A DNA stretch of 45,877 nucleotides, taken from Desulfobacca acetoxidans (GTDB lineage: Bacteria; Desulfobacterota; Desulfobaccia; Desulfobaccales; 0-14-0-80-60-11). A program made the position numbers and the translations under genes. The stretch covers positions 1-45,877 of the forward strand of contig DYLF01000010.1 in NCBI GenBank assembly GCA_020722205.1. The letters run 5' to 3'. Every line of letters begins with the position of its first letter. Position 1 is the first letter of the stretch. The notes below the pieces were generated by a model. That model worked only from the letters and a program-made list of their open reading frames with translations, did not search any database and was not told where the DNA came from. Shown in pieces: positions 1 through 45,877 of this stretch.

Positions 1-1273
1 GTGACCTTGACAAAGCCTCCGGCCCCACGATGCTCCCGGCTACCGCCGAGGCGGCTGTGACCGCGGGGTTGGCCAGATAGACTTTGGAGGTGGGGTGGCC
101 CATGCGGCCGGTGAAGTTGCGGTTAGTGGTGGCGACGGCCACTTCGCCGGGGGCCAGGATCCCCATATGGCCGCCCAGGCAGGGGCCGCAGGTGGGCGGG
201 CTGATGACGGCCCCGGCGGCGAGAAAAATCTCAAACAATCCTTCTGCCATGGCCTGCCGGTAGATCAAGGGGGTGGCCGGGATGATGATCAGGCGCAAGT
301 CTTTCGCCACCCGGCGCCCTCTCAGAACCTGCGCCGCCAGCCGCAGATCCTCCAGGCGGCCGTTGGTGCAGGAGCCGATGACGGCTTGGTCGACGTCCAC
401 CTTGCCCACTTGTGACACTGGCACAACGTTGCCCGGCGAAGGGGGGCAGGCCACCTGCGGCTCCAGATCGCTGACCTCGTAGTTTTTCTCGCAGATATAA
501 GGCGCTTCTGGATCGCTCTGATAGAGCTGGTATGGTCTCACGGCGCGACCGGCCACATAGGCCAGGGTGGTTTGATCGGGGGCAATGATGCCGTTTTTGG
601 CTCCGGCTTCCACCGCCATGTTGGCCATGGTGAAACGCTCAGCCATACTTAGGTTCTGAATGGCGTCGCCGGTAAACTCCATGGCCATATACCTGGCGCC
701 GTCCACCCCGAGGTCGCCGATGGTATATAGTATCAGGTCCTTGCCGGTGACCCAGGGTTTAAGAGTGCCGCGGTAAACCAGGCGGATGCTGTCGGGCACT
801 TTGAACCAGCATTCCCCGGTCACCATGGCGGCGGCCAGGTCCGTGGAGCCCACGCCGGTGGCAAAGGCCCCCAGGGCCCCATAGGTGCAGGTGTGGCTGT
901 CAGCCCCGATGATCACCTCCCCTGGGCCCACTAGCCCCTTCTCCGGCAGCAGGGCATGCTCGATCCCCATTTCACCGCCGTCATAAAAATGAGCCAGGTG
1001 TTGCTCCCGGGCAAACTGCCGCACTAGCTGGCATTGGACGGCGGAGGGGATGTCCTTGTTGGGGGCGAAGTGGTCGCAGACCAGCACCACCCGCTTTTGG
1101 TCAAATACCTTATCAGCCCCCACCTGCCGGAACTCTTTGATGGCGATGGGGGCTGTGATGTCATTGCCCAGGGCCAGATCCACCTGCACCAGGATCAGTT
1201 CCCCCGGCGCCACATAGTCTTTCCCGGCATGCGCCGCCAGGATTTTCTGGGTGATGGTCTGAGGCTTGGTCAT
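1..1273 (-). CDS. leuC: 3-isopropylmalate dehydratase large subunit (partial, 3' end beyond window)
   Basis: LeuC isomerises 2-isopropylmalate to 3-isopropylmalate in leucine synthesis, as a cytoplasmic 4Fe-4S hydro-lyase working with LeuD. I translated this frame by hand, because the ORF track misses it (it runs off the left edge). It begins MTKPQTITQKILAAHAGKDY and reads through aconitase-family landmarks: a GADSHTCTYGALG segment, the cluster-binding GSCTNGR, and PTCGPCLGG with the two other cluster cysteines. The 424 codons in view match the roughly 420-residue HacA/archaeal-type LeuC, so only the last few residues are missing. The start is the ATG at 1273. It lies 84 bases downstream of leuA on the same strand, consistent with a leuA-leuC operon; leuD would be expected just outside the window. 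A homoaconitase-like role cannot be excluded from sequence alone, but the leuA neighbour argues for LeuC. Confidence 0.93.
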   Translation of the reverse strand, partial: MTKPQTITQKILAAHAGKDYVAPGELILVQVDLALGNDITAPIAIKEFRQVGADKVFDQKRVVLVCDHFAPNKDIPSAVQCQLVRQFAREQHLAHFYDGGEMGIEHALLPEKGLVGPGEVIIGADSHTCTYGALGAFATGVGSTDLAAAMVTGECWFKVPDSIRLVYRGTLKPWVTGKDLILYTIGDLGVDGARYMAMEFTGDAIQNLSMAERFTMANMAVEAGAKNGIIAPDQTTLAYVAGRAVRPYQLYQSDPEAPYICEKNYEVSDLEPQVACPPSPGNVVPVSQVGKVDVDQAVIGSCTNGRLEDLRLAAQVLRGRRVAKDLRLIIIPATPLIYRQAMAEGLFEIFLAAGAVISPPTCGPCLGGHMGILAPGEVAVATTNRNFTGRMGHPTSKVYLANPAVTAASAVAGSIVGPEALSRS

Positions 1274-1357
1274 AAAATATCCCTTCTGGTAATGGCTTGG
1301 GAGGGAAAATGGGGGAGAGAGCAGGGACAGCCGGTGTCTGCTCCTCTCCCCCTAGAG

Positions 1358-2914
1358 CTATTCCACCATCTCTTCCGGTTTTTTGCCGCGGCCGCCCCGT
1401 TCTTTCATGAAGCGCAGGCGGTTGAGGCCGTTGATGTAAGCCCGGGCGCTGGCAGTGACAATATCCGGGTCCACGCCCTGGGCGGTGACGGTGAGGCCGC
1501 CGTCCTCCAAGCGGATGGTGATTTCCCCCAGGGCGTCGGTACCCCCGGTGATGGAACTCACCGCAAACTTCAGCAGGTTGCAGGTGGAATCGGTGAGGTG
1601 GGTGATGGCCTTGTAGGCGGCGTCGATGGGACCGTCGCCGAAGGCTGAATAGCGCTCAATATTCCCGCCGATCTCCATCTTCACTGTGGCCGTAGGTTTG
1701 GCCGAGGTCCCGGCGAGGACCACCAGTTCCAGCAGGCGGTAATATTCCGGTACGGACTTGAAGAGCACCTCGGTCTCCACCAGGCTGGCCAAGTCTTCAT
1801 CAAAGACGGTTTTTTTGCGGTCCGCCAGGTCCTTGAAGCGGGCGAACACCTGGTTGAGCTCTTCTTCGGTGAGAACGTAGCCCATTTCCTTGAGCTTTTC
1901 CCGCAGGGCGTGACGACCCGAGAGTTTGCCCAGGGGGAGTTTGCTTTTTTTGATGCCGATGCTTTGCGGGGTCATGATCTCGAAGGTGCTGGCCTCTTTG
2001 AGGACCCCGTCCTGATGAATGCCGGACTCATGGGCAAAGGCGTTGGCCCCGACGACGGCCTTGTTGGGCTGCACCACCATGCCGCTGAGCTTGCTCACCA
2101 GGCGGCTGGTGGGATAGATGTATTGGGTAACGATGTCGGTGTAGTAGTCAAAGAAGTCCTTGCGGGTGGCCAGGGACATGACCACCTCCTCCAGGGAGGT
2201 ATTGCCGGCCCGTTCGCCGATACCGTTGATGGTCACTTCCGCCTGGCGGGCGCCGTTCAGGATGGCCGCCAGGGTGTTGGCCACCGCCAACCCCAGGTCA
2301 TTGTGGCAGTGCACCGAGATGACGGCCTTATGGATGTTGGGGACGTTTTCCATGAGGTAGCGGATTTTGTCGCCGAATTCCGGTGGGATGGCATAGCCCA
2401 CCGTGTCCGGGAAGTTGACAGTGGTGGCCCCGGCGTCGATGACGGCGGTAAAAACCTGGGCCACATAGGCGATGTCGCTGCGGGAGGCGTCCATGGCGGA
2501 GAACTCCACATTGGAGGTATAGCGGGCGGCATGTTTCACTGCGACCACCGCCATCTCCAAAACCTCCTCCCTGCTTTTGCGCATCTGGTATTTTAGATGG
2601 ATGTCGGAGGTGGAAATGAAGGTATGAAGGCGCGGGTTGGCGGCCGCTTTCACCGCCTCCCAGGCGGCGTCGATATCTTTGGGAAAAGCCCGGGCCAGCC
2701 CGGCGATCTGTGGTCCCCGGATCTCATGGGCGATGGCCTGGACGCACTCAAAATCCCCTGGTGAGGCGTAGGGAAAGCCGGCTTCGATGACATCCACATT
2801 GAGAAGCTCAAGCTGTCGGGCGATCTGAATTTTCTCGTCCTTGTTAAGACTGGCCCCCGGAGATTGCTCACCATCCCTGAGGGTGGTGTCGAAAATGAAG
2901 ATTTTCTCTGGCAT
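1358..2914 (-). CDS. leuA: 2-isopropylmalate synthase
   Basis: LeuA condenses acetyl-CoA with 2-oxoisovalerate, the committed step of leucine synthesis. The N-terminal TIM barrel shows FDTTLRDGEQSPGASL, the substrate and metal site HCHNDLG, and the GIGERAGN motif. The C-terminal part (from about residue 390) is the LeuA allosteric domain that binds leucine. I place the start at 2914 (MPEKIFIFDTT), not the ORF-track start at 2980. An AGGAAGGA ribosome site lies just upstream, and the product (518 aa) then has the normal family length. The residues before it in the longer ORF have no family support. It is followed by leuC. Feedback inhibition by leucine is likely because the regulatory domain is intact. 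Confidence 0.96.
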   Translation of the reverse strand: MPEKIFIFDTTLRDGEQSPGASLNKDEKIQIARQLELLNVDVIEAGFPYASPGDFECVQAIAHEIRGPQIAGLARAFPKDIDAAWEAVKAAANPRLHTFISTSDIHLKYQMRKSREEVLEMAVVAVKHAARYTSNVEFSAMDASRSDIAYVAQVFTAVIDAGATTVNFPDTVGYAIPPEFGDKIRYLMENVPNIHKAVISVHCHNDLGLAVANTLAAILNGARQAEVTINGIGERAGNTSLEEVVMSLATRKDFFDYYTDIVTQYIYPTSRLVSKLSGMVVQPNKAVVGANAFAHESGIHQDGVLKEASTFEIMTPQSIGIKKSKLPLGKLSGRHALREKLKEMGYVLTEEELNQVFARFKDLADRKKTVFDEDLASLVETEVLFKSVPEYYRLLELVVLAGTSAKPTATVKMEIGGNIERYSAFGDGPIDAAYKAITHLTDSTCNLLKFAVSSITGGTDALGEITIRLEDGGLTVTAQGVDPDIVTASARAYINGLNRLRFMKERGGRGKKPEEMVE

Positions 2915-3311
2915 AACGAGTTCCTTCCTTTCCTCAAATCGGAGCTCACCGCCCCGGCTTACGGTAATGGTTGAGGCCATTGAGGAGTTTTATGAAACGC
3001 GGCGATATATTCGGGAATTATATTATAGAAGCCTGCTCCGCCGGGGGCAGGCCAAGAGCAATGACAAAGACCAACTCCGGTGAAGACCAGGGCGAAGGGA
3101 AGAAATCTCTTTAAAAAATATATGGCGCATCATTTTTATGCATTTCGGAAAAATCTGTAATTTTATTTAATATAAAAACTTGGTCAACAAATCAAGAGAT
3201 GAGCTGAAAAAATTAGTAACAGTTCCGAATTTTAGGTTATAAATGGATAAGTTGAGATAGAACCGACTGAAAGGTGGATGACTGTTTACGACTCACCGAC
3301 AAGAGGGTGAC
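2915..3311. other. Intergenic region between leuA and aminotransferase
   Basis: This divergent spacer of about 400 bases is AT-rich in its right half. On the minus strand a TATAAT-like stretch (plus 3020-3027) sits next to a perfect 6-bp inverted repeat, GCCTGC/GCAGGC (3031-3036 and 3047-3052). That repeat could mark the leuA promoter/operator, although no good -35 box is spaced correctly. On the plus strand TATAAA at 3238-3243 is a weak -10 candidate for the aminotransferase. I looked for a T-box leader before leuA (the conserved GGGTGGNACCGCG element) and did not see one. I see no gene here. Confidence 0.4.
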
Positions 3312-4493
3312 ATGAGTGTAGCTAACAAAATCAAGGGCGCCCTGGAGAAAGCCTCCTGGATTCGCCGCATGTTTGAGGAGGGGGCGGAGTTGAAGGCCCG
3401 CCTGGGGGTGGAGGCGGTCTATGACTTCACCCTGGGGAACCCGGATCTGGAACCGCCGGGCCGTTTCAAAGAGGAGCTTATCAAGGCCGCCGGCGATCCC
3501 AGCCCCGGGTTGCATGCTTATATGCCCAATGCCGGTCTGTTGGCCACCCGCCAGGTGCTGGCCTCCCAGTTGAGCCGGGTCTATCAGCAGGACTTCGGCC
3601 CTCAGGATCTGGTGCTCACCTGTGGGGCAGGGGGGGCTTTGAACGTCATTCTCAAAGCCTTGCTGGACCCGGGAGACGAAGTGTTGATCTTTGCCCCCTA
3701 TTTCCCGGAGTATCTGTTTTATGTGGACAATCATGGGGGGGTGGCCCGGGTGGTAGAAACCGACGAGGTCTTTCAGATTGACCTTGAGCGCCTGCAGGAA
3801 GCTCTAAGCTTAAGGACGAGGGCGGTAATCATCAATTCCCCCAACAACCCCACCGGCCAGCTCTACGACGCCCGGCGGCTGGCAGAGATGGCCCAGGTGC
3901 TGAGGGAGCAGTCCCGCCGACAGGGTAGGCCGGTGTATTTGGTGACGGATGAACCTTATCGGCATCTGGTGTATGATGGTATGGAGGTGCCCAACCTTTT
4001 TGCCCTCTATCCTGATACCCTGTTGGCGACTTCCTTTTCCAAGGAGCTTTCCATCCCCGGAGAGCGCTTGGGTCTGGCGGCGGTTTCTCCCCAGGCGGCT
4101 TTCCGGCAGGAGTTGACGGCGGGGCTGGTGCTGGCCAACCGCATCCTGGGATTTGTCAACGCCCCGGCGCTGATGCAGCGGGTGGTGGCCAAGCTGCCTG
4201 GTGTTACAGTGGATATCACCCCCTACCAACGCCGCCGGGCGCTCCTGGCCCAGATATTGAGCCGCGCCGGATACGACTTCCTCCTCCCCCAGGGGGCGTT
4301 TTATTTCTTCCCCAAGGCACCGGGGGGGGACGATCTGGCCTTTGTGGCCCGTCTGAAGGCGGAAAACATCCTGAGCGTGCCGGGGCGGGGCTTCGGCCGG
4401 GCCGGCTACTTCCGGCTGGCCTTCTGCGTACCCGAGGCGGTGATTGAAAGGGCTGCGGTCGGGTTGGCGAGAGCCGTAAGCCATAAGCCATGA
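3312..4493 (+). CDS. PLP-dependent class I/II aminotransferase
   Basis: This 393-residue protein belongs to fold-type I aminotransferases of the aspartate-aminotransferase family. It shows the glycine-rich N-terminal DFTLGNPDLEPP, the pyridine-ring region NSPNNPTG, TDEPYRHLVYDG with the aspartate that contacts the PLP nitrogen, and SFSKELSIPGERLG holding the Schiff-base lysine. A C-terminal arginine in GRAGYFRLAFC probably binds the substrate carboxylate. The amino acid used cannot be told from sequence; an aspartate, alanine or aromatic role is possible. GAGGGTGA precedes the ATG at good distance. It stands alone between leuA and a kinase. The last codons (ARAVSHKP) are encoded by a copy of a short repeat also seen near 15200. 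Confidence 0.9.
   Translation: MSVANKIKGALEKASWIRRMFEEGAELKARLGVEAVYDFTLGNPDLEPPGRFKEELIKAAGDPSPGLHAYMPNAGLLATRQVLASQLSRVYQQDFGPQDLVLTCGAGGALNVILKALLDPGDEVLIFAPYFPEYLFYVDNHGGVARVVETDEVFQIDLERLQEALSLRTRAVIINSPNNPTGQLYDARRLAEMAQVLREQSRRQGRPVYLVTDEPYRHLVYDGMEVPNLFALYPDTLLATSFSKELSIPGERLGLAAVSPQAAFRQELTAGLVLANRILGFVNAPALMQRVVAKLPGVTVDITPYQRRRALLAQILSRAGYDFLLPQGAFYFFPKAPGGDDLAFVARLKAENILSVPGRGFGRAGYFRLAFCVPEAVIERAAVGLARAVSHKP
4476..4491 (+). repeat. Short dispersed repeat copy A (GTAAGCCATAAGCCAT)
   Basis: GTAAGCCATAAGCCAT here matches, at 15 of 16 positions, the reverse complement of a stretch at 15211-15226. This copy forms the final sense codons of the aminotransferase. Two copies in one window suggest a dispersed intergenic repeat, but the number is too small to be sure. 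Confidence 0.4.
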
Positions 4494-4637
4494 AATGAGT
4501 TATCTGATTAGTTAACTCTAACCGATTCATGGCGGTTGCGGACTTTTTTCCCCTGTTAAGCGGACTTAAACTTTGATACCGTTTATGTGGTTTGATTTTG
4601 GCGGACAGCTCATGCCTAGATTCCTGGTGTTGTCCAG

Positions 4638-6440
4638 ATGATTCTGCAAAATAAGGTCGGCCTCAAACTCCTGGGGGTCAATCTGCTTTCCATCCTGGTG
4701 GCGGTGGTGGCCCTGCTCCTGGTCATCCAGCAGCTGGCCATGGAAAGGATCCTCGCCTGGCACCAGCAGCGGGTGGAATTGACCGCCCGCTTGGTGTTGG
4801 CCGAATACCAGGGCAAAATCCAACGTCTCATGCAGGCCGCCAGTCTTCTCGCCGACAATCCGAGTTATACCGAGCTGTTAGCCGAAGGCAAGATCGAGGA
4901 GCTGCGCCGCCTTCTGGTGCCCGTCCTGAAAGCCACCGGTCTGCATATTCTTACCATTACTGATCAGAATGGGGTTATCAGAGTCCGGGCTCATGCTCCT
5001 GAGGCCATCGGGGTCAATATTTCCACCAACCCGGTAGTGCGGGCGGCCTTGAAAGGCAAGAGCGCCACGCGCATGACCCAGTGGCAGGACAGTATTTCGT
5101 TGAGCGCGGCGGCACCGGTTTACAGCGGCGAGTATCTGGTGGGCGTGGTGCTTACCGGCCTCATCATTGACCGGGGCTTCGTGGAAGCCCTGTCCCGGCC
5201 CGGTGCTGAGGTAGCCATCTTCTTCGCCAATCGTCTGGTGGTCAATTCCTTTAAAAATCTCCCGGACAACGCCCTCCTGGAACTCCAGCGCTTCAAAGAG
5301 CTGGCCGCCCAGAAGACGGCGCTGGGGCAAGGGCCGCAAACCTTGGAAATCGGTGAGCAGGCTTATACCATCACGTATCTGCCCCTGGAAGAGGAAGAGA
5401 AACCCTGGGAAAATTTGATTGTAGTGGGAGTAAACCGGCAGGAACTGGTGTCCACCCTCAGGGGCCTGAAGCTCGTGATCTTCGGAGTGGGCCTGGCCAG
5501 CGCCTTGATCGGCGCCTCTTTCAGCGTCGGGCTGTCCTTAGGCATGCGCCGCCAGATCGTCTTGCTCACCGAAGGCACCCGCCAGGCAGCGCGGGAAGAA
5601 CTGGCCGGCGATATCCCGGTGACCAGCCGGGATGAGCTGGGGGAGTTGGCGGCGTCTTTCAATACCATGACCCAAGCCCTCCGGGAAAAAACCAGGCTTC
5701 TGCAGGAAGAACGGGACCGCATCGCCGCCAACGCCGATTTTCTCTCTATGATCATCCATGACATCAAGGCGCCCCTGACCGGCGTGCGCCTTACCATCGA
5801 GGCTTTGGAGGACGAAACCCTACCTCCCCAAACCTGCCGCAAATTACAGGATATTATCCAGCAAAGCGAGGGACTGCTGCTCCATCTGCACAACGTCCTG
5901 GACCTGAGCCGTTTTGAATCCGGCCGGTTGGCATTGCTCCCCGAGGCCGTGCCCCCGGGGTTTATTATCCGCCGGCTGCTCCAACGCTTTCAACCCTTAG
6001 CCCAACATCAGGGGGTTACCTTAACCTCCTCCCTGGCGCCAGGTTTGCCTCCCCTTTATGTGGACGAACCCTCCCTGGAACGCGTGCTGGCCAACCTTCT
6101 CAGCAACGCCCTGACGGTCACCTCCGCCGGGGGCGAAATCATCGTTCAGGCCCGTCCGCTGGACGGCCCCAACCGGCCCGAAGTGGAGATCGTGGTGGCG
6201 GATAGCGGTCCGGGAATATCCGTGGAGAACCAGCCACGTCTGTTTGACAAATATCGAGTCCACCTGGGCCGGGCCAGCAGCTCGGGCCTTGGCCTCTATA
6301 TCTGCAAGACGCTCACCGAGGCCAACCAGGGGCGCATCTGGGTAGAGAGCCAGCCGGGCCACGGCGCCAGGTTCCACCTGGCCCTGCCCACCGCGGTTCC
6401 GAAACCAAAAGAGACCGGAAACAACAGCCCGACCTCCTAA
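4638..6440 (+). CDS. Membrane sensor histidine kinase with Cache-like sensor, HAMP, HisKA, HATPase
   Basis: This is an inner-membrane sensor kinase of 600 residues. TM1 is about 9-31. The periplasmic region, about 32-275, resembles a Cache sensor (LTITDQNGVIRVRAH, then SLSAAAPVYSG). TM2 is about 276-300. A HAMP linker follows (VTSRDELGELAASFNTM), then HisKA with phospho-acceptor H374 in IIHDIKAPL. The HATPase domain has the N box NLLSNAL, the G1 box DSGPGIS and the G2 box GLGLYICK. No response regulator follows on the same strand. It converges on the NtrC-type regulator at 6454, leaving only 13 bases between stops. Its partner may therefore be that regulator, the receiver in the Lon-like protein at 12991, or something elsewhere. 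The ligand is unknown. The start ATG has a weak ribosome site. Confidence 0.92.
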   Translation: MILQNKVGLKLLGVNLLSILVAVVALLLVIQQLAMERILAWHQQRVELTARLVLAEYQGKIQRLMQAASLLADNPSYTELLAEGKIEELRRLLVPVLKATGLHILTITDQNGVIRVRAHAPEAIGVNISTNPVVRAALKGKSATRMTQWQDSISLSAAAPVYSGEYLVGVVLTGLIIDRGFVEALSRPGAEVAIFFANRLVVNSFKNLPDNALLELQRFKELAAQKTALGQGPQTLEIGEQAYTITYLPLEEEEKPWENLIVVGVNRQELVSTLRGLKLVIFGVGLASALIGASFSVGLSLGMRRQIVLLTEGTRQAAREELAGDIPVTSRDELGELAASFNTMTQALREKTRLLQEERDRIAANADFLSMIIHDIKAPLTGVRLTIEALEDETLPPQTCRKLQDIIQQSEGLLLHLHNVLDLSRFESGRLALLPEAVPPGFIIRRLLQRFQPLAQHQGVTLTSSLAPGLPPLYVDEPSLERVLANLLSNALTVTSAGGEIIVQARPLDGPNRPEVEIVVADSGPGISVENQPRLFDKYRVHLGRASSSGLGLYICKTLTEANQGRIWVESQPGHGARFHLALPTAVPKPKETGNNSPTS

Positions 6441-6453
6441 AAGACTCGCCCCT

Positions 6454-7809
6454 TTACTCTGACAGTCCATAGCGTTTGAGTTTGCGCCATAAGGACACCC
6501 GGTCGATCCCCAGGATTTCCGCCGCCCGGCTGCGGTTGCCCTCCACCTGCATAAGTACCCAGAAAATATAGTCTTTTTCCTGTTCCTCCAGGGTGGGGAA
6601 TTTGCGCCTGGTCCGGCGCCACACCTGCACCCGTGGTTGCTGCAAGTCCATGGGCAGGTGGGCCGCTTCAATGACCTTGCCCTGGGATAACACCGCAGCC
6701 CGCTCCAGGATGTTCTCCAGTTCCCGGACATTGCCTGGAAACTCATAGCTCATCAGAATGTCTAGAGCCTCGGCAGAGAGCCTGGCGACGTCTTTCCCCT
6801 GGGTTTGAGCGAATTTAGTCAGAAAATGCTGACACAGAAGGGGGATGTCGTCGCGGCGTTCTCCCAAGGGCGGCACTTCCAGGGTGACCACATTCAGGCG
6901 ATAGTAGAGGTCCTGGCGGAAGTTGCCCTGCTCCACTTCCCGGCGCAAATCTTTGTTGGTGGCCGCCAGGATGCGGATGTCGACGGGAACCTCCAGGGTG
7001 CCGCCCACCCGGAAGAAGGATTTTTCCTGGAGGACGCGCAGGAGTTTAACCTGCATGGTGGCTGGCATTTCTCCGATTTCATCCAGAAACAGGGTGCCGC
7101 CCGCCGCCACCTCCAGGAAGCCTCGTTTGACGCCCCGGGCGCCGGTGAAAGCCTCCTTTTCATGGCCGAACAGCTCATTGGCCAGCAGCTCTTCAGTAAA
7201 GGCCCCGCAATTGATGGCCACAAAGCGGTGCTCGGCGCGGGGGCTCAAAGAATGGATGCTCTTGGCCACTAACTCCTTACCGGTGCCGGTTTCTCCCAGG
7301 ATGAGGACGGTGCACTCCAGAGGGGCAATCTGCCGAATAGTCTCCTTCAAGGCCACCATTTTGGGGGTCTGGCCGATGATCAGGGGGACGGAGCTCTGGA
7401 GCTGCACCTGACGTTTCAGCTCTGCCACTTCCTGACGCAGGCGCCGCTTTTCCAAGGCCTGCCGCACCAAGACCCGCATCTCCTCTATCTGGAAGGGCTT
7501 GGCCAGGTAGTGGTAGGCCCCCTTTTGCATTGCTTCCACGGCGGAGGCAACCGTGGCGTAGCCGGTAATCATGATCACTTCGGTGTTGGGCGACACCTCC
7601 TTGACGCGTTGCAGCACTTGCATGCCGTCCAGCCCCGGCAGGCGCAAATCCGTGAGCACCAAGTCATATTCAGCCCGGTCCAACTCTTGGAAGGCCTCCG
7701 CTCCGCTCTCTACCGCCACGATGTCGTAGCCTTCTTTGTGGAGCACGTGCTCCAGGTTTTCCCGGGCGATAAGTTCGTCTTCCACAATCAAGAGTCGGGC
7801 CGGGGTCAT
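6454..7809 (-). CDS. Sigma-54-dependent response regulator (NtrC/ZraR type)
   Basis: This 451-residue transcription activator opens sigma-54 promoters when phosphorylated. The receiver (about 4-125) has D11, phospho-acceptor D54 in VLTDLRLPG, T83 and K105. The AAA+ domain has Walker A GETGTGKE (172-179), Walker B GGTLFLDEIG and arginine-finger segments near PGNVRELEN. A Fis-type helix-turn-helix ends the protein (RAAEILGIDRVSLWRKLKRYG). The sigma-54 contact loop reads EAFTGA, not the consensus GAFTGA. I set the start at 7809: ATGA overlaps the stop of the upstream kinase and GGGGAAACAACGGC precedes it, which implies translational coupling. The 7836 start in the track would reach further into the kinase gene. 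A sigma-54 promoter at 12684-12699 is an obvious local target. Confidence 0.95.
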   Translation of the reverse strand: MTPARLLIVEDELIARENLEHVLHKEGYDIVAVESGAEAFQELDRAEYDLVLTDLRLPGLDGMQVLQRVKEVSPNTEVIMITGYATVASAVEAMQKGAYHYLAKPFQIEEMRVLVRQALEKRRLRQEVAELKRQVQLQSSVPLIIGQTPKMVALKETIRQIAPLECTVLILGETGTGKELVAKSIHSLSPRAEHRFVAINCGAFTEELLANELFGHEKEAFTGARGVKRGFLEVAAGGTLFLDEIGEMPATMQVKLLRVLQEKSFFRVGGTLEVPVDIRILAATNKDLRREVEQGNFRQDLYYRLNVVTLEVPPLGERRDDIPLLCQHFLTKFAQTQGKDVARLSAEALDILMSYEFPGNVRELENILERAAVLSQGKVIEAAHLPMDLQQPRVQVWRRTRRKFPTLEEQEKDYIFWVLMQVEGNRSRAAEILGIDRVSLWRKLKRYGLSE

Positions 7810-9263
7810 GCCGTTGTTTCCCCTGTCGGTGGGCATTCCAAAGGCAAGCGAATGGTAAACCGGGTCCCTTCGCCTTCCCGGCTCTCCACTGAGATGGTGC
7901 CCCGGTGTTTTTCGATGATGCCATAAACAATGGACAATCCCAGCCCCGTGCCCAGGCCCGCCTTCTTAGTGGAAAAAAACGGATCAAAAATGTGATCCAG
8001 ATGCTCCCGGGGGATGCCCACACCGGTATCCGAAACCGTAATCACCACTTCCCTCTTATCCTGCTCAGTGTGCGCGGCGATCCTGATCACTCCGGGCGGC
8101 TCAGCAATAGCCTGAATAGCATTCATCAGCAGGTTGAGGAACACCTCCTGCATACGTTGGCTGTCAATTTCCACCTTCAGGTCGGCCGGCACCTCTGAGA
8201 CGATGTCCACTCCCGGCGGCGCCTGGCTGGCAATCAGGCGGACAGCCCGCTGCACTACCTCTGCCAAGGGGATAGATTGGAGAGTAAAATCCCGCACCCG
8301 CGAAAATTCCAGCAAGCCCTTGACAAGGTCCCGGGCCCGGTTGACCTCCTGCCCCACATTAATGAGCATTTTTTTCAAGAATCCCTCATCGCACTGCCCC
8401 AGCTCCTCCAACACGATCTGACAGGAGGTGGAGATGTTGTTCAGGGGATTGTTCAACTGATGGGCGATGCCGGCCGCCAACACCCCCAGCGACGACATCT
8501 TCTTGGTCTCCACCAACATGTGCTGGCGCTTCTCCAGCTCCGCCACCATGCGGTTGAAGGCCTCCATCACTCCCACGGTCTCGTCGTGGGTATTGAACAC
8601 CGGCAACGGTCGAAAGTTTCCCTGGGCAATGCGCAGGGTCGTCTTTTCAATCACTTTCAACGGCCGGACTATTTTTCTACTGACAATGATGACCAAAAAT
8701 ATCCCCACTACCAGGAAGATCATCATGGAGGCCGCCAACTGGGTCTTCAGGGTGGTGATGATGCCCAATATCAGTTGGCGTTCAAATAACAAGACCTGTT
8801 GGGATAAATCCACCAGGGCCTTGCCCAGCTCCCGCAACTGATTTTCCCAGACCCGACATTCATCTTGGGTGTGCACCTCCGGCTGGCGACACGGATTTTC
8901 CATCAGTTTTTGGTAAGTCAGTAATTTTTGGCGGAATTGCTCCACCTTGGGGCCTACTTTGAAGGTCTTGATTTCTGGGTCGATCTTGTCTAAAACTTCC
9001 AGACCTTGCTTGATATAGCGGCGATTCTCTGCCAGATCATCCTGGGAGCCGTACAGGAGGTAATTTTTTTCGTAGCGTCGAATTTCCAAGGTGATGAGAT
9101 GCAGGTCTTCGGCGAAGCCGACGAAATGCTGTTTGCGTTCGATGCACACCAGGTAATGATAAGATAAGGCTGCAATCCCCCCGATGGTCACCAGAGCCGC
9201 GGTCAGAGCAAGGACCACTTTTTGGCGGATATTCAGACGCCACAGGATCTTCCAGCCGCTCAT
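7806..9263 (-). CDS. Membrane sensor histidine kinase (NtrB/ZraS-like), cognate of the 6454 regulator
   Basis: This 485-residue kinase has TM1 (about 16-38), a mostly helical periplasmic segment (39-175), TM2 (176-195) and a HAMP region. HisKA follows with H268 in AGIAHQLNNPLNN, then HATPase with NLLMNAIQAI, DTGVGIP and GTGLGLSIVYGI. The periplasmic part carries two cysteines 11 residues apart (C125, C136), which could form a disulfide or bind metal. The gene overlaps the following sigma-54 regulator by four bases, so the two are almost surely a pair. A sigma-70-like promoter lies about 120 bases upstream. The signal sensed is unknown; sulfite, thiol or envelope redox stress would fit the nearby TauE/Usp operon, but that is inference. 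Confidence 0.93.
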   Translation of the reverse strand: MSGWKILWRLNIRQKVVLALTAALVTIGGIAALSYHYLVCIERKQHFVGFAEDLHLITLEIRRYEKNYLLYGSQDDLAENRRYIKQGLEVLDKIDPEIKTFKVGPKVEQFRQKLLTYQKLMENPCRQPEVHTQDECRVWENQLRELGKALVDLSQQVLLFERQLILGIITTLKTQLAASMMIFLVVGIFLVIIVSRKIVRPLKVIEKTTLRIAQGNFRPLPVFNTHDETVGVMEAFNRMVAELEKRQHMLVETKKMSSLGVLAAGIAHQLNNPLNNISTSCQIVLEELGQCDEGFLKKMLINVGQEVNRARDLVKGLLEFSRVRDFTLQSIPLAEVVQRAVRLIASQAPPGVDIVSEVPADLKVEIDSQRMQEVFLNLLMNAIQAIAEPPGVIRIAAHTEQDKREVVITVSDTGVGIPREHLDHIFDPFFSTKKAGLGTGLGLSIVYGIIEKHRGTISVESREGEGTRFTIRLPLECPPTGETTA

Positions 9264-9384
9264 AGCCTACAGTTGAGCCATCTCCCACTGACGGCGAAAA
9301 AGCCATCAGGTTCAGACTGATATTTGAGGGTTTGGTAAAAAGTCAGATTTTCTTGCTCTTTTAACGCTGACCATTGTGGTCATA

Positions 9385-9412
9385 ATTATATACTGCGGAC
9401 ATGCCATTGTAA
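9385..9412 (-). promoter_or_regulatory. Sigma-70-like promoter for the kinase/regulator operon
   Basis: On the minus strand TTACAA (9407-9412) and TATAAT (9385-9390) are separated by 16 bases. The predicted start gives a leader of roughly 115 bases before the kinase ATG at 9263. The sequence ACAATGG occurs twice on the minus strand here, once across the -35 and once downstream, and could be a regulator half-site. Confidence 0.6.
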
Positions 9413-9490
9413 TGTGTTATCCAGGTCCCCCCACAGGTGTTATTTATGTCCCCGGTCTAGACAGGGGTAGTGGGGCAAGGTGAGGGGGCA

Positions 9491-9520
9491 CAAAGAAGAG
9501 GCGGGTTTCATGCCGCCTCT
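9491..9520 (-). terminator. Probable intrinsic terminator of the Usp/TauE operon
   Basis: A perfect 8-bp stem AGAGGCGG/CCGCCTCT (9497-9504 and 9513-9520, 8-base loop) lies about 75 bases after the uspA stop. On the minus strand it is followed by TCTTTG, a short imperfect T tract. The plus-strand side has no T tract, so it most likely ends the minus-strand operon. The rest of 9264-9597 holds the promoter described above and a near-palindrome, CCCCGGTCTAGACAGGGG, of unknown role. Confidence 0.55.
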
Positions 9521-9597
9521 CCCAAAAACTGCAGACCACCGGGGTGATCTTCCCCCACCCCCAGGTTTTATCCTGTAACTGTTAACTTACCAGCGGC

Positions 9598-10446
9598 TCA
9601 CTGTTTCACCACCAGTACCGGGCAAGGGGAGGTGGCTAGGACTTTTTCGGTGACGCTTCCCAAGAGCAAGCGCCTCAGCCCCGAACGGCCGTGGGAGCCC
9701 ATGATGATCAGACTGCACTGTCGCTCCTTTGCCAGTTCCGTGATGGCTTCGGCGGCCTCCCCGTCTTTTACCACCGCAGCCGCGCTGAGGCCCAGGGTCT
9801 GGGCGTGAGCAGTGACCTTGGCCAGAAAGCCCTTGAGTTTGACGATCAAGTCCTCAGCCATCCCCGGCGCCACTCCATAGGTGGCGGGCGGCAGGTCCGT
9901 GGCGGTCATCACCGTCAGTTCCGAGCCATAAATCTGTCCCAGCTCCATGGCGCGGGCAGTGGCGAACTTGCTGTATTTGGAGCCATCCAGGGGCACAAGC
10001 AGCTTGGACCAGCTAATGGCTGCGTCCTCAGGCACCGCCAGCACATCTGGCTGGCCATAGCCGATGACTCGGGCGACGGTGCTGCCCCTGCTAAGCAGCC
10101 GCTCTATCACCTCCTTCCCTTTTAGTCCCAGCACAATGAGATCACAACCTTGTTCATCCGCCAGATCCACGATTTCTTCATAGGGCTCGCCTTCGGCCAG
10201 GAACGTTTTAAGTTTGACGCCGGCTTTCTCAGCCAACTCCTGCGCCGCGCGGACGGCTTCCTCCAAAGGCCGGCGGATCTGCTGACGGATGTTACGGACT
10301 CCCACCAGCCTAAGGTCCCCCCCGTAGGGGGGGACCACGGCCACTGCAGTGATGACGGAGTCTGTCAGTTTAAGGCTTTCCTGCAGGGCGTGCCAACTTG
10401 CCGCTGACCCATCCACCGCCACCAGAATTTTGTTATACTTGCCCAT
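9598..10446 (-). CDS. Tandem universal stress protein (two UspA domains)
   Basis: This cytoplasmic protein of 282 residues has two Usp folds. Domain 1 (about 4-138) begins YNKILVAVDGS. Domain 2 (about 146-282) begins WSKLLVPLDGS and ends with GSHGRSGLRRLLLGS followed by CPVLVVK, the G-x2-G-x9-G-S nucleotide-binding signature. Domain 1 has a less regular loop (GLKGKEVIERLLSRGS), so ATP binding may be confined to domain 2. It is the last gene of a minus-strand operon and overlaps the TauE-type gene by 14 bases. Usp proteins next to anion exporters are common in sulfate-reducing bacteria, but the molecular role is not established. Confidence 0.93.
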   Translation of the reverse strand: MGKYNKILVAVDGSAASWHALQESLKLTDSVITAVAVVPPYGGDLRLVGVRNIRQQIRRPLEEAVRAAQELAEKAGVKLKTFLAEGEPYEEIVDLADEQGCDLIVLGLKGKEVIERLLSRGSTVARVIGYGQPDVLAVPEDAAISWSKLLVPLDGSKYSKFATARAMELGQIYGSELTVMTATDLPPATYGVAPGMAEDLIVKLKGFLAKVTAHAQTLGLSAAAVVKDGEAAEAITELAKERQCSLIIMGSHGRSGLRRLLLGSVTEKVLATSPCPVLVVKQ

Positions 10447-11506
10447 AGCTCTCTTTCAAGGCGTACTTTTCTCTTCTCCTGGCCTGCCACATGCTGCCCA
10501 GGATGATTATGGCCCCAACGGCCAGACCGATGCACATGGTGATGAAGCTGGCGGTCATCAGGGTGGCGATCGCCCCTTGGTCCAGGGAGATAAGCCCTAA
10601 TTCCTTCAGGTATTGGGGGATAGCCAAACCACGGCTCACGGCCACGATGAGCATAATCGCGCCCATGACCACCTTGATCATGTGGTCCTTGACGTAAGTG
10701 GTGCCGATGGCCCCTAGTTGCACCCCCAGGAGCGAGCCGGCCAAAATCAACAGTGTCAGGCGGATATCCACCATGCCGTTGATGGCCCATTTGATGCTGC
10801 CCCCGAAGCCCATGATAAAGGCGATGACCAGTTCGGTGGCAGAGGACACCAACCCCGAGGCGCCGACGAAATAAATCATGCCCGGCACGCCGATAAAGCC
10901 GCCCACTGCAATGGTGGCCGCCAGCATGCCGGTGGCGAATCCCACCGGAATAGTGAACCACATGGAAATGCGAATTCCGGCGGTTTTGAAGTTCAGCATG
11001 GGGGGCAGGTTGATCCTCTGCAAGCGTCTGGCCAGGGAATTTTCGTTCACCGGCATCTCCCCCCCATACCGGCTAATCTTCCAGGCGTCATAAAACACGT
11101 AGCCCCCCACCACCACCAGCACCACCACAAAGGCTACGCTGACGTACAGGTTGGAGCCGGCCTGCCCCCAGGCGGCTAAGATCGCTTCCTGAATCTTGAT
11201 GCCTACCAGCACCCCCAGGATGGCGGAGGCGGCCATCACCAGCCCCAGCTTCAGGTCCACCTGGCCGTAGCGCCAGCGCTTATAGGCCCCTACCATGGCC
11301 TTGGGGAATTTGTGGCACATGTTGCTGGCCACCGCCACGGTTGCCGGCACTCCCAAGCTCATCATCCCCGGGGTCAAGACAAAGGCCCCGCCGGAGCCGA
11401 TAAACCCGCTCACCAACCCGCCGATAAAGCCGACAATAAACAGAAACAAGACCGCCGTCAAGTTCAGATCGATAAATTGCCCGGCTTGTTGCACAACTTC
11501 TTGCAT
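10433..11506 (-). CDS. TauE/SafE-family membrane permease (putative sulfite/organosulfonate exporter)
   Basis: This 357-residue polytopic inner-membrane protein belongs to the TauE/SafE family. The N-terminal repeat has LFLFIVGFIGGLVSGFIGSGGAF and the second repeat has GFATGMLAATIAVGGFIGVPG, the two glycine-rich inverted-repeat signatures of the family. About eight membrane segments are visible, with a soluble loop near residues 140-180. Family members move sulfite, sulfoacetate or related small anions, and the substrate here cannot be read from sequence. AGGAG-TAGACA precedes the ATG. It sits in an operon with three Usp-like or small proteins, apparently driven by a sigma-54 promoter. Confidence 0.92.
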   Translation of the reverse strand: MQEVVQQAGQFIDLNLTAVLFLFIVGFIGGLVSGFIGSGGAFVLTPGMMSLGVPATVAVASNMCHKFPKAMVGAYKRWRYGQVDLKLGLVMAASAILGVLVGIKIQEAILAAWGQAGSNLYVSVAFVVVLVVVGGYVFYDAWKISRYGGEMPVNENSLARRLQRINLPPMLNFKTAGIRISMWFTIPVGFATGMLAATIAVGGFIGVPGMIYFVGASGLVSSATELVIAFIMGFGGSIKWAINGMVDIRLTLLILAGSLLGVQLGAIGTTYVKDHMIKVVMGAIMLIVAVSRGLAIPQYLKELGLISLDQGAIATLMTASFITMCIGLAVGAIIILGSMWQARRREKYALKESYGQV

Positions 11507-11542
11507 TGTCTACTCCTTTTAGGAAAATTTTTTGTCTCCGGC

Positions 11543-11857
11543 TTAGGCATTCAGATGCAAGCGGGGACGGGGACGCTTCCGGGGTTCCGGACGCTTTTCT
11601 TCTACCCGGGTTTCCACCGGTTTCTTGGAGGGCTCAATACCTAAGGCGGCCCATAGATAATTAGCAAACGCCCCATGCACAAAGGAAAAAACAAACGCCG
11701 TGGTAATGGGCAGGGCAGCAAACCAAGCGCCTCGGGTAGTATAAGCCAAGACCACACTGGAGTTGGCAAACACCGCCGCATATAGCGCCACGCTGAGACC
11801 CCCAAAGAGCAGGGCCTTGAGGGCATTACGTTTCCTTTTACTTTTCCGTTCTGGCAT
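11543..11857 (-). CDS. Small two-TM membrane protein with Arg/Pro-rich tail
   Basis: This 104-residue protein is not assignable to a characterised family by eye. After a lysine/arginine-rich start (MPERKSKRKRN) come two hydrophobic helices: about 14-40 (ALLFGGLSVALYAAVFANSS) and 45-72 (FAALPITTAFVFSFVHGAF). A highly basic, proline-rich cytoplasmic tail (KKPVETRVEEKRPEPRKRPR) ends it. AGGAG sits 8 bases before the ATG. It lies between the Usp-like gene and the TauE-type exporter, with gaps of 20 and 36 bases, so it is surely cotranscribed. It may be an accessory subunit of the exporter; this is inference from position. Confidence 0.85.
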   Translation of the reverse strand: MPERKSKRKRNALKALLFGGLSVALYAAVFANSSVVLAYTTRGAWFAALPITTAFVFSFVHGAFANYLWAALGIEPSKKPVETRVEEKRPEPRKRPRPRLHLNA

Positions 11858-11877
11858 AATCTTTTCTCCTATTTAAT

Positions 11878-12453
11878 TTAGGTAATTTGAAACACGGGCA
11901 TACTCAGCCCGGCCTCCAGTTTCTCCAATTTCACTTCCCGGCTGGCTATCACCAGTTCAATCCGCCTGATTTCCCGATTGACTTCCGTCAGGGCGGTCTT
12001 GAGGTCGCTGAATTTGACCAGGTGCTGAAGGGCGATACCCTTGGTTGCGGCCCGTTGGCGGTACCCTTGCGCAGCCTGGCGCACTCTTTCTGCCAGGGAG
12101 TTCCTGAGGTGCTGCTTATAAAGGGGTAAAGGCTCCTCCCCGGCCCCCAGCGCCGGCGCCACATTAAGAATCACCAGGGCGGATCTTAAACGTTCCGCCA
12201 AGTCCAGGGCATATTCCATTACGGCCGGCGTCAAGCTCATCCCCTGCTCTACCACCAGAATTTTGCGGGGCTCCAGACTGTGGCGGCGCATCACCTCTTG
12301 GGCATAATCAGTCAACCCGGCTTCGGCAAAGGTGACGGCCTCCATCATCCGGTCATAATCCGCCCGCCGGGTGCTCTGCCGGGTAACCTCCACTTCGGCC
12401 GGTTTCTCCTGCTTCTTTCTGCCCCGCAATAGGTCTTTCAGCCACCTGACCAT
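11878..12453 (-). CDS. Degenerate Usp-like protein with N-terminal AVxFAEA segment
   Basis: This 191-residue protein has a basic N-terminus, then an AVTFAEAGLTDYAQEVM segment (39-55). A Usp-like alpha/beta core follows from about residue 62 (RKILVVEQGMSLTPAVMEYA, then SALVILNVAP). The C-terminus ends ELVIASREV...GLSMPVFQIT and has no G-x2-G-x9-G-S/T loop, so it probably does not bind ATP as UspA does. GGAG-CTAAGCT precedes the ATG. The upstream 58-aa gene ends only 3 bases before this start, implying coupling. The N-terminal segment is shared with that small protein (8 identities in 17 positions). Function unknown; a scaffold or sensor for the exporter is possible. Confidence 0.85.
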   Translation of the reverse strand: MVRWLKDLLRGRKKQEKPAEVEVTRQSTRRADYDRMMEAVTFAEAGLTDYAQEVMRRHSLEPRKILVVEQGMSLTPAVMEYALDLAERLRSALVILNVAPALGAGEEPLPLYKQHLRNSLAERVRQAAQGYRQRAATKGIALQHLVKFSDLKTALTEVNREIRRIELVIASREVKLEKLEAGLSMPVFQIT

Positions 12454-12456
12454 AGC

Positions 12457-12633
12457 TTAGCTCCGGTACATCGGGAGCCGGGGCCGCCTCTCCGGACGCC
12501 GGCCCGTTGCAACCCGATCTGCCGCCGAACGCCGGGATTCCTCCAGTATGGCGTTGGCGTATTCGCCTTCGTTGGCCTCCGCAAAGGCCACCGCCATCCA
12601 GATGGCTTCCCATCGCTCTCTCCAGCTTCTCAT
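12457..12633 (-). CDS. 58-aa small protein sharing the AVxFAEA segment
   Basis: This gene is too short for the ORF track. Hand translation gives 58 residues beginning MRSWRERWEAIWMAVAFAEA and ending RRPRLPMYRS. AGAAGGAGGATGCC immediately before the ATG is one of the best ribosome sites in the window. It is the first gene of the TauE/Usp operon, about 40 bases downstream of the predicted sigma-54 start point. The segment AVAFAEANEGEYANAIL resembles AVTFAEAGLTDYAQEVM in the next gene (identical at A, V, F, A, E, A, Y, A). No signal peptide or membrane helix is clear. The Trp- and Arg-rich amphipathic N-terminus followed by a helix suggests a protein-binding role. Confidence 0.8.
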   Translation of the reverse strand: MRSWRERWEAIWMAVAFAEANEGEYANAILEESRRSAADRVATGRRPERRPRLPMYRS

Positions 12634-12683
12634 GGCATCCTCCTTCTGGTGTTATGACACAGGTATTTTTTCACCTTTTCTTA

Positions 12684-12699
12684 TGCAAGGGATAGGCCA
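12684..12699 (-). promoter_or_regulatory. Sigma-54 (-24/-12) promoter for the 58-aa/Usp/TauE operon
   Basis: The minus strand reads TGGCCTATCCCTTGCA. It matches the sigma-54 consensus TGGCACGNNNNTTGCW at the decisive positions, with GG and GC exactly 10 bases apart. The predicted start lies near 12673, leaving about 40 bases to the 58-aa start codon. An NtrC-type activator is encoded 5 kb away in the same cluster. The spacing, orientation and context make this a strong call by eye. Confidence 0.8.
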
Positions 12700-12738
12700 G
12701 CGCCTCTTTTTTTATAACATATGGATATTTATAATTAT

Positions 12739-12767
12739 ATTCTACAGAGCCATGTTCCCTTCGTCAA
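12739..12767 (-). promoter_or_regulatory. Alternative sigma-70-like promoter
   Basis: On the minus strand TTGACG (12762-12767), 17 bases, TAGAAT (12739-12744). This is a good sigma-70 match upstream of the sigma-54 site and could give basal transcription of the same operon, with a leader of about 100 bases. Confidence 0.5.
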
Positions 12768-12776
12768 TTTCTCATG

Positions 12777-12789
12777 TTGCAATCTGCAA
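12777..12789. promoter_or_regulatory. Inverted repeat TTGCA-ATC-TGCAA, candidate enhancer site 1
   Basis: A perfect 5-bp inverted repeat with 3-base spacer, centred about 109 bases upstream of the predicted sigma-54 start. That is the normal distance for an NtrC-family activator site. A second copy of the same form lies at 12864-12876. Confidence 0.6.
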
Positions 12790-12863
12790 GGCTAGAGGTT
12801 CGTTGAATTTTTATATTAGTATTATCAATTAATTATCCTATGTTACAAAAAAGCCGAACCCAA

Positions 12864-12876
12864 TTGCATAATGCAA
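12864..12876. promoter_or_regulatory. Inverted repeat TTGCA-TAA-TGCAA, candidate enhancer site 2
   Basis: The same TTGCA-N3-TGCAA form as at 12777, centre 87 bases away (about 8.3 turns) and about 196 bases upstream of the sigma-54 start. It is also about 120 bases before the lon-like ATG, so one regulator could act on both divergent genes. Confidence 0.6.
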
Positions 12877-12915
12877 CAGGCTATTTACCGCCATCGGGAA
12901 AAAACCCGTACCTGC

Positions 12916-12944
12916 TTGCCGCCCCGCAAAATTTTTTTTATCCT
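12916..12944 (+). promoter_or_regulatory. Weak sigma-70-like promoter for the receiver-Lon gene
   Basis: TTGCCG (12916-12921), 17 bases, TATCCT (12939-12944), each box matching consensus at 4 of 6 positions. The predicted leader is about 40 bases. The -35 region lies inside a TTGC-N6-GCAA inverted repeat. No sigma-54 promoter was found on this strand. Confidence 0.35.
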
Positions 12945-12990
12945 GTAAAAAAGATATTTTTTAAAAACTCTGAGACCATAGGACCGATCG

Positions 12991-15021
12991 ATGATCTTTT
13001 TCCGCAAAGCCGAGGAAGAGCGCCCTAAGCCGCCCAGCACGGAGTTGGCGGATCTGATGGCTAAAGTCAAAAAAGCCCGGTTGCCTGAAGAGGTTAACGA
13101 GGTGGCCTTAAAGGAGCTGGAGCGCCTGGATAAAACCGACCCCGCGGCGGCGGAATACGCCATCGGTCTCAACTACCTGGACTATCTTATTTCCCTGCCT
13201 TGGCAGCGCTTTACCGAAGACAACTTGGACCTTAAGCGGGCCGAGGCCGTCCTGGAAAACCAGCATTATGGTCTGCGTCACGTCAAGGAGCGCATCCTGG
13301 AGTATCTGGCGGTGCGCACTTTGTGCCGCCTCCAGCCCATTGACATCCTGGTGGTGGATGATGAGGAGATTGCTCGCACCAATCTGGAGTATGTCTTAAC
13401 CAAGGATGGTTATCGGGTGAGCACTGCCGCCAATGGTCTAGAAGCCTTGGAGAAATTGGAAGAGTATGAGTTCGATTTGGTTCTCACCGACCTCAAAATG
13501 GAGAAGATGGACGGCTTGCAGTTGTTGGAGATGGTCAAGAAGAAGGCGCCGCTGACCGGATTGGTCATGATCACCGGCTATGCCACGGTGGACACGGCAG
13601 TAGAGGCCATGAAAAAGGGGGCGATCCACTACCTCTCCAAGCCTATCAACCTGGAAGAACTGCGGCAGACCGTGCGGCAGGTGCAGGAACGCCGACGCTC
13701 CCACCAAATCTCCCGGGGCCCGGTGCTCTGTTTCGCCGGTCCGCCCGGCACCGGCAAGACCTCCATTGGCCACTCCATCGCCGAGGCCCTTAAGCGGCGT
13801 TTCGTGCGTCTCTCCCTGGCGGGTCTCAGGGATGAAGCGGAACTGAGAGGGCACCGGCGCACCTACGTGGGTGCCATGCCCGGTCGTATTCTCAATGAAA
13901 TCAAACGCTTGGGCTTTAATAACCCGGTTTTTATGCTAGATGAAATCGATAAGATCGGCCAAGATTTTCGGGGCGACCCGGCCTCGGTTCTCCTGGAAAT
14001 TTTGGATCCCGCCCAAAACACCAAATTTGTGGACCATTACCTGGAAGTGCCCTTTGACCTGTCCAAGGTGATGTTCATCGCCACAGCCAACCTGGTGGAA
14101 AAACTCCCTGCCCCCCTGTTGGACCGTCTGGAGGTCATCGATTTCCACGGCTACACGGAGAAGGAGAAGCTCCAGATCGCCAAAAACTACCTGATCCCCC
14201 GCCAACTGCGGGAGCACGGTCTCCGCAACCCCACCCCCGAGTTCAGCGACGCCGCTGTTACCCGAATCATCCGGGACTACACCCGGGAGGCGGGTTTACG
14301 CAACCTGGAACGCCAGGTCGCCACCATCTGCCGCAAGTTGGCTCGCCTCGCCTTAGAGCGGCCATCGCCTGGCCAGCCTCTCAGGGTGGACGAAGCTCAG
14401 GTGTGCCAATTCCTTGGTCCTCGCAAGTACAGCCATGAAGTAGCGGAAGCCGCCCACCGGGTGGGAGTGACCACGGGTCTGGTGTGGACCGAGTTCGGCG
14501 GCGAAATCATCTTCGTGGAGGCCACCCAGATGAAGGGGAGCCAGCAGTTGATCCTCACCGGCTCCCTGGGGAGCGTCCTCCAGGAATCGGCGCAGACCGC
14601 CTTGAGCTACATTCGCAGCCATGCCACCGCCCTGCAACTGGACCCGGATTTTTTCGCCGGCCGCGATGTTCACATCCACATTCCGGCCGGCGCCATCCCC
14701 AAAGACGGCCCCTCCGCCGGTATCACCATCGTGTTGGCCCTGCTGTCCCTGCTAACCGGCCGGCCGGCCCGGCGGGACGTGGCTCTCACCGGGGAGCTGA
14801 CCTTGAGCGGGAGAATCCTGCCGGTCAGCGGCATCCGGGAGAAAATCTTGGCCGCCCAGCGCGCCGGCGTGCGGGTGGTGGTCTTCCCGGAACAGAACCG
14901 GGTGGACCTGGACGACCTGGAAGAGGATATGAAGGAGGGACTCGAGGTCATCCTGGCCGGCGAGATCACCTCTCTCATTGACTTGGTGCTGCTGCCCCCG
15001 GGCGAAAAAACTTTATCCTGA
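12991..15021 (+). CDS. Lon-type AAA+ serine protease with an internal response-regulator receiver domain
   Basis: This 676-residue hybrid starts with the Lon helical segment (17-110: LPEEVNEVALKELERL, NYLDYLISLPW, HYGLRHVKERILEYLAVRT). A full receiver follows at about 117-237, with D123/D124, phospho-acceptor D167 in LVLTDLKM, T195 and K217. Lon then resumes at SRGPVLCFAGPPGTGKTS, with Walker A 250-257 and Walker B VFMLDEID. The protease domain has catalytic S575 (DGPSAG) and K618 (GIREKILAA). In ordinary Lon the sequence passes directly from LAVRKL to GPILCFVGPPG, so the receiver is inserted there. The N-terminal substrate-binding LON domain (about 200 residues) is absent. AGGA-CCGATCG precedes the ATG. 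ATPase, protease and phospho-acceptor residues are all intact, which argues for a working, phosphorylation-gated protease. Targets are unknown. Confidence 0.95.
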   Translation: MIFFRKAEEERPKPPSTELADLMAKVKKARLPEEVNEVALKELERLDKTDPAAAEYAIGLNYLDYLISLPWQRFTEDNLDLKRAEAVLENQHYGLRHVKERILEYLAVRTLCRLQPIDILVVDDEEIARTNLEYVLTKDGYRVSTAANGLEALEKLEEYEFDLVLTDLKMEKMDGLQLLEMVKKKAPLTGLVMITGYATVDTAVEAMKKGAIHYLSKPINLEELRQTVRQVQERRRSHQISRGPVLCFAGPPGTGKTSIGHSIAEALKRRFVRLSLAGLRDEAELRGHRRTYVGAMPGRILNEIKRLGFNNPVFMLDEIDKIGQDFRGDPASVLLEILDPAQNTKFVDHYLEVPFDLSKVMFIATANLVEKLPAPLLDRLEVIDFHGYTEKEKLQIAKNYLIPRQLREHGLRNPTPEFSDAAVTRIIRDYTREAGLRNLERQVATICRKLARLALERPSPGQPLRVDEAQVCQFLGPRKYSHEVAEAAHRVGVTTGLVWTEFGGEIIFVEATQMKGSQQLILTGSLGSVLQESAQTALSYIRSHATALQLDPDFFAGRDVHIHIPAGAIPKDGPSAGITIVLALLSLLTGRPARRDVALTGELTLSGRILPVSGIREKILAAQRAGVRVVVFPEQNRVDLDDLEEDMKEGLEVILAGEITSLIDLVLLPPGEKTLS

Positions 15022-15339
15022 GAGCAACAACGGATTGTTATCCACTCAGGGGAAAAACATGCTTATCGTTGCCTCAAACCGCAGTCCCCGCAGCCCGGGA
15101 GCCGGCATCCCAGACCGGCGCCGCTTTGAACATGGTAATCATCCTTTTTCCCTCGTTCGCAAAACCAGTTTGGGAAGTGGGCGGCAAGCCATCAGCGCAA
15201 AGCTTACAGCTGATGGCTTAGGGCTTACGACTTTTACCCCATCGGCTCCGGTTTATCCAGCCTGTGAAATTTTCTTCCTTTTTCTTAACAATTCCGCCCT
15301 CACCTGGTCTAAGCTATTGAAGCCCGGTAAGGATATCTC
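15022..15339. other. Intergenic region between receiver-Lon and ECF sigma genes
   Basis: Apart from the repeat at 15186-15226, I see no gene, no convincing terminator after the protease gene and no recognisable promoter. Short ORFs crossing it have no ribosome site or family features. An AAGGA site precedes the ECF start at its right end. Confidence 0.4.
15186..15226 (-). repeat. Inverted repeat and dispersed repeat copy B
   Basis: AAGCCATCAGC (15186-15196) and GCTGATGGCTT (15209-15219) form a perfect 11-bp inverted repeat with a 12-base loop. The minus strand of 15211-15226 reads GTAAGCCCTAAGCCAT, matching copy A at 4476-4491 at 15 of 16 positions. No T tract follows, so it is not a standard terminator. 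Confidence 0.55.
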
Positions 15340-15930
15340 ATGACTGACGCGCACCTCGTGGCCCGGGCCCAAAAAGGCGATGTCCCGGCCTTCGAGGAAC
15401 TGGTCCGCAAGTACCAAAGGGACGTTTATGGCCTCGCCTGTCGCATGGTGTTGGATGCCGAAGAGGCCCGCGATTTGGCCCAGCAGGCCTTTCTCCAGGC
15501 CTTTATTTATATCCGCGACTTTCGCCAGCAGGCGCAGTTCCGCACCTGGCTTTTCCGGATAGCCATTAATCAATGTTACAATTTTTTAAAGAACCGCAAG
15601 AAGTTTGGCGAGCCCATGGACTCTCAGGATATGCACCTGGTTGCTGACGATTCCCCGGAACACGGCCTGCTGGAGGAGGAAAACCGGCGACGCCTGCAAA
15701 CCGCCTTCCAAAAGCTGTCGGAAAAACAGCGGGCGGTGGTCACCCTCAAGGTGGAGCAAGGCCTCAACTACGAGGAAATCAGCCAGGTCCTGGGTGGGAG
15801 TGCCGGGGCCGCCCGGGTCAATTACTGCCAGGCCCTGAAAACTTTGCGCAAGCATCTGAAGCCAGAGGACAACCATGACGTGGCGCTGCGAGCTTATCCA
15901 GCGATGGCTGCCAGAGTATCTCGACGGTGA
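15340..15930 (+). CDS. ECF-type RNA polymerase sigma factor (sigma-24/RpoE-like)
   Basis: This 196-residue sigma-70-family protein contains region 2 (about 10-80: AFEELVRKYQRDVYGLACRM, DLAQQAFLQAF, FRTWLFRIAINQCYNFLKNR) and region 4 (about 115-175: LSEKQRAVVTLKVEQGLNYEEI, then the helix-turn-helix). It lacks regions 1 and 3, as ECF factors do. AAGGA lies at a good distance before the ATG. Its 3' end overlaps the next gene, a zinc anti-sigma factor, by 56 bases, which is long. Expected role: recruit polymerase to envelope-stress genes, possibly including the Spy-like gene just downstream and its own operon. Confidence 0.93.
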   Translation: MTDAHLVARAQKGDVPAFEELVRKYQRDVYGLACRMVLDAEEARDLAQQAFLQAFIYIRDFRQQAQFRTWLFRIAINQCYNFLKNRKKFGEPMDSQDMHLVADDSPEHGLLEEENRRRLQTAFQKLSEKQRAVVTLKVEQGLNYEEISQVLGGSAGAARVNYCQALKTLRKHLKPEDNHDVALRAYPAMAARVSRR

Positions 15931-16384
15931 TCTGGGGTTTTTCCGGCGCCGCCGGGTGGAGGCGCATCTTGGCACCTGCCCTGTCTGCCGCCAGGAGCTG
16001 GCGGAGTTCACCCAGGTTCTGGAGTTCCTGAAAGCCCACCCCGTGGCCTTACCGACAGAACCATTTTGGGCGGAATTTGGCCGGGAATTGCACCTGAAGT
16101 TGGTTCAAGCCAACCAGACCCCGGCCCGAGGCCGCGCCCAGATCTTCTATTATCTCCTGGCGGGGCCGGTCGTGGTCGGGCTGTTGCTGATGGGTCTCGG
16201 TTATCTGGGCCAGCCCCAGAAACCGGTATTGCCCCAACTGGCACCTGCCGAACAGGTGGTCTATGCCGGCCTGGATGACGGCCTCTGGCAGGACGAAGAA
16301 TTTCCCAGTTGGGACATCAACGCCGTGCTGGCCGACCTATCTGACCAGGAACGGGAAGCGGTCCTAAAAAAAGTAGGTTACTAA
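15875..16384 (+). CDS. Membrane anti-sigma factor with zinc finger (zf-HC2/ZAS)
   Basis: This 169-residue protein carries the ZAS zinc motif C5-x25-H31-x3-C35-x2-C38 in its cytoplasmic N-terminus (EAHLGTCPVC). One transmembrane helix spans about 90-111 (FYYLLAGPVVVGLLLMGLGY), and a short periplasmic tail is rich in acidic residues. Such proteins hold their cognate ECF sigma factor at the membrane and release it on stress. AGAGGACAACC precedes the ATG. The 56-base overlap with the sigma gene implies translational coupling and balanced amounts. Thiol chemistry at the zinc site could make it redox-responsive, as in ZAS relatives; that is family knowledge, not shown here. Confidence 0.9.
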   Translation: MTWRCELIQRWLPEYLDGDLGFFRRRRVEAHLGTCPVCRQELAEFTQVLEFLKAHPVALPTEPFWAEFGRELHLKLVQANQTPARGRAQIFYYLLAGPVVVGLLLMGLGYLGQPQKPVLPQLAPAEQVVYAGLDDGLWQDEEFPSWDINAVLADLSDQEREAVLKKVGY

Positions 16385-16397
16385 CAGAGAAAAACAG

Positions 16398-16910
16398 ATG
16401 TCAAACCTTGCCCTCATGGCCTGCGCCGCTTTTCTCCTGATGGTGACCGGCTCTTTGGCCCAAACCAGTGGGCCGGTCGTCAATCCTTTGGAGCGCTACC
16501 AGGAAAGTCTGAAACAGAGCCAACTGGCCCCGGTTCTCGGGGTGGACCAGGCTACCGTCCATCGCCTCCTCGACATCGACCGACGATATAAAGCCCAAAA
16601 GATGCAAATGCTCCGGGAGATGAAAGACGACCTGCAGCGCCTCCGGCAACTCCTCAACCAACCCAGTCCACCGGAAGAAGAGGTGAGACAGCTCCTGAAC
16701 CTCATGTTCCAGAAGCGCCAGAACACCCTGAATCTGCAACAGCAGCAGCTCCAGGAGGAAATGGCCATTTTGACCCCGGTGCAGCAGGGACGGTATCTCT
16801 TGTTCCTCATCAGCCTGCGGCACCAGATGGCCAATGAAGCCCGAGGCCTGCGAGGCGGCCCCCACGCCCCCGGAGTGCGCGGCATCCCGGTGGTGCAACC
16901 CTCCCGCTGA
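16398..16910 (+). CDS. Spy/CpxP-like periplasmic stress protein
   Basis: This 170-residue protein has a hydrophobic N-terminus (ALMACAAFLLMVTGSLAQ) that acts as a signal peptide with probable cleavage near residue 21. The mature part is helical and rich in Gln, Leu and Arg. It contains an LTxxQ-type motif (ILTPVQQGRYLLFL) typical of the Spy/CpxP/ZraP superfamily of periplasmic chaperones and metal-stress proteins. It starts 13 bases after the anti-sigma gene, so the three genes form an operon. It is either a downstream effector or a periplasmic feedback element for the sigma/anti-sigma pair. No metal-binding His/Cys cluster is obvious. Confidence 0.82.
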   Translation: MSNLALMACAAFLLMVTGSLAQTSGPVVNPLERYQESLKQSQLAPVLGVDQATVHRLLDIDRRYKAQKMQMLREMKDDLQRLRQLLNQPSPPEEEVRQLLNLMFQKRQNTLNLQQQQLQEEMAILTPVQQGRYLLFLISLRHQMANEARGLRGGPHAPGVRGIPVVQPSR

Positions 16911-16958
16911 TTTATGTCAGTATTATTTCTTCATCACAGACCCTCCTCCTAAACCCGT

Positions 16959-16988
16959 GGGGGAGAGTTGACGGCTCAACTCTCCCCC
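16959..16988 (+). terminator. Strong hairpin after the ECF operon
   Basis: GGGGGAGAGTTGA, loop CGGC, TCAACTCTCCCCC: a perfect 13-bp stem 48 bases after the Spy-like gene. There is no following T tract, so it may act as an mRNA 3' stabiliser or bidirectional barrier rather than a classical intrinsic terminator. The remainder of 16911-17211 holds only the tRNA promoter. Confidence 0.5.
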
Positions 16989-17169
16989 GCACAATTGCCC
17001 TGAGCCGGCCCTGATTCCGCGAAAATGGTCGCCCCCGGCTCCCAGCCTGAGCAGCCGCTGATTAATCCCAGTTCGTTTGTTTCCGCTTATCTTTTTTATG
17101 TCTCAACAAAGCAGAGGGTTTTAAGCCGGCAAACCACAATCTCCAGAGAAGGTTTTTCCCGGAAAGCTC

Positions 17170-17199
17170 TTGCCATCCTGTGGCTAATCAAGATAAAAT
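17170..17199 (+). promoter_or_regulatory. Promoter of the tRNA-Leu gene
   Basis: TTGCCA (17170-17175), 18 bases, TAAAAT (17194-17199), placing the start about 6 bases before the mature tRNA 5' end. Confidence 0.55.
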
Positions 17200-17211
17200 T
17201 AAATTGCTTAG

Positions 17212-17299
17212 GCCGGAGTGGTGGAATAGGTAGACGCAGGGGACTCAAAATCCCCCGGGGTACGGCCCTGTGCGAGTTCGAGTCTCGCCTCCGGCACCA
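17212..17299 (+). tRNA. tRNA-Leu (anticodon CAA)
   Basis: The acceptor stem GCCGGAG pairs with CTCCGGC, followed by ACCA, so CCA is encoded. The anticodon loop CTCAAAA gives CAA at positions 34-36, reading UUG. The long variable arm (a class II tRNA, 88 bases in all) and GTTCGAGTC in the T arm fit leucine. The ORF-track protein across it (17025-17303) is spurious. Confidence 0.95.
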
Positions 17300-17312
17300 G
17301 TGATTACAAGGG

Positions 17313-17341
17313 GTCAGCAATTTGCGAGTTGCTGACTTTTT
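17313..17341 (+). terminator. Intrinsic terminator of tRNA-Leu
   Basis: GTCAGCAA (17313-17320), 8-base loop, TTGCTGAC (17329-17336), then TTTTT. It lies 13 bases after the tRNA 3' end. Confidence 0.85.
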
Positions 17342-17667
17342 CCACTTTTCGGTGCCACTTCTCCTAACAGGTAGTTGAAAAAGTGCTGCTAGGGGAGAGC
17401 CTGCTAGGTTCCCATTTGAAAGTCCTGCGGAGAGAAGGCCGGCGTTGATCTTGGCCTTAAGTATGGTGTCCCCCTTAAGCGGATGCGGCTTGGGGACTCT
17501 GAAAGGAATTAGGGGTTGAGCGGGGGATTTGACAAGAAACTAAATATATTATATAAAAAAATTATAATTTGAGAAAGGACCTTTTTACCACTTTTCATTC
17601 TGACTGGCGTTATCTCCGGGGTCATTCTGATTAAGCGTCCGCTTGAGTTGGCGCCACATTTCTCTGC
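17342..17667. other. Intergenic leader before the pseudouridine synthase
   Basis: This region holds the promoter at 17529-17557 and, upstream of it, an imperfect hairpin built on GTCCCC (near 17468) and GGGGAC (near 17494). There is no protein-coding signal. A small RNA between the tRNA terminator and the promoter is possible but nothing positive supports it. Confidence 0.35.
17529..17557 (+). promoter_or_regulatory. Consensus sigma-70 promoter for the pseudouridine synthase gene
   Basis: TTGACA (17529-17534), 17 bases, TATAAA (17552-17557). This is the best sigma-70 match in the window, about 105 bases before the predicted coding start. Confidence 0.75.
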
Positions 17668-18657
17668 TTGACCACTAATCACCTCAATCCTTTGGTTCTC
17701 TTGGTCACTGCCGCAGAAGCCGGCTTGCGCCTGGACCAGTTCCTGGCGGGTCGGTTGGAGTTTTCTCGGGCACGCTTGCAACGCTGGCTAAAAGAAGGGT
17801 TGGTGCTGATCAACAGCGAAGTGCGGCCGGGGAAATACCGAGTGCGTCAGGAAGAGGTGGTCACCCTGACCTTACCTGAACCTGAACCCAGTCTGTTGCT
17901 GCCTGAGCCATTGACCCTGGAGGTCATTTTCGAGGATCGGGATCTCTTATTGATTAACAAACCGCCGGGGCTGGTGGTACATCCTGGGGCCGGCCACCGA
18001 AGTGGCACCCTGCTCAACGCGTTGCTCCACCACTGCCCAGACCTCAAGGAGATGGGCGACATAAGCCGTCCCGGTCTGGTGCACCGTTTGGATAAGGATA
18101 CCAGCGGCATTATGGTGGTGGCCAAAACGGCGTCAGCCCATCACTGTTTGGTGCAACAATTCAAAAACCACCAAGTCAAGAAGAAATATCTGGCTTTGGT
18201 TTGGGGGAGGCTGCCGGCCCGGGCAGGGCAGATTGCCGGAGATATCGGACGCCATCCGCATGAGCGCCAAAAAATGTCAGTGCATGCGCGCCGGGGCAAG
18301 CCGGCCCTGACGTCCTGGCTGGTAGTGCAGGAATTCCCGGGACCGCTGGCGCTGGTGGAACTTCATCCCCAGACTGGGCGTACTCATCAACTGCGGGTAC
18401 ACTTGGCCTCAAAGGGGCATCCGGTAGTGGGGGACGCAACTTACGGCGGGGGCATGACGCGCCTTAGTGCTCAAACCCAACTTCAGCATCTTCGCACTTT
18501 GGTGGGCCGTCAGCTCCTGCATGCCGCCGCCTTGACTTTCAGTCATCCACGGACCGGGGAAACGGTCTCAGGGGAGGCCCCATTAGCGGATGATTTTCAG
18601 AGGGTGGTGGAATATCTGGAGAAGATTAAACCTGCTTTCCAGGCGAGAGGAAATTGA
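17668..18657 (+). CDS. rluD: RluA/RluD-family 23S rRNA pseudouridine synthase
   Basis: This 329-residue enzyme isomerises uridines in ribosomal RNA. The N-terminal S4 RNA-binding domain spans about 15-75 (LRLDQFLAGRLEFSRARLQRW). The catalytic domain has INKPPGLVVHPGAG and HRLDKDTSG with the catalytic aspartate, then HPQTGRTHQLRVHLAS. Length and order match RluD. The start is uncertain: the frame opens after a TGA at 17644 and offers only TTG codons (17668 or shortly after) with no clear ribosome site. The exact target uridines cannot be told from sequence; RluD (helix 69) is the best match. A consensus promoter lies about 105 bases upstream. Confidence 0.9.
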   Translation: MTTNHLNPLVLLVTAAEAGLRLDQFLAGRLEFSRARLQRWLKEGLVLINSEVRPGKYRVRQEEVVTLTLPEPEPSLLLPEPLTLEVIFEDRDLLLINKPPGLVVHPGAGHRSGTLLNALLHHCPDLKEMGDISRPGLVHRLDKDTSGIMVVAKTASAHHCLVQQFKNHQVKKKYLALVWGRLPARAGQIAGDIGRHPHERQKMSVHARRGKPALTSWLVVQEFPGPLALVELHPQTGRTHQLRVHLASKGHPVVGDATYGGGMTRLSAQTQLQHLRTLVGRQLLHAAALTFSHPRTGETVSGEAPLADDFQRVVEYLEKIKPAFQARGN

Positions 18658-19088
18658 AACTATTTTAGGCGCGAGGGTCTTGCCCGGCCAGAAACTTGAA
18701 CCTCTCCCTCAGCCCCACCATGAATTATTTGCCCGAGCCGGGTGAAGGAAATGGTTATTCCCTCCTTTCCTACCACTGAAGCGGCTGATGGCCAGTTAGC
18801 CTTTGGCCAGCTTAAGGGGTGTGAGCCTTTCACTTATAAACTTCTCCAAAACCGACCGTCTATCCCCAATATTCGTGTGCTAAATGTCTCATGTGTATTG
18901 GTAAGATCTTCTTTGCATGTTTATGTTATTGGCAGCTAGGGTAGGAAAACCAGATTTAGGCGAATCGGGGGGAGAGGGAAAAATTGCCACCGCACTTAAG
19001 CTAAAGTGGTGGGAAAAAATTAAGATTGGTAAATCAAGCCGGCGTTCGGCGGCAAAATTATTGCCCGTTTGCCGGCATGTTAAGCAAG
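18658..19088. other. Intergenic region before coaE
   Basis: These roughly 430 bases have no convincing gene. The 65-aa ORF at 18742 lacks family features. At 18987-19012 an imperfect hairpin (CCAC..CACTT with AAGTGGTGG) is followed on the minus strand by CAATTTTTCC, so it looks like a minus-strand terminator although no minus-strand gene lies upstream of it. No strong promoter for coaE was recognised. Confidence 0.35.
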
Positions 19089-19709
19089 ATGCTTAAAGTC
19101 GCCATCACCGGGGGAGCCGGTTCCGGCAAGAGTACCGTGGCCCGCATGTTTCAGGAATTGGGTGCGGTGGTGTTGGACGCCGACGATATCGCCCGACAGG
19201 TAACCGCCCCGGGCCAGCCAGCCTGGGAGGCAATGCAACAGGCTTTCGGACCGGCCTATTTCGAAGAGGACGGCACGATCAACCGGCCGGCCTTGGCTCG
19301 TCGGGTTTTTAAAGACCCTTCGGCCAGGGCCCAACTGGAGGTTATCGTGCACCCGGCGATAAGCAGGGTGATCGCCCGACGTTTGCAAGAACTGGAGGAC
19401 CAGAACGTACCTTTGGTGATGGTGGAAGTGCCGCTGCTCTTTGAAACCGGGCGGTCTTTAGAATACCAGAAAATAATTGTGGTGTATGTGGACTTTCAGG
19501 ACCAGGTGAAGCGGCTTAAAGACCGGGATAGTCGGGAACAAGATGAAATTATAGGAATTTTGGAGGCCCAAATGCCTCTTCGGGATAAGTGCGCCCGGGC
19601 CGACTACGTGGTGGATAATCGGGGGGAGTTGAGCCAGACCAAAAAGCAGATCGAAGGGATTTGGCAGGACCTGAAAAAACTCCTTGACAAAGAAGGGAAA
19701 AAAAGATAG
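19089..19709 (+). CDS. coaE: Dephospho-CoA kinase
   Basis: CoaE phosphorylates dephospho-CoA in the last step of coenzyme A synthesis. The protein begins MLKVAITGGAGSGKSTVARM with a P-loop, followed by VVLDADDIARQV and EVPLLFETG, all family signatures. I chose the ATG at 19089, which gives 206 residues, the usual family length. ATG 19077 is possible. The track start at 19026 is a TTG preceded by unrelated residues. No strong ribosome site decides between them. It lies upstream of rho on the same strand with a 264-base spacer. Confidence 0.93.
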   Translation: MLKVAITGGAGSGKSTVARMFQELGAVVLDADDIARQVTAPGQPAWEAMQQAFGPAYFEEDGTINRPALARRVFKDPSARAQLEVIVHPAISRVIARRLQELEDQNVPLVMVEVPLLFETGRSLEYQKIIVVYVDFQDQVKRLKDRDSREQDEIIGILEAQMPLRDKCARADYVVDNRGELSQTKKQIEGIWQDLKKLLDKEGKKR

Positions 19710-19896
19710 CGTCCGGACAACCTGCCTTTAAGAAATTTCGGTATTGGTCCGAAAAGTTAGCAAGTGAGCAACCCCTTATTATTTCCCCTGGCCTTAAGAA
19801 TCGACTAGCCAACCATTCTGATGGGATCCTGTGTCAGCAGGTATTGAGACGGGGAGTGAGCCAGCCCCCCTTTGCGCGAGAGTGATAACAGCGCTG

Positions 19897-19912
19897 AGAA
19901 CATTATTGTTCT
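19897..19912. promoter_or_regulatory. Palindrome AGAACA-TTAT-TGTTCT in the rho leader
   Basis: A perfect 6-bp inverted repeat about 60 bases before the rho start. It could be an operator or a small leader hairpin. There is no T tract, so it is not a terminator. The rest of 19710-19973 shows no gene. Confidence 0.35.
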
Positions 19913-19973
19913 TGGCCGGATTTAACCTTGTACCGACGCCGATTTGTCTGGTACCGGCAGTGAAGAGGAATAC

Positions 19974-21221
19974 ATGAATCTCTCTGAGTTGAAACACAAA
20001 AAGATTAATGAACTGGCCGCCTTGGCCCGCGACCTGCACGTGGAGGGCGCCAGCGGCCTCAGAAAGCAAGAACTGATCTTTGCTATTCTTCAGGCCCAGG
20101 TGGAAAAGAACGGCGTGATCTCCGGGGGCGGGGTGTTGGAAATTCTGCCGGACGGCTTCGGCTTTTTACGCGCCCCGGATTATAATTATTTACCCGGACC
20201 GGATGATATCTATGTATCGCCATCGCAAATCCGCCGCTTTAACTTGCGCACCGGCGACACCATCAGCGGGCAGATCCGCCCGCCCAAAGAAGGCGAACGC
20301 TACTTTGCGCTGCTCAAAGTGGAGTCGGTCAACTTCGAAGACCCTGCCGTGGCCCGGGATAAGATCCTCTTCGACAACCTAACTCCCCTCTATCCCGACA
20401 AGCGTTTGCGGTTGGAGACGGATGCGGACAACTATTCCGCCCGCGTCATGGACCTGATGACCCCTGTAGGCAAAGGCCAACGTGGCCTCATCGTCGCCGC
20501 TCCCCGCACGGGCAAGACCATGCTGCTCCAAAACCTGGCCAACAGCATCGCCCGCAATCACCCGGAAGTGGTGCTTATCGTCTTGCTCATCGATGAACGT
20601 CCGGAAGAAGTCACTGACATGGAGCGCTCGGTGAAGGCGGAGGTGGTAAGCTCCACCTTTGACGAACCGCCCCAACGGCATATTCAGGTGGCGGAAATGG
20701 TGTTGGAAAAGGCCAAACGCCTGGTGGAGCACAAGCGGGATGTGGTGATTCTGCTGGATTCCATCACCCGGCTGGCCCGGGCCTATAATACCGTGGTGCC
20801 CGCCAGCGGGAAGATTCTCTCCGGCGGCTTGGACGCCAATGCCTTGCAGCGCCCGAAACGGTTTTTCGGCGCGGCCCGCAACATCGAAGAAGGTGGCAGT
20901 CTCACCGTTATCGCCACCGCCCTCATCGACACCGGCAGCCGCATGGACGAGGTCATCTTTGAGGAATTCAAGGGCACCGGCAACATGGAAATTCATCTGG
21001 ACCGCAAGCTGACGGAAAAACGCATCTTTCCGTCCATTGACATCAACCGCTCCGGTACCCGCAAGGAAGAATTGCTGTTGCCACCAGATGATTTGAACCG
21101 CATCTGGATTCTGCGCAAGCTCCTGTCTCCTTTGAGCCCCGTGGACAGCATGGAATTTTTGTTGGAAAAGCTGAAGAGCACCCGCACCAACAGCGACTTT
21201 CTAGCTGCCATGAACCGTTGA
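19974..21221 (+). CDS. rho: Transcription termination factor Rho
   Basis: Rho is a hexameric RNA helicase that ends transcription. The 415-residue product has the N-terminal helix bundle ([19 protein letters not shown]), the cold-shock RNA-binding fold ([20 protein letters not shown]) and the ATPase domain. That domain has Walker [10 protein letters not shown], Walker [11 protein letters not shown], the Q and R loops ([10 protein letters not shown]) and the GTGNMEI segment. I start at 19974 (AGAGGAATAC before ATG), not at 19944, because the extra residues have no family match. No insertion in the N-terminal domain is present. The palindrome upstream may relate to autoregulation. Confidence 0.97.
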
Positions 21222-21283
21222 GCGGATCAAAGGAAAATTCTTCGGCACCGGCGTTCGACGGTTTTTGGGCCGGAGGCCGGCGG

Positions 21284-22306
21284 TCAGAACTGCCTTAGAA
21301 ACCTGAGGTCGTTCTCATAGAACAAACGGATGTCGTCAATGCCGTATTTCAGCATAGCGACGCGTTCCACCCCCAAACCGAAGGCGAAGCCGGTGTAGGT
21401 TTCAGGATCGTAGCCCACCGCTTCAAAGACCGCCGGGTGCACCATGCCGGCCCCCAGAATTTCCAGCCATCCCGTGTTCTTGCAGACCCGGCAGCCTTGG
21501 CCCCGGCAGATGACGCAGGCAATATCGATTTCGGCGCTGGGCTCCGTAAACGGGAAGTAACTGGGCCGGAAACGCAAGCCCACCTCAGGTCCGAACAATT
21601 CGTGGACAAAAACGGTCAACACTCCCTTCAGGTTGGCGAAAGTTACCTGTCGGTCCACCAGCAGACCTTCCACCTGGTGAAACATGGGGGAGTGGGTCAT
21701 GTCTGAATCACGCCGATAGACCTTGCCCGGTGCGATGATGCGCACCGGCGGCCGCCGTTTCTCCATGATGCGGATTTGCATGGGAGAGGTGTGGGTTCGT
21801 AACAGCACCTGGTCATTGAAGTAAAAGGTATCCTGCATGTCCCGAGCCGGGTGGTCCGGGGGGATATTCAAGGCCTCAAAGTTGTAATAGTCCAGTTCCA
21901 CTTCTGGACCTTCCACTGTTTCAAAACCCAGATGCAGGAAGATATTGCAGATTTCTGCGGTGATGCGGTTGAGGGGATGCAACCGGCCCCGAGGGAGACG
22001 ACGCCCCGGCAGGGTAACATCAATCTCGGCGAGGGCCGCCTGACGGGAGACGGCTTCTCTCAGGGCAAAGCCGGCCTCGGTCAGAGCGGTTTCCAAGGAC
22101 TGTTTTCCCCGGTTGGCCAATTCCCCCAACTGGCGGCGATCCTCCGCCGGCAGGTCTTTCAAGCTCCGCAGAATGGCAGTCAGGGAGCCCTTGCGGCCCA
22201 ACAGGGTAACGCGTAGGCGCTCCAGCTCCTCCAGGCTCTGAGCCTGACGGATGTCGGAGAGACCCCGTTGCACAAGTTTTTCGACTTCCCTTGCTTTGGC
22301 GGTCAA
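21284..22306 (-). CDS. pheS: Phenylalanyl-tRNA synthetase alpha subunit
   Basis: PheS is the catalytic subunit of the alpha2-beta2 synthetase. The N-terminal coiled coil ([24 protein letters not shown]) is followed by the class II core: motif 2 [19 protein letters not shown], the [10 protein letters not shown] segment and motif 3 [18 protein letters not shown]. The cysteine cluster [16 protein letters not shown] is typical of bacterial PheS. No ATG is available at the 5' end. The track start is a TTG at 22306 with no clear ribosome site, and the frame is open back to the rplT stop at 22370. It is the last gene of thrS-infC-rpmI-rplT-pheS; pheT is not found before rho. Confidence 0.94.
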
Positions 22307-22369
22307 GGCAGATAAGTCCGGAAATTGGAGGGATTGGCCCCCCGTTGCTCTGGTTAATAAACTCTCTCC

Positions 22370-22720
22370 CTAAGCTGTCCGGGAAAGTTCGGCAATCTGG
22401 GCGAAAGCCCGGGGATCGAAGACGGCTAGGTCGGCCAGGGTTTTGCGGTCCAGGGTGATCCGGGCCTTCTTCAGGCCGCCGATGAACTTGCTGTAAGAGA
22501 GCCCCAAGGGGCGCAGCGCAGAGTTGATCCTCACAATCCACAGGCTTCGGAATTGGCGCTTGCGCACCTTGCGGTCCCGGTAAGCAAAGCACAAGGCCCT
22601 CTCCACGGCCTCCCGGGCCGAACGGTATAGACGGCGCCGGCCGCTACGGTAGCCTTTGGCCATCTTGAGAAATTTCTTGCGGCGGGCGCGTGAGGCGACA
22701 CTCTTTTTAACGCGGGTCAT
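22370..22720 (-). CDS. rplT: 50S ribosomal protein L20
   Basis: L20 is an early-assembly large-subunit protein that also represses its own operon in many bacteria. The 116-residue product shows the signature [37 protein letters not shown] and the conserved [25 protein letters not shown] precedes the ATG. It follows rpmI by 14 bases. Length is as expected (about 117 aa). Confidence 0.97.
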
Positions 22721-22734
22721 GTAAACACCTCAAC

Positions 22735-22932
22735 TCAAAAGTAAGGCAGCAGGCGCTTCAGGCCTCTGACGTCAGCGGGATGGGCAAAATCCGGGAGACG
22801 TTGATGACGCTTCCGTTTCCGGGATTTCCCCGTCAGTAAATGACTGTGACCGGGGCGCTTGCGCTTTAATTTGCCACTGCCTGAGGCCCGGAAACGCTTG
22901 GCCGCCCCCCGATGGGTCTTTAATTTGGGCAT
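22735..22932 (-). CDS. rpmI: 50S ribosomal protein L35
   Basis: The 65-residue L35 has the classical MPKLKTHRGAAKRFRASGSG start and the basic, arginine-rich body (RKRKRHQRLPDF). The start at 22932 has GAGGTTACC before it and gives the normal 65-residue length. The track ORF at 22992 adds an N-terminal stretch without family support. It lies between infC and rplT as in most bacteria. The 151-base spacer before it has no clear promoter. Confidence 0.97.
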   Translation of the reverse strand: MPKLKTHRGAAKRFRASGSGKLKRKRPGHSHLLTGKSRKRKRHQRLPDFAHPADVRGLKRLLPYF

Positions 22933-23083
22933 GGTAACCTCATAAAACCGTGAATCGGGGAAAAAATCATCCTGCGCGCTCAAAATTCCCATATGTCACG
23001 GCTGACAGGAAAAATTAAAAAGTTAAGAGAAAACCCGAATTGGTATTTATAACCAAAAAGAAGGAAACTGAAAACAGAAAACT

Positions 23084-23599
23084 TTATTTGGGGGCCACAA
23101 TAATGTACATGGTGCGGCCTTCCATCTTGGGTCCCTGCTCCACCACTCCCACATCCGCCAAGGCTTCGGCGATCTGTTGCAGGATCCGGTGACCTCTCTC
23201 CGGATAAGCCATCTCCCGGCCCCGAAAGATCATAGTGACCTTGGTCTTGTCGTTTTGTCCTAAGAAACGGCGGATATTTTTAAGTTTGAAAGCCATATCG
23301 TGTTCTTCAATCTTGGGCCGGAGTTTGACCTCTTTGATCTGGATGGTGGTCTGACGACGCCGGGCTTCTTGCTGCTTTTTACTTTGCTGATATTTAAACT
23401 TGCCGTAATCCATCACCCGGCAGACCGGGGGATTGGCTTGTGGTGCCACCTCCACCAGATCCAGGTTGGCTTCCGCGGCGTGGGCCAAGGCCGCTTTGAT
23501 GTTCATAATACCGATCTGGGCCCCATCGGCGCCGATCACCCGCACTTCCGCGGCCTTAATCTGATCGTTGATCCGGATGCGCTGCTTCTGGATGGCCAT
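23084..23599 (-). CDS. infC: Translation initiation factor IF-3
   Basis: IF-3 binds the 30S subunit and checks start codon-anticodon pairing. The 171-residue product contains the N domain (RIRINDQIKAAEVRVIG, DLVEVAPQANPPVCRVMDYGK), a lysine-rich linker, and the C domain (KEVKLRPKIEEHDMAFKLKN, VTMIFRGREMAYPERG). The annotated ATG at 23599 has AAAAGGAG only 3 bases away. The codon two triplets later is ATC, which would sit 9 bases from that site. Because infC uses AUU or other rare starts for autoregulation in several bacteria, an ATC start at 23593 is possible. It lies 25 bases downstream of thrS. Confidence 0.96.
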   Translation of the reverse strand: MAIQKQRIRINDQIKAAEVRVIGADGAQIGIMNIKAALAHAAEANLDLVEVAPQANPPVCRVMDYGKFKYQQSKKQQEARRRQTTIQIKEVKLRPKIEEHDMAFKLKNIRRFLGQNDKTKVTMIFRGREMAYPERGHRILQQIAEALADVGVVEQGPKMEGRTMYIIVAPK

Positions 23600-23624
23600 C
23601 TTCTCCTTTTAGGTTATAAAAATG

Positions 23625-25535
23625 TTACTTGGGAACGGGAATCTGACTTTCTTGTCCCAACCGGGCTAAAAATTCATCTAACGGGATATCCCGCAATTCA
23701 GTGCCATCGCGCCGCCGAGGCGACAGGGTGCGAGCGGCCGCTTCCCGATCTCCGATAATTACCATATATGGAATTTTTTGCAGCTGCGCTTCCCTGATCT
23801 TGTAGCGCAGGGTCTCCGGCCGCAGGTCGGTTTCTACCCGGAGATTGGCGGCGATCAACCGGTCGGCCACTTCCCGGGTGTAGGCGTGCACCCGATCGGT
23901 GATGGGCAAAAGGATAACCTGCACCGGGGCCAGCCAGACCGGGAAGGCCCCGGCAAAATGCTCAATCAGTACACCCAGAAAACGTTCCAGAGAGCCCAAA
24001 ATGACCCGGTGCAGCATCACCGGACGGTGGCGTTCCCCATCCACCCCCACATAGGTGAGATCAAAACGTTCCGGCAGAGTGAAATCGCATTGGATAGTGG
24101 CGCACTGCCAGCGCCGTGCCAAGGCGTCTTTGAGTTTGATGTCGATCTTGGGGCCGTAAAAAGCCCCTTCGCCTTCACAGACGTGGTAAGGAAGGTTTTT
24201 CACCCTGAGAGCGCCCGCTAGCGCATTGGTGGCCAACTCCCAATCGGCATCGCTGCCGATGGACTTCTCGGGACGGGTGGAGAGTTCCACTTCGTAGTCA
24301 AAATCAAAAATGGCCATGACATCTGCGACAAACTCCAATACCGCGATAATCTCTCTTTCCACTTGTTCCGGCGTACAGATGATGTGGGCGTCATCTTGGG
24401 TGAACTGACGCACCCGGGTAAGGCCGTGCAGCACCCCGGAACGCTCGTGGCGCAAGACCGTGCCCAACTCGAAGAGCCGCAGCGGCAGCTCCCGGTAGCT
24501 GCGCACCCGGGATTTGTAAATCAACATATGGGCCACGCAGTTCATGGGCTTGATGCCGTAAGTCTGGCCTTCCACCTCGGTAAAATACATGTGCTCCTGA
24601 TAGTTTTCCAGGTGTCCGGAGCGCTCCCACAGGTCTTTTCTGAGCATCTGGGGCCCCATGACCATCTGATAGCCGCGTTTTAAGTGTTCCCGGCGCTCAA
24701 AATCTTCAATAATTTTACGCAGCATGGCGCCTTTGGGGTGGTAGATCACCAGGCCGGCGCCGGCCTCCTCTTCAATGCTGAACAGACCCAGTTCCCGGCC
24801 GAGGCGGCGGTGGTCCCGGCGCTTGGCCTCTTCCAGGAGCTCCAGGTGCCGGTTTAGCTCTTCAGCAGTGTAGAAGGCAGTGCCGTAAATGCGTTGCAGC
24901 ATGGGCCGCCGCTCATCGCCTCGCCAGTAGGCCCCAGAAACCCCGGTGAGTTTAAAGGCTTTCAGATACCCGGTGGAGGGCACATGGGGCCCCCGACAGA
25001 GGTCCACAAACCGTCCCTGGCGATAGAGGCTGACCTTCTCGGCAGCAATTTCTTTGAGGAGTTCGACTTTGTAAACCTCCCCCCGCTCCTCAAAGAGTTT
25101 CAGGGCCTCTGCCAGAGGCACCTCCTGGCGCCGAAACGGCAAATCCTGCGCCACCAGTTCCGCCATCTTCGCCTCAATGCGACTCAGGTCTTCCGGGGTA
25201 AAGGCCTCTTTAATGTCAAAGTCATAATAGAATCCGGATTCGATAGCTGGTCCGATGGCGATTTTCACCTGGGGGAACAAGGCCTGCACTGCCTCGGCCA
25301 TGACATGCGCGGTGCTGTGCCGCATGATTTCCAGTCCGGCAGGGTCATCCAAGCCGATGGGGGAGAGGGTGCAGTCCTGGGCCAGACGGTGCGATAAATC
25401 CACATTTACGCCGTTTACTTTGGCGGCCACCACCAGGCCCTGGGCCGATGCTCCAAGGTTCTCCAAGGCATCAGCCACTGTCAGCCCTGCCGGCATCTCC
25501 CGACAGGGGCCGCCATTTAAACATATCTTGATCAT
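23625..25535 (-). CDS. thrS: Threonyl-tRNA synthetase
   Basis: This 636-residue class II synthetase begins with the TGS domain ([20 protein letters not shown]). The editing domain contains [11 protein letters not shown] and [15 protein letters not shown]. The catalytic core has the zinc ligands in PMNCVAHM and its histidines, and motif 2 [16 protein letters not shown]. The C-terminal anticodon domain ends the protein. I start at 25535: GAAGGAG sits 2 bases before this ATG, and the preceding residues of the track ORF are encoded by the terminator hairpin. It heads the thrS-infC-rpmI-rplT-pheS operon. An intrinsic terminator with a competing hairpin sits directly before the gene, so transcription is probably attenuated. 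Confidence 0.97.
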
Positions 25536-25546
25536 AACTCCTTCAT

Positions 25547-25591
25547 AAAAAAAGCATCTTGGCAATGCCGTCACGGCATGCCCAGATGCCG
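25547..25591 (-). promoter_or_regulatory. Transcription attenuator in the thrS leader
   Basis: On the minus strand an imperfect long stem (GCATCT...AGATGC outer, ATGCCG-TGA-CGGCAT inner) is followed at once by seven T residues, and the thrS ATG comes 12 bases later. Segment CGGCAT occurs twice and ATGCCG once between them. The first CGGCAT (plus 25586-25591) can pair with ATGCCG (25574-25579) across a 6-base loop, and that would destroy the terminator. This is a terminator/antiterminator arrangement. No minus-strand gene lies upstream that the terminator could otherwise serve. Confidence 0.75.
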
Positions 25592-25686
25592 GTTACTTTT
25601 TCAGATTAAGGTGAATCTTTGGGAAAATGTTGTTTAACCTCTTAGGCTCCCAGGGAAAAACCTTTTCTTTTGCCAAATCTATTCAT

Positions 25687-25714
25687 ATTTTGCACGAATA
25701 CCCGCACTTGTCAA
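25687..25714 (-). promoter_or_regulatory. Promoter of the thrS operon
   Basis: Minus strand: TTGACA (25709-25714), 16 bases, CAAAAT (25687-25692). The predicted transcript starts near 25680 and carries a leader of about 145 bases containing the attenuator. The -35 is a perfect match; the -10 is moderate. Confidence 0.55.
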
Positions 25715-25802
25715 GAGTTTTTCCTTGGCTTGCCGCCGCTTGCAAGGTGCCCGAAATTTTTTTTGGAGTTTGACGGCGAAATTGGATATGGTGGAAGAAA
25801 TT

Positions 25803-27005
25803 ATGAGCGGGCCAGAAAGTGGGGACGGCAAAAAGCTGAGGTGGTGGTTAATTTTGGTGGGGCTGAGTGTGCTTCTCCCGGAGGCGTCGGCCTGCTGCGC
25901 CGGCCCACCAAGGCCAGAGGTGGAAAGAGTCCTTAAAACCGCTTGGCAAAGCTATTGTCAGCACTATATTTCCCCTGAGGGTCAGGTGATCATCCCTGAA
26001 CGGGGAGGGGGAACCATCTCGGAGGCCCAGGCCTATGCCCTGCTGCGGGCGGTGTGGGCCGGAGATGAGGCCACCTTTGGGCGGGTTTATGCCTGGACCC
26101 GCCGGAACCTGGCAAGAGTCGGAAAATTTGGGGACTATCTCCTGGCTTGGCAATGGGGGCGGAAAGATGACAGTTCCTGGGGGGTGGTGGATTGGAACAC
26201 TGCCAGCGATGGAGACCTGGACTACGCCCTGGCCCTGCAACTGGCCTCCCGCCGCGGCTGGCGCGCGCCGGCGGCCTTGCCCCCCTATAGGGAGGAGACT
26301 TCACGGGTCCTCAATGATATCCTGGACAAGGAGGTAGTTTCCCTTCCCACTGGGACACTGTTGCTGACGCCAGGGAACTGGCATCTCACCGTGCCGCCCT
26401 TTTTGCTCAATCCGTCCTATTTTTCCCCCGGATTTTATCCCCTCTTCAACCTTATCAAGCCCGACCCCCGCTGGGAGCGCCTGCGTGCCGACACTTACCT
26501 CCTTCTGGCCAATATCGTCCAAGGGTTAAGGCGGAATCCGTCGGTTGCCCTGTTCCCGGACTGGTGTCAAGTGGATGCTGGCGCCCAACCGGCTCCGGCG
26601 GCAGGCCGGGGGGCGCACTTCGGCTGGGAAGCGGTGCGCCTGCCATTCAGGCTCGCGCTGGATGCGCTATGGCATGGGGAACAACGGGCGATCAAGCTGC
26701 TGGCCAACACAATCGTGCCCTTTGCCCAAAAAGAATGGCAAACCCGAGGACGGCTGGCGGCGGTTTATGATGACGACGGCCAGCCTCTAGCCTCTTTCGA
26801 GAGTCCGGTCATCTATGCCGGGGTCTTGGCCGCCTTCCTTGCCGTCGGAGACCAACCCGGGGCCGACCGGATGGCCCAGAAACTTCTATCTTTTTATCAG
26901 GAACAGGGCCGACAGGCTTACTTTGTCTCTCCGGAGAACTACTACGATAACAACTGGGCTTGGCTGGGACTGGCACTATACGCCGGCTGGGTGCGGGTTT
27001 TTTAG
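25803..27005 (+). CDS. Exported glycoside hydrolase family 8 enzyme (endoglucanase-like)
   Basis: This 400-residue protein has a signal sequence (KKLRWWLILVGLSVLLPEASA followed by CC, so a lipoprotein is possible). The mature domain resembles GH8: SEAQAYALLRAVWAGDEATF with the candidate general-acid glutamate, LLAWQWG, and DWNTASDGDLDYALAL with the ASDGDLD signature. A tryptophan-rich C-terminus ends it (NNWAWLGLALYAG). GH8 enzymes hydrolyse beta-1,4-glucans or xylans, and BcsZ-type members accompany cellulose synthesis. No cellulose synthase gene is in view. The start at 25803 has GGAAG 7 bases upstream; 25788 is an alternative. The substrate cannot be decided here. Confidence 0.85.
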   Translation: MSGPESGDGKKLRWWLILVGLSVLLPEASACCAGPPRPEVERVLKTAWQSYCQHYISPEGQVIIPERGGGTISEAQAYALLRAVWAGDEATFGRVYAWTRRNLARVGKFGDYLLAWQWGRKDDSSWGVVDWNTASDGDLDYALALQLASRRGWRAPAALPPYREETSRVLNDILDKEVVSLPTGTLLLTPGNWHLTVPPFLLNPSYFSPGFYPLFNLIKPDPRWERLRADTYLLLANIVQGLRRNPSVALFPDWCQVDAGAQPAPAAGRGAHFGWEAVRLPFRLALDALWHGEQRAIKLLANTIVPFAQKEWQTRGRLAAVYDDDGQPLASFESPVIYAGVLAAFLAVGDQPGADRMAQKLLSFYQEQGRQAYFVSPENYYDNNWAWLGLALYAGWVRVF

Positions 27006-27373
27006 GTTCTCCCCAAACAAAAAGGGCCGGCCCATTGGCCTAACCCCTTAAAATAACCGGCACCCACAGAGAGATACGAACTGCCGTCACACGGATTAGT
27101 AGCTCGGCGGGCCAAGATGAAGCTAGATACCAAGAGATATTGTAATATCAACTAGTTAATCGGTGTTTTAGGCTCAGCTGGGAAAATTCCATATTTATCG
27201 TCAATCCACTTCCTCCCGCCAGAGGCAACAGCCGGTCTTGAATTTTGCTGGGCAATGATTATAGTTTGATAAAATTCCTCCTAAACCGCCTGCAAGTTTT
27301 CATGCATTTCTGGTTACCTTCATAAAAAGCTAATAATATTTATAAGTTGTAGATAGTTGGAGGTGATGTAGAC
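27006..27373. other. Intergenic region between GH8 gene and GT4 locus
   Basis: These roughly 370 bases contain no gene. There is a GGGCCGGCCC palindrome shortly after the GH8 stop, a GATATT-GT-AATATC palindrome near 27136, and a promoter at 27238-27265. The right end carries GGAGGTGAT before the GT4 start. Confidence 0.4.
27238..27265 (+). promoter_or_regulatory. Promoter for the GT4/debranching enzyme operon
   Basis: TTGAAT (27238-27243), 16 bases, TATAGT (27260-27265), about 100 bases before the GT4 start codon. Confidence 0.5.
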
Positions 27374-28468
27374 ATGAAAATTGCGCAAGTGGCCCCCTTG
27401 TTTGAAAGCGTGCCCCCCAAGGGCTATGGCGGCACAGAGCGCATTGTGTCTTATCTGACCGAAGAGTTGGTGCGCTTGGGCCATGAGGTAGTGTTGTTTG
27501 CCAGTGGTGACTCGGTTACCCAGGCCAGGCTGGAGCCGGTGGTGGAGCAGGGTTTGAGGCTTCATCCTGGGTGTGTGGACGCTTACGTTCATCACATCCT
27601 GATGCTGGAGCGACTGCGAAAGTCAGCGGGAGATTTTGAGGTAGTGCATTTCCATATTGATTATCTGCACTTTCCACTGGTGCGGCATCTCAACCTGCCG
27701 AGCCTGACCACTTTGCACGGCCGCTTAGACCTGCCGGACTTGGCCCCTTTATATCGTGAATTTAATGACCTGCCGGTGGTATCCATTTCAAACAGCCAGC
27801 GTCGCCCCTTGCCTTTTGCCCACTGAGTCAGCACCATTCACCATGGCCTGCCCCCGGAGCTTTATACCTGTCAGCCTGAGCCAGGGACCTATCTGGCTTT
27901 TTTGGGGCGCATATCGCCGGAGAAGGGGCCGGACCGGGCTATCGCGATTGCCATCCGAGCCGGTCTTCCCCTGCGCCTAGCCGCGAAAGTGGACAAAGCA
28001 GATCAGAATTATTTCGACACCCAAATCAAACCCCTTCTCCAGCACCCCCTGGTGGAATTCTTAGGGGAGATTGGGGAAGATGAAAAGAACAAATTTCTGG
28101 GGGGCGCCTTGGCCCTGGTGTTTCCCATTGACTGGCCGGAACCCTTTGGTCTGGTGATGATCGAGGCATTGGCTTGCGGCACTCCAGTGATCGCCTATCG
28201 CGGTGGCTCCGTGGAGGAAATCATCGATCATGGCGAGACCGGATTTATTGTGGATAATTTGGAGGAGGCGGTGGCCGCGGTGGCCCGGGTGGAAGAGCTG
28301 AGCCGCTGGCGGTGCCGCCAGGTGTTTGAAGAACGGTTCACCGTCAGGCGGATGGCCCAGGAATATTTGAGCGCCTATCGACAGGTGCTGTTTGGGGCTC
28401 TTCCTTGGTCTCAGATGGTTCAGGAAGCCGTTGGCGCTTATGATGACAAACCGCCATATGTCCTCTAA
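27374..28468 (+). pseudogene. Family 4 glycosyltransferase interrupted by a single in-frame TGA
   Basis: The gene starts well: GGAGGTGAT before ATG, then MKIAQVAPLFESVPPKGYGGTER, a GT4 N-terminal domain. At 27824-27826 a TGA stops it after PFAH. The same frame continues without any shift as VSTIHHGLPPELY, then FLGRISPEKGPDRAI and PEPFGLVMIEALACGTPVIAYRGG, the complete nucleotide-sugar domain, to a TAA at 28468. The two track ORFs (27374 and 27902) are thus halves of one 364-codon frame. Relatives usually have NW-hydrophobic at this point, so TGG to TGA is the simplest explanation. The rest is well preserved, which suggests a very recent mutation, a sequencing error or readthrough. It overlaps the following debranching enzyme gene. 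Confidence 0.85.
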
Positions 28469-30665
28469 CCGCAGCAATGGTCTGCCTCTCGGAGAGGAGG
28501 GGGCGGCGGAGTATATCCGGGTTGACAACCGCTGGTATATATTGGCCACTTCCTCTCTGGCGGAGGTCCCCACGCGGGTTCTGAAACAGGGCGATACTTT
28601 TGCCATTTTCAACCGTCATGGGGATTTTCAGCCTTTGGGATCGGGGGAGCAGGGACTTTATCATCGGGACACCCGTTTCTTGGCCAAGCTGGAGTTGAGA
28701 ATTAATGACCGCCAACCCCTGCTATTAAATTCCACCGTAAAGGAAGACAATTCTCTGCTCCAGGTGGATCTCACCACCCCTGATATCTATCGGGACGGCC
28801 ATCTGGTCATCCCCAGAGGTACCCTGCATCTCTCCCGCACCCAGATCCTTTGGGAGGGGGTTCTCTATGACCAGCTAGTTCTGGTCAACTATGGCCCGTA
28901 TGCCATTAAGGCGGCACTGGAGTTGCAGCTTGACGCTGACTTTGCTGATATCTTCGAAGTGCGCGGCGCACATCGGGGACGGCGCGGGCACCATTTCCCG
29001 CCGGAGGTGCAGCGGGAGATGATGTGCTTTTCTTACCGGGGGCTGGACGAGATATTAAGGTGCACCCGGATCAGTTTCAGCCCCCCCCCTGACTTGATTA
29101 ATGACAAGCGGGTGCGATTTATTCTGGCCCTACCGCCGCGGGCTAAGTCCACTCTGGAGATAAGGGTGGGATGCGAAGTGGGCGGCGAGGCCATGGCAAT
29201 GTTAAGCTATCGCGAGGCCGTGGCCCGGCACGCCAAGGACATGGCAGGCCGCTCCCATGCCCCCATGCTCTTTACTATGAACGAACAGTTCAATGAGTGG
29301 ATTAATCGCTCGGCGGCGGACCTGCACATGTTGGCTACCCACACAGAGCATGGTCTTTATCCTTATGCCGGAGTGCCCTGGTTCAGCGCACCTTTCGGAC
29401 GGGACGGCATCATCACTGCTTTGGAGTGCTTGTGGCTGTATCCGGAATTGGCCCGTGGCGTTTTGGCCTTTCTGGCAGCATTTCAGGCTGGTGAGCTGAA
29501 GCCGGAGCAGGATGCGCAGCCGGGAAAAATCTTGCACGAAGCCCGCCAAGGGGAAATGGCGCGGTTGGGGGAGGTTCCCTTCCGGCGTTACTATGGGAGC
29601 ATTGACGCCACTCCCCTCTTTGTGGTGCTGGCCGGAGCCTACTACCAACGCACCAGGGATTTGGAGTTCATCTACTCCATTTGGCCCAATATCCGGCGCG
29701 CTCTGGAATGGGTGGAAAATTATGGCGATATAGATGGCGACGGATTGGTGGAGTATTGTCGAGCCAGTTCTGACGGCTTGCTGCACCAGGGCTGGAAGGA
29801 TTCGGCGGAGGCGGTCTGTCATCGGGACGGTAGGGAGGCGCCGCCGCCCATCGCCCTCTGCGAGGTGCAAGGCTACGTGTATGAAGCCCAATGTCAGGGC
29901 GCCCGGCTAGCCCGACTTCTGGGGAATGATGAGCTGGCCGCTCATTGGGAACATCAGGCCCAAACCTTGCAGGAAAATTTTAACCGTCTTTTCTGGATGG
30001 ATGATCTCAATACCTATGCGCTGGCCCTGGACGGCCACAAGCGCCCCTGCCGGGTGGCAGCCTCCAACGCCGGACACGCCCTCTGGAGCGGCATCGCTGA
30101 GGCCGACAAGGCCGCCCGCTTGGCCCAAACCCTGATGTCGGGGGCCTTCTTTTCCGGCTGGGGGATCCGCACTCTGGCCACCACAGCAGCCGGCTATAAT
30201 CCCATGTCCTATCATAACGGGTCCGTCTGGCCCCATGACAACGCCATCATTGCAATGGGTCTGGCCCGCTATGGTTACAAAGAGGCGGCGTTAAAGATTC
30301 TCTCCGCCTTGTATGAAGCCAGCCTGCATCTGGACCTCCACCGGCTGCCGGAACTTTTTTGCGGCTTTGACCGCCAGCCAGGCCAAGGCCCGACCCTGTA
30401 CCCACTTGCATGTGCCCCTCAGGCCTGGGCCAGCGGGGCAGTATTTTATCTCCTGCAAGCCTGCCTGGGGCTGACCTTTTCCCCGGATAAACCCCAACTG
30501 TATTTCGTGCATCCGAGACTCCCGGATTATCTCCCCTGGCTGGAGATCCGTAATCTCAGAGTCGGCCGTCATGTCATTGACCTGATTCTCAGACGTCACC
30601 CCCATGATGTAGGGATCAACGTTCTACGCAAGGAAGGCGACGTGGAAGTGGGGGTTTTGATTTAA
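28440..30665 (+). CDS. Amylo-alpha-1,6-glucosidase / glycogen debranching-type enzyme
   Basis: This protein of about 741 residues has an N-terminal beta-sandwich domain of the bacterial GDE type (FAIFNRHGDFQPLGSGEQGLYHRDTR, cut here in several motifs). A C-terminal (alpha/alpha)6 barrel follows, with PWFSAPFGRDGIITALE, DIDGDGLVEYCRAS, GLLHQGWKDS and YNPMSYHNGSVWPHDNAI, as in MGH1/GH-GDE debranching enzymes. It probably removes alpha-1,6 branches or trims alpha-glucans. Starts at 28440, 28443 or 28458 are all possible; none has an ideal ribosome site, and all overlap the GT4 end, so coupling is likely. The broken GT4 upstream and the phosphohexomutase downstream suggest an alpha-glucan or trehalose-type carbon store. 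Confidence 0.88.
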   Translation: MMTNRHMSSNRSNGLPLGEEGAAEYIRVDNRWYILATSSLAEVPTRVLKQGDTFAIFNRHGDFQPLGSGEQGLYHRDTRFLAKLELRINDRQPLLLNSTVKEDNSLLQVDLTTPDIYRDGHLVIPRGTLHLSRTQILWEGVLYDQLVLVNYGPYAIKAALELQLDADFADIFEVRGAHRGRRGHHFPPEVQREMMCFSYRGLDEILRCTRISFSPPPDLINDKRVRFILALPPRAKSTLEIRVGCEVGGEAMAMLSYREAVARHAKDMAGRSHAPMLFTMNEQFNEWINRSAADLHMLATHTEHGLYPYAGVPWFSAPFGRDGIITALECLWLYPELARGVLAFLAAFQAGELKPEQDAQPGKILHEARQGEMARLGEVPFRRYYGSIDATPLFVVLAGAYYQRTRDLEFIYSIWPNIRRALEWVENYGDIDGDGLVEYCRASSDGLLHQGWKDSAEAVCHRDGREAPPPIALCEVQGYVYEAQCQGARLARLLGNDELAAHWEHQAQTLQENFNRLFWMDDLNTYALALDGHKRPCRVAASNAGHALWSGIAEADKAARLAQTLMSGAFFSGWGIRTLATTAAGYNPMSYHNGSVWPHDNAIIAMGLARYGYKEAALKILSALYEASLHLDLHRLPELFCGFDRQPGQGPTLYPLACAPQAWASGAVFYLLQACLGLTFSPDKPQLYFVHPRLPDYLPWLEIRNLRVGRHVIDLILRRHPHDVGINVLRKEGDVEVGVLI

Positions 30666-30682
30666 TGGGCTGTGCAAGAAAA

Positions 30683-30710
30683 AGAGCCAGGGGAGGAAAA
30701 CCCTTGCTCT
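30683..30710. terminator. Imperfect hairpin after the debranching enzyme gene
   Basis: AGAGCCAGGG and CCCTTGCTCT pair with one mismatch over 10 positions. CTTTCTC follows on the plus strand and TCTTTTTC-like residues flank it on the minus strand. It is a weak plus-strand terminator candidate. Confidence 0.35.
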
Positions 30711-30882
30711 CTTTCTCAAGCCGACTTTGATGAGGAGGTGGTTCCTGACTTACCCTCTTTTTTTCCCCAGCCGAATGAGTTATGATCCTCAAGATGAATA
30801 CATGGCCAGGCAGATTGCCGCGAGACTTGTAATTCTGAACTGCCATGCATTTCCTGTCCTGACGAAGGGGGAACAACCTCGG

Positions 30883-32319
30883 ATGATCGACATCAAATTC
30901 GGCACCTCCGGCTGGCGGGGCCTGCTGGCTGAGGATTTCACCTTTCCCAATGCCCGCCTGGTGTGCCAGGCCATCGCCAATTACCTTAAAGAGCAAAATC
31001 TGGCTTCCCGCGGGGTGGTCGTCGGCTATGACACCCGCTTTCTGTCCGAGGTCTTTGCCGCCGCCGCGGTGGAAGTCCTGGCCGGCAACGGTATCTTCTG
31101 CTACCTGACCGGGCGGGACTGTCCGACCCCGGTGGTGGGTTACAGCATCGTTCACCATAAGTTGGCCGGTGGTCTTAATATCACCGCCAGTCACAATCCG
31201 CCCAACTATAACGGCATCAAGTTCTCCCCAGAGACCGGCGGCCCCGCTCTGCCTACGGTCACCACCGCCATTGAAAACCACATCAAGGCCCTGAGCAGGG
31301 AAGCCGTCCAACGTCTGCCCCTGGCCCAGGCTCGGGAGCAAGGCTTGGTCAAGGACCTGGATCCCCGCCCGGTCTATTGCCAGCACCTAAAAAACCTGGT
31401 GGACACTGAGGTCTTGCGGCGAGCCGGGCTCAGGGTGGTGACCGATGTCCTCTACGGCACCGGCCATGGTTATCTGGATGCCTTCTTACAAGACGCTGGC
31501 GTGGCGGTGGAAGTCCTGCACGGTTACCGGGACCCTTACTTCGGCGGCCATCAGCCGGAGCCTTCCAAGGAATATCTGACCGAATTGAGTGCCACTGTCA
31601 GGTCATCAGGGGCCCACCTTGGTCTGAGCGTGGACGGCGACGCCGACCGCTTCGGTGTCGTTGACTCCCGAGGGGATTATCACGAGGCCAACGTTACCCT
31701 GGCCCTCCTGTTTGATTATCTCATCAGAACCCGGGGCTGGGAGGGCGGCATGGCCCGCAGCGTCGCGACCACACACCTCATTGACCGGGTGGCCAGCTAC
31801 CATGGCCGGCCGGTGTTTGAAACCAAGGTGGGCTTCAAATATTTAGGGGAATACATCCTTTCCGGCCAGGCGCTGGTGGCCGGCGAGGAAAGTGAAGGTT
31901 TCACCATGAAAAACCATCTCCCCGAAAAAGACGGCATCCTGGCCTGCCTCTTGGTGGCGGAGATGGTGGCCCGAGAAGGCCGGGATCTCCCCCAGCTCCT
32001 CCAAAATCTATTCGCCCGGGTGGGGCCAGTGCATACCCGCCGCCTCAATTTAAAGCTGCCGCCAGAGGCCAAAGACGCTCTTTTTGCGCGTCTGGCCGCC
32101 ACTCCCGACAGCTTCGCGGGTCTGGCCGTAACCCAGCATATTACCCTCGATGGCCACAAATACCTCCTGGAAGACGGCAGTTGGGTGTGCTTTCGCCCCT
32201 CCGGCACCGAACCGGTGGTGCGTTTTTACTTGGAAGCCGACTCCCCTGAGGCCCTGGCGCGCCTGCAGCAAGCCGGTGAAGCCCTGCTCGAGGACGTCAG
32301 CCGTGAGTCCGGAGGGTAA
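30883..32319 (+). CDS. Phosphoglucomutase/phosphomannomutase family protein
   Basis: This 478-residue alpha-D-phosphohexomutase interconverts hexose 1- and 6-phosphates. It shows the phosphoserine loop TASHNPPNYNGIKF, the magnesium loop SVDGDADRFG, the sugar-specificity loop GEESEGF and the phosphate-binding RPSGTEP. I start at 30883 (MIDIKFGTSGWRG), because family members begin here and the extra 52 residues in the track ORF have no match; AGGGGGAAC lies upstream. GEESEG is more typical of glucose-acting enzymes than mannose-only ones, so phosphoglucomutase is preferred. It would feed glucose 1-phosphate to or from the glucan enzymes and the polysaccharide cluster. Confidence 0.92.
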   Translation: MIDIKFGTSGWRGLLAEDFTFPNARLVCQAIANYLKEQNLASRGVVVGYDTRFLSEVFAAAAVEVLAGNGIFCYLTGRDCPTPVVGYSIVHHKLAGGLNITASHNPPNYNGIKFSPETGGPALPTVTTAIENHIKALSREAVQRLPLAQAREQGLVKDLDPRPVYCQHLKNLVDTEVLRRAGLRVVTDVLYGTGHGYLDAFLQDAGVAVEVLHGYRDPYFGGHQPEPSKEYLTELSATVRSSGAHLGLSVDGDADRFGVVDSRGDYHEANVTLALLFDYLIRTRGWEGGMARSVATTHLIDRVASYHGRPVFETKVGFKYLGEYILSGQALVAGEESEGFTMKNHLPEKDGILACLLVAEMVAREGRDLPQLLQNLFARVGPVHTRRLNLKLPPEAKDALFARLAATPDSFAGLAVTQHITLDGHKYLLEDGSWVCFRPSGTEPVVRFYLEADSPEALARLQQAGEALLEDVSRESGG

Positions 32320-32500
32320 ACTAAACCAGCTCTGAAATCTGCACGGCCGGTTGGGCCATCGCCGATAATAAAAATCCTTTCGTCGGGGTCTTTTACATTA
32401 GATATTCCTTGTCCCCCCCACTTCCTCCTGCTGGGAGAAGGAACCTTGAATTGAGGGGCGAGGGAAACTTTTCGAGGTTTAAGAGGAGGGCACAGGCCAA

Positions 32501-32514
32501 TGAGCAGTTGCTCA
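32501..32514. promoter_or_regulatory. Palindrome TGAGCA-GT-TGCTCA
   Basis: A perfect 6-bp inverted repeat with a 2-base spacer, 25 bases before the site-2 protease start. It could be an operator or a small leader hairpin. The rest of 32320-32539 shows no gene. Confidence 0.3.
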
Positions 32515-32539
32515 GAGGTTAGGGAGCAGGAACAATTAA

Positions 32540-33160
32540 ATGAACTTTCCTGATCTCATGGAAGGCGCCATCATGGCGGTGGTGCTTCTGTTTTCCATCA
32601 TCATCCATGAGGTGGCCCATGCCTACAGTGCCTGGCTGAACGGGGACCCCACCGCCCGCCTTATGGGGCGGATTACTCTAAACCCCATCCCCCATATTGA
32701 CCCTATCGGCACTGTCCTCTTGCCCATATTGTTGATGGTCAGCGGCTCTGGTGTCATCTTCGGTTGGGCCAAACCGGTGCTCATCAATGCCCGTAATTTT
32801 CGCCGTTATCGGTGGGGCCAAATCACCGTCAGCGCCTCGGGACCCTTGAGTAATCTCGCCTTGGCCACTTGTTGCGCCTATCTCCTGCGGTTCAACCCCA
32901 CCAATCCAGGTCTGGCCCTGATGGCCCTGTACGGTTGCAAAATTAATATCTTTCTGGCCCTGTTCAACCTGATCCCCATACCCCCCCTGGACGGCTCCCA
33001 TCTCCTGGCCGCCTTTCTCCCTCCCCAACTGGCCCGGCTCTACAGCTACCTGGAGCCAGTGGGCTTTATCCTTATCCTTCTTCTCTTTTACACCGGCGTC
33101 ATGGGCCTTGTTCTTATGCCCCTCTACCGTCAGATCGCCAGATTCCTACTGGGGGCATGA
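32540..33160 (+). CDS. Site-2 protease family (M50) membrane metalloprotease
   Basis: This 206-residue polytopic protein carries the zinc motif HEVAH in the first membrane segment (FSIIIHEVAHAYSAW). It also has the family's NPIPHIDPIGT segment and the second active-site motif NLIPIPPLDGSH. The compact form without PDZ or CBS domains resembles the YwhC/group III S2P proteins. The substrate is unknown; such proteases cut transmembrane proteins such as anti-sigma factors, and one is encoded at 15875, but nothing links them directly. The next gene begins 21 bases later, so the two are probably cotranscribed. Confidence 0.9.
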   Translation: MNFPDLMEGAIMAVVLLFSIIIHEVAHAYSAWLNGDPTARLMGRITLNPIPHIDPIGTVLLPILLMVSGSGVIFGWAKPVLINARNFRRYRWGQITVSASGPLSNLALATCCAYLLRFNPTNPGLALMALYGCKINIFLALFNLIPIPPLDGSHLLAAFLPPQLARLYSYLEPVGFILILLLFYTGVMGLVLMPLYRQIARFLLGA

Positions 33161-33181
33161 GATGCTATGGTGGAGAGGTAG

Positions 33182-34006
33182 ATGCCCCCGCCGGAAAAAA
33201 TCTACATCTATGAAATCGAGGGCAGGGTGAGTCCTCCCTGTTCCCTGACAGGCGATGATTTTCTGGGGTTATGGCGGGAAGGGGGGTTTTCTTATCTCTT
33301 CTTTGCCCGGCGCAAAGAAGCGGAGATTCAGGCCTGGCTGCAGACAGTGCCGAAGGGACGCTACCGTTCTGAAACTGAGCTCAATTTTGCAGATTGGGAG
33401 GCAGGCCAGCCTCTGAAGCCTACGCGGGTGGCCGGCTTCTATCTATGTCCCATTTGGGAAACGCCGACTCCGTTGCCTGGTGACCTCCTGATTCGCCTGG
33501 AAGCAGGTTTGGCGTTTGGCTCCGGTTATCACCCCACCACCCGTCTGTGTCTGGAACTTATCAGAAAAGTATATGAGGTGGATAAGCCCCAACAGGTGCT
33601 GGACTTAGGCGCCGGCAGCGGGATTCTGGCCCTGGCTGGCGCGGCCCTGGGCACACCAAGGGTGGTGGCCGTGGAATTAAACGACCTGGCGGTCCGGGTC
33701 GCCCAGCGCAATATCAGGCACAATCAGCGGGAAAGGCAAATCTTACTCATCCAGGGAGATGCCCTTCACTTTGCTGCGTTGCCCGGAGACTTGGCCCTGG
33801 GCAACATTCACTTGGAGGTGCTTCTGAATTTGTTGGAGGTGCCTGGATTTTTTAATAAGAAGTGGTATATCTTCTCCGGCCTGCTGGGCGCCCAGGTGGA
33901 AAAATTCACGGCTCGGCTGGCGGCCTCGCCTCTCCATCTGGTGGAGGTTTTGGATGAAAATCTCTGGTTCGCCATCCTGGCTGAGTTGAATTCGGAAAAG
34001 CGCTAG
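33182..34006 (+). CDS. prmA: Ribosomal protein L11 methyltransferase-like protein
   Basis: This 274-residue SAM-dependent methyltransferase matches PrmA. It has an N-terminal substrate-binding part, then AFGSGYHPTTRLCLE (PrmA consensus AFGTGTHPTT) and SAM motif I VLDLGAGSGILALAG. GNIHLEVLL is the counterpart of the ANI-x-E-VL catalytic segment. PrmA trimethylates L11. The N-terminal half is divergent, so another protein substrate is possible. GAGAGGTAG precedes the ATG. It lies between the site-2 protease and the alkylguanine repair gene. Confidence 0.85.
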   Translation: MPPPEKIYIYEIEGRVSPPCSLTGDDFLGLWREGGFSYLFFARRKEAEIQAWLQTVPKGRYRSETELNFADWEAGQPLKPTRVAGFYLCPIWETPTPLPGDLLIRLEAGLAFGSGYHPTTRLCLELIRKVYEVDKPQQVLDLGAGSGILALAGAALGTPRVVAVELNDLAVRVAQRNIRHNQRERQILLIQGDALHFAALPGDLALGNIHLEVLLNLLEVPGFFNKKWYIFSGLLGAQVEKFTARLAASPLHLVEVLDENLWFAILAELNSEKR

Positions 34007-34067
34007 GTTCGGGCAAGCCGCCTTCACACTGACTCTCCCAGAGGGAGAAGGTCTTTCAGGTGCGAAA

Positions 34068-34550
34068 TTGATTTATGTGTTGCCTTCGCCGTTGGGGCCG
34101 GTGTTGCTGAAATTTTCATCTCGAGGTCTGGCCAGCCTAGAGTTCCTTGCCGTTGACGTGCCACTGAGCGGTAATTTGCCGGAGTCCTGGCCTGTCTTTA
34201 TTCAGGAAACGGTGGCCGCGCTGGCCGCTTATTTTGCCGGGGCGGGGAGCTCTTTTTCCTCCCTTCCCCTGGACATGCGGGGCACCCCTTTTCAGCTCCG
34301 GGTCTGGCAGGAGCTCCAGACGGTTCCGTGCGGCCATACCTTATCCTACCAGGACTTGGCGGCAGGGTTGGGCAAACCCAGGGCTTGCCGGGCAGTGGGT
34401 CAGGCCCTGAAGGCTAATCCTATTCCCGTCATCATCCCCTGCCACCGGATCATCGCTCAGGACGGTTCCCTGGGTGGATATCGCCCCGGGGTAGCCCGCA
34501 AACGCTGGCTCCTGGAACACGAACAGCAGATGTGGGTTGATAACCCCTGA
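34068..34550 (+). CDS. ogt: Methylated-DNA--protein-cysteine methyltransferase
   Basis: This suicide DNA-repair protein removes O6-alkyl groups from guanine. The 160-residue product has the helix-turn-helix segment SYQDLAAGLGKPRACRAVGQAL and the active-site PCHRII with its acceptor cysteine, followed by GSLGGYRPGVARKRWLL. The start is a TTG at 34068 with AGGTG 7 bases upstream; no in-frame ATG gives a full domain. The N-terminal subdomain is shorter than in Ada/Ogt of enterics but complete enough for function. Confidence 0.93.
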   Translation: MIYVLPSPLGPVLLKFSSRGLASLEFLAVDVPLSGNLPESWPVFIQETVAALAAYFAGAGSSFSSLPLDMRGTPFQLRVWQELQTVPCGHTLSYQDLAAGLGKPRACRAVGQALKANPIPVIIPCHRIIAQDGSLGGYRPGVARKRWLLEHEQQMWVDNP

Positions 34551-34701
34551 AGCTTCCGGATTGATCTTTCTTTAGCCCTACGCCTTTTGTATAAATTCCT
34601 TGGATTTTTCCCTCTGTCATGCCGATAAGATAGAAAAGTAAGGGATTCTTTTCTACTTTTCATTACTCCCGGATATTTTGTAACCCTGCAGGAGAAGGAA
34701 G

Positions 34702-36336
34702 TTGGTCTCTCACGATCCTGTTCCGGAACAACGGGAAGACAAGGGGACTTCACCAGAACCGGCCTGCCCGGCCGGTCCTGTTTCTCCTGAGCATGCCCTG
34801 GAAGCCTTGCTTAACCACATCAGCAGAAGTGCAGGGTTCCCAGCTTTCTTGGCCAATATCCAGGAGATCATGTCCTTCCAAGCCAATCCTTACTTCACGG
34901 TGCATGATATCTCCCGGGTCATCCTGCGGGACTTATCCATGACCACTCAGATTCTGAAACTGGTCAATTCCATCTATTTTCAAACCTATCAACGCCAGGT
35001 TCACACTGTGTCCGGCGCCGTCATGCTCCTGGGATTGGAACACGTCCGGGAGCTGGCTCTGGGGCTTAAACTCTTTGAAAACTTTCGCCAGTCGAGTTCC
35101 CTGAAGGCAGTCAAACAGTTAGTCCTCTCGGCTTTTCTCACCGCCATTCAATCCCAGGAATTGGCCCGCAAAGAAGAAAACCTCAAGGATGAGGAGGTAT
35201 TTCTCACGGCCTTGCTCTTTAATTGGGGGGAACTCATGGTGGCCTATTATTTCCCGGGGAAGCACCAGCAGATACAGAAGATGGCCGCGGCTCAGAATAT
35301 AAGGAAATCAGCGGCAGCCAAAGAGATTCTGCACGTCTCCTTGGAAGAATTGGGCCTGGCCATCTTGAAGCTTTGGAATTTCCCCAGCAATCTAATCAAC
35401 CGTTTATCTGCCTTCCATTTTGGTGGGATCGCGCTCACTGGGCCCGAGGGGCGGCTCAAAAAGATTATCGTGGGGGCTGATTGTTTGGCCCGCATTCTAT
35501 TGAACGACAACCTGACCCAGGAAGAGTGGCAGCACCAACGGGCCAAGCTAGGCAGGAGCCTAGGGATCAAGCCGGATTTCTTGGAGGAGTCGCTGGCCGC
35601 CAGCCTGGAGCGCTTTCAGACATTGGCCCAGATATTGAAAATCAACCTCAAGGACACCGGCTTCGCCGCCAACCTGAACGTCACTGAGACTAAGGAAGCT
35701 AATAGTCAGTTGGCTGGTGGCTCCGACAAGGCGCAGGAGATTGCGGCTGCTCCCAAGCCTGCGCCCCCGGCGCCGTCCCTGACCGCTGAGAACGATGAAG
35801 AAATCCAGCGTTTGAAATTTCTCTACCAGGTGTTGGCAGAAATCCACCAAGCTATGGCTGACAAAGCGGCGATTAATCAGGTCCTTGATTTGGTCATGGA
35901 AGGGCTTTACCGGGGGTTGGGTTTTGATCGTGTGGCCTTCTGCCTGGTAAGCTCGGATCGGACCTGGCTCACCAGTCGTTATGGTCTGGGGGAGAGGGTG
36001 GAAAAACTGCTTCCCTTGTTGAGCACTCCTCTCACCGCCAAGAAGAACGCCCTGGCCCTGGCGTTACGGCAACACCAGGAATATCTGGTCAATCCTTATA
36101 ACCAACCGGCGGATTACCTTCTGATGGACGAGGGCTTCTGGCAGATGTCCGGCACCCAGGTTTTCCTGGTCAGCCCCATCCATGTGGAGCAGGTGCCCAT
36201 CGGCCTATTTTATGTGGACCGCTGCAAGCCCCAGGCCGTGATCACGGAGTTGGAGCGCCAGCGCCTGCGCTCTTTTCGGGATCTGACCATCCTAAGCATC
36301 CGCCTGAACAGTCGTTCTGTAAGTTCCGAGGTCTGA
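34702..36336 (+). CDS. HDOD-GAF signalling protein
   Basis: This 544-residue cytoplasmic protein has an HDOD domain (about 35-290: ILRDLSMTTQILKLVNSIYF, HTVSGAVMLLGLEHVRELAL). A low-complexity Ala/Pro linker follows (about 340-360), then a GAF domain (about 375-535: VLDLVMEGLYRGLGFDRVAFCL, VSPIHVEQVPIGLFYVDR). HDOD proteins are non-catalytic relatives of HD hydrolases that work as signalling or scaffold modules. The GAF ligand is not evident. The TTG start at 34702 has AGGAGAAGGAAG before it. It stands alone, convergent with the polysaccharide cluster. Confidence 0.88.
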   Translation: MVSHDPVPEQREDKGTSPEPACPAGPVSPEHALEALLNHISRSAGFPAFLANIQEIMSFQANPYFTVHDISRVILRDLSMTTQILKLVNSIYFQTYQRQVHTVSGAVMLLGLEHVRELALGLKLFENFRQSSSLKAVKQLVLSAFLTAIQSQELARKEENLKDEEVFLTALLFNWGELMVAYYFPGKHQQIQKMAAAQNIRKSAAAKEILHVSLEELGLAILKLWNFPSNLINRLSAFHFGGIALTGPEGRLKKIIVGADCLARILLNDNLTQEEWQHQRAKLGRSLGIKPDFLEESLAASLERFQTLAQILKINLKDTGFAANLNVTETKEANSQLAGGSDKAQEIAAAPKPAPPAPSLTAENDEEIQRLKFLYQVLAEIHQAMADKAAINQVLDLVMEGLYRGLGFDRVAFCLVSSDRTWLTSRYGLGERVEKLLPLLSTPLTAKKNALALALRQHQEYLVNPYNQPADYLLMDEGFWQMSGTQVFLVSPIHVEQVPIGLFYVDRCKPQAVITELERQRLRSFRDLTILSIRLNSRSVSSEV

Positions 36337-36386
36337 GAAAACGAAATCCATGGGCAGTGAGCCATGGTCAGGGTGAAAATCATGGG

Positions 36387-37043
36387 CTATTGTATTTTCC
36401 TGATTACCCCCAGGTAGTGGGTGCAGAAAAATGGAATTTTGGCCAGCAGGTGGCAGAGCAGAAAGGAGTAAGGGGCAAGGAGGCGGCTTAAGGGGGGGGC
36501 CAGGGTAATTCTGTGCAGAGTAATCTGACATTGAGGGAAGAGGGTGTAGATTTCACGCTTGGTGACCCCGCGTACCCTGGGATTTCGGGGATTGTTGAAA
36601 CAAAAATCGTACCACAGGATCAGGCCGTCAACTTTAAGAACCCGGAGCATTTCAGCAGCTATGGCCTTTTTGGTGTTTGCATCCAGAACAGAGGTGAACA
36701 TGGTGGACTGAACTACCAGATCAAATGTGTTGGCGGCAAAAGCCAGGTGGGCCGCAGAGCCGGCTATCAGGGTAACGGCCGCCGGACATCGCTGTCTTGC
36801 CTGGGCCAAGCGTTCCGGCAGCAAATCAAGGCCGGTGAGATTTTCCGGCCGGGCCCCCCATTTGATGAAATCAGCCAGCCAGTAACCGACCCCGCAACCC
36901 ACATCGAGGATCTTTATATCTGCCAACGAGATAAACCCGTAAGTTTTAAATAATTTTAAGAGCTTCTGTTCCCTATCCTGCATCATGAAGAGATGGCCGG
37001 GGTTGAAACAGGGGTAGATATTTGCTTCACCCCTTTTCCTCAT
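36387..37043 (-). CDS. Class I SAM-dependent methyltransferase
   Basis: This 218-residue enzyme has motif I ILDVGCGVGYWLADF, an acidic motif II (LTGLDLLPERL) and the post-motif segment FDLVVQSTMFTSVL, then EMLRVLKVDGLILWYDF. The C-terminal portion is hydrophobic (YSFLLCHLLAKIPFF) and could sit at the membrane. Its start codon overlaps the stop of the glycosyltransferase gene upstream (ATGA), implying coupled translation. It is the last gene of the minus-strand polysaccharide cluster. Probable role: methylation of a sugar or a lipid-linked glycan; the acceptor is unknown. Confidence 0.85.
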   Translation of the reverse strand: MRKRGEANIYPCFNPGHLFMMQDREQKLLKLFKTYGFISLADIKILDVGCGVGYWLADFIKWGARPENLTGLDLLPERLAQARQRCPAAVTLIAGSAAHLAFAANTFDLVVQSTMFTSVLDANTKKAIAAEMLRVLKVDGLILWYDFCFNNPRNPRVRGVTKREIYTLFPQCQITLHRITLAPPLSRLLAPYSFLLCHLLAKIPFFCTHYLGVIRKIQ

Positions 37044-38086
37044 CTTTGCGTCTTCCTATCCCCTCCCCCATTGACTTTGCATCTCAGGAGGCGGGAAAGC
37101 AGGGCCCACCAGCTCCCGAGGCCGTAGCTGAGGTGCAGGAGAAAAAACAGAGGTGGCATGGTAAGGAGATATGGCCAATACCCTTGTTGTCGGGCGGTTT
37201 TGGTGGCAAATAAGAAGGCCAAGCCGGCATAGAAGGCGGAAAGGCCATAAAGACAAAGGCGCGCCGACGGCCAAGTAAGACTTGCTACCCCTACCCCTGC
37301 CATTCCGCCGACAAAAGCAAAGGGCACCAGATGGCGCCAGCGGGACTGGCGCCAGGTAAGCATGACCCAATAGCCGTTGTCGAAGGCTTGGCGCATAAAG
37401 GAAGATATGGTGGCGCGGCTGAAATAAGTGGTGCGAAGCTCGGGCGTCAGATAAAACCTCCAGCCCCGGTCCCGGATGCGGGCATGCAGTTCAAGATCCT
37501 GATTGCGCACCAGGTCTTCCCGGAAAAGGCCAACTTGGTCAAAGACCCATTTCCAATAGAGGCCGAAGGGGACAGTATCTACAAATCCGGGCCGGCGGTC
37601 ATACCTGAAGGGTGAGTTTCCTACCCCAAAGGGGGAGGACAGCACACCGGCGATGCTGCGGCCCCAGGTACCTTGGCCTTGGGTGAGCATGGGCCCCCCC
37701 ACACAGACTACCTTTTCTTTTTCCAGGGCCGTAAGGATGGCTACCCCTTGGCGGAGATAGTCGGGGGGCATGGAAGCATGGGCATCCAGCCGACAGACGA
37801 TCTCTCCACGGGCCGCCCGAAGGGCCAGGTTCCAACCGGGGGCCAAGGTTTTTTGGGGGTTGTCGAGGATGGTGATCGTCAATTCTGGGTGGTGTTGGGT
37901 GAATTCTTGGGCGGCGAGGCGGGTGCCGTCCTCAGAAGCTCCGTCAACAAAGATGAGTTCACGGCAGGGAGAGGGATAGTCCTGAACCAAGAACTCGTTG
38001 AGCAGACGACGGACATGACTTTCGGCGTTCCTGGCCACGATAATGAAGCTTACCAAGGGCAGGGGAGTTTTAGGAGTCTCAGGCAT
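37040..38086 (-). CDS. Family 2 glycosyltransferase (ExoA-like), membrane-anchored
   Basis: This 348-residue enzyme has a GT-A domain with SFIIVARNAESHVRRLL, ELIFVDGASEDGT and the metal site RLDAHASMPPDYL (DxH type). C-terminal hydrophobic helices follow (VPFAFVGGMAGVGVASL, LCLYGLSAFYAGLAFLFAT, MPPLFFLLHLSYGLG). The layout is that of ExoA-type transferases, which add a sugar to a lipid-linked repeat unit at the cytoplasmic face. I start at 38086 (MPETPKTPLPL), which overlaps the upstream gene by 8 bases; the track start at 38137 overlaps it by 59. The sugar donor cannot be read. Confidence 0.88.
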   Translation of the reverse strand: MPETPKTPLPLVSFIIVARNAESHVRRLLNEFLVQDYPSPCRELIFVDGASEDGTRLAAQEFTQHHPELTITILDNPQKTLAPGWNLALRAARGEIVCRLDAHASMPPDYLRQGVAILTALEKEKVVCVGGPMLTQGQGTWGRSIAGVLSSPFGVGNSPFRYDRRPGFVDTVPFGLYWKWVFDQVGLFREDLVRNQDLELHARIRDRGWRFYLTPELRTTYFSRATISSFMRQAFDNGYWVMLTWRQSRWRHLVPFAFVGGMAGVGVASLTWPSARLCLYGLSAFYAGLAFLFATKTARQQGYWPYLLTMPPLFFLLHLSYGLGSWWALLSRLLRCKVNGGGDRKTQR

Positions 38087-39341
38087 GACTGACAATCCCG
38101 GCCACATCAATGAGATAAGTATTGCGGAAGCCTTCATGGGTGGAATCTATGGAAATTTTGGTGCCGTCAGGGTGCCAACGGGGGTGAAGATCACAACGCC
38201 GCTCACCGTCGTAGCGCCAGGGTGCGAAGAAGCTTCCTACCAGCACGAGTTCCTGGGTTTTCAAATTAAAGAGTAACAGGTGCCGGCGGCGGGCTTTATC
38301 GGGGTAGGTGTCGGTAACCAGCCAGCGGCGGTCGGGGGAGAAAGAGGGATGACCATCGCCATAAATATCGAGGATGCCGTCAGCAATAATGGTATAGGAA
38401 TCTGACCGGTCTCGAAGCAGGAAATATCTATCCCCATAGGGGGTCTTGCGGGCCCAAGCCAGGAGGTGGTTGTCATCCAGCCAGGCATAATGGGACACCA
38501 GGCGTTCATCGGCCAGGCAATAAAGGTGGTCGCCATCGCTGCTGTCGGCGGTGTACAGGCGAGAGAATTTGCCTTGGGGGCCGAGCCAGCGATGGAGGAA
38601 GGCAAAACGGAAGCCGGAGGGGTTATATAAGAGGTGATTGACTTTGTGCAGGGCCTTATTCATGCTGGGGTGAGGATTGACGGCGGCCAGCTCGGCCAGG
38701 GAAAGGAGGAGGTCAACTTCATTGCTGGGCAGTATAAGACGCCAGATGCCGTCATGGGCGTTATTAAGGTCAGCGGGGAAGTTTTTAGCGGGCCAACGGT
38801 AGCCGTACTCCGGCCGCAAAAGGGCAAGGCGGCGGTAATTGAGGGTAAGGGCTTGGCGGCCGCTGGGATGAAGCGTCTGTATGGGCATGGGCGCAAGGTG
38901 CATTTGTTTTCCTGAAGTGACATTCACGATACGGGCGACCAAGAGGCCGTCCTGATAGTCATTAAAGAGGCAAAGGTCCTGGTGCCCGGGAAGCCAGCTC
39001 AGCATGGCTCCCTGTTGGCAGTTGAAGGCTTCGGTGCGGCCGATTACCTTGAGGCTGGCGGTTTTCGGTTCGTACCATCCGATCTCCGCAGTTTCCGGAG
39101 AGCGGCACAGGTGAGTCAAATAAAAATTGCCGTCCCAACTCCAGGGAGACTTATCATAGTATCCGAAAAAGGCCTCGGTGGGCGGGTCTGCCGCTGGATT
39201 CGGCAGAATGCCCGAGATAGTAACCGAAGGATGTAACTCGATATGGCTGTCGGGTCGGCGCTGCAGCGCATAAGCCAGGCGTTGATAGCCCCACTTGGCC
39301 AACCCCTTCAGGGCCGGCCACCCCTCCAGGGCGCCGGCCAT
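38079..39341 (-). CDS. Beta-propeller (TolB/WD40-like) protein of polysaccharide loci
   Basis: This 420-residue protein is built of repeated blade-like motifs: FFGYYDKSPWSWDGNFYLT, GAMLSWLPGHQDLCLFNDY, HPSFSPDRRWLVTDTYPD and CDLHPRWHPDGTKISID. The pattern recalls oligogalacturonate-lyase-like and TolB-like propellers that appear in exopolysaccharide clusters. No signal peptide is present, so it is likely cytoplasmic. I start at 39341 because GGGAGAGGAAA directly precedes that ATG, whereas the track start (39422) has none. The biochemical role is not known; a lyase or a glycan-binding scaffold is possible. Confidence 0.75.
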   Translation of the reverse strand: MAGALEGWPALKGLAKWGYQRLAYALQRRPDSHIELHPSVTISGILPNPAADPPTEAFFGYYDKSPWSWDGNFYLTHLCRSPETAEIGWYEPKTASLKVIGRTEAFNCQQGAMLSWLPGHQDLCLFNDYQDGLLVARIVNVTSGKQMHLAPMPIQTLHPSGRQALTLNYRRLALLRPEYGYRWPAKNFPADLNNAHDGIWRLILPSNEVDLLLSLAELAAVNPHPSMNKALHKVNHLLYNPSGFRFAFLHRWLGPQGKFSRLYTADSSDGDHLYCLADERLVSHYAWLDDNHLLAWARKTPYGDRYFLLRDRSDSYTIIADGILDIYGDGHPSFSPDRRWLVTDTYPDKARRRHLLLFNLKTQELVLVGSFFAPWRYDGERRCDLHPRWHPDGTKISIDSTHEGFRNTYLIDVAGIVSHA

Positions 39342-39489
39342 TTTCCTCTCCCATAGACTGAAATATGGTTTCCGGTCTCCGGTTTTCACTTTTCGCTGGG
39401 AAAAACACTGATCTATCAACATATTCCAGATTAATTCAGTTGAATTTCAAAGAGAAACTAGTATAGGGTATGCTGCGTCCAGACGGTCC

Positions 39490-40698
39490 TCAAAAATTTC
39501 TGATAGCCTGGGCGACCAAGGCGGCCTGCTTTTCCAGGGTGTATTCCCGGGCCAAAGCCAAACCGTTAGCACTGAGTTTTTGCCGCAGCCCCGGCTCCCA
39601 ATAAAGTCTGGCCACCGCCTCTGCCAGGGCAACCGGGTCGCCGGGGGGAACCAGCAAGCCGTTTATTTCATGCGCTACCATGTCAGGTATGCCGCCCACC
39701 GCCGTGGCCACCAGAGGCAGGGAATTGGCCCAGCCTTCCCAGATCACCCGAGGAGTGCCTTCGGCCAAGGAAGATATCACTTGAATATCAGCCCGGCGGT
39801 AGGCGCTCATAATCTCCTGATGTGGCATGGGGCCGGATAAAGTCACATAAGGTCCTAAATTGAGATCCTTAAGCATTCCTTCCAAACGTTGCTGATAGCC
39901 GGGGTCTCCAGCACCGACAATCTCCAATCGAACCGGCACGCCCTGCTTAAGCAATAATTGAACACTGACAAGCAAGGTTTCGAGGCCCTTGGAGGGATAT
40001 AGGCGGCAGACCCGGATAAGTCTGAGCGGCGGTTTTTTTTTGAGGCGAGGACGACGGTAGAGGTGAGTCTGAGTATGCATAGCTACGGGAAAGGTCAAGA
40101 CCTTCCTGGGCGGGGGGAGAAATCGCGGTGCCTCCTGAAACTTGGCCGCCATTTCAGGGCTGACAGAAATGACCAGAGAGTTTCTGGCGGCCAAGGCAGT
40201 GAAGCGGTTGACCAGCCGGGCCAGGAGGCCGACCAGACTTCCTTTGGAGCCGCCCTGCACTATGGGGTTGGCCTGGGTTTCAATATTGCCGGCGACATAG
40301 AAGCTAAGGTTGGCTGTCCCTAAGAGGCGGGCGAATTCGGCCAACAGCAAACCGGCCAAAGACGGCACCCGAATCAGAATGGCCTGGGCGCCACGAATGG
40401 TGTGGCGGTGCTGGTAGAATTGGCGGATCACTTGGGGGAGCCGGAGCATACTGTTAGCAAGGGAGTAATAAGGCGGCAGTTCGACCAAGTGGAAATTAGT
40501 TTGGGCTAGCTCCAGCAGAAAAGGAGGTGAGAGGGCAGTCTTTTCAGGTTCCCGGGGTTTGATAGGGAGAAATATGGTAGCCTCAGCAAAATGCTTGGCG
40601 ATTTCGGCGGCGTAAAGCAACCAATTAAACTGGCCATAAATATGGCTGCCCTCTCGCTCATACAGTTCCTCTAAAAATATGACCAAGCGGTGGAACAT
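39490..40698 (-). CDS. Family 4 glycosyltransferase
   Basis: This 402-residue GT-B enzyme has an N-terminal acceptor domain (MFHRLVIFLEELYEREGSHI). The C-terminal nucleotide-sugar domain has LRLIRVCRLYPSKGLETLL, VTLSGPMPHQEIMSAYRRAD and SSLAEGTPRVIWEGWANSLP, where the usual E-x7-E motif is present as EGTPRVIWE, then ATAVGGIPDMV. It is a retaining transferase acting on a lipid-linked glycan intermediate, judging by its cluster. The ribosome site is weak. It is separated by 50 bases from the methyltransferase gene upstream. Confidence 0.9.
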   Translation of the reverse strand: MFHRLVIFLEELYEREGSHIYGQFNWLLYAAEIAKHFAEATIFLPIKPREPEKTALSPPFLLELAQTNFHLVELPPYYSLANSMLRLPQVIRQFYQHRHTIRGAQAILIRVPSLAGLLLAEFARLLGTANLSFYVAGNIETQANPIVQGGSKGSLVGLLARLVNRFTALAARNSLVISVSPEMAAKFQEAPRFLPPPRKVLTFPVAMHTQTHLYRRPRLKKKPPLRLIRVCRLYPSKGLETLLVSVQLLLKQGVPVRLEIVGAGDPGYQQRLEGMLKDLNLGPYVTLSGPMPHQEIMSAYRRADIQVISSLAEGTPRVIWEGWANSLPLVATAVGGIPDMVAHEINGLLVPPGDPVALAEAVARLYWEPGLRQKLSANGLALAREYTLEKQAALVAQAIRNF

Positions 40699-40748
40699 GG
40701 GTTTAGTTATTGCATCTGCCTAAGATGACAGCAAAAAAAGGAGCATGG

Positions 40749-41738
40749 TCAAACGGCTTTTGTGCCGCGGCCTTCGATCCCATTGTAGCCGGGGTGAACT
40801 TCAATGTTGATGAGTCCGGCTTTTTCAAACCATTTTTTGATGGTTTTCACGGTTTGGGGTTTTTCATAAGCCGGAGAGAGCATATCGAAAGTATCCAAAA
40901 TGGCCCATTCTTTGAGATGTTCTTCGGATAGAGGACGGATGCCGCGATAGTCCCCGATCAATAAGGCTTGATTAAGGTGTCGGCCGAAGGGGAGCTTATG
41001 TATCTGTCTGGAAAGAGGCCACATCAGGTTAACATACCTCTCCACCGCCTTATATAAAGTTTCGTGAGGCAGACGTTTGGTAAAAGGGCGTATTAGGGTT
41101 CTCGGATTTAAGAAGAATCTGACGCCAGGGTAACGGTAACAATCGACGACCAAGCTACCGCCGGGTTTGAGAAATTTTGGCAGCTCCAGAAACCCTTTTT
41201 CAACCTCGGGCAGATGTTGGAGAACGCCGAAACAGAAGATCTTGTCAAAGAAGTCGAACCTAAAAGGCATGGCATAAATACTTGCTTGCACAATAAGCAC
41301 CTTGCCCCGGTGGCCGTTGTTTCTATAATTGGCTTCGACGGCGTTGCTATAATCAAAAGAGACCACAAAAGCACCGGTGGCGGCGGCGATTTCAGTAAAT
41401 CTGCCGGAGCCGCTGCCGACTTCGAGAATTGTTTGCCCGCTGAGATCAGCAGGCCATTTGGTCTCGGCAAAAAAGCGCTCTGCCGAGACCTTGGTGCCGG
41501 TATAACTATCATATTGGGTTCGGTAATGTTTGTTCCATTCGAAGCCGAAGTTGGCGGCGTAATTGTTCAGCGGGACAAATCTAGGAATATATTGGACAAC
41601 TTGATAGCTGGCCCGGCACCTAAAGCAGTTCAAGGCACCTTCTTTAATGGTGCCACTTTCACTCCTATTGATTTTGGCCAAGGTTAACGGCCCTTTGCAC
41701 TGAGGGCAAACGAGATAAGAAACATGTTCTTCTTTCAT
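40749..41738 (-). CDS. Methyltransferase with N-terminal zinc ribbon
   Basis: This 329-residue protein starts with a Trm112-like zinc ribbon (YLVCPQCKGPL and, later, NCFRCRASYQV, four cysteines). A class I SAM domain follows: ILEVGSGSGRFTEIAA, SFDYSNAVEANYRN, DKIFCFGVLQHLPEVEKGF and LKPGGSLVVDCYRYPG. I prefer the ATG at 41738, 24 bases inside the track ORF, whose own start is a TTG; a GGAGAGGT lies upstream of both. Such proteins methylate sugars or quinone-type acceptors in polysaccharide loci. It follows asnB with a 20-base gap. Confidence 0.87.
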   Translation of the reverse strand: MKEEHVSYLVCPQCKGPLTLAKINRSESGTIKEGALNCFRCRASYQVVQYIPRFVPLNNYAANFGFEWNKHYRTQYDSYTGTKVSAERFFAETKWPADLSGQTILEVGSGSGRFTEIAAATGAFVVSFDYSNAVEANYRNNGHRGKVLIVQASIYAMPFRFDFFDKIFCFGVLQHLPEVEKGFLELPKFLKPGGSLVVDCYRYPGVRFFLNPRTLIRPFTKRLPHETLYKAVERYVNLMWPLSRQIHKLPFGRHLNQALLIGDYRGIRPLSEEHLKEWAILDTFDMLSPAYEKPQTVKTIKKWFEKAGLINIEVHPGYNGIEGRGTKAV

Positions 41739-41758
41739 TAAGATGTACGACCTCTCCT

Positions 41759-43669
41759 TCAAGTTGATGAATGAAATTCAGGGCGGAGATTACGGAAAAA
41801 AAGATTATGCCACTCGTTAAGAAAAAGCAAATACCAAAGGCGCCCGGTATGGTTGTGCCCCCGCCGGTGCAGGGTGATCAGGTGGCGCACTTTTTCCGGG
41901 GAAATGAGGGCGTAGGCCAGGGACTCTTTATCAGTCAGGTGTTTTTCCAGCCAAGCAGCCGATTCCGGGGCGCGAAACCAATCCTGCAGGGGTGGAGTGA
42001 AGCCCATTTTAGTCCGGCGAGCGAAGGTGCTCCCCATTTTTTTGGCCAATAAATCTTTGAGGAGGCTCTTGGGCTCGCCACGGCGCAGGAGGACTGAGGC
42101 CGGCAGCTGTCGGACTTGGTCGAAGAGATCAATATCCAGAAACGGCGAGCGGGCCTCGATGGAGTGGGCCATGGAGGCCCGGTCCACCTTGACCAGGTAG
42201 GCCTGGGTGAGGCGCTCGAGGAAGCGGTTAAGGAACCTTTCCAGGTCGTGACGGCCAGCGTCCTCGAACAACTGGCGGTCCCGGCGTTCCACCAGGTCTT
42301 CGCCCGCGGCCTGCCAGGCCTCCGGACGCATCAGGGCTTTTCGCCAATAGGTGGTCCAGCCGACGCTAGATAAGGATTGGAAGGCGTCAGCCCCGTGGCG
42401 GCGCAGGGCGGTCAAGAGATAACCCAGTTCCCTGAGCCTTTTTATCGGCAGGTAGATAGCGCGCTCCAAGAAATCATGGTTAAATATATTTCCCAACCCC
42501 CAGCAAGGGCGTAGTAATTGCCGCCACCAAAAGAGTTTACCATCCCTGTAGCCAGCAAAGACTTCGTCGCCGCCGTCACCAGTGAGCACCACTTTGCAGT
42601 AGGGCTGGAGTCCCGCAAAGAGACGAAAAGTGGGGATGGCTGAGTAATCCCCGAAGGGTTCGCCGTAGGTTCTGACCAGACGGGGCAGCAACATGGGTAG
42701 GGATGACATGGTGACGGCAAACTCGGTGTGAAGGGAGCCGGCCAGACGGGCGGCCTGCCGGGCGAAAGCAGCTTCGTTAAAGGAAGTGTTAGGGAAAGTG
42801 ACGGTGAAAGTGTTTATCCGAGAGGGTTGTTCTTCAGCCGAGATCAGGGCTACCAAGCTGGAATCCACCCCGCCGGAGAGCAAGACTCCGACGGGGACAT
42901 CACTCTCAAAACGCCGCCGCACGGCCACGTGTAGATGTTCTTCCAACTGGTCATAGACCTTGGCCCGGGGTGGGGCAAAAGAATCACTCATCGTAAACCT
43001 ACCCTGCCAGTAGGGCCGTTCGCTGCATTTACCTTGCTGAAAATCAATCTCCAGATAATGGCCGGGTTGCAGGCAATGAATGGCATCATAAACCGACTGC
43101 CCTGGTGGGAAGTAACCCTTGAGTAAATAATGGGCTAGCTTGGGCAGGGAAAAACCAGGACGGCCAGGCAAGGCGCTGACCACCGCCTCCACTTCGGAGG
43201 CAAAAATGAAGTGCCGGCCTCTATGCCAGGCATAATAAAACGGCTTTTTCCCGAAGGGGTCCCGAGCGCAAAACAGGCGACGGTTGCTCCTGTCCCAGAG
43301 GGCAAAGGCAAACATGCCGCGGAGGCGATTTAAGACCTCGTAGCCCCAGAAGAGGTAACCCCGCAGAAGAACTTCACTGTCGGAGGTGGAGTGAAAAAGG
43401 TGTCCTTGGTCTGCCAATTCTTTCTTTAACTGCTTATAGTTATAAATTTCGCCGTTAAACACCAGAACGGCGCCGTCGGCCACCATGGGTTGATGAGCTT
43501 TCGGAGACAGGTCAATGATGGCCAGGCGTCGATGTCCCAGACAAAGATCCTCATCGACATAAAGACCCTCATCGTCAGGACCGCGGTGAGCCATAAGCCG
43601 GATCATGCGGCGGACCTTGCCTTCCTTGTTTGGGGAACCGGGTTCAATTAATCCGGCTATGGCGCACAT
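41759..43669 (-). CDS. asnB: Asparagine synthase-like glutamine amidotransferase
   Basis: This 636-residue protein begins with catalytic Cys2 (MCAIAGLIEPG) and the class II glutaminase domain (MAHRGPDDEGLY, RRLAIIDLS, VFNGEIYNYKQL). The synthetase domain follows, with the ATP-pyrophosphatase loop VGVLLSGGVDSSLVAL and VVLTGDGGDEVFAGY. AsnB makes asparagine, but paralogues in exopolysaccharide clusters are thought to amidate uronic acids or proteins there. Given its neighbours (glycosyltransferases, methyltransferases, deacetylase) the second role is likelier. No exosortase is in view. No clear ribosome site precedes the ATG. Confidence 0.92.
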   Translation of the reverse strand: MCAIAGLIEPGSPNKEGKVRRMIRLMAHRGPDDEGLYVDEDLCLGHRRLAIIDLSPKAHQPMVADGAVLVFNGEIYNYKQLKKELADQGHLFHSTSDSEVLLRGYLFWGYEVLNRLRGMFAFALWDRSNRRLFCARDPFGKKPFYYAWHRGRHFIFASEVEAVVSALPGRPGFSLPKLAHYLLKGYFPPGQSVYDAIHCLQPGHYLEIDFQQGKCSERPYWQGRFTMSDSFAPPRAKVYDQLEEHLHVAVRRRFESDVPVGVLLSGGVDSSLVALISAEEQPSRINTFTVTFPNTSFNEAAFARQAARLAGSLHTEFAVTMSSLPMLLPRLVRTYGEPFGDYSAIPTFRLFAGLQPYCKVVLTGDGGDEVFAGYRDGKLFWWRQLLRPCWGLGNIFNHDFLERAIYLPIKRLRELGYLLTALRRHGADAFQSLSSVGWTTYWRKALMRPEAWQAAGEDLVERRDRQLFEDAGRHDLERFLNRFLERLTQAYLVKVDRASMAHSIEARSPFLDIDLFDQVRQLPASVLLRRGEPKSLLKDLLAKKMGSTFARRTKMGFTPPLQDWFRAPESAAWLEKHLTDKESLAYALISPEKVRHLITLHRRGHNHTGRLWYLLFLNEWHNLFFRNLRPEFHSST

Positions 43670-43744
43670 AAGAGATGGTTGGCGGTCTTTAGTTTGCAGT
43701 TGAAAGAAGGTTGATCATTAATTGACTCGACAAATTTTATAGCA

Positions 43745-44545
43745 TCAAAAGTGAGATGAAATCTTCTCCGATTTTTGGGCCACGATAATGAAGGAGGAAA
43801 AGCCGAACTGGCATGAGGTTCGTTGCCAGCAGCGTTCCAGAGCACCGAGGAGTTGGAAATAGAACTTGGGCACGGGCAGGTTAAAGGGGATGAGGTGGGC
43901 GCCCAGGAACACCAGCTCCAGGATGCAAAACCCGCTGGTGGTTAATTTATCTATTTCTTCCGCAGCGGTATGGGCCCGGGTCTGAAAGGAGCCGAGGACA
44001 CGATTGCCGGGGTTCAGGAGCCGGGAGAACGGCCGCAGCAGCCGCCGTGAGAGGTGATAAAAAGACCTTTGATGGCAATAAGAGAGGAGAGCCACGCCCC
44101 CTGGTCTTAGAAGACGGTAAAGCTCCTGGTAGAAGACCACTTCCTCCGGCAGATAATCCATTAATCCCAGAGCCACCGCGACCTCAAAGAAATGGTCAGG
44201 AAGGCTGGTGTGGCAGACGTCGCCGGTGAGCAGGGTGACTTGGCGCTGGGGCGCCAGCCGGGCGACCCGCCTTTGCGCCTGTTTAATCATGCCGGCTGAG
44301 ATGTCGATGCCATAGTAGTCATATCCCCGCGCCTGGACAATCTCGAAGAAATTGGCCGGCCCGCAGCCAAGGTCAAGGAATTTACCCGGACGGGGGGCAT
44401 ATCGGTCCAGGAGGAGGGTGGCTTGGTGCAGGCGGTGGCGCATACTGAAGGAATTGATGTCTTGCAAGCAGGAGTAACGCTTATCATAGTAATCCTGGGC
44501 CAAGCCATTGAAGAACGAAGCTACCTGGTTTTTATCAGTTACCAT
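43745..44545 (-). CDS. Class I SAM-dependent methyltransferase
   Basis: This 266-residue enzyme has motif I FLDLGCGPANFFEIV, motif II YYGIDISAGMIKQAQ, LLTGDVCHTSLPDHFFEVAV and LYRLLRPGGVALLSY. I start at 44545 (MVTDKNQVASFF), which leaves 11 bases after the deacetylase stop; the track start at 44602 would overlap that gene by 46 bases and adds residues without family support. It is probably a sugar or lipid-carrier methyltransferase of the polysaccharide cluster. Confidence 0.85.
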   Translation of the reverse strand: MVTDKNQVASFFNGLAQDYYDKRYSCLQDINSFSMRHRLHQATLLLDRYAPRPGKFLDLGCGPANFFEIVQARGYDYYGIDISAGMIKQAQRRVARLAPQRQVTLLTGDVCHTSLPDHFFEVAVALGLMDYLPEEVVFYQELYRLLRPGGVALLSYCHQRSFYHLSRRLLRPFSRLLNPGNRVLGSFQTRAHTAAEEIDKLTTSGFCILELVFLGAHLIPFNLPVPKFYFQLLGALERCWQRTSCQFGFSSFIIVAQKSEKISSHF

Positions 44546-44556
44546 GGGTGTCACCA

Positions 44557-45555
44557 CTACAACCCCAGACGGTGCAGAAATTTTTGCAGCCAATATAGCC
44601 AATCATAGGCCCCGGAGATTTTGCGCCTAAGGATTTCCGGGGTATCATGACTGTTTATCGGCATGCGACGTAAGGCGAAAGGACTAGCCCCCGCCTTTAC
44701 TCGGCCGAGGTGAGAGGTGAAAGCCAGGGCAAAACCCTCTGCTGCCAGCAGTTGGTTGGTGGTCGGAGTCCAGTCACCGTGTTCGGCGATGCCCTGAGGA
44801 TAAGAGAACAAGAAGGGGGGCTTAATGCCAACCCGGGTAAGCATTTCCCGGCATTCCCGGATTTCCTGACGGGCTGTTGCCAAAGAGAGGCGCCCCAGTC
44901 TGTCATGACTTGCCCCATGCCCTCCCCAAACGATGTGGGGGTGGCTTTTAATATGGTCGGTGGTAAGGGGCAGCCAGGAAGAGGGATAGTCAACCCGACG
45001 GGAGAAAACCAGATTCTTGAAAAAAGGAAACGGCTCTTCACTATTAAGGAACCTGGTAGTAACAAAGATGGTGGCCGGGATCTGCTTCTCTTTCAGGAGG
45101 GGGAGGGCATGAGCCACCAGTCCGCGGAAGCCGTCGTCGAAGGTTAAAAATACCCCACCATTGGTAAGAGTTAATCTCCCCTGCAGAAAATCAAGAAAGT
45201 TCTGCGCAGTCAAAAAAGGCAGGTTCAGAGAAATCAGGGCATCCAACTGTCTGGCGAAATTATCCGGGGTGACGTTCATATAAGGTGGGTAATTAAGGGG
45301 AACATCAAAGGAGACATTGTGATAAAGCAACACGGTAACGTGATTTTTTTGGCAACGTGGGGATTTTCGAAGTTGATATAATAGAGAGGAGATAATATTA
45401 CCCGCACGGAGATAAAGATCGTATTTTAAAAATGTGATTAATTGCGGAGATAAATTGAAGAAACTCTTTTCTTTATCAGTGGAAAAAAGAATTTTTTCTC
45501 CAGCAGGTTGGGAAAATGTGGCCACTGGTTGTGCTTGTGCTCCATTAGGATTCAT
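44557..45555 (-). CDS. Polysaccharide deacetylase (NodB/CE4 family)
   Basis: This 332-residue protein has the NodB homology domain: VLLYHNVSF, the metal-binding FLTFDDGFRGLVAHALP, IVWGGHGASHDRLGRLS with the H-x3-H type ligands, FLFSYPQG and the terminal ALRRMPI. CE4 enzymes remove N- or O-acetyl groups from glycans. No signal peptide is seen at the N-terminus, which is unusual for an extracellular deacetylase and suggests action on a cytoplasmic lipid-linked intermediate. Its start overlaps the glycosyltransferase gene upstream by 11 bases; there is no obvious ribosome site. Confidence 0.88.
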   Translation of the reverse strand: MNPNGAQAQPVATFSQPAGEKILFSTDKEKSFFNLSPQLITFLKYDLYLRAGNIISSLLYQLRKSPRCQKNHVTVLLYHNVSFDVPLNYPPYMNVTPDNFARQLDALISLNLPFLTAQNFLDFLQGRLTLTNGGVFLTFDDGFRGLVAHALPLLKEKQIPATIFVTTRFLNSEEPFPFFKNLVFSRRVDYPSSWLPLTTDHIKSHPHIVWGGHGASHDRLGRLSLATARQEIRECREMLTRVGIKPPFLFSYPQGIAEHGDWTPTTNQLLAAEGFALAFTSHLGRVKAGASPFALRRMPINSHDTPEILRRKISGAYDWLYWLQKFLHRLGL

Positions 45556-45877
45556 TAAATATTAAATTGTAATAATTTTTTACGCCTTCTTCAACGGTAA
45601 ACTGCTGCAACCAGGCCTGATCGGGGGTGGGGGGCGGCAGGGTGAGAGACTCCAGGATGGCGGCCGCCATCTCCTCGGGGTTCTGCATGGGCACCAGCTT
45701 GCCGTATTGGCCGTCTTTGAGTATCTCACTGGGGCCGCTGGGGCAATCGGTGCTGACCAGCCGGCAGCCACAGGCCATGGCTTCTATAAGGGCTCCCGGC
45801 AATCCCTCCACGAGGGAGGAGAGGACAAATACAGCGGCATGGGACATATACGGATAAGGGTTCATCACAAACCCCGG
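45545..45877 (-). CDS. Family 4 glycosyltransferase, C-terminal part (cut by right edge)
   Basis: Only the last 110 codons are in view, and the frame runs off the window (PGFVMNPYPYMSHAAVFVLS). The visible part is the nucleotide-sugar domain with SSLVEGLPGALIEAMACGCR, the E-x7-E motif, and STDCPSGPSEILKDGQYG, very typical of GT4 enzymes in capsule and exopolysaccharide clusters. The track start at 45868 is a GTG inside the domain and not a real start. It ends within the deacetylase gene, so the two genes are cotranscribed. Confidence 0.9.
   Translation of the reverse strand, partial: PGFVMNPYPYMSHAAVFVLSSLVEGLPGALIEAMACGCRLVSTDCPSGPSEILKDGQYGKLVPMQNPEEMAAAILESLTLPPPTPDQAWLQQFTVEEGVKNYYNLIFNES

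Follow-up and report, generated by a model that had tools for sequence, protein, structure and literature searches.

Which element stands between the promoter and the start codon of thrS in Desulfobacca acetoxidans, and does it govern how much of the following translation genes is transcribed? The window, that is the whole stretch of 45,877 nucleotides that was analysed (contig DYLF01000010.1), carries the unit thrS-infC-rpmI-rplT-pheS on its minus strand, with the following parts in the direction of transcription:

25687-25714, minus strand: predicted sigma-70-type promoter, with −35 TTGACA at 25714-25709, −10 CAAAAT at 25692-25687 and the conserved spacer GGTATT
25592-25680, minus strand: transcribed leader of about 90 nt, its start placed from the promoter; poorly conserved in the window genome
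25584-25590, minus strand: terminator 5′ arm GGCATCT, in which every letter of GCAnC except the n is invariant in 27 genomes
25565-25579, minus strand: inner stem-loop of the terminator, ATGCCG-TGA-CGGCAT, private to the window genome
25553-25559, minus strand: terminator 3′ arm AGATGCT, whose final base is shared with the T-run
25547-25553, minus strand: T7 tract of the terminator, read from the sequence
25538-25543, minus strand: AAGGAG, ribosome-binding site of thrS read from the sequence, downstream of the terminator
23625-25535, minus strand: thrS, threonyl-tRNA synthetase (NCBIfam TIGR00418, 719 bits), at the head of the unit
23084-23599, minus strand: infC, downstream of thrS
22735-22992, minus strand: rpmI, downstream of thrS
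22370-22720, minus strand: rplT, downstream of thrS
21284-22306, minus strand: pheS, downstream of thrS and last in the unit

The thrS start (ATG at 25535) is consistent with the starts in relatives. Because the gene upstream is divergent, a hairpin on the minus strand can end only transcripts bound for thrS. That gene (25725-27005, plus strand) encodes a family 8 glycosyl hydrolase, which is BcsZ-like but falls under the BcsZ cut-off. At the other end, rho adjoins pheS in convergent orientation, and pheT lies on a separate contig of the same genome (C143, L121), apart from pheS.

An earlier note on this DNA had described a TTGACA promoter and, downstream of it on the same strand, a stem-loop with seven T residues just before the thrS ATG, and both are present. 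The promoter, with its −35 hexamer at 25714-25709, matches 10 of the 12 consensus positions and is conserved in relatives, both in place and in letters; wherever a genome contains the pattern TTGACN6-9GGTATTTATG, it is essentially confined to thrS. The stem-loop (25590-25553) reads GGCATCT-G-GGCATGCCG-TGA-CGGCATTGCC-A-AGATGCT on the minus strand, is followed by TTTTTTT at 25553-25547, and has a folding energy of about −23 kcal/mol (−21.8 to −23.7), with a gap of 11 bases between the T-run and the ATG. This stable hairpin and its T-run lie between promoter and start codon on the same strand, which is the arrangement of a 5′ attenuator. No other hairpin in the window combines an energy below −20 kcal/mol with a T7 tail. 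Shuffled windows contain about two hairpins each with −19 kcal/mol or better and a T-rich tail, so that the energy alone is not decisive, and it is conservation that decides.

We collected 119 genomes of relatives, of which 27, from the window's own family and a sister family and with sequence upstream of thrS, were usable. In each of the 27, thrS is preceded by leader and terminator, and the TTGACA-type promoter with its conserved spacer is found wherever the usable sequence extends far enough. The arms GCATC/GATGC are nearly invariant, and when the 27 hairpins are aligned the pairs 3-43, 4-42, 5-41 and 7-39 never vary; these are the G-C, C-G, A-U and C-G pairs of GCAnC/GnTGC. The inner part of the hairpin varies freely, and the letters of the stem are therefore kept beyond what mere pairing requires. 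The terminator proposed in the thrS leader is thus strongly supported by conservation of both position and sequence. The leaders of 13 relatives were combined into a covariance model (R1), which scores 32.4 bits at 25654-25544, its sole good match in the window; in each genome its one strong site is the one at thrS, and the few other matches are all weak. Because of this single site no larger gene set is apparently under the leader, and we dropped the idea of a multi-gene regulon. The leader 5′ of the terminator is unconserved within the window's own subclade, and no sensor is visible there. A second hairpin, CACGG...CCGTG (P2), preceded by purine-rich GGAGA..GAGGAG, occurs in leaders L003, L006, L007, L010-L014 and L016; it is present in several genera (about 10 of 13 relatives), shows little covariation, and is absent from the window's genus. 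The thrS genes of G009:C156 (L031) and G010:C252 (L017) have in-frame stops (five TGA, one TAG), which probably stem from frameshifts or from errors of assembly.

In most of the order the ATG follows the T-run after 11-22 nt, and in three loci (L006, L014 and L020) the terminator lies 129-172 nt from the ATG, so that masking of the ribosome-binding site would not be its mode of action. In L006 and L014 the intervening DNA consists of inserts of 130-160 nt with short repeats. These spacings also bear on the idea that the leader forms an independent small RNA ending at the terminator, with thrS transcribed from another promoter. A conserved promoter and terminator do bound an RNA of about 130 nt, and the three long-spaced loci count in favour of this idea, but the usual 11-22 nt leave no room for one, the element is strictly linked to thrS in every genome, and the leader body is unconserved in some genera; we regard a small RNA as very unlikely.

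For an RNA-only switch, the earlier note had proposed a CGGCAT/ATGCCG hairpin excluding the terminator. The segments do exist, as CGGCAT at 25591-25586, ATGCCG at 25579-25574 and CGGCAT at 25570-25565, and as long as the 3′ arm has not been transcribed the alternative hairpin can fold. However, ATGCCG and the second CGGCAT are the inner helix of the terminator itself, and the alternative hairpin, at −7.0 kcal/mol against −21.8 to −23.7 for the terminator, loses once the 3′ arm is made. ATGCCG lies between the arms in no relative, and no mutually exclusive hairpin is conserved among relatives. An upstream partner of the terminator 5′ arm was likewise sought across genera, and none was found at a consistent position (p = 0.06). 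Of the pairings suggested for the thrS leader, then, the terminator stem recurs in relatives (27 of 27) and the antiterminator in none of them, which makes a switch of this kind extremely improbable.

The two textbook sensors, a T-box and a threonine-rich leader peptide, had been reported as missing, and we also find neither. No Rfam family (T-box, riboswitch or ribosomal leader) is present in the window or its relatives; the best match to the T-box core AGGGTGGNACCGCG reaches 7-9 of 13 positions, with no covariance-model match. The T-box leader of thrS in Firmicutes likewise attenuates transcription of thrS, but the element described here has neither the T-box motif nor the specifier arrangement. 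No run of Thr codons was found in short open reading frames (ORFs) before the terminator, and the few ORFs with several Thr codons are not common to relatives. Leader-peptide attenuators of the thr, his and trp type also place a terminator shortly before the first gene, and some relatives of the window may have a short ORF as well; the thrS element differs from them in having no Thr codon run and no conserved antiterminator.

This short ORF, GTG/TTG/ATG-AAY...stop, is seen in leaders L003, L006, L007, L010-L023, L031 and L032; 8-12 (or 18-19) nt separate its stop from the terminator, and its peptide is not conserved past Met-Asn. It could allow ribosome-controlled attenuation, in which a ribosome paused at the end of an ORF of the form GTG/TTG-AAY...ATG-TAA or similar, ending about 8-12 nt before the terminator, blocks the 5′ arm. 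About two thirds of the order's genomes have such an ORF with its stop at 8-12 (or 18-19) nt from GCATC, and the differences in ORF length are multiples of three. Against this, the GTG/TTG starts have no well-spaced ribosome-binding site, the ORF has no Thr codons, changes show no clear excess at third codon positions, and the stop is too distant from the stem in genus g3 and in L016. The ORF is also missing in the window, L002, L004, genus g5 and L024/L025. We consider this mechanism unlikely.

Outside the order, about 21 of 40 Desulfobacterota families have GGCATC/GATGCC terminator arms ahead of thrS, a count corrected by hand by removing three spurious regular-expression matches and adding two missed families, both of which have a shortened ThrRS. 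In a second set of 77 loci, which overlaps the family set and includes Geobacter, Geomonas, Smithella, Syntrophus and Desulfuromonas, a strict test found a GGCATC-type terminator before thrS in 55, with about 0.2 expected by chance as estimated from flanking and coding DNA. Judged from these sequences, the terminator element at thrS is very probably real and much wider than the window. A tRNA-Val gene lies upstream of thrS in 59 of the 77 loci, and in the other Desulfobacterota families it is directly upstream, its anticodon nearly always GAC, in most cases with its own TTGACA promoter. Outside the window's order the terminator usually stands between tRNA-Val(GAC) and thrS; in the window's order the tRNA-Val(GAC) gene is elsewhere in the genome, and the terminator is still before thrS. 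We infer that the hairpin was the terminator of the tRNA-Val(GAC)/thrS junction and was kept in this order when the tRNA came to lie elsewhere. Its retention after the tRNA left argues that the terminator serves thrS, and the order thereby separates a terminator of the tRNA from an attenuator of thrS. As a separate matter, the leader was compared with tRNA-Val as a possible degenerate copy of that gene; the alignment was not above that of shuffled sequences and no tRNA match was obtained, so this was rejected.

At the level of sequence and comparison, then, promoter, leader, terminator, gene order and conserved stem letters can be recognised, together with the lack of a conserved antiterminator, and on this basis the hairpin very probably acts as a genuine brake on the thrS operon. 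We think it somewhat more probable than not that it is a premature intrinsic terminator, an attenuator, in the leader of thrS-infC-rpmI-rplT-pheS. Transcripts would start at the TTGACA promoter, part of them would terminate in the T7 tract, near 25547-25550, and the remainder would read through into thrS, so that the hairpin would set the expression level of the whole unit. Termination would be partial and adjustable, most likely through a factor acting in trans on the sequence-conserved stem or on its transcription complex, of the kind proposed for the rimP-leader; we prefer this to an RNA-only switch. The main rival is a passive throttle, in which a constitutive partial terminator derived from the tRNA-Val/thrS junction gives a fixed, low read-through and senses nothing. 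In relatives it is this hairpin that terminates the tRNA-Val transcript, and neither a conserved sensor nor an antiterminator is found, both of which suit a throttle; it does not explain why the hairpin is kept with invariant stem letters across the order after the tRNA left, when particular letters would be needless. We take it to be possible, at well below even chances. Several points also weigh against the attenuator itself: a passive terminator would give the same conservation of the hairpin, common descent could account for part of the GGCATC signal, the hairpin may serve only the tRNA in relatives that have it there, and the leader, unconserved in the window's own subclade, reveals no sensor.

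More specifically, and tentatively, a trans-acting protein (ThrRS, IF3, L20 or NusA) might read the GGCAUC/GAUGCC stem and control read-through into the thrS operon in Desulfobacterota and geobacters, a proposal that we hold as rather doubtful. If true, it would control which share of the tRNA-Val transcript, or of the bare leader where the tRNA is gone, enters the operon. The stem letters, kept across some 20 families and always at thrS, offer a precise site for tests.

In the literature searched we found no published account of thrS regulation in deltaproteobacteria, and no papers there on thrS attenuation or on the tRNA-Val-thrS linkage. In Escherichia coli, ThrRS autoregulates translation through the thrS operator. 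Operator and thrS element share a thrS leader with hairpins and the same downstream genes, whereas the element described here is a terminator with a T-run, sometimes far from the start codon. For a pair of arms resembling the tRNA-Thr anticodon arm, as in the operator type, the hairpin loops were viewed by eye only; NGU triplets have no fixed position in them and are not clearly more frequent than expected by chance. Of the systems described so far, the rimP-leader comes nearest, by analogy: its terminator stem is conserved in sequence and has no antiterminator, a combination that was read as a hint of protein recognition (Naville and Gautheret 2010, PMC2965389). Both are premature intrinsic terminators before an operon of translation genes, with conserved stem letters, no visible antiterminator, a variable distance to the start codon and suspected protein recognition. 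The thrS element is not the rimP-leader itself, since its stem is GGCATC..GATGCC before thrS and not GGGc..gCCC before rimP-nusA-infB, and it belongs to a different operon and, in the majority of relatives, has a link to tRNA-Val(GAC).

Some further features of the tRNA-Val loci were observed. Among L034-L065 and L126-L199, the tRNA-Val(GAC) gene is directly 5′ of thrS in most Desulfobacterota and geobacter families. In L035, L040, L065, L133 and L134, five to seven T follow right after tRNA-Val, there is no separate hairpin, and the thrS ATG comes 15-45 nt past the T-run; in these loci the tRNA-Val itself may act as the terminator stem. In L034-L064 the tRNA-Val acceptor strands (AGGCA.../...TGCCT) have the same outer letters as the terminator arms (AGGCATC/GATGCCT), and the two could mispair. 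Finally, in L051-L055 homology to ThrRS begins at about residue 67 and tRNA-Val occupies the position expected to encode the TGS domain, so that these synthetases appear to be without the N-terminal TGS domain.
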